Below, in pieces: positions 1 through 64,000 of a stretch of 64,000 bases of DNA (positions are counted from its first letter, which is position 1; the number at the start of each line of letters is the position of its first letter). The stretch is taken from NCBI RefSeq assembly GCF_004027225.2, contig NW_022651106.1, forward strand, positions 124,001-188,000, in the 5' to 3' direction. The position numbers and the translations under genes are program-made. Source of the stretch: Strigops habroptila (lineage: Eukaryota > Chordata > Aves > Psittaciformes > Psittacidae). The notes under the pieces are model-generated. The model was not told the DNA's origin, did not search any database, and saw only the letters and a program-made list of their open reading frames with translations.

Positions 1-970
1 CTATGGGGTTTGGGGCTATATCTATGGGGTTTGGGGCTACATCTATGGGGTTTTGGGCTATATGGGGTTTTGGGTCACATCTATGGGGTTTTGGGGCTGT
101 ATCTATGGTTTTGGGGCTATATCTATGGTATTTGGTGCCATATCTATGGGGTTTGGGGCTATATCTATGGGGTTTGGGGCTATATCTATGGGGTTTGGGG
201 CTACATCTATGGGGTTTTGGGCTATATGGGGTTTTGGTGCCATATCTATGGGGTTTGGGGCTATATCTATGGGGTTTGGGGCTATATCTATGGGGTTTGG
301 GGCTATATCTATGGGGTTTTGGGCTATATGGGGTTTTGGGTCACATCTATGGGGGTTTGGGCTAGATCTATGGGGTCTTGGGTCACATCTATGGGGTTTT
401 GGGGCTACATCTATGGGGTGTAGGACCATATCTATGGGTCTAGGTCACCATCTATGGGGTGTAGGACCACATCTATGGGTCTAGGTCACTATCTATGGGG
501 TTTTGGGGCTGTATCTATGGTTTTTGGAGCTATATCTATGGGGTTTGGGGCTACATCTATGGGGTTTTGGGCTATATGGGGTCTTGGTGCCATATCTATG
601 GGGTTTGGGGCTGTATCTATGAGGTTTGGGGCTATATCTATGGGGTTTTGGGCTATACGGGGTTTTGGGTCACATCTATGGGGTTTGGGGCTATATCTAT
701 ATGGGGTTTGGGGCTCTATCTATGGGGTTTGGGGCTACATCTATATGGGGTTTGGGGCTATATCTATACGGGGTTTGGGGCTATATCTATGGGGTTTAGG
801 GCTATATGGGGTTTTGGTGCCATATCTATGGGGTTTGGGGCTATATCTGTGGGGTTTGGGGCTATATCTATGGGGTTTTGGGCTATATGGGGTTTTGGTG
901 CCATATCTATGGGGTTTTGGGCTATATCTATGGGGTTTGGGGCTATATCTGTGGGGTGTAGGACCACATC
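1..970. repeat. 21-bp minisatellite upstream of FITM1 exon
   Basis: A tandem array of units close to tctatggggtttggggctat fills the window edge, with variants such as a short tatggggttt and gtaggaccacatctatgg. Open frames occur in several plus and minus frames because the unit is a multiple of three without stops. I see no coding signal here. It would lie in the intron 5' of the FITM1-like exon, or upstream of the gene. Confidence 0.9.
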
Positions 971-1124
971 TATGGGTCTATGTGCCTATCTATGGCCTTT
1001 GCTGCCCCATCTCTGGCCTTTGCCGCCCCACCTCGGGTGTTTTCCCTGTCTCTCTGACCTTTGCGCCTCACCTATGGGTCCAGCCCCCCCCCACACTTAT
1101 GGGTCTGCCCCCCACATCCCGCAG

Positions 1125-2907
1125 GCGGCTGCTGCGCTCGGCGGGCGGTTGGACGGCGCTGCTGCTGCTGGCGCTGGCCGTGGCCGCGCTGCCCCTCTGC
1201 CGCCCCACAGCGGGCGCCGTGGGCCGCGCGGCGGCGCGCTGGGCCGTGGGGGCCGCGCTGGGCACAGGCGCCCCCTGCTGGCTCGGCGACGCCTTGGACG
1301 CCGCGACGGGGCGGTGTTGGGCGCGGGGGGTCATCCATGGGGGGACCCTGCTCCTGCCCTACAGCGACCCCCAGAGCTGCCGCAGCCACGGGCACCGCTG
1401 GGAAGGGTTCGGGGTGTCCCCCCAAGCTTTCGCCTTGGTTCATTGCGGGTTGGGTTTGGCCGAAGAGGTGGGAGCTTTGGGGGTGCTGCTGTATGGGGCG
1501 GGGGGGAAAGGGAAGGGGAGGTGGGGGGGGAGGTGGGGCGGGGGGCGGGGGGAGCGGCAAGGGATGGGTTATGGCCGTGGGGAACGCTATGGGGTGGAGT
1601 GGAAGGGTGATGGAATGGGTTCTATCCATGGGGAACGCTATGGGGCAGAGTGGAAGGGTGATGGGATGGGTTATGGCCGTGGGGAACGCCATGGGGCAGA
1701 GTGGAAGGGTCATGGAATGGGTTCTATCCATGGGGAACGCTATGGGGCAGAGTGGAAGGGTGATGGGATGGGTTCTAGCCATGGGGAACATCAAGGGGTT
1801 GAGTGGAAGGGTCAATGGGAGCGTCAAGGGATGGGTTCTATCCATGGGGAACGCCATGGGGCAGAGTGGCAGGGTCATGGGGAACGTCAAGGGATGGGTT
1901 ATGTCCATGGGGAACGCTATGGGGCTGAGTGGAAGGGTCATGGGATGGGTTCTAGCCATGGGGAACATCAAGGGGTTGAGTGGAAGGGTCAATGGGAGCG
2001 TCAAGGGATGGGTTCTATCCATGGGGAACGCCATGGGGCAGAGTGGCAGGGTCATGGGGAACGTCAAGGGATGGGTTATGTCCATGGGGAACGCTATGGG
2101 GCTGAGTGGAAGGGTGGTGGGATGGGTTATAGCCATGGGGAACATCAAGGGGTTGAGTGGAAGGGTCATGGGATGGGTTATATCCATGGGGAACATCAAG
2201 GGGTGGGTTATATCCATGGGGAAGGTCAACCTATGGGGTGGAGGGGCCGTGGGGAGCCCCATGGGGTGTGGGAGCCCCATGGGATGGGCTATGGAGGACC
2301 CCAAGGGCAGGGGGGCCCCAACGGGACCTGGAGCTTCTGGAGCTGGTTGCGGGCTCTGCCGTGGGTCGGCTGGGTCTTTGGGATGGGGGGCCCGTCCCCT
2401 ATGGGGCCACCGTCACCTATAGGGCCACCACCATCATCTATGAGGTGCCCATCACCTATAGGGCCACCATTGTCATCTATGGGCCCACCATCCCCTATGA
2501 GGTCCCCATCGCCCATGAGGTCCCCATCCCCATCTATGAGGTCCCCATCCCCATCTATGAGGTCCCCATCCCCTAGGAGGTCCCCATCGCCCATAGCCCC
2601 ATCACTTATGGGGCCCCCATCCCCTATGGCCCCCCCCCCTCCATCTATGGGGCCACCCTGGCAAGAAGAACCCATAGAAGAGCCCAAACGTCCCGGCACG
2701 GCCTTGTCCCTCCTCTTCCTCCTCAACGTGGCCTTGATCCCCCTCTGGCACTTCCTATTGGCCGTCACCTTGACCTACCGCCACGATTGGCCGAGGAACG
2801 CGGCCGGCGCCGCCATTGGCTGGGCCTCGTGGGCCATCACCTATCGCTGCTGGTACCGCTACCCGTGGTCACCCGGACCTCCTGGTTTGGGTCTTCCAGC
2901 ACCTTAA
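1125..2907 (+). CDS. FITM1: FITM1-like fat storage-inducing transmembrane protein, terminal exon with expanded loop
   Basis: FITM proteins are ER multi-pass membrane proteins for lipid-droplet biogenesis; FIT2 acts as an acyl-CoA diphosphatase. A splice acceptor (CCCGCAG) precedes codons starting RLLRSAGGWT, matching the family's NSAWGWT region. Next come a hydrophobic helix, a TGRC segment (family TGSC) and SCRSHGHRWEGFGVSP..LAEE, which aligns to the family SCLAAGHQWRGYTVSS..MAEE. After about 390 repeat-derived residues the frame resumes with LLFLLNVALIPLWHFLL and ends YPWSPGPPGLGL, close to FITM1 FLLNVLLLGLWNFLL and QPWSPGSPGHGL. The second family histidine is kept (YRHDW versus YFHQY), but the first is Gln (SPQAF versus SSHTF). 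Exon 1 is not seen. The identification rests on remembered human FITM1. Whether the loop is translated or spliced out is open. It is convergent with IGHY. Confidence 0.85.
1545..2240 (+). repeat. 51/63-bp in-frame minisatellite inside the FITM1-like frame
   Basis: About twelve units encode variants of the 17-residue motif GYGRGERYGVEWKGDGM, some extended to 21 residues by an extra ERQG-type block. All unit lengths are multiples of three, so the FITM1 frame stays open. The minus strand and another plus frame are open too, so openness alone does not prove translation. Confidence 0.85.
2385..2650 (+). repeat. Short Pro/Ser-rich coding-frame repeat
   Basis: Degenerate units of the type tcccctatagggccacc and tctatgaggtccccatcccc encode PSPMGPP and MRSPSPS runs in the FITM1 frame. 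The array lies just before the conserved LLFLLNV helix. It could be a low-complexity loop or the pyrimidine-rich 3' part of a new intron. Confidence 0.75.
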
Positions 2908-3620
2908 AGGGTGGCCATTGAGGTCCAGGAGGTCCATAAGGACCTCCATGGGCCATAAGAACCTCCATTGCCCGTAAGAAAGGTCCAGAGGGAGCTCAAG
3001 TGTCCATAAGAACCTCCAGTGCCCATAAGAACCTCCAGTGCCCATAAGAACCTCATGTATCTTGAAGGACCTCAAGTCCTGAAGGTCCATAGGTCCATGA
3101 TAGGGGTTAGAGAGATGAGTTATGGGGTCTTGGAGGTCCCAAAGGTCCATAACGTCCATAAGAACCTCAATGGTCCCTAAGAACCTCATGTATCTTGAGG
3201 GACCAAATGATCCTCAAGGTCCATAGGTCCATGATATGGGGTTCTGAAGGGGAATTATGGGCACTTGGAGGTCCTAAAGGTCCATAATGTCCATAAGAAC
3301 CTCAATGGTCCCTAAGAACCTCATGTATCTTGAAGGACCTCAAGTGCTGAAGGTCCATAGGTCCGTGATGGGGGGTTATAGAGATGAGTTATGGGGTCTT
3401 GGAGGTCCATAGGTCCATGATATGGGGTTCTAGAGGGGACCTACGGGCACTTGGAGGTCCTATAGGTCCATAATGTCTATAAGAACCTCAATGGTCCTTA
3501 AGAACCTCATGTATCTTGAAGGACCCAATGGTCCTCAAGGTCCATAGGTCCATGATATGGGGCTCTAGAGGGGAATGACGGGGTTTGGGGGTGACCTTGA
3601 GGTCCATAAGAAGCCCCTTT
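2908..3620. repeat. Degenerate repeat 3' of FITM1
   Basis: Irregular tandem copies of ggtccataagaacctcaatg and aaggtccataggtccatga. It covers the presumed 3' UTR and flank of the FITM1-like gene. No canonical AATAAA was noticed on the plus strand here. Confidence 0.8.
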
Positions 3621-3714
3621 AGATCCTTCATGTCCAAAATGACCCATTTTTGGGCCCAAATTGACCCAAACCGGGGCTTTTCCCACCCATTTGGGGGCCT
3701 TTCCTAAGGCAATT

Positions 3715-3830
3715 GAGGTCCTGACCAATCAGAGAGCGCCATGGAGGGAGGCTGAGCGGTGGCCAATCAGGTGCGAGGAGCAGACGATCCACCAGGGGGC
3801 AGCATCGCGCCCGTAATGGGGCGAAAAAGG
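3715..3830 (+). promoter_or_regulatory. CTCF-type motif with two CCAAT boxes between FITM1 and IGHY
   Basis: This is a small non-repetitive island. It holds two CCAAT boxes (GACCAATCAGAG near 3722 and GGCCAATCAGG near 3762) and CCACCAGGGGGCAGCA at 3789-3804, a near-perfect CTCF core in forward orientation. It lies 3' of IGHY and points into the IGH locus. In mammals CTCF sites at the 3' end of IGH insulate the locus and anchor loops. A promoter function is an alternative because of the CCAAT pair. Confidence 0.55.
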
Positions 3831-5500
3831 GGGATTTTGGCTTAAAACCAGCCCCAAAATGGTGGTTTTTGGTAAAAAGAGGCGATTTTGGGGGGTTTTG
3901 ACCCAAAAACGAGTGTTTTTTGGTGTCGAATGGGCGAAAATGGCGATTTTTGGCAGAAAAAGGGGTTTTTTTGGCCCTAAAATGAAGACTTTTGGGTGAA
4001 AAAGCGATGATTTGGGGGGCAGAAAAATGAGGGTTTTGGAAGCCGAAAATGAAGATTTTTTGGGAGGGTCTAAAAGTGAAGATTTTGGGGTCTGAAAGTG
4101 AAGATTTTTTGGGGTGAAACATGAAGATTTCTGGAGCCCCCAAAATGAAGGTTTTTGGAGCAGAGGAACGAAGATTTTCGGGTCAAAAAGTGAAGATTTT
4201 GGGGGGGGAGAAATGAAGGTTTTTGGAAGCCGAAAATGAAGCTTTTGGGGTTAAAAAGTGGCGATTTGGGGACAAAAAGCATCAAGATTTGTGCATTTTG
4301 GTCGGATTTCACCAAAAAAGGCAGGTTTGGGGTCATTTTGCGCCGAATTTCATGGTTTGGGGTTAAACCCCCCTCCCGATTCTCCCTTTTTTGGGGTGAA
4401 AAAGTGGTATTTGGGGTCAATTCAATGTAGAAATGATGGTTTTTTGCAGAAAGGGGCTGGTTTGGGAGGAAAAAGAGGGAGTTTGGGGGTTAAAATGGTG
4501 AAAAAATGGCTTTTTTCCCCTTAAAATATGTTGTTTTGGTGTAAAATGGAGGTTTTTTTGTCATAAAATGCCTGTTTTTGCTGTAAAATGTGTGGGTTTG
4601 CCCTAAAATGTGTGTTTTTTGCTCTAAAATGTGTATTTTTGCCCTAAAATGTGTATTTTTGCCGTAAAATGTGTGGTTTTGCTGTAAAACGTGGGGGGTT
4701 TTTCCCTAAAATGTCTAGTTTTGCCCTAAAATGTGTATTTTTGCCCTAAAATGTGTGGTTTTGCTGTAAAACGTGGGGGGTTTTGCCCTAAAATGTCTGG
4801 TTTTGCCCTGAAATGTGTATTTTTGCCCTGAATTGTGTGGTTTTGCCCTAAAATGTGTGGGTTTTGCTCAAAAATGTGTATTTCTGCTGCAAAACTTGTG
4901 GGTTTTGGTGATAAAATGTGTGGTTTGCCAATAAAACGCTGCTTTTTGCACCAAAAATGCTGGTTTTTGACATCAAATCCAGGGGAAGGGGGGTAAAATT
5001 GGGGGGTTTTGCCTTAAAATGAAGGGGTTTGCCTTAAAATGAGTCTTTTTCCCCTTAAAATGAGTCTTTTTCCTCAAACCAAGTGTTTTTACCTTAAAAT
5101 GGGGGAGTTTTGCCTTAAAATTTGGTGAGTTTTATCTTAAAATTAGGGGGTTTGCCTCAAAATTGGGGTATTTTTGCCTTAAAATGAGGGGGGTTTGCCT
5201 TAAAATGAGCCTTTTTGGCTATAAAATTAGGGGGTTTTAGCCTTAAATGAGACTTTTTTAAGCTTTAAATGACTTTTTTCCCCTAAAATAAGGGGGGTGT
5301 GTGTGTGTTCTGCCCCAAAATGAGGTTTTTTGCCTTAAAATGAGGGGGGTTTGCCTTAAAATGAGGGGGTTTTGCCGTAAAATAAAGGGGGTTTTGCCTT
5401 AAAATGAGGTTTTTGGACCCAAATGGACGCATTTTTCTCCCTTTATTTTATTCCTAGAACCCAAAAGCTTTTTAATCATCAATTCTGGGTTATTTTACCT
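3830..5500. repeat. T/G-rich degenerate 20-22 bp repeats
   Basis: Two related arrays. From 3830 to 4500 units resemble aaaatgaagattttggggtc. From 4500 to 5420 units resemble aaaatgtgtggttttgccct and aaaatgaggggggtttgcct. No Ig-like or other coding sequence is visible. The minus-strand AATAAA at 5442-5447 could serve the IgY membrane transcript, but it is about 0.9 kb past the stop. Confidence 0.8.
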
Positions 5501-5529
5501 TAAAACGATGATTCCCCCCCCCCCCCCGA

Positions 5530-5830
5530 ACCCGCCTTTTGGCCATGTCTATTCTTTGCCATCCGAAACGTTTCATTTCCTCTCAAAACAAGTTGTTTTT
5601 TACCACGAAATGGGTGTTTTTCCCCCAAAAGACGCCTCTTTTCCCATAGACTGCACTTTTTGGGGCCATAAAAGGGCTTTTGGGGCCAAAAAGGGGGGAA
5701 ACGGTCAAAACTCGGCGGTCGAAAGCGAGACTCAGTCGTTACTGAGGGTGGAACGGGGCAGAAAAGGGGCTTTTGGGGGCTATTTTGGGCAGAGGCGGTT
5801 GCACAGATGCAAATAATGGTCAAATGTGGT
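5530..5830. promoter_or_regulatory. Candidate IGH 3' enhancer (octamer, ETS-type site)
   Basis: A mostly unique block among repeats. It contains a perfect octamer ATGCAAAT at 5807-5814, an ETS/PU.1-like GAGAGGAAATG on the minus strand near 5575-5585, and a GACTCAGTCG..TTACTGAG stretch reminiscent of AP-1/MAF half sites. It lies downstream of the last IGHY exon, where IGH 3' regulatory regions sit in mammals. Function is inferred from motifs and place only. Confidence 0.3.
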
Positions 5831-5899
5831 GGTTTTGACCCAAATCTGCGGGGGGGGTTGGGGCAGAAAAGGGAGATTTCAACACTAGCCTTCCCCGCC

Positions 5900-6380
5900 T
5901 TCGCCTCTTGGGTAGACCTGGTGGCTGCCCTCTACCTGGGTAGACCTGATAGACCTCTCTACTAACGGCGTTTTATGGGTAGACCTGATGGCCATTATTG
6001 GTACTTACTATGGGTAGACCTGATAGCCGCTACTATGGATAATGGTCTATGGGTAGACCTGGTGTCCGCCCCCCCTTGGGTAGACCTGATGGCCATCCCC
6101 TACCCCTGCCTAGCTGCTAGTGGCCCCCCATCCGTATCTCCTCACCCCAAGGTGGACCTGGGAGGACACAGGGGTGGAGGACAGGGACAGGAACCACCTC
6201 CTTGAGCCTCCAGTTCCTCTCCATGGCCATGTCCACCCATGGGGTGTCCTCTCCGTGGCCATGTCCATCCATGGGGTGTCCTCTCCATGCTTATGTCCAC
6301 CCATTGTCCATCCCTCCCCTCCCACCCACCCTATTGGGTCTCCTGGTGGCTTCAGCTCCAGCAGCCAATGGGAGACCTCC
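5900..6380. repeat. Short repeat, then sequence downstream of the IgY membrane stop
   Basis: From 5900 to 6110 there are irregular units of gggtagacctgatggcc. From about 6110 to 6380 the sequence is mostly unique, with short ccatggggtgtcctctcc duplications. On the minus strand this would be the 3' UTR of the membrane IgY mRNA. No convincing poly(A) signal was found in it. Confidence 0.6.
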
Positions 6381-6382
6381 CC

Positions 6383-6466
6383 TTAGACCATGTGGTTCAT
6401 GACGTTCTTGTAGTGGGGGACGGGGTTTGGCTTGAGGTGCAGGAGGGTGGCCAGGACCCACTTGAC
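6383..6466 (-). CDS. IGHY: IGHY membrane exon 2 (cytoplasmic tail)
   Basis: The acceptor CCACAG precedes GTCAAGTGG. The exon encodes 27 residues: it begins VKWVLATLL, contains a Leu-Lys pair and ends PVPHYKNVMNHMV before TAA. The layout copies the mammalian IgG tail (VKW...LK...DYRNM). The tyrosine sits in YKNV, the place of the Ig tail tyrosine YxNM motif that recruits GRB2 and strengthens memory B-cell receptor signals. Phase joins cleanly to the exon ending LCK. It is much longer than the mu and alpha tails. Confidence 0.88.
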   Translation of the reverse strand, partial: VKWVLATLLHLKPNPVPHYKNVMNHMV

Positions 6467-6499
6467 CTGTGGATGGGGAACAGCTCAGGGGGGTTCGGT

Positions 6500-6835
6500 C
6501 CCACCAGCAACCATCAACAACCGTCAACCAATGGCCACCCAATGACCCACCAATGACCAACCATCAGCCAATGGCCACCCAATGACCAACCAATGATCAA
6601 CCAATGATCAACCAATGACCATCCTACCACCCAATGACCACCCAATGACCACCCAATGAACACCCAATGACCACCCAATGACCATCCAATGACCACTCAG
6701 TGACCACCCAATGAACACCCAATGACCACCCAATGACCACCCAATGACCACCCAATGAACACCCAGTGACCACCCAATGACCACCCAATGACCACCCAAT
6801 GGCCACCCAATGACCACCCAATGACCACCCAGCCC
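6500..6835. repeat. 12-bp repeat in IGHY M1-M2 intron
   Basis: Nearly pure array of ccaatgaccacc with gaacac and gatcaa variants. The rest of the intron to 7057 holds short cccataggaagc and ctcctccacc runs. Confidence 0.9.
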
Positions 6836-7057
6836 CTCCAACCCCTCCCACCACCTATGGGTCCTATCTTCGCCCCCACCCATAGGACCTCTGTATCTCC
6901 TTCAATATCACCTATGGCACCTTCACCACCACCTATGGGTCCTCCAAACCTCCTCCACCACCCATAGCTCCTCCACCTCTCCCCCTTCCCCCCCACCCAC
7001 GGGCCCCATAGGAAGCCCCATAGGAAGCCCCATAGGAAGCCCCATAGGCCACCCCAC

Positions 7058-7188
7058 CTTGCAGAGGGTGACGGTGGCGCTGTAGCAGACGCTGAGGAGG
7101 AAGAGGGTGATGAAGACGGCGACGGTGTCCCAGGGCCCATTGGCCACGTCGGGGTCACCATGGCAAAGGTCCTCGGGGAGGAGCATGT
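7058..7188 (-). CDS. IGHY: IGHY membrane exon 1 (transmembrane)
   Basis: The acceptor CCTCCAG and the donor AAG|GTGGGG bound 131 nt. It encodes an acidic extracellular spacer (DMLLPEDLCHGDPDVANG) followed by the helix WDTVAVFITLFLLSVCYSAT and VTLCK. The polar SVCYSATVT face is the Ig membrane signature for pairing with CD79A/B. It splices from the internal donor in CH4 (GT at 9603-9602, minus) to make B-cell-receptor IgY. Confidence 0.92.
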
Positions 7189-7224
7189 CTGGAGGTGGGG
7201 ACAGGGGGGGACAAGGGCTCCATG

Positions 7225-9480
7225 ATGGTCCGTGATGGGCCATCAGCTCCATCCATCCACCTCCATCCATCTGCATCCACCTCCATCCATCTCCATCCAT
7301 GACCATCTCCATCCACCTCCATCCATCACCATCTCCATCCATCTCCATCCATCTCCATCCACCTCCATCCATGACCATCTACATCCACCTCCATCCATCT
7401 CCATCCACCTCCATCCATCTCCATCCATTAACCATGCAAATTCCCCTAAATTTCCTCAATTTCCCCCATTTTTCCTCAAATTTCCTCAATTTTCTCCCAA
7501 TTTTCCCAAATTACTCTCAAATTTCCTCAGTTTTTCCCCGATTTCCCCCAATTTTCCTAAATTTTCCTCAAATTTCCTCAATTTCCCCCATTTTTCCTCA
7601 AATTTCCTCAGTTTTTCCCTGATATTCCCCTATTTTCCCAAATTCCCCTCATATTTCCTGTTTTTCCTCGATTTCCCCCATTTTTCCTCAAATTTCCTCA
7701 ATTTTCTCCCAGTTTTCCCAAATTCCCCTCAAATTTCCTCAGTTTCCCCCAATTTGCCCCAATTTTCCCACATTTGCCTCAAATTTCCCCACTTTTTCCT
7801 TTATTTCCCCAAATTTCCATCAAATTTCCTCGGTTTTCCCCAAATTTCCCCAAATTTGCCTCAAATTTCCTCAGTTTTTCCCCTGATCTCCCAAACTTGC
7901 CTCAAATTTCCTCCATTTCCCCAATTTTTCTCCATTCCCCCAAATTTCTTCTGTTTCCACCCAAATTTGCCTCAATTTGCCTCAAATTCCCTCAATTTCC
8001 CCCCGATTTCCCCAAATTTCACCCGTTTTCCCCCAAATTCCCTTCCTTCGCCCCTCGTTTCACCCGATTTTCCACGGTTTCCCCAAATTTCTTCTGTTTC
8101 CTCCCGATTTGCCCCATTTTTGCACCATTTCCCCCAGTTTTCTCCTGAATTCCCCAATTTCCCCCCAATTCCTTCCATTTCCCCCCCCAATTTCCCCAAG
8201 TTTTCCTCGATTTTCCTCAAATTTCCTCAATTTCCCCCCAATTTTCCCAATTTCCCCCCAAATTCTCCTGGTTTTGCCCCAGTTTTTGCAAATTTCCCCC
8301 AAATTTCCTCAGTTTCCCCCCAACTTCCCCCAAATTTCCTCATTTTCCCCCCAATTTTCCCCAAATTTCCATGATTTTTCCCTCATTTCCCCAAATTTGC
8401 TTGGAAAATCCACCATCCATCATCCATCTCCGTCCACCACCCATGTCCATCCATGTCCACCCATGTCCACCCATCTCCATCCATCTCCCACAGGTTCTTC
8501 TCCCACCTCTTGCCCCCATGGATGGGAGGAATGTCCAGTTCCTCTTGTCCATCCATCATCCACCATCATCCATCATCCATCTCCATCCATCTCCATCCAT
8601 CACCATCTTCATCCATCCTTCCCCATCCATCTCCATCATCATCCATCCCTCTCCATCCATCTCCATCCATCATCATCCATCCATCATCTCCATCCATCTC
8701 CATCATCATCCATCCACCTCCATCCATCTCCATCCATCATCATCCATCCATCATCTCCATCTATCTCCATCATCATCCATCCCTCTCCATCCATCTCCAT
8801 CCATCACCATCTTCATCCATCCTTCTCCATCCATCTCCATCATCATCCATCCATCTCCATCCATCTCCATCCATCATCATCCATCTTCATCCATCACCAT
8901 CTCCATCCATCCATCATCTCCATCCATCTCCACCATCATCCGTCTATCTCCATCCATCTCCGCCATCATCCATCCATCTCCATCCATCACCATCATCATC
9001 CATCCATCTCCATCCATCTCCATCCATCATCATCCATCTTCATCCATCACCATCTCCATCCATCCATCATCTCCATCCATCTCCACCATCATCCGTCTAT
9101 CTCCATCCATCATCATCATCCATTATCCATCTCCATCCAATCACCATCATCATCCATCCATCATCTCCGTCCATCTCCATCCATCATCATCATCCATTAT
9201 CCATCTCCATCCAATCACCATCATCATCCATCCATCATCTCCATCCATCTCCATTCATCATCATCCATCTCCACCCATCACCATCCATCTCCATCCACCA
9301 CCATCATCATCCGTCCATCATCTCCATCACCATCCATCCATCATCTCCATCCATCTCCATCATCATCCATCCATCTCCATCCATCTCCATCATCATCCAT
9401 CTTCATCCATCACCATCATCATCCATCCATCATCTCCACCATCATCCATCCATCACCTCCACCCACCTCCACCCGCCATC
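7225..9480. repeat. Pyrimidine-rich repeats in IGHY CH4-M1 intron
   Basis: Three blocks: ccatccatctccatcc at 7225-7430, tttcctcaaatttcccc at 7440-8400, and ccatccatctccatcatcatcc at 8400-9480. The minus strand (IGHY sense) is purine-rich throughout. Long open frames here (Ser/Pro/His-rich) are repeat artefacts. Confidence 0.9.
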
Positions 9481-9527
9481 CCCACCGTCCCCCCACAGAA
9501 CCAGGCACCGCTTGAACCATCTTCTCC

Positions 9528-9533
9528 TTTATT
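9528..9533 (-). promoter_or_regulatory. IGHY: Poly(A) signal for secreted IgY
   Basis: AATAAA on the minus strand, 56 nt after the secreted IgY stop codon. Confidence 0.85.
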
Positions 9534-9589
9534 CCCATCCCACCCCGGCGCCCGAGCGCGCGGGAACCCCACCGAGATGCCGCCACCTC

Positions 9590-9936
9590 TCACTTCCTTT
9601 TACCGGGGCTCTTATTGATGCTGCGCTGGATGAACCTCATGGGCAGCCCCTCGTGGACCACCATGCACACGTAGGTTGTCCCCTTGTTCCAGTCCTCCCT
9701 CTTCACCACCAGGCGGCTGTAGAGGAAGTAGGAGGCATCTCCCGCCTTCTCCTTCATGGGAGGGGTGGTCTCGTAGGCTGAGTCCTCCAACGAGTCCTGG
9801 TTCTTCTGCCACTCCACCGAGATGGACTCGGGGTAGAAGCCTCGCACCAAGCAGGTCAAGCTCAAGGTGGCATGGGACCCGCTCAGCTCCTCCGGTGGGG
9901 GTGGTAAGAGGTAGACGCTGGGGGTCAAGCGCTTGC
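9590..9936 (-). CDS. IGHY: IGHY CH4 exon (secreted terminus)
   Basis: The acceptor CCTATAG precedes [18 protein letters not shown]. The domain has both Ig cysteines (LTCLVRGF and YVCMVVHE), the C-strand Trp in VEWQKN, and [20 protein letters not shown]. It ends INKSPGKRK, then a stop. As in avian IgY and mammalian IgG there is no J-chain tailpiece. An internal donor (CCCCG|GTAAAA, GT at 9603-9602) allows splicing to the membrane exons. About 115 residues. The nearest known match is avian upsilon CH4. Confidence 0.95.
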
Positions 9937-9949
9937 CTATAGGGGACAC

Positions 9950-10915
9950 CATGGGGGTGAAGCTTATGGAGATGCTACCACCCAAAACGCCCTGACGGCA
10001 GGTCAGAGACCCCAAAAGCACCGTGGAATGAAGCCCGTGGAGATGCCACCAGCCCATGAGCACCGCAAAGCAAACCCTGCAGAGATGCCGCCACCTCCAA
10101 AACCGGCAGGAACTGAAGCCTATGGAGATGCCACCACCCAAACTAACCCGCTCGGAGGTCAGAGACCCCCAAAACCACCGTGGAATGAAGCCCATGGAGA
10201 TGCCACCAGCCCCATAGCAATGTGAATGAAGCTCATAATGATGCCACCAGGCCCATAGCAGTGATGGGTGAAGCCCCATGGAGGTGCCACCAGCACCAAA
10301 ACCAACAGGACTTGAACCCCATGGAGATACCACCACCCAAACCAACCCTGTTTGAGGTCAGGGTCTCAAAACCGCTTGAATCGAGGCCATAGACCCCCAT
10401 AACCACCATGAACGGAACCCCACTGAGATGCCACCACCACCCATATCAATGATAGGGGAACCCCATTGAGATGCCACCACCCAAACCAACCCCATTCGAT
10501 GTCAGAGACCCCACAACCACCACGAATTGAACCCTCTGGAGATACCACCACCTCCAAACCCACCGTTATCTAAACCCCACTGAGATGCCACCACCCAAAC
10601 CAACCCAATTCGATGTCAGAGACCCCACAACCACCACGAATTGAACCCTGTGGAGATACCACCACCTCCAGACCCACCGTTATCTAAACCCCACTGAGAT
10701 GCCACCACCCAAACCAACCCAATTCGATGTCAGAGACCCCACAACCACCACGAATTGAACCCTGTGGAGATACCACCACCTCCAGACCCACCGTTATCTA
10801 AACCCCACTGAGATGCCACCACCCAAACCAACCCAATTCGATGTCAGAGACCCCATAACCACCACGAATTGAACCCTGTGGAGATGCCACCACCCTATAA
10901 ACCCACCCTATAGGT
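9950..10915. repeat. 118-bp repeats in IGHY CH3-CH4 intron
   Basis: At least three near-identical units of about 118 bp (starts near 10562, 10680 and 10798) carry actgagatgccaccaccc and gttatctaaacccc. Older diverged copies lie to 9950. The gagatgccaccac core recurs in the neighbouring CH2-CH3 intron. Confidence 0.9.
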
Positions 10916-10921
10916 CCCTAC

Positions 10922-11248
10922 CTGGCTTCTTGGAGATGCTGCGGCTGATGGGAGAGGGCAGGTCTCTGTGGTAGACCCGGCAGGTGAAGGTCTCCCCATT
11001 GTCCCAATCGCGGGTGGACACCAGCACCTCTCTGGTGGCCGTGAAGGTGCCATTGAACTGGGCTTTGACTTGGAGGAGGTCGGGGCGAAGGGCCCCCCCT
11101 TGGCTCCGGCTCCAGCTGAGCTCCAGCCCATCGTCACTGGGCAAACTGGTGACCATGCAGCGGAGTTTGGGGTTCTGCGACACGTAAAGGTCCAATGGGG
11201 ACGGGGGGAGGACGAAGACTTGGATGGAGCTGGAGTCCGGATGGACGC
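10922..11248 (-). CDS. IGHY: IGHY CH3 exon
   Basis: The acceptor CCAACAG and the donor CCAG|GTAGGG bound 327 nt. It opens SVHPDSSSIQVFVLPPSP, then DLYVSQNPKLRC with the first Ig Cys. The C-strand Trp is in LELSWSR, FNGT is an N-glycosylation sequon, DWDNGETFTCRVYH supplies the second Cys, and SISKKP follows. It pairs with CH4 as the Fc. Exon phase (1,1) is shared by every CH exon in the window. Confidence 0.95.
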
Positions 11249-11261
11249 CTGTTGGGGGGGG

Positions 11262-11845
11262 GGCGGAGAACGGGAGAGGAACCTTATGGAGATGCCACCA
11301 GCCAAAGGGACTTCAATGGGACCCTATGGAGATGCCACCAGCCTCATATCGGTGAGAGGGGAACCCCATAGAGATGCCACCAGGAGTGAAGGGATGAGAG
11401 AGGAACCCCATGGAGATGCCACCAGCCAAAGGGACTTCAATGGGACCCTATGGAGATGCCACCACCCAATTCAATTCAATAAGAACCCCCTAGAGACCAA
11501 GACCCAAGCTCAATGGAACCCCATGGAGATGCCACCACCCAATTCAATGAGAGAACAACCCCCTAGAGACCAAAATCCAAGCTCAATGGAACCCTATGGA
11601 GATGCCACCACCCAACTCAACGAGACAACAACCCCATAGAGACCAAGAACCAAGCTCAATGGAACCCCATGGAGATGCCACCACCCAATTCAATTCAATA
11701 AGAACCCCCTAGAGACCAAGAACCAAGCTCAATGGAACCCCATGGAGATGCCACCACCCAACTCAACGAGAGAACAACCCCTTAGAGACCAAGACCCAAG
11801 CTCAATGGAACCCCACGGAGATGCCACCACCCAGCCCCATGCCCC
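11262..11845. repeat. Repeats in IGHY CH2-CH3 intron
   Basis: Units combine caatggaaccccatggag, atgccaccacccaactcaa and gagaccaagaccc in blocks of about 60-90 bp. The catggagatgccaccac core is shared with the CH3-CH4 intron. Confidence 0.9.
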
Positions 11846-11852
11846 AACTCAC

Positions 11853-12161
11853 TGATGCACTTGTGGCCGGTGATCTCCACATCGGTACCCGAGGCTCGGT
11901 GGGTGACACCACACGCGAAGGTCTTCTCCTGCCACTCGGCCAAGGTGAGGTTGAGGCGGGCGCTGGCCATGAAGGTGCCCTTGGCGGTGGGGCCCTCGAT
12001 GAGGACGTCGCTTGGGTCCAAGGGCTCGTTGTCCACCAGCCAGCGGAGGCTGAGGGCGCGCGGGGAGAAGCCGGTGGCCAAGCAGAGGAGGTGGATGGAG
12101 GACATGGAGCAGGAATGGAGGAGCTCGACGTGGGGCGGGTGGGAGCGCGCCGGGGCGGGCG
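11853..12161 (-). CDS. IGHY: IGHY CH2 exon
   Basis: The acceptor GCCGCAG and the donor ATCA|GTGAGT bound 309 nt. The domain includes HPPHVELLHSC, SSIHLLCLATGFSPRALSLRW, an NLT sequon (RLNLTLAEW) and KTFACGVTHRASG, ending GHKCI. It replaces the hinge of IgG, as in all IgY. Extra cysteines (LLHSC and GHKC) suit inter-heavy-chain bonds. No alternative terminal exon of the duck IgY(deltaFc) kind is visible after this exon. Confidence 0.94.
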
Positions 12162-12184
12162 CTGCGGCAGGGACCCGCGCGGGG

Positions 12185-13690
12185 ACGCGGCAGGAGGGAG
12201 AGGTGGGAGAGGAAGAGAAGGGGGAGAGGGAGGAGGAGGAGATGGGGGAGAAGAAGGAGATGGAGGAGAAGATGGAGGAGAAGATGCAGGAGGAAGAACA
12301 GAAGAAGGAGAAGAGGAGGAGATAGAGATGGAGGAGGAGAAGGAGAAGAAGGAGATGGAGAAGAGAAGGAGATGGAGGAGAAAGAGAAGAGAAGGAGATG
12401 GAGGAGAAGGAGATGGAGGAGAAGGAGAAGAGAAGGAGATGGAGGAGAAGGAGATGGAGGAGAAGGAGATGGAGGAGAAGGAGAAGAGAAGGAGATGGAG
12501 GAGGAGATGGAGGAGAAGGAGAAGAGAAGGAGATGGAGGAGAAGGAGATGGAGGAGAAGGAGATGGAGGAGAAGGAGAAGAGAAGGAGATGGAGGAGAAG
12601 AAGATGGAGGAGAAGGAGATGGAGGAGAAGGAGATGGAGGAGAAGGAGAAGAGAAGGAGATGGAGGAGGAGATGGAGGAGAAGGAGAAGAGAAGGAGATG
12701 GAGGAGGAGATGGAGGAGAAGGAGAAGAGAAGGAGATGGAGGAGAAGGAGATGGAGGAGAAGGAGATGGAGGAGAAGGAGAAGAGAAGGAGATGGAGGAG
12801 AAGAAGATGGAGGAGAAGGAGATGGAGGAGAAGGAGATGGAGGAGAAGGAGATGGAGGAGAAGGAGAAGAGAAGGAGATGGAGGAGGAGATGGAGGAGAA
12901 GGAGAAGAGAAGGAGATGGAGGAGGAGATGGAGGAGAAGGAGAAGAGAAGGAGATGGAGGAGAAGGAGATGGAGGAGAAGGAGATGGAGGAGAAGGAGAA
13001 GAGAAGGAGATGGAGGAGAAGAAGATGGAGGAGAAGGAGATGGAGGAGAAGGAGATGGAGGAGAAGGAGATGGAGGAGAAGGAGAAGAGAAGGAGATGGA
13101 GGAGGAGATGGAGGAGAAGGAGAAGAGAAGGAGATGGAGGAGAAGGAGATGGAGGAGAAGGAGATGGAGGAGGAGAAGGAGAAGAGAAGGAGATGGAGGA
13201 GAAGATGCAGGAGAAGATGGAGGAGGAAGAAGAGAAGGAGGAGGAGATGGAGATGGAGGGGGACAAGGACAAGAAGGAAAAGGAGAAGATGATGGAGGAG
13301 AAGGAGAAGGAGAAGAGAAGGAGAAGATGGAGGAGAAGATGAAGGAGATGGAGAAGAGAAGGAGATGGAGATGGAGGAGGACAAGGACAAGAAGGAGAAG
13401 GAGAAGATGGAGAAGATGAAGGAGAAGATAAAGGAGGAAGAGAAGAAGGAGGAGAAGAGGAGGAGATGGAGATGGAGGAGGAGAAGGAGAAGGAGGTGGA
13501 GAAGGAGAAGAGAAGGAGATGAAGGAGGACAAGGACAAGAAGAAGAAGGAGGAGAAGATGGAGGAGAAGATGAAGGAGGAAGAAGAGATGGAGAAGGAGA
13601 AGGAGATGGAGGAGGACAAGGACAAGGACAAGGACAAGGACAAGAAGGAGGAGATGGAGGAGAAGGTAGAGGAGGAAGAAGAGTTTAAAC
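12185..13690. repeat. Polypurine GGAGAAGGAGAT tract in IGHY CH1-CH2 intron
   Basis: About 1.5 kb of almost uninterrupted purine on the plus strand, built from ggagaaggagat, gagaagagaaggagat and ggacaaggacaag. The minus (sense) strand is pure pyrimidine. Mirror symmetry is strong, so triplex DNA is possible. Open frames in all directions (Glu/Lys/Arg or Ser/Pro/Leu) are artefacts. Confidence 0.95.
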
Positions 13691-14690
13691 CCGGTTTATC
13701 CCACTTTAAACCACTTTTCCCCCCTTTAACCCATCCCAACCCGTTCCCAATCCCAGTTTACCCCATTTAACACCCGTTTAACCCCAATTTACCCCATTTA
13801 AACCCAGTTTAACCCCCGTTTACCCCATTTAAACCCAGTTTAACCCATTTAAACCCAGTTTACCCCCATTTAAGCCCGTTTAAACCCAGTTTAACCCCAA
13901 TTTACCCCATTTAACCCCATTTTAACCCCATTTAACTCCATTTAAATCCAGTTTAATCCCATTTAACCCCAGTTTTACCCCAATTTACCCCATTTAAACC
14001 CAATTTAACCTCCAATTTACCCCATTTAATCCCAGTTTAACCCCATTTAAACCCAGTTTAACCCCATTTAACCCCATTTAACCCCATTTAACCCCCATTT
14101 AACCCCAATTTTACCCCATTTAACCCCATTTAACCCCATTTAACCCCAATTTTACCCCATTCAACCCCATTCACCCCCAGTTTTACCCCCATTTAAACCC
14201 CATTTAAACCCCATTTAACCCCATTTAACCCCATTTAAACCCAATTTACCCCATTTAACCCCAGTTCTACCCCATTTACCCCCAGTTTTACCCCCATTTA
14301 ACCCCATTTAACCCGTTTTACCCCATTTAACCCCATTTAAACCCCAATTTACCCCATTTAACCCCAGTTTTACCCCATTCACCCCCACTTTTACCCCCAT
14401 TTACCCCCAGTTTTACCCCATTTAACCCCATTTAACCCCAGTTTAACCCCATTTAACCCCAATTTTACCCATTTAAACCCAATTTACCCCATTTAACCCA
14501 ATTTACCCCATTCACCCCCAGTTTTACCCCATTTAACCCCAGTTTAACCCCATTTAACCCCAGTTTTATCCCATTTAAACCCCATTTAACCCCATCTAAC
14601 CCCAATTTTACCCCATTTAACCCCATTTAAACCCCATTTACCCCCTTTAACCCCAATTTACCCCATCCACCCCCACTTTTACCCCCCATT
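13690..14690. repeat. ccccatttaa repeats in IGHY CH1-CH2 intron
   Basis: Units such as ccccatttaaccccatttaa and ccccagttttacc. The IGHY sense strand reads GGGGTTAAAT, so it is G-clustered. No genes. Confidence 0.9.
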
Positions 14691-14708
14691 TCCCCCCATT
14701 TCGCTCAC

Positions 14709-14987
14709 CAGAGACTCTGACGCTGCGGCTGAAGCCGGTGGCCGGGTGCCGCACGGCGCAGGTGGCCTCCCGCAGCCCCGCGGGGAACCCTACGGCGCTG
14801 CCCAGCGTGAGGAGCCCCCTCCTGCCCCGGGCCGCGGGGTAGGTGCGGGGCGGGACGGACGGAGAGGACCCCCCCGTGGTCCACGACACGGAGACGGGCT
14901 CTGGGATGTACCCGGCCACCAGGCAGCCCGCCATGGCCGGCGTGCTGCAGGACGCCAGCGGGAACACCCTCGGGGAGGTGGCTGGGG
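14709..14987 (-). CDS. IGHY: IGHY CH1 exon
   Basis: The acceptor CCCTGCAG and the donor CTCTG|GTGAGC bound 279 nt. It begins APATSPRVFPLASCSTPAMA, carries AGCLVAGYIPEPVSVSW and ends ATCAVRHPATGFSRSVRVS. LASC supplies the usual light-chain Cys region, and the two domain cysteines are present. It is the first IGHY exon after S-upsilon and accepts the JH donor after class switching. Confidence 0.94.
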
Positions 14988-15004
14988 CTGCAGGGGGAGA
15001 CAAG

Positions 15005-16220
15005 GGGGAACCATCAGGGGACATAAGGGACCATGAGGGCATCGTAAGGGACCATGAGGGCATCATAAGGGACCATGAGGAACCAGAAGAACATCATAAG
15101 GGACCATGAGAACATCATAAGGGACCATGAGAACACCATAAGGGACCATAAGAACATCATAAGGGACCATGAGGGCATCATAAGGGACCATAAGGGCATC
15201 ATAAGGGACCATGAGAACATCATAAGGGACCATAAGAACATCATAATGGACCATGAGGGCATCATAAGGGACCATGAGGGCATCATAAGGGACCATGAGG
15301 GCATCATAAGGGGCCATGAGGGACCATAGGAACATCATAAGGGACCATGAGGGACCATAAGGGCATCATAAGGGACCATGAGAACATCATAAGGGACCAT
15401 GAGGGCATCATAAGGGACCATAAGGGCATCATAAGGGACCATGAGAACATCATAAGGGACCATGAGAACATCATAAGGGACCATAAGGGCATCATAAGGG
15501 ACCATAAGGGCATCATAAGGGACCATAAGAACATCATAAGGGACCATAAGGGCATCATAAGGGACCATAAGAACATCATAAAGGACCATGAGGAACCAGA
15601 AGAACATCATAAGGGACCATGAGAACACCATAAGGGACCATAAGAACATCATAAGGGACCATGAGGGCATCATAAGGGACCATAAGGGCATCATAAGGGA
15701 CCATAAGGGCATCATAAGGGACCATAAGAACATCATAAGGGACCATAAGGGCATCATAAGGGACCATAAGAACATCATAAAGGACCATGAGGAACCAGAA
15801 GAACATCATAAGGGACCATGAGAACACCATAAGGGACCATAAGACCATCATAAGGGACCATTGGGAACCAGAAGAACATCATAAGGGACCATAAGAACAT
15901 CATAAGGGACCATGAGGGACCATAAGGACATCATAAGGGACCATGAGGAACCAGAAGAACATCATAAGGGACCATAAGGACATCATAAGGGACCATAAGG
16001 ACATCATAAGGGACCATGAGGGACCAGAAGGGCATCATAAGGGACCATGAGAACATCATAAGGGACCATAAGAACATCATAAGGGACCATGAGGGACCAT
16101 AAGGACATCATAAGGGACCATGAGGAACCAGAAGGGCATCATAAGGGACCATAAGAACATCATAAGGGACCATGAGAACATCATAAGGGACCATATGGGA
16201 CCATAAGAGCACCATAAGGG
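15005..16220. repeat. 21-bp repeat 5' of IGHY CH1
   Basis: More than fifty copies of catcataagggaccatgagg with a gaacatcataagggaccat variant. Open frames here are repeat translations. Confidence 0.92.
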
Positions 16221-16990
16221 GACCTCAAGGGGACCTTCAGGGGACCTCAGGGTCTTCATAGGCACCATAAAGGACCACAAGGAACCCTCAGAGGACCTTA
16301 AGAGCATCATAATGGGACCTCAAGGGCTCCATGGGCGCCTTAAGAGCACCCATAGGCACCCTAATGGGACCTCAGGGTCTCTGTGGGCACCTTAAGAGCA
16401 CCCATAGGCACCCTAATGGGACCTCAAGGGCTCCATGGGCGCCTTAAGAGCACCCATAGGCACCCTAATGGGACCTCAAGGGCTCCATGGCCACCTTAAG
16501 AGCACCCATAGGCACCCTAATGGGACCTCAAGGGCTCCGTGGGCACCTTAAGAGCACCCATAGGCACCCCAAAGGGACTCAGAGGCACCCTAATGGCACC
16601 CATAGGGACCCTAATGGGACCTCAAGGGCTCCATAGGCACCTTAACAGCACCCATAGACACCCTAAGAGCACCCCGAGGGACGCCAAAGGGACCCATAGG
16701 CACCCTAAGAGCACCCCGAGGGACGCCAAAGGGACCCATAGGCACCCTAAGGGCACCCATGGGGACCCCAATGGGACCGATAGACACCCCAAAGGGACCC
16801 ATAGGCACCCCAAAGGGACCCATAGACACCCTAAGAGCACCCATAGGCACCCCAAAGGGACCCATAGACACCCTAAGAGCACCCATAGGCACCCCAAAGG
16901 AACCCATAGACACCCTAAGAGCACCCATAGGGACCCCAAAAGGACCCATAGGCACCCTAAGGGCACCCATGGGCACCCTGAGGGGCCCCC
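16215..16990. repeat. Repeat between IGHY CH1 array and S-upsilon
   Basis: Units of the type cacccataggcaccccaa and gggacccatagacaccc. They grade into the switch-like array, sharing catagggacccc words. No AGCT enrichment is evident here. Confidence 0.85.
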
Positions 16991-16999
16991 CTGCCCCAT

Positions 17000-19400
17000 A
17001 GGGACCCCCTGCTCTATAGGGACCCCATAGGACAGCTCAGCTGCCCCCCTGCCCTATAGAGACCCCTGCCCCATAGGGACCCCATACAGGAACCCCCATA
17101 GTGCAGCTCAGCTGGACCCAGCCCCATAGGGACCCCCTGCCCTATAGGGACCCCATAGGACAGCTCAGCTGCCCCCTATAGCCCTCCCCTGCCCCATAAG
17201 GCCCCCCTGTTCTATAGGTACCCCTGCCCCATAGGGACCCCATATAGGGACCCCAATAGCGCAGTTCAGCTGGACCCAGCCCCATAGAGACCCTGCCCTA
17301 TAGGATCCTCTACCCCATAGGGACCCCCTGCTCCATAGGGACCCCACACTACAGCTCAGCTGCCCCACAGAATCCCCTGCCCTATAGGTCCCCCTGCCCC
17401 ATAGGATCCCCTGCACTATAGGGACCCTAATAGTATAGCTCAGCTGGACCCAGCCCCATAGAATCCCCTGCCCTGTAGGTCCCCCTGCCCTATAGGTCCC
17501 CCTGCCCCATAGAATCCCCTGCCCCGTAGGTCCCCCTGCCCTATAGGTCCCCCTGCCCCATGGGAGCCCCTACACTATAGGGACACCAACAGTATAGCTC
17601 AGCTAGACCCAGCCCCATAGAATCCCCTGCCCCATAGAATCCCATGCCCCATAGGGACCCCTGCCCCATAGGATCCCCTACACTATAGGGACCCTAATAG
17701 TATAGCTCAGCTGGACCCAGCCCCATAGAATCCCCTGCCCTATAGGTCCCCCTGCCCTATAGGTCCCCCTGCCCCATAGGAGCCCCTGCACTATAGGGAC
17801 CCTAACAGTATAGCTCAGCTGGACCCCGCCCCATAGAATCCCCTGCCCTATAGGTCCCCCTGTCCATAGAATCCCCTGCCCCATAGGTCCCCCTGCCCCA
17901 TAGAATTCCCTGCCCCATAGGTCCTCCTGCCCCATAGGAGCCCCTGCACTATAGGGACCCTAACAGTATAGCTCAGCTGGACCCCGCCCCATAGAATCCC
18001 CTGCCCTATAGGTCCCCCTGCCCTATAGGTCCCCCTGCCCCATAGGAGCCCCTGCACTATAGGGACCCTAACAGTATAGCTCAGCTGGACCCCGCCCCAT
18101 AGAATCCCCTGCCCTATAGGTCCCCCTGTCCATAGAATCCCCTGCCCTATAGGTCCCCCTGCCCCATAGGAGCCCCTGCACTATAGGGACCCTAATAGTA
18201 CAGCTCAGCTGGACCCAGCCCCATAGAATCCCCCTGCCCCATAGGGACCCCTGCCCCATAGGAGCCCCTGCACTGTAGGGACCCCAACAGTATAGCTCAG
18301 CTGGACCCTGCCGCATAGAATCCCCTGCCCTATAGGTCCCCCTGCCCCATAGAATCCCCTGCCCCATAGGTCCCCCTGCACTATAGGGACCCTAATAGTA
18401 TAGCTCAGCTGGACCCTGCCCCATAGAATCCCGTGCCCTATAGGTCACCCTGCCCCATAGGAGCCCCTACACTATAGGGACCCTAATAGTACAGCTCAGC
18501 TGGACCCAGCCCCATAGAATCCGCTGTCCCATAGAATCCCCTGCCCTATAGGTCCCCCTGCCCCATAGAATCCCCTACCCCATAGGGACCCCTGCCCCAT
18601 AGGATCCCCTGCACTATAGGGACCCTAATAGTACAGCTCCGCTGGACCCAGCCCCATAGAATCCCCTGCCCCATAGGTCCCCCTGCCCCATAGGAGCCCC
18701 TGCACTATAGGGACCCTAATAGTACAGCTCAGCTGGACCCAGCCCCATAGAATCCCCTGCCCCATAGGAGCCCCTGCACTATAGGGACCCTAATAGTACA
18801 GCTCAGCTGGACCCAGCCCCATAGAATCCCCTGCCCTATAGGGACCCCTGCCCCATAGGTCCCCCTGCACTATAGGGACCCTAATAGTACAGCTCAGCTG
18901 GACCCAGCCCCATAGAATCCCCTACCCCATAGAATCCCCTGCCCTATAGGTCCCCCTGCCCCATAGAATCCCCTGCCCCGTAGGTCCCCCTGCCCTATAG
19001 GTCCCCCTACCCCATAGAATCCCCTGCCCCATGGGAACCCCTATACTATAGGGACCCCAATAGTATAGCTCAGCTGAACCCAGCCCCATAGAATCCCCTG
19101 CCCCATAGGCACCCATGCCCTATAGGTCCCCCTGCCCCATAGGAGCCCCTACACTATAGGGACCCCAATAGTATAGCTCAGCTGGACCCCGCCCCATAGA
19201 ATCCCCTCCCCTATAGGTCCCCCCGCCCCATAGAATCCCGTGCCCCATAGGGACCCCCTGCCCTATAGGATCCCCTACCCCATAGGAACCCCACAGAGCA
19301 GCTCAGCTCCCCCTGCCCTATAGCGACCCTTGCCCCATAGGGACCCCTGCCCTATAGGAACACCATTCTACAGCTCAGCTGCCCCTGCCCCATAGCAACC
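17000..19400 (-). other. Putative S-upsilon switch region
   Basis: About 22 units carry AGCTCAGCTGG (AGCT is the AID hotspot type of vertebrate switch regions), separated by ccccatagaatcccctgcc and tataggtccccctgcc blocks. On the minus strand, the IGHY sense strand, it is strongly G-rich, which favours R-loops. Its place, 2 kb 5' of IGHY CH1, is where a switch region belongs. It also lies 5' of inverted IGHA, but with C-rich sense there. Confidence 0.75.
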
Positions 19401-19612
19401 CCCTGCCCCACAGAGACTCTCTGTCCCATAGAGACCCCATAGTCCACCTCCACTCCGTAGTCCCCCCAGCCCCATAGAGCCCCATAGAGACCCCACAGAG
19501 CCCCACAGAGCCCCACAGAGACACATACAGACACTTAGAACCCTATAGAGACCCATAGAGAACCCATAGAGCCCCATAGGGACCCCCAGCCCCATAGAGC
19601 CCATAGGGAAAG

Positions 19613-19769
19613 CCTTACCCGCATGGCGGCAGCTCTGCCCCACACACGCTGCAATGGGGCCCTTCCCCCACCCCCCCCACTTCCTGCTTCCTGCCTGGCA
19701 CCTGCTGTGGGGCAGCCCCATAGCGCCCCATAGAGACCTCTAGGGACCCACAGAGACCACAACAGGGTC
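19613..19769 (-). promoter_or_regulatory. Candidate I-upsilon germline exon and promoter
   Basis: This short unique island sits immediately 5' of S-upsilon on the minus strand. It reads CAGCAGGTGCCAGG, then two GGAAG ETS-type cores (GCAGGAAGCAGGAAGTG), then GCCGCCATGCG and the splice donor GGTAAGG (GT at 19618-19617). Germline transcripts in other vertebrates start at an I exon 5' of each switch region and splice into CH1. The layout fits that. No transcript evidence is available. Confidence 0.4.
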
Positions 19770-20830
19770 AATAATCAATGGGATTGGTAATTATTAGGAC
19801 TAATAACTGAGGGAATCGATGATTAATAGGGCTAATAGCCATTAGAATCGATGATTAATAGGGCTAATAAGCATTAGAACCGATTATTAATAGGACCGAT
19901 CATTAATATGGACAATAATCGATGGAATTGATAATTATTAGGACTAATAACTGATGGAATCGATGATTAATAGGGCTAATAACCAATAGAATGGATGATT
20001 AATAGGGCTAATAACCATTAGAATTTATAATCAATAGGACTGATAACCAATAAGATCAGTAATCCAGGGGATTGATCATCAATATGGTCAATAATCAATG
20101 GAACTGATAATTATTAGGACTAATAACTGACAGAAATGATTATTAATAGGGCTAATAACCAATGGAATTGATTGTTAATAGCACTAATAGCTATTAGAAT
20201 CAATAATTAAAAGGACTGATCATCAATAGGATCAATTATCAATGGAATTGATGATTGTTAGGACTAATAACTGGCAGAATCAACGATTAATAGGGCTAAT
20301 AACCAACAGAATCGATCATTAATAGCACTAATAACAACCAGATCAATGACTAATAGCACTAATAACCAATAGGATCTATGATTCATAACCAATAGGCTCA
20401 ATAATCAATGGCCTTGATAGTTATTAGGACTAATAACTGACAGAATCAGCGATTAATAGGGCTAATAACTGATAGAATCGACCATTAATAGCACTAATAA
20501 CCAATAGGGTCAATGATTCATAACCAATAGGCTCAAGAATCAATGTCCTTGATAGTTATTAGGACTAATAACTGACAGAATCAACAATTAATAAGGCTAA
20601 TAACCCATAGAATCGACCATTAATAGCACTAATAACCAATCAGATCAATGACTAATAGCACTAATAACCAATAGAATCGATGATTCATAATCAATAGAGT
20701 CAATAATCAATGGCCTCGATAGTTATTAGGACTAATAACTGACAGAATCAGCGATTAATAGGGCTAATAACCCATAGAATCGACCATTAATAGCACTAAT
20801 AACCAATCGGATCAATGACTAATAACCGAT
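19770..20830. repeat. AT-rich repeat between alpha and upsilon
   Basis: Units of about 40-60 bp built from aatagggctaataaccaat, agaatcgatgattaatag and ggactaataactgacag. AT-rich in contrast to the G/C-skewed arrays on both sides. No genes seen. Confidence 0.9.
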
Positions 20831-21770
20831 AGGGAGCAGGCCCAGTTTAAGCCCAATTCAAGCCCAGTTTAAGCCCAGTTTAACCCCAATTCAAACCCAG
20901 TTTAACCCCAATTCAACCCCAATTTAAGCCCAGTTTAACCCAAATTCAACCCCAATTCAAGCCCAGTTTAACCCCAATTCAACCCCAGTTTAAGCCCAGT
21001 TCAACCCCAATTCCAGCCCAGTTTTACCCCAATTCCAGCCCAGTTCAACCCCAATTCAAGCCCAGTTTAAGCCCAGTTCAACCCCAATTCAAGCCCAGTT
21101 CAACCCCAATTCAAGCCCAGTTTTACCCCAATTCAACCCCAATTCAACCCCAATTCCAGCCCAGTTCAACCCCAATTCAAGCCCAGTTTAAGCCCAGTTC
21201 AACCCCAATTCAAGCCCAGTTCAACCCCAATTCAAGCCCAGTTTAACCCCAATTCAACCCCAATTCAACCCCAATTCAACCCCAATTCCAGCCCAGTTCA
21301 ACCCCAATTCAAGCCCAGTTTAAGCCCAGTTTAAGCCCAGTTAAACCCCAGTTTTAACCCAATTCAAGCCCAGTTTAACCCCAATTCAACCCCAATTCAA
21401 TCCCAATTCAAACCCAATTTAAGCCCAATTCAAGCCCAGTTTAACCCCAGTTTAACCCCAATTCAAACCCAGTTTAACCCCAATTCAAGCCCAGTTTAAG
21501 CCCAGTTTAACCCCAATTCAAGCCCAGTTTAACCCCAATTCAAACCCAGTTTAAGCCCAGTTCAACCCCAATTCAACCCCAATTCAAGCCCAGTTTAAGC
21601 CCAATTCAACCCCAATTCAAGCCCAGTTTTACCCCAGTTTAACCCCAGTTTAAGCCCAGTTTAAGCCCAGTTTAAGCCCAATTCAACCCCAATTCAACCC
21701 CAGTTTAACCCCAGTTTAAGCCCAGTTTAAGCCCAGTTTAAGCCCAGTTTAAGCCCAATTCCACCCTCTC
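20830..21770. repeat. cagtttaagcc repeat 5' of IGHA
   Basis: Tandem 10-22 bp words cccagtttaagcccagtt and caaccccaattcaagccc. C-rich on the IGHA sense strand. It lacks the AGCT motif that marks the mu and upsilon arrays. Confidence 0.9.
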
Positions 21771-21895
21771 ACCGTTGCACCTTCCACCTCCTGCCGCCAC
21801 CACTTGTGGTGCCCCCATTGACCCCTCTGGGGGGACACCACCAAAGAGGAGGAGCTGATGGTGGGAACCAGCTCGAGGAGGAACTTCCCATCCCA
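21771..21895 (+). promoter_or_regulatory. Candidate IGHA germline promoter island
   Basis: This is a unique block between two arrays. It holds an ACCAC-TT-GTGGT inverted pair of RUNX-type sites and two AGCT words (GGAGCTGA and CCAGCTCG). RUNX proteins drive mammalian I-alpha promoters. The position about 0.9 kb 5' of Calpha1 on the sense strand is suitable. Weak, motif-only call. Confidence 0.25.
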
Positions 21896-22700
21896 TTGAC
21901 CTTCTCCTTTGGGTCATGGACCTTCTGGTTCCTCTTTGTGGCCACCTTCAAACCCACTTCTCCTTTAGGTCCTTCTGCTTCCTCCTCCATTGACCTTCTC
22001 CTTTAGGTCCTTCTGCTTCCTCCTCCATTGACCTTCTCCTTTAGGTCCTTCTGCTTCCTCCTCCATTGACCTTCTCCTTTAGGTCCTTCTGCTTCCTCCT
22101 CCATTGACCTTCTCCTTTAGGTCCTTCTGCTTCCTCCTCCATTGACCTTCTCCTTTAGGTCCTTCTGCTTCCATCCTCCATTGACCTTCCCCTTTAGGTC
22201 CTTCTGCTTCCTCCTCCATTGACCTTCCCCTTTAGGTCCTTCTGCTTCCTCCTCCATTGACCTTCTCCTTTAGGTCCTTCTGCTTCCATCCTCCATTGAC
22301 CTTCTCCTTTAGGTCCTTCTGCTTCCACCCTCCATTGACCTTCTCCTTTAGGTCCTTCTGCTTCCATCCACCATTGACCTTCTCCTTTAGGTCCTTCTGC
22401 TTCCATCCACCATTGACCTTCTCCTTTAGGTCCTTCTGCTTCCACCCTCCATTGACCTTCCCCTTTAGGTCCTTCTGCTTCCTCCTCCATTGACCTTCTC
22501 CTTTAGGTCCTTCTGCTTCCTCCTCCATTGACCTTCTCCTTTAGGTCCTTCTGCTTCCTCCTCCATTGACCTTCTCCTTTAGGTCCTTCTGCTTCCTCCT
22601 CCATTGACCTTCTCCTTTAGGTCCTTCTGCTTCCACCCTCCATTGACCTTCTCCTTTAGGTCCTTCTGCTTCCATCCTCCATTGACCTTCCCCTTTAGGA
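21895..22700. repeat. 37-bp repeat 5' of IGHA CH1
   Basis: About twenty copies of a unit joining cattgaccttctccttt and aggtccttctgcttcctcct. Pyrimidine-rich on the IGHA sense strand, with a tttag|gt word in each unit. Repetitive frames here are not genes. Confidence 0.92.
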
Positions 22701-22738
22701 CCTGGGGTTCCTCAATGGTGTCTTCTCCTCCATTGCAG

Positions 22739-23017
22739 AATCAGCCGCCGCTCCCAATGTCTACCCATTGGTGCCCTGTGACTGCACGGAGCCCGTCTCC
22801 ATTGGCTGCTTGGCCAAGGACTTCTTCCCAACGCCCATCTCCATCACTTGGGTCTCCGAAGTGGATGGAGACAACGAGACCTTCCCCATCCAACTGATCG
22901 GGAGCTCCTACAGCGTCAGCTCCCAGTTGACCATCTCGAGCAGCGTGAAGGGGGAGACCTTCCAGTGCCAGGTGGACCATAGCATCACCCAAAGCAGCAC
23001 CACGGAGACCTTCGTAG
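22739..23017 (+). CDS. IGHA: IGHA CH1 exon
   Basis: The acceptor CATTGCAG and the donor CGTAG|GTGGGT bound 279 nt in the standard phase. It encodes ESAAAPNVYPLVPCDCTEP, SIGCLAKDFFPTPISITW and GETFQCQVDHSITQSST. VPCDC offers the light-chain Cys. It is on the opposite strand to IGHM and IGHY, as in all birds examined so far. IgA expression therefore requires inversional class switching. Confidence 0.94.
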
Positions 23018-24140
23018 GTGGGTTGGTGGCATCTAACATGGGTTGGTGGGCACCTAACATGGGTTGGTGGGCACCTAACATGGGTTGGTGGGCATCTAAC
23101 ATGGGTTGGTGGGCACCTAACATGGGTTGGTGGGCATCTACTATGGGTTGATGGACATCTAGATGGGTTCTCCTTGGCCTAAACCTTGGTTCCGGCCTCA
23201 TACAATGGCTTGGTGGACATCTAGATGGGTTGGAGATGGTCTAAACCTTGCTCCAAGCCTTCCATGATGGGTTGATGGACATCTACTATGGGTTGATGGA
23301 CACCAAGATGGGTTCTCCTTGGTCTAAGCCTTGGTCCCAGCCTTATACAATGGCTTGGTGGACATCTGGGTGGGTTGATGGACATCTGCTATGGGTTGAT
23401 GGACACCCCCTATGGGTCAATGGACATCTTCTATGGGTTGATGGACATCTACTATGGGTTAATGGACACCATTATGGGTCGATGGACACCCCCTATAGGT
23501 TGATGGACATCTCCTATGGGTCGATGGACACCTACTATGGGTTGATGGATACCTACTATGGGTCAATGGACACCATTATGGGTTGATGGACATCTACTAT
23601 GGGTTGATGGACACCATTATGGGTTGATGGACACCATTATGGGTTGATGGACACCTACTATGGGTCAATGGACACCCACTATGGGTTGATGGACACCTAC
23701 TATGGGTCAATGGACACCTACTATGGGTCAATGGACACCATTATGGGTTGATGGACACCTACTATGGGTCAATGGACACCTACTATGGGTTGATGGACAC
23801 CTACTATGGGTCAATGGACACCTACTATGGGTCAATGGACACCCACTATGGGTTGATGGACACCTACTATGGGTTGATGGACATCTCCTATGGGTCAATG
23901 AACACCCCCTATAGGTTGATGGACATCTCCTATGGGTTGATGGACACCCACTATAGGTTGATGGACACCTACTTTGGGTTGATGGACATCTCCTACGGGT
24001 CAATGAACACCCCCTATAGGTTGATGGACATCTCCTATGGGTCAATGAACACCCACTATAGGTCAATGGACACGTACTATGGGTCAATGGACACCCACTA
24101 TGGCTTCTCCTCTCTCCAAGCCCCCCATAACCTCCTTGTC
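23018..24140. repeat. Repeats in IGHA CH1-CH2 intron
   Basis: First gcacctaacatgggttggtg, then about 21-bp units of tatgggttgatggacacc with tatgggtcaatggacatc variants. Open frames such as MDTYYGS are repeat translations. Confidence 0.92.
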
Positions 24141-24149
24141 CCCCTTTAG

Positions 24150-24482
24150 GTGACGACCTCTGTTCCGCCTCCCAGTTGTCCATCAGGCTCTTCGCCGACC
24201 CCAACCAGAAGGGCTCGGAGAAGGAGGTCCTCTTGTTGTGCCTGGTGGAGGGCAAGGGGGCAGAAGAAGCCAAGGTGGAGTGGCTGGAGAGCCACGAGGC
24301 GCTGGAGGCGGAGCAGGAGGACGTCGCGTGCGAGCAGTGCGGCGGGGACGTGGCCACCAGCGTGAGGAGCACGGTCAATGTCAGCAGGGACAAGTGGGAC
24401 GCGGGCACCGAGTTCTCCTGCCGAGTGTCCCACTCGTCGCTGGAGACCCCGGAGGTCCTCAACATCAGCACCTTCTGCTTGG
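24150..24482 (+). CDS. IGHA: IGHA CH2 exon
   Basis: The acceptor CCCTTTAG and the donor CTTGG|GTAGGT bound 333 nt. It begins [18 protein letters not shown] and carries [19 protein letters not shown], then ACEQCGG, a VNVS sequon, [16 protein letters not shown] and STFCL. The extra cysteines (DDLC, ACEQC, TFCL) suit inter-chain and J-chain/SC contacts. Four-CH-domain IgA with a CH2 instead of a hinge is typical of birds. Confidence 0.94.
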
Positions 24483-24489
24483 GTAGGTG

Positions 24490-26050
24490 GGGGGGGGAGG
24501 AGATGGTGGAGATGATGGAGATGATGGAGGTGGATGGAGATGGATGATGGATGGAGATGGATGGAGATGGATGGAGGTGGATGGAGATGATGGAGGTGGA
24601 TGGAGGTGGATGGGGATGGATGATGGATGGAGATGGATGGAGGTGGATGGAGATGGATGGAGATGATGGAGGTGGATGGAGGTGGATGGGGATGGATGAT
24701 GGATGGAGATGATGGATGGTGGATGGAGATGATGGATGGAGATGATGGAGGTGGATGGAGATGGATGGGGATGATGGAGATGATGGAGGTGGATGATGGA
24801 TGGAGATGGATGATGATGGATGGAGATGGATGGAGATGGATGATGATGGATGGAGATGGATGGAGATGGATGGAGATGGATGGAGATGGATGGAGATGGA
24901 TGGAGGTGGATGGAGATGATGGAGGTGGATGGAGGTGGATGGGGATGGATGATGGATGGAGATGGATGGAGGTGGATGGAGGTGGATGATGGATGGAGAT
25001 GATGGAGGTGGATGGAGGATGGAGATGGATGGAGGTGGATGGAGGTGGATGGAGATGGATGATAGATGGAGATGATGGAGATGATGGAGGTGGATGGAGG
25101 TGGATGAAGGTGGATGAAGGTGGATGGAGATGGATGGAAGTGGGTGATGGGGTGAAAAGGGGTGGAATTAGGGGCAAAGGAATGAGATTTGGGGGGAAAT
25201 TGGTGGAATTCGGGGAAATGGGGGGAAAAAGGAAATTTGAGGCAAATTGAGGTAAATTTGGGGAAATTCGAGGGGAAATGAGGAAATCTGAGGCAAATTT
25301 GGGGAAAATCGGGGCAAATCTGAGGAAATTTGAGGAAAATCCATGGAATTTGAGGGAATTTGAGGCAAATCCGTGGAATTTGAGGGAGTTTGAGGCAAAT
25401 TTGGGGAAATCGGGGGGAAACTGAGGAAATGTGAGGAAAATTTGTGGAAATTGGGTGGAAAGTGATGAAATTTGAGGCAGATTGAGAAAAATTTGGGGGA
25501 AAATGGGTGGAAACTGAGGAAATTTGAGGCAAATCTGTGGGAATTTGGGGAAATCTGATGAAATTCGAGGCAAATCTGCGGGAATTTGGGGAAATCTGAT
25601 GAAATCCGAGGCAAATCCGTGGGAATCTGGGGAAATCTGATGAGATTCGAGGCAAATCCGTGGGGATTTGGGGAAATCTGATGAGATTGGAGGCAAATCC
25701 GTGGGGATTTGGGGAAATCTGATGAAATTTGAGGCAAATTTGGGGGAAATCTGATGAAATTCGAGGCAAATCTGTGGGAATTTGGGGAAATCTGATGAGA
25801 TTCGAGGCAAATCCGTGGGGATTTGGGGAAATCTGATGAAATTCGAGGCAAATCCGTGGGAATCTGGGGAAATCTGATGAGATTGGAGGCAAATCCGTGG
25901 GGATTTGGGGAAATCTGATGAAATTTGAGGCAAATTTGGGGGAAATCTGATGAAATTCGAGGCAAATCCGTGGTAATTTGGGGGAAATCTGATGAGATTC
26001 GAGGGAAACTCGTGGAAATCGGGGGGAAATTTGACGGCATTCGGGTGGAC
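24490..26050. repeat. Repeats in IGHA CH2-CH3 intron
   Basis: gatggatggagatggatgg microsatellite-like DNA to about 25150, then units of about 45 bp with ggggaaatctgatgaaatt and cgaggcaaatccgtgg. The minus-strand frames (Phe/Pro/Ser-rich) are artefacts. Confidence 0.92.
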
Positions 26051-26156
26051 GCGGGTGGACGGAGCCACCTCCACCCCTCCGTAACCCCATTGAGAAGCTC
26101 TTGGTGCCCCCTTTGGGCCTCGGCGCCCACCCTGAGCTCCTCCAAACCCCCTTTAG

Positions 26157-26474
26157 ATGTGAAGCCCGAGGTGGAAGTCGTCATCTTGCCGCCAGCCCTT
26201 GAGGACCTGTACCTGAAGCAGAACTCCACCATCACGTGCGTGGTCCTCAACCTCAAATCCACCGAGGACGTGGCGTTCTCCTGGAGCAGGGACAAAGGGA
26301 GCCCATTGGACGTCACCACGGGGGAGGTGGAGAAGTTGCCCAATGGGCTCAATGGGCTCAGCAGCTCCTTGAAGATCTGCGCCGAGGAATGGAACTCGGG
26401 GGAGACGTTCTCCTGCAGCGTCAACGTCCCGGAGCTCCAGGAACCCATCACCAGGTCCATCAAGAAGGACACAG
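26157..26474 (+). CDS. IGHA: IGHA CH3 exon
   Basis: The acceptor CCTTTAG and the donor CACAG|GTAGGA bound 318 nt. It encodes [20 protein letters not shown], the sequon [41 protein letters not shown] and ITRSIKKDT. Both Ig-fold cysteines, the C-strand Trp and the E-strand region are in place. Confidence 0.94.
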
Positions 26475-26559
26475 GTAGGACATGGAGCTCCGGAGCCACC
26501 CGCTATGGATGGGGATGGGTGGGGGGGGATGGTGGTGGCCACCAATGGGAGGTGGGTTG

Positions 26560-27745
26560 GGGCAGGGGGATGGCGGTGGTTGGACAAGGTGGGTCTATGG
26601 GAAGGGTCCAAGCCCATTGGAAGGGTCTAAACCCATTGGGACATCCAATGGGGAGGGTCTACTGGGAGATGATGGTCAACTGGTGGGGTCAAAATCCATT
26701 GGAGAGGTCTAAAGGCCATTGGAAAGGTCTAAGCCCATTGGAAGAGGTTGGTCTAATGGGAGATGATGGTCAACTGGAAGAGTCCAAGCCCATTGGAAGG
26801 GTCTAAACCCATTGGGACATCCAATGGGGTTGGTCTACTGGGAGATGATGGTCAACTGGAAGGGTCTAAGTCAATTGGAAGAGGTTGTTCTGGTGGAAGA
26901 TGATGGTCAACTAAGCCCATAGGAAGGGTCTAAGTCAACTGGAAGGGTCTAAACCCATTGGGACATCCAATGGGGAGGGTCTACTGGGAGATGATGGTCA
27001 ACTGGTGGGGTCTAAGTCCATTGGAGGGGTCTAAAGGCCATTGGAAAGGTCTAAGCCCATTGGAAGAGGTCGATCTAGAGGAAGATCTTGGTCTATGGGA
27101 AGGGTCTAAGTCAACTGGAAGGGTCTAAACCCATTGGGACACCCAATGGGGATGGTCTACTGGGAGATGATGGTCAACTGGTGGGGTCTAAGTCCATTGG
27201 AGGGGTCTAAAGGCCATTGGAAAGGTCTAAGCCCATTGGAAGAGGTTGATCTAGAGGAAGATCTTGGTCTATGGGAAGGGTCTAAGTCAACTGGAAGGGT
27301 CTAAGTCCATTGGAAGAGGTTGGTCTGGTGGAAGATGATGGTCAACTAAGCCCATAGGAAAGGTCTAAGCCCATTGCAAAGGTCTAAGCCCATTGGAAGA
27401 GGTCAATCCAGAGGAAGATCTTGGTCTATTGGAGGGGTCTAAGTCAACTGGAAGGGTCTAAACCCATTGGGACACCCAATGGGGATGGTCTACTGGGAGA
27501 TGATGGTCAACTGGTGGGGTCTAAGTCCATTGCAAGGGTCTAAGTCCATTGGAAGAGGTTGTTCTGGTGGAAGATGATGGTCAACTAAGCCCATAGGAAG
27601 GGTCTAAGTCAACTGGAAGAGTCTAAACCCATTGAGACATCCAATGGGGATGGTCTACTGGGAGATGATGGTCAACTGGAAGGGTCTAAGTCCATTGGGA
27701 GGGCCTAAACCCCATTGGAAAGGTCCAAGCCCACCCCCATTGACC
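26560..27745. repeat. Repeats in IGHA CH3-CH4 intron
   Basis: Units such as aagcccattggaagggtcta and gggagatgatggtcaact. They form longer composite blocks of about 130-330 bp that repeat several times. No genes. Confidence 0.9.
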
Positions 27746-27767
27746 TTCTCTCCCCCTTCCTCCATAG

Positions 27768-28153
27768 ACACCACAGCGAAGGCACCATCGGTCTATGTCC
27801 TCCCGCCGCCCGCCGATGAGCTGGTCCTCCAAGAGACGGCCACATTGACCTGCTTGGCCACAGGCTTCAGCCCAAAGGACATCTTGGTCACTTGGACCCA
27901 ACAAGACCGCCCCGTGTCCTCCGAGAGCTTCTCCACCTTTGGTCCCAAAGCTGAAGGAGATGCCTTCACCGTCTATAGCATGTTGAAGGTCCCAGTGGAT
28001 GAATGGCAACGAGGGGACACCTTCTCCTGCGTCGTTGGCCATGACGGGATCCCATTGACCTTCATCCAGAAGAACCTGGACAAGACCCTTGGTAAACCCA
28101 CCATGGTCAACGTCTCCGTGGTCCTCAGCGACTCCGAAGTCACCTGCTACTAA
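27768..28153 (+). CDS. IGHA: IGHA CH4 exon with secretory tailpiece
   Basis: The acceptor TCCATAG precedes DTTAKAPSVYVLPPPADELV. Then come LTCLATGFSPKDILVTWTQQ and DTFSCVVGHDGIPLTF. The tail is GKPTMVNVSVVLSDSEVTCY, then a stop. The NVS sequon and penultimate Cys are the IgA/IgM polymerisation tailpiece that binds the J chain. The internal donor G|GTAAAC (GT at 28092-28093) leads to the membrane exons. Confidence 0.95.
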
Positions 28154-28227
28154 GCTGGGCCCTGATTGGATGGGCCGGGGTGGTGGGATGGGGATGTGAT
28201 GCTTGATTGGTTGTCATTCCGCATCCC

Positions 28228-28233
28228 AATAAA
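28228..28233 (+). promoter_or_regulatory. IGHA: Poly(A) signal for secreted IgA
   Basis: AATAAA 75 nt after the secreted stop codon, in unique 3' UTR sequence. Confidence 0.88.
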
Positions 28234-28399
28234 GACTGCTCCCAATGGAAGCCCGATGCCCCATTGGCCAACTCTTGGTTGAGGAAGACCTCCAATGGGG
28301 TCTGATGGTGGGGACCATCGGGGTCTATAGTGGTGGCTGGAGAAGAGAAGGGTGGTGGGGACGTGGTTATGGGCTTCCCATGCTCCGCTATGGGGTGGT

Positions 28400-29300
28400 G
28401 GCATCTCAATAGGGGTCGTTGGTGGTGATGGACGCAAAGGGAGGAGATCCAGAGGGAAACAGCCCCCAAAATGAGGTGGTTTCAGCCCCCAAAATGGGGT
28501 GGTTCCAGCCCGAAATGGACCTCAAAAGGGTCAAGAAGAAGGGATGGGGTTGGGATTGGGAATGAGGGGGGGTTTGGTGGTCACTTCGGTCGTAGGAAGG
28601 GTTTGGAGAAGGATGGGGTGGGAAAACGGGTGGGAAATGGGTTAAAATGGCCCCAAATGGTGGGTTTTGGGGGGGTCCACCAAAGATCTTCATGGTTCCT
28701 TTGGTCATAGGAGGGTTTGGGGCCAGAAATGGGTGAAAATGGTGGGGTTTGGGGGTGTCCGCCAAAGATCTTCATGGTCCCTTCAATTATAGGGGAGTTT
28801 TGGTCAAGAATTGGGTGGAAAATGGCCACGAATGGCCAAAAATGGGGGTTTTTTTGGTGCATCCACCAATGATCCTCGTGGTTCCTTTGCTTGTAGGACG
28901 GTTGTGGTCAAGAATTGGCTGGAAAATGGGGGGAAATGGGTTAAAATGGTCCAAAATGGTGGTTTTTTGCTGTGTCCACCAAAGAACCTCGTGTCCCCTT
29001 CACTCATCGGACATTTTTGGCCAAGAATTGGGTGGAAAATGGGTTAAAATGGCCCAAAATGGTGATTTTTTGGTGTGTCCCCAAAGAACCTCATGATCCC
29101 TTCGCTCATAGGACGTTTTTGCCCAAGAAGTGGGTGGAAAATGGCCCAAAATGGCCCAAACCAGTGGTTTCTTGGTGATGCACCAAAGAACCTCGTGGTC
29201 GCTTCGATCAGAGGTGGGGTTTGGGGCAAGAATTGGGTGGGAAAGGGGGGAAAATGGCCCCAAAAATGTGGGTTTTGGTTGTGTCCTCCCCATTGAAGTC
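28400..29300. repeat. Repeats in IGHA CH4-M1 intron
   Basis: About 120-bp composite units containing gggtggaaaatgggttaaaa, tggtgtgtccaccaaagaac and ctcatagga. Frames within are not genes. Confidence 0.88.
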
Positions 29301-29317
29301 TTCTTCTCCTGCCCCAG

Positions 29318-29454
29318 ATCCCATCCTGGTGCTGGAGGGAGAGGAGACACAAGGGGAGGGAGAAGAAGACGCCAGCGACCTATGGACGGCCGTGACCTTC
29401 ATCATCCTCTTCCTCCTCAGCCTCTGCTACAGCACCGGCGTCACCCTCTTCAAG
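29318..29454 (+). CDS. IGHA: IGHA membrane exon 1
   Basis: The acceptor TGCCCCAG and the donor CAAG|GTGACC bound 137 nt. It encodes an acidic spacer (DPILVLEGEETQGEGEEDA), then LWTAVTFIILFLLSLCYSTG and VTLFK. The SLCYSTGVT stretch is the conserved polar face of Ig membrane helices. It joins in frame to the G left by the internal CH4 donor. Confidence 0.93.
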
Positions 29455-29459
29455 GTGAC

Positions 29460-30065
29460 CATAGCGGGGCCATGCAGGCTTATTAATCATTAATTATGGC
29501 TTATTAATGATTAATTAAGGCTGACTAATCGCTAGTTAAGGGTTATTAACCATAAATTAAGGCTTATTAATGATTAATTGAGGCCAATTAATCATTAACC
29601 AAGGCTGATCGATGGTTAATTAAAGCTGATTAAGCATTAATTCAGGCTAAGTAATGATTATTTAAGGCTTACTAATCATTAAGGCCAAATCATCATTAAT
29701 TAAGGCCAAATAATCAGAAAGTAAGGCGAAATAATCATTAAGCAAGGCCAAGCGATCATTAACTAAAGATTATTATCCTTACATAAGGATTATTAATGAT
29801 TAATAAAGGGAGATTAATCGTTAATTCAGACTGATTAATCATTAATTAAGGCCGATTAACGATTAATCAAGTCTGACTAATCGTCGATTAAGGATTATTA
29901 ATCATTAATTAAAGCTTATTAACATCAATTAAGACTTATTAATGATTAAATAAGGCCGATTAATCATCAATTAAGGCTGATAAATAAGTAATTTAAGCTG
30001 GTTAATCATTAATTAAGGCTTATTCATGATTAATTAAGCCGGATTCATCGCTAATGAAGCCTCTT
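29460..30065. repeat. AT-rich repeat in IGHA M1-M2 intron
   Basis: Units of about 20-40 bp: ttaatcattaattaaggc, gattattaatgattaat. Very AT-rich. No genes. Confidence 0.9.
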
Positions 30066-30077
30066 TGTGTCCTACAG

Positions 30078-30086
30078 GTGCTGTGA
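30078..30086 (+). CDS. IGHA: IGHA membrane exon 2 (Val-Leu-stop)
   Basis: The acceptor CCTACAG precedes GTG CTG TGA, so the cytoplasmic tail after VTLFK is only Val-Leu. This mirrors the two-residue tail of mu. The choice rests on the acceptor, phase 0 and the poly(A) signal about 100 nt downstream. Confidence 0.8.
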   Translation: ML

Positions 30087-30181
30087 GGGCCACCAAAGGA
30101 GGAAGGACCCCACCGTTGGGTTGTCCACGCTCTTCCCACCGTGGTCGGGTGGATCTTCAGGTGCTTTCGGGGGATTCAAGG

Positions 30182-30187
30182 AATAAA
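30182..30187 (+). promoter_or_regulatory. IGHA: Poly(A) signal for membrane IgA
   Basis: AATAAA 96 nt past the membrane stop codon, in unique sequence just before a new repeat array. Confidence 0.75.
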
Positions 30188-30279
30188 ATGGATCCGGCCC
30201 CATTCCGTTGGCTGGAAACCCCGGTTTTCCATTGGGATCGGCCTCTTTTCGTTGGTGTTTCAACCCGTTTCCCAGCACA

Positions 30280-30870
30280 CCCCCCAAAATCACCATTTCC
30301 CCCCCACATTTACCCATTTTCTTGGTGTTTCACCCCAAAACTCTCACCAAACTCCCCCAATTGACCACTTTCCACCGAATTTTACCCATTTTCACGGTGT
30401 TTCACCCCAAAACTCCACTAAACTACCCCAAATCACCATTTTCCACCCTGATTTACCCATTTTACTGATGTTTCACCCCAAAACTCCACCAAACTACCCA
30501 AAATCACCATTTTCCACCCTGATTTACCCATTTTACTGATGTTTCACCCCAAAACCCCACCAAACTCCCAAAAAATCACCATTTTCCACCCAAATTTACC
30601 CATTTTCTGGGTGTTTCACCCCAAAACTCCATCAAATCCCCCCCCCAAAATCACCATTTTCCACCAAAATTTACCCATTTTCTCGGTATTTCACCCCAAA
30701 AGGTCTCATCAAACCACCAAAAATCACCATTTCCCCTCAAATTTACCCAGTTTACTGATGTTTCACCCCAAAACTCTCACCAAACTCCCCAAAAATCACC
30801 ATTTTCCACCAAAATTTACCCAGTTTCTTGCTGTTTCACCCCAAAACTCCTCTCAAACACCCATAAACGC
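30280..30870. repeat. About 70-bp repeats 3' of IGHA
   Basis: Eight or so units with caccattttccacc, tttacccattttct and gtgtttcaccccaaaactc. From 30870 to 31195 the sequence is mostly unique, with no Ig-like or other coding signal recognised. Confidence 0.88.
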
Positions 30871-31194
30871 CCGTTTCCCCCCCAACCTTCACCCCATGGT
30901 GTGGACGTGCAGTAGAAGCCCCAAATCCCACGTTTCTGGCCCCCAAACCCCCTCCAGATGGTGTTTATCATCACCCAACGTTTCATTTCTCCTCTTTCTT
31001 CTCGGTTTCGGGTCATTTTGGGCGGGTTTGAGTCATTTTGGGCTCAAGGAGGCGCCGTTCCCACCACCGTGAACATCTGGATGGGGGGAAGAGGAACCAG
31101 ATGGGCCCCATTGACGCACGTTGGGGTTCTCCTTCTGAGTCAGCACCAAGAAGGGGAAACCCAATGGAGGAGCCTTCAAAGGGGGTGGAGAACC

Positions 31195-31765
31195 CAACCC
31201 AAGCCAATGGTGGGCAACACAACCCAATGGTGGTCAACACAACCCAATGGTGGTCAACACAACCCAATGGTGGTCAACACAACCCAATGGTGGTCAACAC
31301 AACCCAATGGTGGTCAACACAACCCAATGGTGGACAACACAACCCAATGGTGGTCAACACAACCCAGTGGTGGTCAACACAACCCAATGGTGGACAACAC
31401 AACCCAGTGGTGGTCAACACAACCCAATGGTGGACAACCCAAGCCAATGGTGGACAACACAACCCAATGGTGGGCAACACAACCCAGTGGTGGTCAACAC
31501 AACCCAATGGTGGACAACCCAAGCCAATGGTGGACAGCTCAACCCAATGGTGGTCAACACAACCCAGTGGTGGTCAACCCAACCCAATGGTGGACAACCC
31601 AAGCCAATGGTGGACAACTCAACCCAATAGTGGTCAACACAACCCAATGGTGGACAACTCAACCCAGTGGTGGACAACCCATCCCAATCCAACCCAATGG
31701 TTGTCAATCCAATGGTGGTCAATCCAATGGTGGACAACCCAATGGTGGTCAATCCAACCCAACCT
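31195..31765. repeat. 21-bp repeat between IGHA and IGHM
   Basis: About 27 copies of cacaacccaatggtggtcaa with ggacaaccc variants. The open frames (WWSTQPNGGQHNPMV type) are periodic artefacts. IGHA and IGHM 3' ends converge on this region, and no delta constant gene is present. Confidence 0.93.
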
Positions 31766-31844
31766 GAGGCCAAGTGACCCCATATGGTCCTGGGCAACCC
31801 CATAAAGCCCCATAGGGCCACATAGAGCCCCATAGGGCCACCAA

Positions 31845-32240
31845 AACTGGTCCTAGGAGCAGGAATCCCATTGGAATACCCCTAAAACTGGTCCTAGGGG
31901 CAGGAATCCCATTGGAACCATCCCAAAACTGGTCCTAGGAGCAGGAATCCCACTGGAATACCCCTAAAACTGGTCCTAGGAGCAGGAATCCCATTGGAAA
32001 CCCCATAAAACTGGTCCTAGGAGCAGGAATCCCATTGGAACCATCCCAAAACTGGTCCTAGGAGCAGGAATCCCATTGGAATACCCCTAAAACTGGTCCT
32101 AGGAGCAGGAATCCCATTGGAAACCCCATAAAACTGGTCCTAGGAGCAGGAATCCCATTGGAACCATCCCAAAACTGGTCCTAGGAGCAGGAATCCCATT
32201 GGAACCATCCCAAAACCGGTCCTAGGAGCAGGAATCCCAT
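31845..32240. repeat. About 42-bp repeat 3' of IGHM
   Basis: Nine or ten units of ccataaaactggtcctagg joined to agcaggaatcccattggaa. It ends just downstream of the IGHM membrane poly(A) signal. Confidence 0.92.
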
Positions 32241-32277
32241 TGGAAAACACATGGAAAAGGGGGAAAACATGGAAAAA

Positions 32278-32283
32278 TTTATT
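32278..32283 (-). promoter_or_regulatory. IGHM: Poly(A) signal for membrane IgM
   Basis: AATAAA on the minus strand, about 113 nt after the membrane stop codon. Confidence 0.78.
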
Positions 32284-32395
32284 TCTTAGGAGAAGAATAT
32301 TTACAACAGGGAGGGAAAGGACAGGAATCCCAGAGAATTCCATTGATATCCAGCGTTGGAGGGGATGAGAAGGTGGAATTCCATCGGGAATGGGG

Positions 32396-32404
32396 TCATT
32401 TCAC
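32396..32404 (-). CDS. IGHM: IGHM membrane exon 2 (Val-Lys-stop)
   Basis: The minus-strand acceptor CTTCCCAG is followed by GTG AAA TGA, giving the Val-Lys tail known for avian and mammalian membrane mu. Phase 0 fits the preceding exon (ending LIK). Confidence 0.83.
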   Translation of the reverse strand: MK

Positions 32405-32439
32405 CTGGGAAGGGGGGGAAATGGGAATTCTTTAGTTAT

Positions 32440-33620
32440 TTGGGACCAATGGTGATTTTGGGGGAAATTTGTGGGAAATAATAGGGATTTTAAGGGAAAT
32501 ATTGGGGAAATAATAGGGATTTTAGGGAAAATTGGGGGGAAAATCAGGGATTTCAGGGATACATGGAGGGCAAATAGGGATTTTCTGGGAAGGAAGGGGA
32601 GGAAAAGAGGGGTTTTGGGGAAAATAGGGGGGAAATGGGGGGTTTAGCAAGGATTGGGGGGGAAATGGGGATATTTCGTAAGGATAAAGGGAAAAATCAG
32701 GATTCCTTGTAAGGATATGGGGGAAAACAGGGATTTTGGTGAGATTGCTGGGAATAAATAGTGATTCCTTGCAAGGATATGGGGAAAAAGAGGGATTTGG
32801 GGCAGAAATAGGGAAAACCAGGGGGGGTGGCAAGGATATAGGGGGAAAAATAGGGAGTTTGAGGCAAGAATTGGGTAGAAATAGGGAACTTTGGCAAGAA
32901 TCAGGGAATACTATGGATTTATTGCAAGAAATATGGGAAAATAGGGATTTGGGGCAAGAATTGTAGAAAAATAGTGATTTTGGACAAGAATGATGGGAAA
33001 ACCAGGGAATTTTGGCAAGAATTGGGGAAAAATAGGGTTTTTTGGCAAGAATTGTGGGAAAAATAGGGTTTTTTTGAGGAAATTAAGGGAAAAAGAGTGA
33101 TTTTGGCAAATATTAGGGCGGAAACAGGAATTCTGGGCAAGTATTAAGTGAAAACCAGGGATTTGGGGAAAGAATTAGGGTAAATGTAGGAAATTTTGGC
33201 AAGAATTAGGGTAAAAATATGGATTTTTAGAGGAAATTAAGGGAAAAATAAGGATTTTGGCAAGAATTAGGGTAAAATCAGGAATTTGGGGCAAGAATTA
33301 GGGTAAAAACAGGGATTTTTGAGAAGAATTGGGGGGGGAAGGGATCTTTAGAGGAAATTAGGGTAAAACCAGGTATTTTTTGCAAGAACTGAGGTAAAAC
33401 CACGGAATTTGGGGCAAGAATTGGGTAAAAATTGGGATTTTTGATGAAATTAGGGTAAACATAAGGGGTTTTTTTAGGAAATTTGGGGAAAACCGGGGAT
33501 TTTTTGATGAAATCTGGGGAAAATCAGGGGTTTGGGGGAGAATGGTTGGAAAAATGGGCGGTTTTGGTGGGATTGGTGGGAAAACCAACAGATACATGGC
33601 AAAATGGGGTGGAAAAGGGG
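32440..33620. repeat. Repeats in IGHM M1-M2 intron
   Basis: Degenerate units of about 30-36 bp, ggcaagaattagggtaaaaa and cagggattttggg. Purine-rich on plus. No genes. Confidence 0.88.
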
Positions 33621-33634
33621 GGTTTTGGGCCCAC

Positions 33635-33756
33635 CTTGATCAAGGTGACGGTGGCGCTGTAGAAGAGGCTGAGGATGAAGAGGACGATGAAGGTCGAGGC
33701 GGTGGCCCAGAGGTTCTCTAGATCTTCCTCCTCCTCCAGCAGCCCATCGGGGAGCT
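33635..33756 (-). CDS. IGHM: IGHM membrane exon 1
   Basis: The acceptor CCCATAG and the donor CAAG|GTGGGC bound 122 nt. It encodes a short acidic spacer ([15 protein letters not shown]), then [19 protein letters not shown] and ATVTLIK. The TASTF and SLFYSATVT pattern is the mu transmembrane signature for CD79 pairing. It joins to the internal CH4 donor. Confidence 0.94.
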
Positions 33757-33879
33757 CTATGGGGGGAGAAAAGAGGATTTTTGGGGTGAATTAGGGGGGT
33801 TTTGGCTAGGGATGGGGTTAACAGTGGGGGGTTTGGGGTGTAAGGGGTGGGGCAATGGGGAGGGAGCCCGAAATACGGC

Positions 33880-34505
33880 GTTCGGAGCCCAAAATATGGG
33901 GGTTATACACCAAAATATGGGGGTTATACCCCAAAATATGGGGGTTATATACCAAATTTCAGGTTTGGACATCAAAATATGGGGGTTGTAGCCCAAAATA
34001 TGGGGTTCATAGCCCAAAATATGGGTTTGGAGCCCAAAGTATGGGGGTTACACACCAAAATATGGGGGTTATGCACCAAAATATGGGTTTGGACATCAAA
34101 ATATGGGGGTTGTAGCCCAAAATATGGGGTTTGGACCCCGAATTATGGGGGTTATGCACCAAAATATGGGTTTGGAGCCCAAAATATGGGGTTTATAGCC
34201 CAAAATATGGGTTTGGAGCCCAAAATATGGTGGTTATACCCCAAAATACAGGGTTTATAGCCCAAAATATGGTGGTTATATCCCAAAATACAGGGTTTAT
34301 AGTCCAAAATATGGAGTAATACATGAAAATATGGGGGTTATGCCCCAAAACATGGGTTTGGACACTGAAATACGGGGGTTATAGGCCAAAATATGGGGTT
34401 GGAGCCCAAAACACAGAGTTAAGACACCAAAATATGGGGGTTATACCCCCAAATATGTGGCTGGAGCCCAAAATGTGGGGTTTATACCCCAAAATATACC
34501 CCTAA
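33880..34505. repeat. About 24-bp repeat in IGHM CH4-M1 intron, proximal
   Basis: Units aaaatatgggggttataccc with ggtttggacatc and gagccc variants. Frames here are artefacts. Confidence 0.92.
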
Positions 34506-37250
34506 AACCACTTTTTCCACCCCAAAAACCCCCTTTTCCACCCCAAACCCCATTTTGGATCTCAAACCCCCCATTTTCAACCCCAAAACCCCCTTTTCCA
34601 CCCCCAAACCCCCATTATCTATCCCTAAAACCCCCTTTTCGACCCTAAATCCCCCTTTTCCACCCCAAAACCCCCCTTTTACACTCCCCTAAATGCCTTT
34701 TCCACCCCTAAAGCCCCTTTTATAGCCCCAAACCCCCTTTTCCTCCCCCAAAACCCCTATTATAGCCCCGAAAACGCCTTTTCCACCCCAAACCCCCATT
34801 TTATAGCCCCCAAACCCCATTTTCCACCCCAAAACCGCCTTTTATAGCCCTTTTCCATCCCTAAACCCCCTTTTATAGCCCCTAAAACGACTTTTCCACC
34901 CCAGAAACCCCTTTTCCACCCCAAAACCCCCTTTTCCACCCCTAAAACCCCTTTTATGGCCCCCAAGCCCCCTTTTCCACCCCAAAACCCTTTCCCATCC
35001 CCTTTTCCACCCTATTTGCATTCCAAATCCCCCTTTTCCGTCCCCAAATCCCCATTTCCACTCCTAACACCCCCTTTTCAACCCCAAAACCTGCTTTTCT
35101 ACCCCAAAACCCCCTTTTTCCACCCCAAAACCCCTTTTGCACCCCAAAATCCCCCATTTCCACCCCTAAAACCCCTTTTTCCACCCCAAACCCCCTTTTC
35201 CACCCCAAAATCCCCTTTTCCACCCATAAACCCTTATTTCCATCCCCAAAAAAAACCCTTTTCCACCCCAAAACCACCTTTTCTAGCCTTTTTCCATCCC
35301 AAATCCCCCTTTTCCCACCCAAAAGCCCCCTTTTCCACCCAAACCCCCATTTCCACCCCAAACCCCCCATTTCCACCCCTACACCCTCATTTCCACCACA
35401 CACCCCCCGTTTTCCATCCCTAAAACCCCTTTTGCATCCCCAAAACCCCTTTTCCATCCCCAAAACGCCTTTTACACCCCCCAAAACCCCCTTTTCCACC
35501 CCAAAACCTTAATTTCCATTCCCAAAAACCCCCTTTTCCACCCCTAAAACCCCCTTTTCCACCCCAAAACCCCCCTTTTTCATCCAAACCCCCTTTTCGA
35601 CCCCCAACTCCCCTTTTCCACCCCAAACTCCCCCATTTCCACCTCTAAACCCCCTTTTCCACCCCAAAAAAACCCTTTTCCACCCCAAAACCCCCATTTG
35701 CATTCCCAAAACCCCCTTTTCCACCCTTAAACTCCCTTTTATAGCCCCCAAATCGCCTTTCCCGCCCCAAAACCCCCTTTCCCACCCCTAAAACCCCATT
35801 TAGAGCCCCAAAAATGCCTTTTCCATCCCAAAACTGCTCTCTTCCACCCCAAAAAAAACCCTTTTCCACCCCAATTCCCCCATTTCCCACCCCAAAACCC
35901 CCAAATCCACCCCCAAAACTTCCTTTTCCACCACAAAACCCCCATTTCCCACTCCAAAACCCCCATTTCCACCCCAAAACCTGCATTTCCCACCCAAAAC
36001 ACCCCATTTCAACCCCCAAACCTGCCTTTTCCACCCCAAACCCCCCCATTTCTACCCAAAACCCCCATTTCCCACTCCAAAACCCCCATTTCCACCCCCA
36101 AACCTGCCTTTCCCACTCCAAAACCCCCATTTCCACCCCAAAACCCCATTTCCCACCCCAAACACCCCATTTCAACCCCCAAAACTGCCTTTTCCACCCC
36201 AAATCCCCCCATTTCCACCCCAAAACCCTCATTTCCATCCCCAAAACTGCCTTTTCCACCACAAAACCCCCATTTCCCACCCCAAAACTGCCTTTTCCAC
36301 CCCAAAACCTGCATTTCCCACCCCAAACACCGCATTTCAACTCCCATAACTGCCTTTTCCACCCCAACCCCCCCCATTTCCCACCCCAAACCCCCCCATT
36401 TCCACCCCAAAACCCTCATTTCCACCCCCAAAACTGCCTTTTCCACCCCAAAACCCCCATTTCCCACTCCAAAAACCCCATTTCCACCCCAAAACCCCCA
36501 TTTCCCACCCCAAACACCCCATTTCAACCCCCAAAACTGCCTTTTAAACCCCAAAACCCCCCATTTCCACCCCAAACACCCCATTTCCACCCCCAAAACT
36601 GCCTTTTCCACCCCCAAACCTGCCTTTTCCACCCCAACCCCCCCCATTTCCACCCCAAACCCCCCATTTCCCACCCCAATCACCCCATTTCCACCCCCAA
36701 ACCTACCTTTTCCACCCCAAAACCCCCATTTCCACTCCAAAACCCCCATTTCCACCCCAAAACCCCCATTTCCCACTCCAAAAACCCCATTTCCACCCCA
36801 AAATCCCCATTTCCCACTCCAAACCCCCCATTTCAACCCCCAAACCTGCCTTTTCCACCCCAAAAACCCCCATTCCCATTTCCCACTCCAAAACCCCCAT
36901 TTCCACCCCCAAACCTGCCTTTCCCACCCCAAAAACCCCCATTTCCACTCAAAATCCCCATTTCCCACCCCAAAAACCCCATTTCCACCCCAAAACCTCC
37001 ATTTCCCACTCCAAAACCCCCATTTCCACCCCCAAACCTGCCTTTCCTACCCCAAAAACCCCATTTCCATCCCCAAATCTGCCTTTCCCACCCCAAAAAC
37101 CCCCATTTCCACCCCAAAACCCCCATTTCCCACCCCAAAATCCCCATTTCCACCCCAAAATCCCCATTTCCACCCCAAAACCTGCCTTTTCCACCCCAAA
37201 CCCCCCATTTCCCACCCCCAAACCTGCCTTTCTCACCCCAAAACCCCCCA
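34505..37250. repeat. C-rich/G-rich array in IGHM CH4-M1 intron
   Basis: About 2.7 kb of units such as ccccaaaacccccatttcc and ccttttccaccccaaacc. The minus strand (IGHM sense) is dense in GGGGTTTTGGGG-type runs, so G-quadruplexes are plausible. No genes despite long open frames on both strands. Confidence 0.95.
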
Positions 37251-37341
37251 TTTCCCCCCCATCTCCCCTCGGAATCCCACCGGGAACGCCGCACCCCCAC
37301 TCCCCCATCCCTTGGCTCTCATCATTCCATCAAAACACCGT

Positions 37342-37347
37342 TTTATT
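37342..37347 (-). promoter_or_regulatory. IGHM: Poly(A) signal for secreted IgM
   Basis: AATAAA on the minus strand about 120 nt after the secreted IgM stop codon. Confidence 0.85.
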
Positions 37348-37469
37348 GCTCAGTTTCGGGGCCTTTTTTACCCCCTCTTCCCATTTCCCCCCCCTTCCCC
37401 TTTATATCCTATCCGCGTTTGGGGATGCGGGGGGGGGGGGGGAGAGAGATGCGGAATTCCCTAGGGAAT

Positions 37470-37906
37470 TCAATAGCAGGAGCTGGCAACATCCGAGAGG
37501 ACCAGGGATACGTTGACGGCGGTGGGTTTACCCGAGGCTTTATCCACGGATCTCTGCACCACTTGCATTGGGATCTTCTCATGTCCCACCAGGCACGTGA
37601 AGACATTCCCGCTGGACCAATCCTCTCCGGGGACCGTCAAGGCGCTGTAGGTGAAGTAGGAAGCGGGAAGACGGGATTTGGAAGCGGGAAGATGGGACTT
37701 GGAAGCGACGAGGTGGGATTCGGCCGCCGGCGGCAACGTCACGTAGTCGGAGGCGGGAATGGGATCCCCATTGCGGAGCCATTGGATGAAGAGATCCGGA
37801 GGGTTGAAGCCCTTCGCCAGGCACGTGATGGTGGCTGATTCCTGCATGGAAAGCTGCTCCGATGGAGGTGGGAAGACGAAGACGGAGGGAGCTTTGGCGC
37901 CGCTGA
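37470..37906 (-). CDS. IGHM: IGHM CH4 exon with secretory tailpiece
   Basis: The acceptor TTTCTCAG precedes VSGAKAPSVFVFPPPSEQLS. A second AG four bases later would break the frame. The domain shows ATITCLAKGFNPPDLFIQWL, DWSSGNVFTCLVGHEKIP and the tail GKPTAVNVSLVLSDVASSCY, with the NVS sequon and penultimate Cys used for pentamer and J-chain assembly. The membrane donor G|GTAAAC lies at the start of the tailpiece (GT at 37531-37530). Between the C and E strands sits an unusual seven-residue triplicate (see the nested repeat). Confidence 0.96.
37659..37721 (-). repeat. IGHM: Three 21-bp in-frame repeats inside Cmu4
   Basis: Three tandem 21-nt units (37701-37721, 37680-37700, 37659-37679 in sense order) encode ESHLVAS, KSHLPAS and KSRLPAS. 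The paralogous Calpha4 has no such run at this place. The frame is kept, so the Ig domain gains roughly two extra heptads in a loop. Confidence 0.88.
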
Positions 37907-38104
37907 CTGAGAAAGGAATAGGGGGGAACGGGTCAGTTTTCCATGGTTTTCCGAGGGAAATGGGGGGATTGGATCCGTTTCCTTCGGTTTTGCAACAGGA
38001 GGAGTGGAATTGGATCCATTACCATCGAGTTTTCCCAAAGAAACGGCGGGATTGGGTCATTTTGCCTCGATTTTCCAAAGGAAATGCTGGAATTGGGTCA
38101 TTTT

Positions 38105-40065
38105 CCCAGTCTAAACCACTCCCAGACAAGTCTAAACCGGTATAGACCACTATAAACCGGTCTAAACTAGTCCCAAACTGGTCTAAACCAGTCTAAACCA
38201 CTATTAACTATTATAAACCATTATAAACCATCATGAACCACTACAAACCACTCCCAGCACCAGTCTAGACCAGTCTAAACCACTATAAACCCACTATAAA
38301 CCACTATAAACCCACTATAAACCACTATAAACCCACTATAAACCACTATAACCCACTATAAACCACTATAAACCAGTCTAAACCACTATAAACCCACTAT
38401 AAACCAGTCTAAACCACTATAAACCCACTATAAACCACTATAAACCAATCTAAACCACTACAACCCACTATAAACCAGTCCCAAACCAGCTCCAAATCAC
38501 TCCCAGCACCAGTCTAGACCAGTCTAGACCAGTCTAAACTGCTATAAACCCACTATAAACCACTATAAACCAGTCTAAACCACTATAAACCCACTATAAA
38601 CCACTATAAACCAGTCTAAACCACTACAACCCACTATAAACCAGTCCCAAACCAGCTCCAAACCCCTCCCAGCACCACTAGAGGCCAGTCTAAACCACTA
38701 AAAACCCACTATAAACCCACTATAAACCACTATAAACCCACTATAAACCACTATAAACCACTATAAACCCACTATAAACCACTATAAACCACTATAAACC
38801 CACTATAAACCACTATAAACCAGTCTAAACCAGCCTAAACCACTATAAACCACTATAAACCCACTATAAACCACTATAAACCAGTCTAAACCACTACAAC
38901 CCACTATAAACCAGTCCTAAACCAGCTCCAAATCACTCCCAGCACCAGTCAAGACCAGTCTAGACCAGTCTAAACCACTATAAACCCACTATAAACCACT
39001 ATAAACCCACTATAAACCACTATAAACCACTATAAACCCACTATAAACCACTATAAACCCACTATAAACCACTATAAACCCACTATAAACCACTATAAAC
39101 CCACTATAAACCCACTATAAACTCACTATAAACCACTATAAACCCGCTATAACCCACTATAAACCACTACAACCCACTATAAACCAGTCCCAAATCAGCT
39201 CCAAACCTCACACAGCACCACTAGAGGCCAGTCTAAACCACTATAAACCACTATAAACCACTATAAACCAGTCTAAACCACTCTAAACCCACTATAAACC
39301 ACTATAAACCACTATAAACCCACTATAAACCACTATAAACCCACTATAAACCCACTATAAACCACTACAACCCACTATAAACCAGTCCCAAACCTCTCAC
39401 AGCACCACTAGAGGCCAGTCTAAACCACTATAACCCACTATAAACCACTATAAACCCACTACAGACCAGTCTAAACCACTATAAACCCACTATAACCACT
39501 ATAAAACAGTCTAAACCACTATAAACCCACTATAAACCCACTATAAACCCACTATAAACCCACTATGAACCATTATAAACCACTATAAACCCACTATAAA
39601 CCCACTATAAACCCACTATAAACCCACTATAAACCATTATAAACCACTATAAACCCACTATAAACCCACTATAAACCACTATAAACCACTATAAACCACT
39701 ATAAACCCACTATAACCCACCATAAACCACTATAAACCAGTCTAAACCACTATAAACCCACTACAGACCAGTCTAAACCACTATAAACCCACTATAAACC
39801 ACTATAAACCCACTATAAACCACTATAAAGCACTATAAACCCACTATAAACCACTATAAACCCACTATAAACCACTATAAACCAGTCTAAACCACTATAA
39901 ACAACTATAAACCAGTCTAAACCACTATAAACCAGTCCCAAACCACCTCCAAACCACTCATAGACCAGTCTAGACCACCACAGACCAGTCTCGACCACCA
40001 TAGACCAGCGTAGACCACCCTAAACCAGCCTAGACCACCCTAAACCAGTCCAATCCAGCCCAACC
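38105..40065. repeat. actataaaccc array in IGHM CH3-CH4 intron
   Basis: About 2 kb of 11-12 bp words (ccactataaacccactataa) with interspersed ccagtctaaacc. Longer composite units carry cagcaccactagaggcca. No genes. Confidence 0.94.
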
Positions 40066-40088
40066 CAGTATCCCCGGTGGCCACTCAC

Positions 40089-40412
40089 CGGTTGCCTTCT
40101 GCAGGGTGGCCTGGGCAGGGAAGAGCATGTCGGGGTGGGTGACCCTGCAGGTGAACGTGTCCCCCTTGTCCCAGTCCGTGGTGCAGACGTTGGCCACGGC
40201 CACCACGCTGAAGAGCCCGTTGGCCTCGAGGACGTGAGGGGACCTGTTGGTGGGCAGCTCGGTGCCGTCGTCCTTCCACCAGGAGATGTCCAAGCCGTGG
40301 ACGTTGGCCACGTTGAGCACTCGGCACGTCAGCTTGGCCGCCTTCTCCTTGAAGATGTCCATGAAGAGCGGGGGGGTGACCTTCACCGTGATGTCTTCAC
40401 TGAGGGACTCGT
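40089..40412 (-). CDS. IGHM: IGHM CH3 exon
   Basis: The acceptor TTCTCCAG and the donor AACCG|GTGAGT bound 324 nt. It encodes YESLSEDITVKVTPPLFMDI, KLTCRVLNVANVHGLDISWW, a TNRS sequon and DKGDTFTCRVTHPDMLFP. Both Ig cysteines and the C-strand Trp are present. Standard phase 1/1. Confidence 0.95.
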
Positions 40413-40429
40413 CTGGAGAAGGAGATGGA

Positions 40430-41215
40430 GCCATCAAGTCATGTTGACCATGGCCACTGCCCCATAGAGACCTCACACTATGGTTTCCATAGGGAGATGG
40501 AGCCATCAAGCCATGTTGACCATGGCCACCGCCCCATAGAGACCCCACACTATGGTTTCCATAGGGAGATGGAGCCATTGACCATGGCCACCACCCCACA
40601 GAGACCCCACACTATGGTTTCCATAGGGAGATGGAGCCATTGACCATGGCCACCACCCCACAGAGACCCCACACTATGGTTTCCATAGGGAGATGGAGCC
40701 ATTGACCATGGCCACCGCCCCATAGAGGGATAAGGGGACCTCTTGGTCTCCAATCTATGGCCACCAAAGGACACACTATGGACAATATGGACCTTCTATG
40801 GACTATATGGAGCTTCTCTTATGGCCAGTATGGACCTTCTCCTATGGACCATATGGAGCTTCTCCTACAGACAACATGGAGCTTCTCCTGTGGGCAACAT
40901 GGAGCTTCTCCTGTGGGCAGTATGGACCTTCTATGGACAATATGGACCTTCTATGGACTATATGGACCTTCTATGGACTATATGGAGCTTCTCCTATGGG
41001 CAATATGGACCTTCTATGGACAATATGGACCTTCTATGGACTATATGGAGCTTCTCTTATGGACAATATGGACCTTCTATGGACTATATGGACCTTCTAT
41101 GGACTATATGGAGCTTCTCCTATGGACAATGTAGACCTTCTATGGACAATATAGACCTTCTATGGACAATATGGAGCTTCTCCTATGGCCAATATGGTTG
41201 GTGGCATCTACCTGG
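40430..41215. repeat. Two arrays in IGHM CH2-CH3 intron
   Basis: From 40430 to 40735 are four units of about 65-75 bp with gaccatggccaccgcccc and tatggtttccatagggag. From 40770 to 41215 there are units tatggaccttctatggaca and tatggagcttctcctatgg. Frames are artefacts. Confidence 0.92.
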
Positions 41216-41370
41216 CCTTCCACGATGGACCTATGGAAGTGCTGGATGGTGGCATCTTCTCAGACCTGAAGGTCTTCTCCAACCCACCTCCTCCATACCT
41301 GAACCCCAACGCCACCGAGACGCCTTCAGGCTGGTTGCCCCCCAAAGCCACGTCCCCACCATGGACTTAC

Positions 41371-41685
41371 AGTTACATTCCTGAGCTTTGCTGATGTTCC
41401 TCATCTCCCCGTCCACTTGACACGTGTAGATGGCCCCCGAGTTCCACTCCGCTTCGGTGACCACCAGGCGGCTGTTGGTGACAGAGAGGCCCCCTTTGGC
41501 CAAGGTCTCGGTGATGGCAGCGTCTTGGAGGTCGAGGCCGTTCTTGAGCCATTGGATGGGAGGATTGGGAGGACCTTGGACGTGGCACAAGATGGTGGCG
41601 TTGCGGTAAGGACCTTGGAATTCCTCCCGGGATGGGGCGTACAGGGTGAGCGTGGGGAGCACGGGGGGAGCCGGGCGGCTGGAAC
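41371..41685 (-). CDS. IGHM: IGHM CH2 exon
   Basis: The acceptor CCCACAG and the donor AACT|GTAAGT bound 315 nt. It begins GSSRPAPPVLPTLTLYAPSR and continues with a RNAT sequon, ILCHVQGPPNPPIQWLKNG and GAIYTCQVDGEMRNISKAQE. A C-terminal Cys (QECN) suits inter-heavy-chain bonding. Two N-glycosylation sequons (NAT and NIS). Confidence 0.95.
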
Positions 41686-41694
41686 CTGTGGGGT

Positions 41695-42540
41695 GAAGGA
41701 GAAGGGAGAAGGATGAAGGACAAGGGTGGAGCAGGAGGGGTGGAGCTGGAGAAGGATGAGGGTGAAGGGGAAAGATGGATGGAGAAGAAGGGTGGAGGAC
41801 AAGGATGGAGAAGGATAAAGGACAAGGATGGAGAAGGAAGAAGAATGAAGGACCAGGATGGAGAAGGACCAGGATGGAGAAGGACCAAGATGAAGGACCA
41901 GGATGGAGAAGGAAGAAGGATGAAGGATGGAGAAGGAAGAAGAATGAAGGATGGAGAAGGAAGAAGGGTGAAGGACAAGGATGGAGAAGGAAGAAGGATG
42001 AAGGATGGAGAAGGGTGAAGGACAAGGATGGAGAAGGATGAAGGACCAAGATGGATAAGGAAGAAGGATGAAGGACAAGGATGGAGAAGGAGAATGATGA
42101 AGGACAAGGAAGGAGAAGGATGAAGGACCAGGATGGAGAAGGAAGAAGAACAAGGATGGAGAAGGAGGAAGGACCAGGATGGACAAGGAGGAAGGACCAG
42201 GATGGACAAGGAAGCAGGATGAAGGACCAGGATGGAGAAGGAAGAAGGACAAGGATGGAGAAGGAGAATGATGAAGGACCAGGATGGAGAAGGAAGAAGG
42301 ACAAGGATGGAGAAGGAGAATGATGAAGGACCAGGATGGAGAAGGAAGAAGGATGAAGGACCAAGATGGAGAAGGAAGAAGGACCAGCAAGGAGAAAGAT
42401 GAAGGACAAGGATGGAAAAGGACCAGGATGGAGAAGGAAGAAGGACCAGGATGGAGAAGGAAGAAGGACCAGGAAGCAGAAAGATGAAGGACAAGGATGG
42501 AAAAGGACCAAGATGCAGCAGGAAGAAGGCACCAGTCAAC
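41695..42540. repeat. Purine-rich repeat in IGHM CH1-CH2 intron
   Basis: Units ggatggagaaggaagaagg and atgaaggaccaggatgg. It ends in a C-run at 42555-42600 next to CH1. The Ser/Phe/Leu-rich minus frames are artefacts. Confidence 0.93.
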
Positions 42541-42625
42541 CCAAAACCAACAGAACCCCCCCTCCCCCCCCCCCCCCACCCCCCCCCCACAAACCCCCCC
42601 CTTTGCGCCCCCATCCGTCACCCAC

Positions 42626-42919
42626 CGGGGTTCTCCAGGGCCACCACGATGTCCTTGACCCTGCAGTAGAAGGGCTGCAGGCTCTTCCCTTCCTCGGGGG
42701 GCAGCAGGAGGTGGCTGGCGGCCGCCCGCGCCGCGCCGGGGTAGGTGCGGGCGCCGTGGGGCGCGCTGTGGGGCAGGCTGCGGTTCAGGCGGTCGCTCCA
42801 GGAGAAGGGGGGCCCGGGGCGCAGGAAGCCCACGGCCAAGCAGGCCACCGAGTAGAAGCCGGAGCTGGAGGAGGAGCCGCACGGAGACAACGGGAACAGG
42901 ACGGGGGGGACGCGGGAAC
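42626..42919 (-). CDS. IGHM: IGHM CH1 exon
   Basis: The acceptor TCCCGCAG precedes GSRVPPVLFPLSPCGSSSSS, which joins the J-segment G in phase. SPC supplies the light-chain Cys. FYSVACLAVGFLRPGPPFSW and PFYCRVKDIVVALENP hold the domain cysteines and Trp. NRS is a sequon. The donor is CCCCG|GTGGGT. 294 nt. It is the first constant exon downstream of JH and so is expressed first. Confidence 0.95.
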
Positions 42920-42934
42920 CTGCGGGATAAGGGG

Positions 42935-44090
42935 GAAATGGGGGGTTTGGGGCGAGAAATGGGGGGTTTGGGGGGGGAAATGGGGGGTTTGGGGGGGGAA
43001 ATAGGGGGTTTGGGGGGGAAATTGGGGGTTTGGGGGAAAACGAGGGTTTTGGGTGGAAAAAATGGGGTTTGGGGCAAGAAATGGGGGGTTTGGGAGAAAA
43101 ACATTGTTTTGGGGGAAAAAAATGGAGGTTTGGGGCAAGAAATGGGGGTTTGGGAAAAAAAAAATTGTTTTTGGGGGAAAAAATGGAGGTTTGGGGCAAG
43201 AAATGGGGGTTTGGGAAAAAAATTGTTTTTGGGGGAAAAAATGGAGGTTTGGGGCAAGAAATGGGGGTTTGGGAAAAAAATTGTTTTTGGGGGAAAAAAT
43301 GGAGGTTTGGGGCAAGAAATGGGGGTTTGGGGGGGGAAATGGGGGTTTGGGAGAAAAACATTGTTTTGGGGGGGGAAAAATGGAGGTTTGGGGCAAGAAA
43401 TGGGAGGTTTGGGGGGGAAATGGGGGTTTGGGACGGGAAATGGGGAGTTTGGGGCAAGAAATGGGGGTTTGGGGGGGAAAAACGTCGTTTTGGGGTGGAA
43501 AAATGAGGGTTTTGGGCCAGAGATGGGGGGTTTGGGGCAAGAAATGGGGAGTTTGGGGCAAGAAATGGGGGAGATTGGGGGGGCAAAATGGGGGGTTTGG
43601 GGGGGGAAAATGGGGGGTTGGGGGGGAATGGGGGTTTGGGTTGAGAAACAGCATTTTGAGGTGAAAAACATGGATTTTTGGGGAAAAGCATCATTTTGGG
43701 GGGGGAAATGGGGAGGTTGGGGGGGGAAAATGGGGGGTTTGGGAGAAAAACATTGTTTTGGGGGGAAAAAATGGAGGTTTGGGGCAAGAAATGGGGGGTT
43801 TGGGGGGGGAAATGGGGGTTTGGGAGAAAAACATTGTTTTGGGGGGGAAAAATGGAGGTTTGGGGCAAGAAATGGGAGGTTTGGGGGGGAAATGGGGGGG
43901 ATTGGGGCAAGAAATGGGGGGTTTGGGGGGGAATGGGGGTTTGGGGGGAGAAATGGGGGTTTGGGGCAAGAAATGGGGGGGATTGGGGTGGGAAATGGGG
44001 GTTTGGGACAAAACACAACGGTTTTGGGGAAACCCCACCATTTTGGGGGGGAAAACCACGGATTTTGGGGCAAACCCCACTGATTTGGGG
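42935..44090. repeat. G-rich repeat 5' of IGHM CH1
   Basis: Units of about 24-26 bp, gaaatgggggtttgggggg and aaaatggaggtttggggcaa. G-rich on plus and so C-rich on the IGHM sense strand, opposite to the skew of the switch array. No genes. Confidence 0.94.
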
Positions 44091-44109
44091 TCAAACCCCC
44101 CCCCCAAAT

Positions 44110-46550
44110 TCGGTGCATACCAGTATAGGACCAGTATGGGACCTGTACGGACCAATATGGGACCAGTATGGACCAGTACCGGCACCCCCCAGCTGCCCTA
44201 TAGCTGCTTCTGCAGTACTGGGACCAGTATGGGACCAGTATGGGACCAGTACGGGACCAGTATGGGACCAGTATGGACCAGTATAGACCAGTATGGACCA
44301 GTATGGGACCAGTACCAGCACCCCCCAGCTGCCCTATAGCTGCTTCTGCAGTACTGGGACGAGTATGGGACCAGCATGGGACCAGTATAGACCAATATGG
44401 GACCAGTATGGACCAGTATGGACCAGTATGGGACCAGTACCGGCACTCCCCAGCTGCCCTATAGCTGCTTCTGCAGTACTGGGATCAGTATGGGACCAGT
44501 ATGGAACCAGTATGGGACCAGTATGGGACCAGTACCAGCACCCCGCAGCCACCCTATAGCTGCTTCTGCAGTACTGGGACCAGTATGGACCAGTATGGAC
44601 CAGTATAGACCACTATGGGACCAGTATGGGACCAGTATGGGACCAGCATGGACCGGTACCGGCACCCCCAGCTGCCCTATAGCTGCTTCTGCAGTAATGG
44701 GATCAGTATGGGACCAGCATAGATCAATATGGGACCAGTATGGACCAGTATGGGACCAGTACTGGCATCCCCCAGCTGCCCTATAGCTGCTTCTGCAGTA
44801 CTGGAACCAGTATGGGACCAGTATAGACCACTGTGGGACCAGTATAGACCTGTACTGGACCAGCACCGGCACCCCCCAGCTGCCCTATAGCTGCTTCTGC
44901 AGTACTGGGACCAGTATGGGACCAGTATGGGACCAGTATAGACCAATATGGGACCAGTATGGAACCAGTATGGACCAGTACCGGCACCCCCCAGCTGCCC
45001 TATAGCTGCTTCTGCAGTACTGGGACCAGTATGGGACCAGTATGGACCAGTATGGGACCGGTACCGGCACCCCCCAGCTGCCCTATAGCTGCTTCTACAG
45101 TACTGGGACCAGTATGGACCAGTATGGACCAGTATGGACCAGTATGGGACCAGTATGGGACGAGTATGGACCAGTATGGACCAGTACTGGCACCCCCCAG
45201 CTGCCCTATGGCTGCTTCTGCAGTACTGGGATCAGTATGGGACCAGTATGGGACCAGTATGGACCAGTATGGACCAGTATGGGACCAGTACTGGCACCCC
45301 CAGCTGCCCTATAGCTGCTTCTGCAGTACTGGGACCAGTACGGGACCAGTATGGACCAGTATGGAGCAGTATGGGACCAGTATGGACCAGTATGGGACCG
45401 GTACCGGCACCCCCCAGCTGCCCTATAGCTGCTTCTACAGTACTGGGACCAGTATGGACGAGTATGGACCAGTATGGACCAGTATGGGACCAGTACCGGC
45501 ACCCCCAGCTGCCCTATAGCTGCTTCTGCAGTACTGGGACCAGTATGGGACCAGTATGGGACCAGTACGGGACCAGTATGGGACCAGTATGGACCAGTAT
45601 AGACCAGTATGGACCAGTATGGGACCAGTACCGGCACCCCCAGCTGCCCTATAGCTGCTTCTGCAGTACTGGGACCAGTATGGGACCAGTATGGGACCAG
45701 TACGGGACCAGTATGGGACCAGTATGGACCAGTATAGACCAGTATGGACCAGTATGGGACCAGTACCGGCACCCCCCAGCTGCCCTATAGCTGCTTCTGC
45801 AGTACTGGGATCAGTATGGGACCAGTATGGACCAGTATAGACCAATATGAGACCAGTATGGACCAGTATGGGACCAGTACCGGAACCCCCCAGCTGCCCT
45901 ATAGCTGCTTCTACAGTACTGGGACCAGTATGGACCAGTATGGACCAGTATGGACCAGTACCGGCACCCCCAGCTGCCCTATAGCTGCTTCTACAGTACT
46001 GGGACCAGTATGGGACCAGTATGGGACCAGTACGGGACCAGTACGGGACCAGTATGGACCAGTATGGACCAGTATGGGACCAGTACCGGCACCCCCCAGC
46101 TGCCCTATAGCTGCTTCTACAGTACTGGGATCAGTATGGGACCAGTATGGACCAGTACGGGACCAGTATGGACCAATATGGGACCAGTATGGACCAGTAT
46201 GGACCAGTACTGGCACCCCCCAGCCACCCTATAGCTGCTTCTGCAGTACAGGGATCAGTATGGACCAGTATGGACCAGTATGGACCGGTACCGGCACCCC
46301 CAGCTGCCCTATAGCTGCTTCTACAGTACTGGGATCAGTATGGGACCAGTATGGGACCAGTATAGACCAATATGGGACCAGTATGGACCTGTACTGGACC
46401 AGTACAGCCCAGTACCAAACCAGCACTGGCCTCTATAGACCAGTGTGGGACCAGTATGGCCCAGTACCAGACCAGTAACCCCATACGGGACCAGCACCAG
46501 CTGCCCCAGACCAGTATGGACCAGTATAGACCAGTACCACACCATTAGCC
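44110..46550 (-). other. Putative S-mu switch region
   Basis: About 20 copies of a core that reads CAGCTGCCCTATAGCTGC followed by TTCTGCAGTACTGG, separated by variable numbers of gaccagtatgg 11/12-mers. Each core has two AGCT (AID hotspot) words. On the IGHM sense strand the core is G-rich (GGGCAGCTGGGGGGTGCC). Its position between JH and Cmu1, about 1.2 kb 5' of CH1, is that of S-mu. The core shares CAGCTGCCC..CTATAG with parts of the upsilon array. Confidence 0.8.
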
Positions 46551-46559
46551 CCATATACC

Positions 46560-48000
46560 CTGCTCTATCGACATGACTCCCCTCGTATTAATACGTTAAT
46601 ACATCACTATTAATACTAATAATAGCTATAAATCGGTGTATTCCTATCAATAGAGCTAAATTAATTGCTATTAATCAATATATAAGCTATATTAATAATT
46701 AATACCTATTAATCAATATATCTATATATCTCCACCTATATTAATAACTAATAATCGATACATCTCTAAATCTCTACCTATATTAATATATTAATACCTA
46801 TTAATCAATATATCTATATATCTCTACCTATATTAATAACTAATAATCGATACATCTCTAAATCTCTACCTATATTAATATATTAATATCTATTAATATA
46901 TCTATATATCTCTACCTATATTGATATATTAATACCTATTAATCGATACATCTATATATCTCCAGCTATATTAATCTATTAGTACCCATTAATCAAGAAC
47001 ATTACTATATTAATAGCCGGATATTAGAGATATCAGCCCCCAAAAATCGATACTAATCGATAATCTGGAGATTAATATCGATCATAGATGTAAGGATTAA
47101 TCTACATTATATTAATCGAGATTAATATTAGTCGATATTAATCTGTATTAATCAATATTAATCGATATTATGTTCATATGTTTGTGTTCTATTTATGAGC
47201 AATTCCATTTCAGATCGATTAATATCGAGATTAATAGGTAGGTATAATATATAATATAAAATATATATTATATAATATATAATATATAATTAATATATAA
47301 TATATAATATATAATATAATGGATAAAATATAAAATATAATATAGAAAATATAATATGTAGTATATAATATATAATAGATAATAGATAATAGATAATATA
47401 TGTTATTAATATATTAAATATAGATAATTATTAATTAATATAAATCATCTATTGATATAAAATAGGTGTCAATATGTCTATTAAATGCAATAAATCGTAT
47501 ATAAATAGATATTATTATCATAGATATCCATGAATCTATTAAATATATCTTATCTATAATACTTCTGATGGATTATAATCGAATATTTAATAGAGATCAT
47601 CTATTAAATCACTTTTTATAGCGAGATAATAAAAATATCCATTAATAGAAGACCTATTCTGTCAGATATATACTATAAATATTCCATTTAATAGTCTATT
47701 TATTAATATAGAAACGGATATAAATGGATATTAAAGAGAAATATCTGTTAAAGATGTGGATCTATCTTAAAATCTCCCTATTAATGATAGGAAATAGATA
47801 TTAGATATCAAAAATCGATCATAATTTGATATAACAGGTAAGTTTCCATAGAAAATATTGCCTATATTAAAGTGGAATACATCTATTAGCTCTAATAAAT
47901 CAGATATTAGGTCTAATAATACCTTCTTATTCTATCTATCTATCTATCTATCTATCTAATATTTCTATCTACCTACCTCCCTATCTATCATTATATTAGC
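46560..48000. other. AT-rich block in J-mu intron
   Basis: Rich in tatatat, attaatat and aatatata runs, with short periodic repeats (about 60 bp from 46680 to 46980) and a ctat microsatellite at 47930-47960. This composition is that of a matrix attachment region. It lies between the candidate enhancer and S-mu. No genes. Confidence 0.5.
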
Positions 48001-48179
48001 GATAATAATATCTAATAACACAGGGCAAAATCGGTATCAAAAGAGATCTTAAAAGACGCATTTGCCCCAAACCACTTGATTTCACCCCAAAACGTTGTTT
48101 TTCTCCTGAAATCTGCTTAAAAAGGGTCCGTTTTCCCCAAAACCACCTGATTTCCCCCCAAAAAAGGCTGTTTTTCACC

Positions 48180-48480
48180 CCCCAGCTGCTGTTTTTTCAG
48201 CCGTTTCGCTCCATTTGCTGCCATTTCAAGGGCTTTATGCAAAAGACCCCCCCAAAAAAAGAGGAATTTGCCCAAATCTCACTTCTCATTTTTTGCTGTT
48301 TTCGAAACTGAAACCAGGCAATTTTGGGGCCTTTTGGGCCAAAAACAACCCAAAGCTGCACCTGCAGGGCCCGAATCAGCCATTTTAGGTCCAAAACCTC
48401 CTTTTTAAAGGCAAAAAAAACAACTTTAAATCTTATTTCTTTATATTTTTGCACCTTCTTTTTGGCTTCTAAAAGGCCCC
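48180..48480. promoter_or_regulatory. Candidate intronic Emu enhancer
   Basis: A unique block in the J-mu intron. It contains an E-box CAGCTG (48183-48188), an octamer-like ATGCAAAA (48237-48244, last base off), a purine-rich AAAGAGGAATT (PU.1-like), a perfect ISRE GAAACTGAAAC (48304-48314) and an E-box CACCTG (48359-48364). E-box, octamer and IRF/ETS sites are the grammar of the mammalian Emu core. AT-rich flanks on both sides add to the resemblance. No functional data. Confidence 0.4.
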
Positions 48481-48539
48481 AAAGTGCAAAAATTCATCAT
48501 TTTGGGGAAAAAAAGCCCAGTTTCGAAGTTTAATTCGAA

Positions 48540-50990
48540 TTTAAAGCCCTGAAATTAAAACATGTTCATTTGTCATAGATGTTGTTAATATATTTCTAAT
48601 TTTCACCTCGTTTTATCCAATTTTTAGCCATTTTCAAGCCTTTTTGTCCATTTCAACCTAAGTTTTACCTATTTTTCTATCAAAGTTTTATCTATTTTCT
48701 ATTGTTTATCTATTTTTCTATCAAAATTTCAACCATTTTCTCTTTTACATCGATTTTTAGTCTATTTTCAATCTATTTTTACCTATTTTCTATCTCTTTC
48801 CCATCCGCTTTATGTCGATTTTGTTCTACCTCAATTTAATCTAATTTATATCACTTTTATATTGATTTTAATTCTGATTTCTAAATATTCTAATCTATTT
48901 TAATCAATTCTTCTATTTTCTATCAATTTTACATCCATTTTAATCTTTTTAATAGTTTTTAATAGTTTTAATATCTATTTTATATCCGTTTTATATCTAT
49001 ATTAATCTAGTTTTAATATCTATTTAATATCCACTTTTAAACCTATTTTATATGTTTTTCTACCTAATTTACAATCTATTTCTCCCATTTTCCTATTTTC
49101 CCTCAATTTTTAATCTATTTTACCTCTTTTCTACCTGATTTTCAATCTATTTCACCCATTTCTCTGTTTTCTTCTTATTTTTAATCTATTTTCATCTATT
49201 CTTCTCTTTTCATCGATTTCAACCTATTTTTCAACCTATTTTCCACCTATTTTAATGAACATTTTCTCTATTTTTCTCCATATTCTTTATCTACCCGATT
49301 TTCTATCAATTTTAATCTGATTTTACCTTTTCTGACCTAAATTTTGATCCCATTTTTATCACTCCATTTCAATCTATTTCATCTATATCTAAATATATAC
49401 ATTTTTATATATTATAAATATATATTATAGATATATATTTAGATATTCCCTAAATATTTCTCTGTCATTAAAAATAACATTAAACCCATCAAACTGCCCC
49501 AAAATCCCCCAAATTTGCCCCAAAACCCCTTAAATAACTTAATTTCACCCCAATTTTGTGCAAGAATTGGGGTTTTAGAGGAAAAAATCACCTTATTTTA
49601 GGAATTCCCCTTAAAAACTCACTTCGTTACTCCAAAACTCTCAATTGTCGATTAGAATCCATCAATAAATGCAATAAAATGATGGATAATTCATTAATAA
49701 TCAGATTAATGGGGAGATTTGGATGAAAAGAGAGGAAAATAGGGATATAATTCACAATAATGGCCCCAAATCCTTCATTTTAAAGAAAATTGGGGCTAAA
49801 AACCTATAAAAATCCAGAAATTGGGACTTTAAACAGCAAATTTACCCCCCAAAATGGCTCAGAAATGGAGATATTGGCTCATTTCTGATTAAAAATTTAT
49901 AGATAATACATAAAAATGTCCATTTTTATACATAATACTATACTTAGGGGAAACAAAAATCACTATTTCTACTTTACTCCAAATCCTTCCAATTTAACAT
50001 CATTCCTTGGTGAAAAATGGCATTTTCCACCCCAAAACCCCCCAATCTCCTGCACAAACCCCCAAAATCTGCCTTTTGGACCCCAAAGTTCATCTTTTTT
50101 CTCCCAAAACACCAAAATTTGGGGGTTTGGTCATTTTTGCCAACAAATTGCCCTCAATTATATTTTTCCCCACTAAAAAGGACCCTAAAATTGTCATTTT
50201 TTGGCCCAAATCTGCCATTAAATCATCTCTGGATGAGTTTCCTCCCTAAAAAGAACCCCCAAAAATGGACTTTCTGGCCTACTTTTGACCATTGTCACCT
50301 CCAAACACACTTTTCTCCTAAAAAAGACCCTAAAAATGGACTTTTTGACCTATTTTTGACCATTAAATCACCTCAGATTGATTTTTCCCCCCTAAAAAGA
50401 CCTTAAAAATGACATTTTTTTAGCCTAAATCTGCCATTAAATCACTTCCGGATCAATTTTCCATGAAAAAGACCCTAAAAATGGACTTTTTGACCTATTT
50501 TTGACCATTAAATCACCTCAGATTGACTTTTTCCCCTAAAAAGACCTTAAAAATGAACTTTTTAACCTATTTATGACGGTTAAATCACCTCCAGACTCAT
50601 TTTTCTCCTAAAAAACACCCTAAAAATGACATTTTTTAGCCTAAATCTGCCATTAAATCACCTCCAGATCAATTTTCCATGAAAAAGACCCTAAAAATGG
50701 ACTTTTGGGCCTAATTTTGACCATTACAACACCTCCAAACTGCCTTTTCTCTTAAAAAACACTCTAAAAATCAACTTTCTTTGCCTAAATCTGCCATTAA
50801 ATCGCCTCCAGATTGATTTGCCCTTCTAAAAACACCCTAAAATGGACATTTTCAGCCCAAATCGGCTGCTAAATCACCTCAAAACGAATATTTCCCCGAC
50901 AAAACCCCCTCGAAATGGACTTTTTGACCCATTTTTGCCCATAAAATCACCTCAAAATGGACATTTCCCCCCCTAAAATGCCCTAAATCT
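48540..50990. repeat. AT-rich DNA and degenerate repeats 3' of JH
   Basis: From 48540 to 49480 is ttaatctattttctatc-type T-rich DNA. From about 49480 to 50990 degenerate units of about 60-90 bp appear (cattaaatcacctccagatt, ccctaaaaatggactttttg). No coding features found. Confidence 0.75.
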
Positions 50991-51116
50991 GCCATTCGAT
51001 GGCCCCAACCACCAAAACGGGGTCTCCCGCCCTCAAGACCCTCCCCCCCCCCGGGTGAAATTTGGGGTGAAAATGGTCAAAATTGGTCAAAATGGGGTGG
51101 TGGGATGAGGACTTAC

Positions 51117-51173
51117 CGGAGGAGACGGTGACGATGGTGCCGCTGCCCCACGCATCAGTACCACCAGGAAGAC
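51117..51173 (-). CDS. IGHJ: IGHJ segment (single)
   Basis: 57 nt between the heptamer and the donor CCG|GTAAGT (GT at 51116-51115). The frame continuing into Cmu1 reads GGTDAWGSGTIVTVSS, with the WGxGT motif of all JH segments. It resembles the single chicken JH (DAWGHGTEV). No second J was found in the window. Confidence 0.96.
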
Positions 51174-51212
51174 CACAGTGAGAAGAAACCAGCGTCCTCC
51201 TGTACAAAAACC
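51174..51212 (-). promoter_or_regulatory. JH recombination signal, 23-bp spacer
   Basis: On the minus strand, GGTTTTTGT then 23 bp then CACTGTG. The nonamer (51204-51212) and heptamer (51174-51180) match consensus at every position. Confidence 0.97.
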
Positions 51213-51219
51213 CCTCCCC

Positions 51220-52250
51220 TGGCTAATTTTGGGGCTAAAAGCTGAATTTGAACCAATTTGGGCCGTTTTTCATGAAAAATGATATAAACTGACAAAATTT
51301 CGTGCGTTTCGAGCACCAAAATTGTAAATTTGGGTCAAAATTGTGAGAATTTCAAGGTAAATTTGAGGGTTTTCCTCCTCCGGCTCCAAAGAACCAAGAT
51401 TTAGATGGTTCCCCTCCCAAAAATGGAGGGAAAAGGGAAAATCAGCCCCAAAACAGAAAAATTTCACTGGTTTAGGGGTAAAATTGATAAAAATAAGACA
51501 AAAAGTCGTATTTTTGATCATGAGGCATAAATCAAGGGGGAAAAAAGGCCAAAGTTTGGGGGGAAATGGGCAAAAAGGCAAAATCAAGTGGCTATTTGAG
51601 GGAAAATTGGCCAAAATGGGGAAAATAACCCAAAGATTGGGAGAGAAATGGATGCAAATAGCAAGAAAATGCCAATTTGGGGTTAAAAAGGGGGGTGGAA
51701 GTGAAACATCAACATTTTGGGGGTTAAAAGTGGATAAAAAGGGCAAAAAAGACACGGATTTTGTGTGGAATTAGATAGAAAGGGCAAAAAATGGGGTTAG
51801 ATTGGGTCCAAAATGGCCAAAAAGAGGCAAAGAGGCTCCAAGTTCGGGTCAAAAGTGGCCAAAAAGGGACAAAACAGGCCCAGGTTTGGGTCAGAATGGC
51901 CAAAACAGGGCAAAATTGGGCTGGTTTGGGTCCAAAGTGGCCAAAATTGGCCAATTTAGGTGTAGATTTGAGGTAAATGTGGCCAAAAAGGGACAAAATT
52001 GGTCCAAGTTTGGGTCAAAAGTGGCCAAAATTAGCCAAAATAGGCTCAGATTTGGGTCTAAAGTGGCCAGAAAGGGCTAAAGAGGACCCAGAACTGGGTC
52101 AAAAGCGGCCCAAAAGCCCAAAGAGGAGCCTAATTTGGGTGAAAAGAGGCCAAAATAGGGCAAAACCACCCCAGATTTGCTCTGGAAGTGACACTAAAGG
52201 GGAGAAGATGCCCAAATTTGGGCCCCAAATGGTTTGTGGTCAGGAAGAGG
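51220..52250. repeat. D-J spacer
   Basis: Unique to weakly repetitive to about 51780. Then degenerate units of about 60 bp: gtttgggtcaaaagtggcca and aaaatggccaaaacaggg. No further D or J segment with an RSS was seen. Confidence 0.75.
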
Positions 52251-52258
52251 AACCACAG

Positions 52259-52286
52259 GGTTCTTGTCACTGTCTGCACCACCGTG
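52259..52286 (-). promoter_or_regulatory. IGHD 3' recombination signal, 12-bp spacer
   Basis: On the minus strand, CACGGTG (52280-52286), 12 bp, then ACAAGAACC (52259-52267; one mismatch to consensus). It pairs with the 23-bp JH signal under the 12/23 rule. Confidence 0.93.
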
Positions 52287-52331
52287 ATAAGCAGTAGCAC
52301 CCCAACCAGCACTAGCACCACTACCACCACC
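52287..52331 (-). CDS. IGHD: IGHD segment (single)
   Basis: A 45-nt diversity segment (not the delta constant gene) framed exactly by 12-spacer RSSs. Frame 1 reads GGGSGASAGWGATAY: Gly/Ser/Ala/Tyr-rich like chicken D segments but without cysteine. Frame 2 is a hydrophobic Val/Leu run. Frame 3 has stops. It lies 1.1 kb from JH and 3.1 kb from IGHV. No second D with recognisable signals was seen. Confidence 0.95.
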
Positions 52332-52359
52332 CACAGTGATACAGGAGGGGACAATATCC
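52332..52359 (-). promoter_or_regulatory. IGHD 5' recombination signal, 12-bp spacer
   Basis: On the minus strand, GGATATTGT (52351-52359; two mismatches to consensus), 12 bp, then CACTGTG (52332-52338). Confidence 0.92.
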
Positions 52360-54050
52360 CCTTCGGACCAGCCCCATCCTCTGTTGGGTTGAGCTCATCC
52401 ATCCTACACCTCATCAAACACCTCCAAAGGGTTCAAAGAACCCCAAATCGGTGCAAAACGGGGCTTTAAAGCCCCAAATTCCTCCTATTTTGGTCAAAAT
52501 GAAGCTCTCCCATGTCAAGATGTTCCTATTTCTCCGTTAGAAGAGGCCACGAGGTGAAGAACATCCATGGATCGTCAGGAGAAGGCAGCATCAAGAGGAG
52601 AACATCCGTATCTTGAGGTGAAACGCAACTGGAAGGAGGAGAAGACACATGTTGAGGGTGGGAATGGGCTTAAATGGGATAAATTCCCTTAGGATTGGGG
52701 TTAAAGCAGGGATAAGGGGGGAAACGTTCCCAAATGGAGGGTGGGAATGGTGGTGGGGGGAAAAGGCTGGTTGATTTGAGGTCAAAAAGGACTCTGTTCA
52801 CGTCTTGAGGAGCAGAAGATGCCTCAAAATGGGGTAGAACTTCATCTAAAGGGGGGAATAGCTGGGATTTAGGGCAAAAATGGTTGTTGAGGGCAGAAGA
52901 ATTCCAATCTTGAGGAAAAAAGGGGCTGAAAAAGGCAAAATGAGCCCAAAGTTGTGGGAAAAATGGCAAAAAAGAGGGAAAGATCCCCCCAAAAAGTGGG
53001 AAATGGGCATAAAAGGTGGGAAAATGGCTATAAAAGGGGGAAAATGGCCATAAAATGTGGGAAAATGGTCATAAAAGGTGGGAAAATGGTCATAAAAGGT
53101 GGGAAATGGGCATAAAAAGTGGGGAAATGGGCATAAAAAGTGGAAAATGGTCATAAAAGGTGGGAAATTGGGCATAAAAGGCAGGAAATGGGCATAAAAA
53201 GTGGGAAAATGGCCATTAAAAGTGGAAAATGGGCATCAAAGGTGGGAATATGGGCATTAAAAGTGGGAAAATGGTCAGAAAAGGTGGAAAATGACCATAA
53301 AAGGTGGGAAATGGGCATAAAAGGCAGGAAATGGGCATAAAAAGTGGGAAATGGGCATAAAAGGCAGGAAATGGGCATTAAAAGTGGGAAAATGGCCATT
53401 AAAAGTGGAAAATGGGCATAAAAGGTGGGAAATGGGCATAAAAGGCAGGAAATGGGCATTAAAAGTGGGAAAATGGCCATTAAAAGTGGAAAATGGGCAT
53501 AAAAGGTGGGAATATGGGCATTAAAAGTGGGAAAATGGTCAGAAAAGGTGGAAAATGACCATAGAAGGTGGGAAATGGGCATAAAAGGCAGGAAATGGGC
53601 ATAAAAAGTGGGAAAATGGCCATTAAAAGTGGAAAATGGGCATAAAAGGTAGGAATATGGGCATTAAAAGTGGGAAAATGGTCATAAAAGGTGGGAAAAT
53701 GGTCAGAAAAGGTGGGAAATGACCATAAAAGGTGGGAAATGGGCATAAAAGGTGGAAAATGGGCATAAAAGGTGGAAAATGGGCATAAAAGGCCAAAAAA
53801 TGTCGGTATTTGGAGGAAAATGGGCAGAAATGGGAAAATATCCCATAAATTGTGGATTCTAGTGGTGGGAAGGGAAACATGGGATGAGATTTGGGGGGGA
53901 ATGTGGCCAAAAAGGGGCAAAACAGGCCCAGGTTTGGGTCAAAAGTGGTCCAAAAGGTTAAACCAGATCCAAGCTTGGGTCAGAATGGGCAAAATAGGGC
54001 AAAATTGGGCCTGATTAGGGTCAAAAGTAGCTAAACTTGGTCAAAGTGGG
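52360..54050. repeat. V-D spacer, proximal
   Basis: Mostly unique to about 52960, then a 19-23 bp array of ggcataaaaggtgggaaatg to 53800. A degenerate stretch like the D-J spacer (caggtttgggtcaaaagtgg) follows to 54050. No D-like RSS pair. Confidence 0.85.
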
Positions 54051-55240
54051 CCATCTAAAGGGGGTTTTGGTGCTCCTCAAGGCCTTGTTCTCGTTGAAGA
54101 CCCTTTGGCCACCCTACAAAGGATCTTACCCTCCATGGAATGGGTCTTGGGCACCATATAAAGGGCTTGGACTCCATAGAAAGGGTCTCATCCACCATCT
54201 AAAGGGGCTTTTGGTGCTCCTGAAGGCCTTGGGTCTCCATGCAAAGGGTCTCAGCCACCATCTAAAGGGGCTTTTGGTGCTCCTGAAGGCCTTGGGTCTC
54301 CATGCAAAGGGTCTCAGCCACCATCTAAAGGGGCTTTTGGTGCTCCTTAAGGCCTTGGGTCTCCATGCAAATGGTCTCAACCACCATCTAAAGGGGTTTG
54401 GGTGCTCCTCAAGGCCTTGGGTCTCCATGCAAAGGGTCTCCACCACCATCTAAAGGGGGTTTTGGTGCTCCTTAAGGCCTTGGGGCTCCATGCAAATGGT
54501 CTCAACCACCATCTAAAGGGGGTTTTGGTGCTCCTTAAGGCCTTGGACTCCATGCAAAGGGTCTCATCCTCCACCTAATGGGTCTCGGGCACCATATAAA
54601 GGGCTTGGACTCCATAGAAAGGGTCTCATCCTCCATCTAAAGAGGCTTTTGGTGCTCCTCAAGGCCTTGGACTCCATGCAAAGGGTCTCAACCTCCATCC
54701 AATGGCCCTTGGACACCATATAAAGCACTTGGGCTCCATGCAAAGGGTCTCATCCACCATCTAAAGGGGCTTTTGGTGCTCCTCAAGGCCTTGGGGCTCC
54801 ATACAAAGGGTCTCAACCACCACCTAAAGGAGGTTTGGGTGCTCCTTAAGGCCTTGGACTCCATGCAAAGGGTCTCATCCTCCACCTAATGGGTCTTGGG
54901 CACCATATAAAGGGCTTGGACTCCATAGAAAGGGTCTCATCCTCCATCTAAAGGGGCTTTTGGTGCTCCTCAAGGCCTTGGGTTTCATACAGAGGGTCTC
55001 ATCCACCATCTAAAGGGGCTTTTGGTGCTCCTCAAGGCCTTGGGTTTCATACAGAGGGTCTCATCCATCATCTAAAGGGGCTTTTGGTGCTCCTCAAGGC
55101 CTTGGGCTTCATACAGAGGGTCTCATCCACCATCTAAAGGGGCTTTTGGTGCTCCTCAAGGCCTTGGGCTTCATACAGAGGGTCTCATCCACCATCTAAA
55201 GGGGCTTTTGGTGCTCCTCAAGTCCTTGTGCTCCGTTCCA
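54050..55240. repeat. About 66-bp repeat 3' of IGHV
   Basis: About 17 units combining tccatgcaaagggtctca, tccaccatctaaaggggc and ttttggtgctcctcaagg. Two units contain a perfect octamer ATGCAAAT by chance variation (54365-54372 and 54490-54497). Confidence 0.93.
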
Positions 55241-55428
55241 AGAGCCTCCTCACGCACGGAATGGCCTTTAGGCTCCATACCAAGTGTCTCCACCACCATC
55301 TAAGGAGGATTTCACGCTCCTCAACCCCACAACCCCACATCCTCCAGCCGCTCAACCACATCCGGAGAGGAAGCCCAGCTCCACCGCCTCAGCCCCATCC
55401 CATGGGACAAGCGAGGAGCACCACGACA

Positions 55429-55468
55429 CCTTCTTGCCCGCCTTCCTCATGGCCTTGCTGTCACCGTG
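55429..55468 (-). promoter_or_regulatory. IGHV recombination signal with degenerate nonamer
   Basis: CACGGTG (55462-55468, minus) directly follows the V coding end. A 24-bp spacer leads to GCAAGAAGG, 5 of 9 matches to the consensus nonamer. With a strict 23-bp spacer the match is poorer. The heptamer is identical to that 3' of the D segment. Confidence 0.7.
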
Positions 55469-55776
55469 AGCAGCTTTCGCGCAGTAGTAGGTGGCCGTGT
55501 CGTCGGTCGTGAGGCTGCTCATCTGCAGCGTGACCGTGCTCTGGGAGTTGTCCTTGGAGATGGTGAAGCGACCCTTCACCGATGGCGCGTAGTAGGTGCT
55601 ACCACCAGTGTTAATGCTTGCGACCCATTCGAGCCCCTGCCCTGGTGCTTGTCGCGCCCATCCCATGTTGTAGCTGCTGAGGGTGAAGCCCGAGGCCTTG
55701 CAGACGAGCGTCAGGGACCCACCAGGGCTCTGGAGGTCACCTCCGGTCTCCACCAGCGTCACGGCCGCCCGGAGAC
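55469..55776 (-). CDS. IGHV1: IGHV exon 2 (functional V region)
   Basis: The acceptor CCATAG precedes [20 protein letters not shown]. Framework and CDR order is intact: [78 protein letters not shown]. Both Ig cysteines, the FR2 Trp and the YYCAK end are in place, with no stop. It is very close in style to the single functional chicken VH1. It is the only V in the window with a promoter, leader and RSS, so it is likely the recombining gene and the acceptor of conversions. Confidence 0.95.
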
Positions 55777-55865
55777 CTATGGATGGAGAAGAAGACCCCA
55801 TTGAGTCAATGGGTTCCCGGGCACCGCCGTGGTCCTCACCCCACCAAGATGGGGCCAGGTCCTAC

Positions 55866-55920
55866 CTGGGATGGCCGCGAGGAGGAGGAGGAGGGTGGAG
55901 AAGGCCATTGGGATGCCCAT
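55866..55920 (-). CDS. IGHV1: IGHV leader exon
   Basis: Encodes MGIPMAFSTLLLLLAAIP plus a split Gly, a classic signal peptide. The donor is CCCAG|GTAGG. An intron of 89 bp separates it from the V exon. The first ATG in a CACCATGG context is chosen because it lies 40 nt downstream of the TATA box. A second ATG four codons on is possible. Confidence 0.94.
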
Positions 55921-55958
55921 GGTGGTGGGATGGTGGCTCCATGGGGCAACCTCGGGGG

Positions 55959-55965
55959 TTATAAA
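55959..55965 (-). promoter_or_regulatory. IGHV TATA box
   Basis: TTTATAA on the minus strand, about 40 bp upstream of the leader ATG. Confidence 0.85.
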
Positions 55966-55984
55966 GGCAATGGGGCGGGGGGGG

Positions 55985-55992
55985 ATTTGCAT
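55985..55992 (-). promoter_or_regulatory. IGHV octamer
   Basis: Perfect ATGCAAAT on the minus strand, 19 bp upstream of the TATA box. This is the OCT1/OCT2-OCA-B element of IGHV promoters in its standard orientation and spacing. Confidence 0.93.
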
Positions 55993-56049
55993 ATGGGGGG
56001 CATTAAGGCGGGAGGTCCCGCCCCCTTGGAGGCGACCGGGAGGAAATGA

Positions 56050-58130
56050 TTAATGGGGATCGATTATTAATTAATTATTAGTTTTTAAGGGAATAAATTT
56101 GATTTATATAGCTTTTTTCCTAGAAATAAGTTTAATTTAATAAATAATTAATGATCGTGGTGTCAGTTATGGAATGAATTGATTAATCGTGTTATCGACG
56201 TGGAATTCATGGCAGATTAATTAATTAAGCAATTAATTGTGATATCGACGTGGAATTAATTGATTAATTGCGATGTCGACGTGGAATTAATTGATTAATA
56301 GCAATGTCGACGTGGAACTCATGGCAGATTAATTAATTGTGATACCGACGTGGAATTAATTGATTAATTGTGATGTCGACGTGGAATTAATTGATTAATT
56401 GTGATGTGGACGTGGAATTCATGGCAGATTAATTGCGATGTCGACGTGGAACTCATGGCTAATTGTGATATCGACGTGGAAATAATTGATTAACTGTGTT
56501 ATCGGCATGGGATCACTTGCGGATTAATTAATTAATTAATTGTGTTATCGAGGAGGAACTAATGGCAGATTAATTAATTAACTAATTGCGATCTCGACGT
56601 GGAATCAATGAGTTAATTGCGTTATCGACGTGGAATTAATGGCAGATTAATTAATTAATTAATTGATCGTGATATCAGTGTGGGATTGATTGCAGAATTC
56701 ATTAATTGATTCATTAATTACAGCTACTTAATCTATCGACACTTCTATCCAGCTATCTAACTAGCTATCCACTAATTATTATTTATTAATAATTTTTAAT
56801 GGCTTAATGGAATTTAATATATTTTTAGTGAACATGTATTAATAAATTTGTACTTAATATATTTATTAGATCATTTTATGTTGATTGATTTGATATTAAT
56901 ATTTTGTATTACTATTTTATCTCATTTATTTTCTCCCATTTTACACATTTAATTTCCTCCCATGTTTATTTTTATTCTCTTAATTTATTTTTAATATCAT
57001 TCCCAATTAATTCCTATTTATTAATTATTATTAACATAAACTTCATCTATTTGCTCTCAGTAGTTAATTTTATATTGATTTCTTTGATATTAATACTTTA
57101 TAATACTATTTTTATCTCATTCATTTTATGCCATTTCCCATATTTAATTCAATCATATATTTAATTAATCATTCTATAGCCATGGAATTAATTAATTGAT
57201 TGATTAATTATTATCAATTAATTCCTATTCGTCATTCACTATTAATTGCTTAATATCTATTTAATATATCTAGTGAACTCTAATTCATTAACTTTATATA
57301 TATATTAATATATTTACTCTCATTAGTTAACAGGACATTAATTTATTTGCTATTAATACTTTATATAACTGATTTACTACCGTTTTACACATTCAATTGA
57401 ATTGCACCTGTTGAATTTTACCATTTTAATCCCTTTTATTAGAACTAATTAATTAATTGATGTGTCTCCAGGGACTTAATCGCAGCTGCTCAATTAATTA
57501 ATTAATTGGGAGGTTCCCCTGGGGATTAATGGGCAGGTGGACGGTCCATTAATAGACTAATAGGGAGGTCTCATGGGGCTCAGTGGCAGGTGGGCGCTGG
57601 GTTAGTGAATAACAAGGCTCGACTAGTTAATTAATTAATTAATAGGGGTCATTAATCGCAATCACTGCAGAGCCCTGATTAATTGGGGTGAATTAACTGA
57701 TTAACTGCAATCGCTGCACTGCCCTTATCATTTATAGAGCCTGAATTAAGCCATTGCAATCACTGCAGAGCCCTGGTTCACCCCATACATGGAATTAATG
57801 AACTGCAATTAACTATTAATTATCATTAATCTCTTCATTGCCCTGATTTATTGACACTGGATTAATTAATTACAAGCTCTGATAGGTCCTTATCATTTAT
57901 TGATAGTGAATCAATTAATTAATTGCAATCACTGCAGTACCCTTATCATTTAGAGACCCTGAATTAATGAATCACAATCTCTGCAATGTCCTGATTTATA
58001 GATAATTATTATTAATATTAACATTAATATCGATTAATTAATATTTCATTATAGTAATAGCATTAATTAATGAATCATAAATAATGGATTAATTCATTGC
58101 AATCACTTCCAGGCACTCCTTACTTCAATG
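56050..58130. repeat. AT-rich repeats upstream of IGHV
   Basis: From 56050 to 56720 units of about 40-60 bp carry gtcgacgtggaattaattga and ttaattaattgcgatgtcg. From 56720 to 58130 it is AT-rich with dispersed gcaatcactgcagagccctg words. No genes. Confidence 0.85.
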
Positions 58131-58139
58131 CATCAATCG

Positions 58140-58758
58140 GGATGTGAGGAAGAGCTGCCCAAGCTTAGGATAAGGATTTGGGGTAAAATACTGGGATTTT
58201 GGGGAAGAAGTTGGAATTTTGGGGGAAAATGTTGGGATTTGGGGGAAAATACTGGGATTTTTGAGGAAAACGTTGGGATTTGAGGGGAAATACTGGGATT
58301 TTTGGAGCAAATAATCAAATTTGGGGGAAGATGATGAGAGTTTGGGGAAGAAGTTGGGATTTTGGGGAAAATATTGGGATTTGGGGGGAAATATTGTGAT
58401 TTTAGAGGAAAACAGTGGTATTTTGGGGAAAATATTGGTGTTTTGGGGAAAATACTGGTATTTGGGGGAAAATATTTCAATTTGGTGGAAGAAGTTGGGA
58501 CTTGGGGGGGAATATTGGGATTTAGGGGAAAATTTTAGGGGGTTTTTGAAAATATTTGAATTCGGGGGGAAATGTTGAGATTTTGGGGAAAAGATGGAGT
58601 TTTAGGCGATAATATTGGGATTTGGGGGAAAAGGTTGGTATTTAGGGGAAAATATTGGGATTCGGAAGGAAAATCTTGGGATTTGAGGGAAAATGTTGGG
58701 ATTTTGGGGAAAAATATTGGGATCTGGGGGAGAATGTTGGGATTTGGGGGGAAATATT
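58140..58758. repeat. ttgggggaaaatattggga array
   Basis: About 20-24 bp units of gatttgggggaaaatattgg. It ends abruptly at the antisense V fragment that starts at 58759. Confidence 0.92.
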
Positions 58759-58800
58759 GCTGAAGGTGAAGCCGGACCCGGGCCCAAACCTCATCCATTG
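58759..58800 (-). pseudogene. Antisense IGHV fragment with flank
   Basis: On the minus strand it reads TCCGGCTTCACCTTCAGC (SGFTFS of FR1/CDR1) after flank sequence CAATGGATGAGGTTTGGG. The same 42 nt occur on the plus strand at 62915-62956 with about six differences. It abuts the plus-strand pseudogene head to head. Confidence 0.7.
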
Positions 58801-59121
58801 GCACCTTCAGTGACTACGCCATGGCATGGATGCGACAAGCACCAGGGCAGGGGCTCGAATGGGTCGCAAGCATTGACGATGATGGTGGTGGCACCTATTG
58901 ACACCAGTGGTGGTAGCACCTTCTACACGCCATCGGTAGAGGGTCGCTTCACCATCTCCAGGGACAACTCCCAGAGCACGGTCACGCTGCAGATGAGCAG
59001 CCTCACGACCGAGGACACGGCCACCTACTACTGCGCGAAGGTTGCTGGTAGTGGTTATTATGGTGCTTATGGCGGCACCAAGGCCATCGCCATGAGCCAA
59101 CCCCTTGTGCTGTGTCACTAA
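58801..59121 (+). pseudogene. IGHV pseudogene 1 (VD-fused, FR1 missing)
   Basis: Starts within CDR1 ([12 protein letters not shown]) with no FR1, leader or promoter. FR2 is intact ([12 protein letters not shown]). A 25-nt CDR2 duplication shifts the frame. FR3 ([20 protein letters not shown] to YYCAK) then runs into a D-like stretch ([13 protein letters not shown]) and the shared tail [12 protein letters not shown]. No RSS. A likely gene-conversion donor. Confidence 0.9.
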
Positions 59122-60110
59122 ATCCCCCCCAGAAACCTTCACCCAGCCCAGAGCCTTGAGCCAAACCTCACCCATTGGCCCCAAACCTCGGCCCTTGGCC
59201 CCAAATGGCCACAATTCACCTCAGGGCTTGGCTCTTTGGCCTGAATCTCAACCATTTTGGACCCAAATTGCAACTATTTGCTCCGAATTCCAACTATTTG
59301 CTCCAAATCTCAACTATTTACCTCAAACTTTGGCCATTGGCACCAAATATCTTCAGGTTGACTCCAAACTCAATAGGTTTTACCTCAGAACTCTTGTCCA
59401 TTGGCACCAAATACCCTCAGTTTGACCCCAAACTCAACAGGTTTTACCTCAGAACTGTTCTCCATTGGCACCAAACATTCACCATTGCCCTCAAACCTCA
59501 ACCACTGGCCTCAAACCTCAACCATTGACCCCAAGTTTCAACTCTTTGCCTGAAATCTTGACCATTTGGGCTCAATTCTCAACTGGTTTTGCTCCAAACC
59601 TCATCCTTCTCCACTGAATTTCAACCACTCACAACAAACTCACCCATTTTTGCCCCAAACTTCAATGGTTTGCCTCAAATCTAAATGGTTTCCCTTAAAT
59701 GTAGACACTTGGAGGCCAAATCTCAACCATTTACCTCAAATCTTGATTGTTAGACCCAAAAATCAAAAGGTTTGCCCCAAAACTCACCCATTTGCACTGA
59801 ATATCAACCATTTACCACAACCCTCAACCACTTTTGCACCAAACATCAAATCTTTGACCTAAAATTGGACCATTTCCACTAAATCTCAACAATTTGCCCC
59901 AAATCCTGACCCTTTATGCCCAAATCTCAACAATATGCCCCAAATCTTGGCCCTTTATGCCCAAGTCTCAACAATTCACCCCAAATCTTGACCCTTTATG
60001 CCCAAATCTCAACAATTTGCACCAAATCTTGACCCTTTGCCCCTAATTTCACCATTTCTAAACCAAATCTTGACCATTGGCCACAAATCTCCACAGGTTT
60101 CACCCCAAAC
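59122..60110. repeat. Degenerate spacer between V pseudogenes 1 and 2
   Basis: Irregular words of about 20-22 bp (caaatctcaaccatttgcc, ccattggcaccaaa). The same spacer type recurs after each pseudogene as part of a duplicated unit of roughly 1.4-1.9 kb. No genes. Confidence 0.85.
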
Positions 60111-60260
60111 CTCTCCCATTGGGTTCCTGGGGGCCCTTTCCCATAGACACGGTGCCACCATCACCCCCCAGGTAGGACCTGGCCCCATCCTGCTGGGGTG
60201 AGGACCACGGCGCTGCCCAGGAACCCATTGACTCAATGGGGTCTTCTTCTCCATCCATAG

Positions 60261-60680
60261 GTCTCCGGGCGGCCGTGACGCTGGTGGAGACCGGAGGTGA
60301 CCTCCAGAGCCCTGGTGGGTCCCTGACGCTCGTCTGCAAGGCCTCGGGCTTCACCCTCAGCGACTACTACATGGGATGGATGTGACAAGCACCAGGGCAG
60401 GGGCTCGAGTACGTCGCACAAATTGACAGTGATGGTGGTGGCACCTAATGACACCAGTGGTGGTACCACCAGATACGCGGCATCGGTGCAGGGTCGCTTC
60501 ACCATCTCCAGGGACAACTCCCAGAGCACGGTCACGCTGCAGATGAGCAGCCTCACGACCGAGGACACGGCCACCTACTACTGTGCGAAGGATGCTTATG
60601 GTGGTAGTGCTGGTAGTGCTGGTGCTTATGGTGGCACCAAGGCCATCGCCATGAGCCAACCCCTTGTGCTGTGTCACTAA
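60261..60680 (+). pseudogene. IGHV pseudogene 2 (VD-fused)
   Basis: Preceded by an intact-looking leader intron (GTAGGACC to CCATAG), but the leader exon is truncated and has no ATG frame. FR1 is complete ([20 protein letters not shown]). CDR1 is SDYYMG. In FR2 the usual RQAP Arg codon is TGA. The 25-nt CDR2 duplication follows. FR3 ends YYCAK, fused to a D-like [16 protein letters not shown]. No RSS. Confidence 0.93.
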
Positions 60681-61480
60681 ATCCCCCCCAGAAACCTTCA
60701 CCCAGCCCAGAGACTTGAGCCAAACCTCACCCATTGGCCCCAAACCTCGGCCCTTGGCCCCAAATGGCCACAATTCACCTCAGGGCTTGGCTCTTTGACC
60801 TGAATCTCAACCATTTTGGACCCCAATCGCAACTATGTGCCCCAAATCTCAACTATTTGCCTCAAACCTTGGCCATTGGCACCAAATATCTTCAGTTTGA
60901 CCCCAAACTCAACAGGTTTTACCTCAGAACTCTTGTCCATTGGCACCCTATCTCAACCATTGGCACCAAACCTCAATCGCTGACCACAAGTTTCAACTCT
61001 TTGCCTTAAATCTTGACCATTTGGGCTCAATTCTCAACTGGTTTTGCTCCAAACCTCGTCCTTCTCCACTGAATTTCAACCATTCACCCCAAACTCACCC
61101 ATTTTTGCCCCAAACCTCAATGGTTTGCCTCAAATCTCAATGGTTTGCTATAAATGTGGACCCTTGGAGGCCAAATCTCAACCATTTACCTCAAATCTTG
61201 ATCTTTGGACCCTAAAATCAAAAGGTTTGCACCAAACTCACCCATTTGCACTAAATATCAACCCTTTACTGTAATGCTCAGCCGCTTTTGCTCCGAACAT
61301 CAAATCTTTGATCTAAAATTGGTCCATTTCCACTAAATCTCAACAATTTGTCTCAAATCCTGACCCTTTATGCCCAAATCTCAACAATTTGCACCAAATC
61401 CTGACCCTTTGCCCCTAATTTGACTGTTTCTGACCCAAATCTTGACCATTGGCCCCAAATCTCCACAGGTTTCACCCCAA
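60681..61480. repeat. Degenerate spacer between V pseudogenes 2 and 3
   Basis: A clear duplicate of the 59122-60110 spacer, somewhat shorter. caaatctcaaccattt and accaaatctt words. No genes. Confidence 0.85.
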
Positions 61481-61632
61481 ACCTCTCCCATTGGGTTCCT
61501 GTGGCCCCTTTCCCATAGACACGGTGCCACCATCACCCCCCAGGTAGGACCTGGCCCCATCCTGCTGGGGTGAGGACCACGGCACTGCCCAGGAACCCAT
61601 TGACTCAATGGGGTCTTCTTCTCCATCCATAG

Positions 61633-62046
61633 GTCTCCGGGCGGCCGTGACGCTGGTGGAGACCGGAGGTGACCTCCAGAGCCCTGGTGGGTCCCTGACG
61701 CTCGTCTGCAAGGCCTCGGGCTTCACCCTCAGCAGCTACGACATGGGATGGATGCGACAAGCACCAGGGCAGGGGCTCGAGTTCGTCGCAGGCATTAGCA
61801 GTGGTGGTGGTGGCACCTAATGACACCAGTGGTGCTACCACCAGATACGCGCCATCGGTGCAGGGTCGCTTCACCATCTCCAGGGACAACTCCCAGAGCA
61901 CGGTCACGCTGCAGATGAGCAGCCTCACGACCGAGGACACGGCCACCTACTACTGCGCGAAGGCTTATGGTAGTGGTAGTGCTGGTGCTGCTTATGGTGG
62001 CACCAAGGCCATCGCCATGAGCCAACCCCTTGTGCTGTGTCACTAA
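61633..62046 (+). pseudogene. IGHV pseudogene 3 (VD-fused)
   Basis: Leader intron present, leader exon degenerate. FR1 to CDR2 is open ([29 protein letters not shown]) until TAA at the CDR2 duplication. FR3 continues in another frame to YYCAK, with a D-like [14 protein letters not shown]. No RSS. Confidence 0.94.
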
Positions 62047-62284
62047 ATCCCCCCCAGAAACCTTCACCCAGCCCAGAGCCTTGAGCCAAACCTCACCCAT
62101 TGGCCCCAAACCTCGCCCCTTGGCGCCAAATGGCCACAATTCACCTCAGGGCTTGGCTCTTTGGCCCGAATCTCAACTATTTTGGGCACAAATCGCAACT
62201 ATTTGCTCCAAATCTCAAATATTTGCCTCAAACTTTGGTCTTTTGCACCAAATCTTGACTGTTTGACCCCAAACTGAACAGGTT

Positions 62285-62460
62285 TTACGTCGAGGCGAGA
62301 ATCACGCCAAAGAGCCAAGCCCTGAGGTGAATTGTGGCCATTTGGGGCTAATAGCCAAGGTTTGGGGCCAATGGCCAAGGTTTGAGGCCAATAGCCGAGG
62401 TTTGGGGCAAAACCAGTTGATCCTTGAGACAAAAGCAGTCAAGGTTTTGGGCAACCTCTT
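62285..62460 (-). other. Inverted V downstream flank
   Basis: The minus strand matches the 3' flank that follows the plus-strand pseudogenes (GGCCACAATTCACCTCAGGG CTTGGCTC type). So the 3' flanks of pseudogenes 3 and 4 meet tail to tail near 62285. This marks an inversion joint. Confidence 0.7.
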
Positions 62461-62772
62461 GTGACGTTGGTGCCACTATAAGCAGCACTATAACCACCAC
62501 GAGCTCTCTTCGTGCAGTAGTAGGTGGCCGTGTCCTCGGTCGTGAGGCTGCTCATCTGCAGCGTGACCGTGCTCTGGGAGGTGTCCCTGGAGATGGTGAA
62601 GCGACCCTGCACCGATGGCGCGTACTTGGTGTAACCATCACTGTCAATGGTTGCGACCCATTCGAGCCCCTGCCCTGGTGCTTGTCGCACCCATTCCATT
62701 GCGTAGCTGCTGAAGGTGAAGCCCGAGGCCTTGCAGAGGAGCCTCATGGACTCACCAGTGCTGAAGGGTCAC
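62460..62772 (-). pseudogene. IGHV pseudogene 4 (minus strand, VD-fused)
   Basis: FR1 is truncated upstream of [22 protein letters not shown]2 is intact, and CDR2 is a single copy ([15 protein letters not shown]), unlike the plus-strand pseudogenes. FR3 ends YYCTK, fused to D-like [13 protein letters not shown]. The frame is open from FR1 to the D-like part. No leader, promoter or RSS. Confidence 0.93.
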
Positions 62773-62914
62773 GATTTGGAGCAGAAATGGTCAAACTTGG
62801 GGCAAAGAGTTGAAAAAGTCCCATTTTGGGGTTGAACCACTTGAGATCTTGGTCAAAGAGCCGAGACCTGAGGTCAGTTGTGGCCGTTTGGGGCCAATGG
62901 GTGAGGTTTGGGGC

Positions 62915-62956
62915 CAATGGGTGAGGTTTGGGTCAGGATCCGGCTTCACCTTCAGT
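62915..62956 (+). pseudogene. Short sense IGHV fragment with flank
   Basis: CAATGGGTGAGGTTTGGG flank followed by GGATCCGGCTTCACC TTCAGT (SGFTFS). It is the inverted partner of 58759-58800. The V sequence stops at once after it. Confidence 0.75.
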
Positions 62957-63370
62957 GACAGGGCTTGACTCTCTGACCCAAATCTCCCCTGGTTTCACCC
63001 CACACCTCATCCATTCCCACTGGATTTCAAGCAGTTTTGCCCTAAACATCAACTGTTTGCCTCAAATGCCACCGATTTGGCCCCAGTCTTGACCCTGGTG
63101 CAGAAATCTCAACAATTGACCTCAAATCTTGATCTTTGGACCTCAAAATCAACTCTTTTGCCCCAAAAATCACCCATTTGCACTAAATACCAACCCTTCA
63201 CCACAAAACTAAACCTTTTGTTTGCCCCAAATCTCAAATATTTGCCATGAAAATTCGACATTTTCACTAAATCTCAACAATTTGCACCAAATCTTGAGTC
63301 TTCGCCCCAAATTTGACTGTTTCTGCTCCAAATTCTGACTATATTCACTAAATCTCCACAGCTTTCACCC
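62957..63370. repeat. Degenerate spacer before V pseudogene 5
   Basis: Same caaatctcaacaatttgc-type words as the other pseudogene spacers. No genes. Confidence 0.8.
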
Positions 63371-63525
63371 CAAACCTCTCCCATTGGGTTCCTGTGGGCC
63401 CTTTCCCATAGACACGGTGCCACCATCACCCCCCAGGTAGGACCTGGCCCCATCCTGCTGGGGTGAGGACCACGGCGCTGCCCAGGAACCCATTGACTCA
63501 ATGGGGTCTTCTTCTCCATCCATAG

Positions 63526-63936
63526 GTCTCTGGGCGGCCGTGACGCTGGTGGAGACCGGAGGTGACCTCCAGAGCCCTGGTGGGTCCCTGACGCTCGTCT
63601 GCAAGGCCTCGGGCTTCACCCTCAGCAGCTACAACATGGAATGGGTGCGACAAGCACCAGGGCAGGGGCTCGAGTTCGTCGCAGAAATTACCAGTAGTGG
63701 TGGTAGCACCTATTGACACCAGTGGTGGTTACACCGAGTACGCGCCATCGGTGCAGGGTCGCTTCACCATCTCCAGGGACACCTCCCAGAGCACGGTCAC
63801 GCTGCAGATGAGCAGCCTCACGACCGAGGACACGGCCACCTACTACTGCGCGAAGAGTGCTTATGGTGGTAGTGCTGGTACTTATGGTGGCCCCAAGGGC
63901 ATCGCCATGAGCCGACCCCTTGTGCTGTGTCACTAA
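63526..63936 (+). pseudogene. IGHV pseudogene 5 (VD-fused)
   Basis: Leader intron kept, leader exon degenerate. FR1 starts [30 protein letters not shown] and [10 protein letters not shown] follow, then TGA at the 25-nt CDR2 duplication. FR3 is intact in the shifted frame to YYCAK, with a D-like [13 protein letters not shown]. No RSS. Its flank continues to the window end. Confidence 0.94.
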
Positions 63937-64000
63937 ATCCCCCCCAGAAACCTTCACCCAGCCCAGAGCCTTGAGCCAAACCTCACCCATTGGCCCCAAA

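What the first reader, a model, noticed from the sequence alone, without database searches (positions are those of the whole stretch)
1498..2685. About 390-residue in-frame repeat insertion in a FITM1 inter-helix loop
The loop is only about a dozen residues in human FITM1. Here 51- and 63-bp units (17 and 21 residues) plus a Pro/Ser repeat keep the frame open between two conserved helices. Either the protein carries a giant Gly/His/Glu-rich and PSP-rich loop, or the insert has become a new intron. Both would be unusual for this compact family.
Basis: partly seen in the sequence, partly recalled or inferred. Interest (0 to 1): 0.8.

Follow-up and report, generated by a model that had tools for sequence, protein, structure and literature searches.

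The report
Frame-keeping repeat loop inside bird FITM1
In a bird genome, a fat-storage membrane protein (FITM1) carries a 392-residue loop made largely of DNA repeats that change length almost only in whole codons, which suggests that the repeat instability typical of tiny bird chromosomes has here entered a protein-coding exon.

Summary
Exon 2 of a bird FITM1 (window 1125-2907) carries 1,176 bp (1507-2682, 392 codons) of 51/63-bp Gly/His/Glu units, a short Trp-rich link and 15-21-bp Pro/Ser units in the TM4-TM5 loop. In the same genome's FITM2 that loop is about a dozen residues. With exon 1, found upstream of the window, the gene reads as 636 aa. A second copy on the scaffold (probably the other haplotype) reads as 646 aa and differs by one 30-bp in-frame repeat.

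An open frame alone is weak evidence here. Better: 10 of 11 length-changed units in the insert differ by multiples of 3 (the exception, -2, is followed by +5), against 93 of 592 in 60 other arrays of the scaffold. I favour a translated, length-variable, disordered cytosolic loop, made by avian dot-chromosome 'sequence stuttering' inside a coding exon. The main stuttering study saw no case crossing into exons; a small emu IRF3 precedent exists.

Not excluded: phase-matched splice-like sites (1520 or 1532 to 2576) could make it a young intron or an exitron. The protein also lacks the family's first catalytic His. RNA would decide; none could be examined.

The parts
1125..2907 (+). FITM1 exon 2 (last exon, stop TAA at 2905-2907); its first base completes the codon begun in exon 1, which lies outside the window at C78:122117-122244
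   Evidence: phase-matched join, donor AAC|GTGAGT, acceptor CCCGCAG|G, intact in both copies
1126..1506 (+). conserved FITM part: second membrane helix to the end of TM4, with the paired cysteines of the lumenal loop
   Evidence: alignment to FITM2 of the same genome
1417..1425 (+). C2 motif position: Ser-Pro-Gln where FITM2 of the same genome has Ser-Gly-His (first catalytic His missing)
   Evidence: motif definition from PMC5798408 section 10
1507..2682 (+). in-frame insert, 392 codons, in the TM4-TM5 loop (predicted cytosolic)
   Evidence: topology from a PMC11484260 passage and PMC9644577 section 3
1520..1533 (+). two donor-like sites GAG|GTGGGG (last exon bases 1520 and 1532, phase 2)
   Evidence: recalled consensus matrix
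1561..2224 (+). Gly/His/Glu array: 51- and 63-bp units, then 30- and 25-bp units; the other copy has one extra 30-bp piece near 2000
2326..2379 (+). unrepeated Trp-rich stretch TWSFWSWLRALPWVGWVF, possible membrane-surface segment
   Evidence: mean hydrophobicity 0.50, moment 0.26; modest
2389..2652 (+). Pro/Ser array: 15-, 18- and 21-bp units (GPPSPM, RSPSPSM and the like)
2576..2577 (+). acceptor-like site CCCCTAG|G (first exon base 2577, phase 2)
2683..2904 (+). conserved FITM part: TM5, lumenal HxxxR (2782-2796, second His kept), TM6 and C-terminus

Best explanation
This is the FITM1 gene of a bird, near DCAF11 and antibody heavy-chain constant genes on a repeat-rich, dot-type scaffold. 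The local repeat instability of such chromosomes has expanded two minisatellites inside exon 2. Because the exon is translated (inferred), only length changes that keep the frame survived, so the array became a long, low-complexity, length-variable loop between TM4 and TM5. By family topology that loop faces the cytosol, away from the lumenal site, where a long disordered stretch can be tolerated. Shown: the insert, its unit lengths, two intact copies differing by 30 bp, loss of the C2 histidine. Inferred: transcription, translation, cytosolic placement, and tolerance rather than a selected function.
For: 10 of 11 length-changed internal units are multiples of 3 against 93 of 592 in 60 other arrays; the exception, -2, is followed by +5 when the stretch is read nine bases further, which makes 10 of 12 with the two exceptions adding up to +3. 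In none of the 27 control arrays with five or more changed units are all changes multiples of 3 (largest share 16 of 22; counted from the table). Reduced by hand to about nine events, chance is 5e-5 at one in three and 6e-8 at 0.157. Two copies intact at 636 and 646 aa, differing in exon 2 by a single indel, of 30 bp; indels between the copies elsewhere are multiples of 3 in 14 of 143, 14 of 39 at 3 bp and over, 3 of 23 at 10 bp and over. Exon 1, splice sites and phase agree. FITM2 of this genome reads through the same loop without a break, and human FITM1 has two exons, so no old intron is seen there. The Gly array returned only the two FITM1 copies in the genome. The insert carries ATGGGG/CCCCAT at 30-46 per kb, like FITM1 intron 1 (39) and unlike the conserved exon parts (0-5) or the window mean (6.5): local origin.
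Against: No RNA or protein evidence. Substitutions among the 11 Gly units of 48 bp or more (of 13) show no amino-acid constraint (frame 0: 4 silent, 9 changing; 31% silent against 24% expected, SD 12) and no excess at third positions. Differences between the copies within the insert are 4 changing and 3 silent. Phase-matched splice-like sites exist; pairs as good, similarly placed, occur in 0.25% of 6,484 overlapping random placements (0.9% if phase is ignored), thresholds set after seeing the sites. The Gly and Pro/Ser arrays are less GC-rich than the conserved parts (57% and 62% against 72%), as an intron or exitron might be. With a laxer gap penalty single gaps in the Pro/Ser array were multiples of 3 in only 3 of 14. 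PMC12954441 reports no stuttering crossing into exons. The finding was picked because the frame is open, so the frame test is partly conditioned.
Confidence: 0.7

Rival explanations
1. The insert is a newly made intron: splicing from 1520 or 1532 to 2576 (1,056 or 1,044 bp, both multiples of 3) leaves a protein of about 284-288 aa, and the repeats are ordinary intronic stuttering.
For: Phase-matched sites scoring 7.62 and 6.94 against 7.88 and 7.86 for the known FITM1 intron; such pairs are rare in random placements (0.25%). Stuttering is reported to stay within introns. No amino-acid constraint among units.
Against: An intron need not change length by codons, yet nearly all length changes in the insert do, and so does the 30-bp difference between copies. 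No good branch-point match was seen by eye (consensus recalled). C-rich Pro/Ser repeats naturally resemble acceptors: five sites from 2422 to 2596 rank above 80% of the window's AGs. The matrix is recalled, not trained on birds.
Confidence: 0.13
2. The insert is an exitron: translated when retained, spliced out in frame at other times, giving a long and a short FITM1.
For: Combines codon-multiple lengths with in-frame splice-like sites. Exitrons are described as stop-free parts of coding exons, about half with lengths that are multiples of 3, with weaker splice sites than retained introns and, in Arabidopsis, lower GC than exons (passages of PMC4484396).
Against: No transcript evidence; the splice sites rest on a recalled matrix; the sites may be chance products of G-rich and C-rich repeats.
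Confidence: 0.12
3. The gene is dying or dead: the catalytic His is gone and the insert drifts without function.
For: C2 is SPQ and C3 is HDWPR; Pfam FIT is below its cut-off; 2 of 3 differences between copies in the conserved parts of exon 2 change the residue.
Against: Both copies are free of stops and frameshifts over 636 and 646 codons with a good intron. Passages of PMC5798408 speak of a subset of FITM1s, particularly in fish, with altered key residues and predicted lack of activity, so loss of catalysis is not peculiar to this gene.
Confidence: 0.05

Closest known systems
Avian dot-chromosome 'sequence stuttering' (PMC12954441; abstract, discussion part 1 of 2, section 8 part 1 of 2 and passages seen)
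   Same: Local, imperfect tandem arrays of tens of bases, differing in length between copies, on a repeat-filled scaffold (95.6% of FITM1 intron 1 and 63.5% of the window lie in tandem repeats)
   Different: There the blocks are isolated in introns and no case crosses into exons; here the array sits inside an exon and keeps the frame
In-frame repeat extension of emu IRF3 exon 2 (PMC12220609; passages seen)
   Same: In-frame codon repetition extending a bird exon, in both the authors' and the genomic coding sequence
   Different: Four-fold repetition at an exon edge; here 392 codons in the middle of an exon
FITM1/FITM2 fat storage-inducing proteins (PMC5798408 section 10 and passages; PMC9644577 section 3)
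   Same: Two-exon gene as in human FITM1; homology to FITM2 over 206 aa with the paired lumenal cysteines and second catalytic His kept; DCAF11 as neighbour (human neighbourhood recalled)
   Different: 392-residue TM4-TM5 loop; first catalytic His replaced by Gln; third position Arg; with the start codon chosen here, no extra N-terminal helix like that predicted for human FITM1; a simple hydropathy scan shows only four clear membrane stretches, so TM3 and TM6 rest on the alignment
Exitrons (PMC4484396; passages seen)
   Same: Stop-free part of a coding exon with splice-like ends, length a multiple of 3, lower GC than the flanking exon
   Different: Splicing not shown; made of minisatellites

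Membership tests
FITM1 (FIT family) | sequence homology to FITM proteins | tested here: met
   BLASTP to the same genome's FITM2, E 2e-23 for this single comparison, 30% over 206 aa
FITM1 (FIT family) | Pfam FIT (PF10261) over its curated cut-off | tested here: not met
   15.4 bits for exons 1+2 without the insert, 13.8 for exon 2 with it, cut-off 21.4; FITM2 exon of the same genome 66.6. I therefore name it FITM1 on pairwise homology and neighbourhood, not on Pfam
FITM1 (FIT family) | DCAF11 as upstream neighbour | tested here: met
   a 60-aa WD-repeat stretch upstream matches DCAF11 best (9ptu_A, 9.2e-22; next a generic WD-40 protein, 2e-19); that this is the human neighbourhood is recalled
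FITM1 (FIT family) | six membrane helices | tested here: inconclusive
   hydropathy scan over 1.0 found four distinct stretches (residues 2-26, 50-68, 137-165, 572-590); the other two are placed only by alignment to FITM2
FITM1 (FIT family) | catalytic residues H-1 (C2), H-2 and the fifth residue (C3) | tested here: not met
   SPQ instead of SGH; H-2 kept; fifth residue R (definitions). Lowers the claim of enzyme activity, not of descent
Dot-chromosome sequence stuttering | local imperfect tandem arrays on a repeat-dense scaffold | tested here: met
   that the scaffold is a dot chromosome is inferred from its repeats and size
Dot-chromosome sequence stuttering | confined to introns or intergenic DNA | tested here: inconclusive
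   codon-multiple lengths argue for exon; splice-like sites leave intron open
Dot-chromosome sequence stuttering | length variation between alleles | tested here: inconclusive
   30 bp in the insert; intron 1 is 2,880 bp in one copy and 2,981 in the other. Whether the copies are alleles or a duplication is not settled
Exitron | alternative splicing inside a coding exon | not testable with these tools
   no RNA data

The most novel reading that the evidence does not exclude
Stuttering inside a coding exon is creating a new optional intron: the frame-kept array is translated when retained and removed in frame through splice sites that the repeats themselves supplied, so a bird dot chromosome shows intron birth and new disordered protein sequence in one step.
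Probability: 0.12. Interest if true: 0.75.

Novelty: new variant of a known kind. Interest (0 to 1): 0.5.

Why it matters
The main study of stuttering reports that repeat blocks do not cross into exons and that coding regions stay intact (PMC12954441). A 392-codon, frame-kept, length-variable array in an exon would show that the same process enters coding sequence under a codon filter, makes new disordered protein regions, and may help explain why genes on these chromosomes diverge and vanish. It is directly testable by cDNA and by length alleles in related birds.

Tried and rejected
Openness as proof of coding: rejected, since 2.3% of frame-windows on the same contig part are open by chance and a repeat in frame with an Ig domain at 41231-42535 is also open for hundreds of codons. 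Stop avoidance: single transitions that make a stop are few (38 of 663 in the Gly array), so the absence of stops carries little weight. Amino-acid selection among units: no signal. Eight-mer kinship to intron 1: raised for the Pro/Ser array (0.280 against 0.178, SD 0.028), not for the Gly array (0.091 against 0.112) or the link (0.166 against 0.154); the shuffle is approximate. Assembly artefact: unlikely, both copies carry the insert. FITM1 in birds in print: FITM1+chicken (9 papers), FITM1+DCAF11 (4) and FITM1+birds (2) listed nothing on a bird FITM1, judged by titles and abstract starts. (FITM1 with duck or goose words, any two) was too loose: 10 of 7,414 papers listed, none holding FITM1, so it settles nothing. 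The word FITM1 is absent from the main texts of PMC12954441, PMC9974502 and PMC12220609. Coding-exon stuttering: one search, 12 of 163 papers listed, led to the emu IRF3 case. FIT2 catalysis: one search. Species: globin exons match haemoglobin chains in the PDB, single-chain best hits being bird chains (bird origin recalled); not narrowed further. Structure prediction was not run: a single sequence would give a poor model. No other bird's FITM1 could be compared.

Full report
What is there. The window is C78:124001-188000 of a 1.149-Gb, 89-contig genome whose globins look avian (the bird origin of the PDB chains is recalled). Exon 2 of a FITM gene lies at 1125-2907. Its conserved parts match the same genome's FITM2 (E 2e-23, 30% over 206 aa), and a WD-repeat stretch upstream matches DCAF11 best, the neighbour of FITM1 in human (recalled). 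I found exon 1 at C78:122117-122244, outside the window, with a good donor and a phase that fits exon 2. The start codon is my choice: the frame is open upstream to C78:121826, so a longer N-terminus is possible and the lengths below would grow. Pfam's FIT model stays under its cut-off for this protein (15.4 against 21.4 bits), and a genome search with it listed FITM2 and two weak places but not FITM1; the name rests on pairwise homology and neighbourhood.

The insert. Between the end of TM4 (YGAGG) and the start of TM5 (PKRPGTALS) lie 392 codons (1507-2682): a Gly/Arg/Lys start, the 51/63-bp Gly/His/Glu array (1561-2224), a link with a Trp-rich stretch, and a Pro/Ser array (2389-2652). The corresponding FITM2 loop is about a dozen residues, by eye. 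A genome search with the Gly array found only the two FITM1 copies; that search skips simple repeats and common words.

Two copies. The scaffold has a 100-N gap at C78:112978-113077. C78:11085-83918 matches C78:113078-185410 in inverted order, in eight long pieces at 94.7-98.8% identity; nothing beyond 188000 was examined. I read this as the second haplotype placed beside the first, though an inverted duplication is possible. The FITM1 copies read as 636 and 646 aa, both intact. Exon 2 differs by one 30-bp in-frame repeat and ten substitutions: seven in the insert (4 changing, 3 silent) and three in the conserved parts (2 changing, 1 silent). Intron 1 is 2,880 bp in one and 2,981 bp in the other.

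Is it translated? Openness is weak evidence: 259 of 11,478 overlapping frame-windows of this length elsewhere are open. Unit lengths are stronger. In the Gly array 5 of 5 changed units differ by multiples of 3; in the Pro/Ser array 5 of 6. The exception is -2; read nine bases further, the next unit is +5, so the count becomes 5 of 7 with the two exceptions adding up to +3. With a laxer gap penalty single gaps in the Pro/Ser array were multiples of 3 in 3 of 14, because gaps were split within units; by the same method the Gly array gave 5 of 5, the upstream array 0 of 22 and two downstream arrays 2 of 2 and 4 of 22. I rely on the per-unit count. Its controls are 60 non-overlapping arrays of C78:113078-188000 (period 12-70, four copies or more, under 2.5 kb, FITM1 exon 2 left out): 93 of 592 changed units are multiples of 3, and 45 of 287 where the period itself is a multiple of 3. 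Reducing repeated copies by hand to about nine events gives 5e-5 at one in three and 6e-8 at 0.157. The insert was noticed because it is open, so these figures are optimistic.

Evidence the other way. Substitutions among units show no amino-acid constraint. Donor-like sites at 1520 and 1532 and an acceptor-like site at 2576 have the same phase and score close to the known FITM1 intron; such pairs are rare in random placements (0.25% of 6,484, thresholds set after seeing them). The arrays have lower GC than the conserved parts. So a young intron or an exitron stays possible.

Mechanism. PMC12954441 (abstract, discussion part 1, section 8 part 1 and passages seen) describes sequence stuttering on avian dot chromosomes: local, length-variable repeat growth, isolated in introns, with no case crossing into exons. 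This scaffold looks the same: 63.5% of the window and 95.6% of FITM1 intron 1 lie in tandem repeats, and the insert shares the ATGGGG-rich style of intron 1. I infer that the same process works inside exon 2, with selection removing frameshifts. PMC12220609 (passages) gives a small precedent, an in-frame four-fold repetition in emu IRF3 exon 2. Reviews put both FITM ends in the cytosol and the two histidines of TM4 and TM5 towards the lumen, so the TM4-TM5 loop should be cytosolic and able to carry a disordered stretch. My own hydropathy scan showed only four clear membrane stretches, so the full topology here is assumed from the family.

Activity. The C2 motif is SPQ where FITM2 here has SGH, and C3 is HDWPR. 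PMC5798408 (abstract, section 10 and passages) calls a changed first histidine in a Limulus copy likely to inactivate, found that single changes in the presumed site stopped yeast rescue, and notes altered key residues in a few FITM1s, particularly in fish. I expect no acyl-CoA diphosphatase activity; a lipid-binding or partner role, or slow decay, remains open.

Verdict. Real feature, coding favoured at about 0.7, new intron 0.13, exitron 0.12, dying gene 0.05. RNA is needed.

Noticed in passing
window 9590-10357 (-), 25922-26806 (+), 41231-42535 (-): Immunoglobulin C1-set domains; the first matches antibody heavy chains. Naming them upsilon, alpha (opposite strand) and mu, the order known in birds, is from recall. 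FITM1 and DCAF11 lie beyond the upsilon-like gene.
   Followed up: partly
C78:11085-83918 against C78:113078-185410: Inverted near-copy across a 100-N gap, probably an unpurged second haplotype; useful for allele comparison, a hazard for gene counts.
   Followed up: partly
window 1417-1425 and 2782-2796: FITM1 lacks the first catalytic histidine and has Arg at the third catalytic position, in both copies.
   Followed up: partly
window 41231-42535 (-): A long repeat is open in the frame of an Ig domain; it is probably intron, a warning against using open frames as evidence on such chromosomes.
   Followed up: no
window 2326-2379: Unrepeated Trp-rich stretch inside the insert, possibly membrane-surface binding.
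   Followed up: partly
C78:121826-122116: The frame of FITM1 exon 1 is open upstream of the chosen ATG through an ATGGGG-type repeat, so a second repeat-derived coding piece at the N-terminus is conceivable.
   Followed up: no
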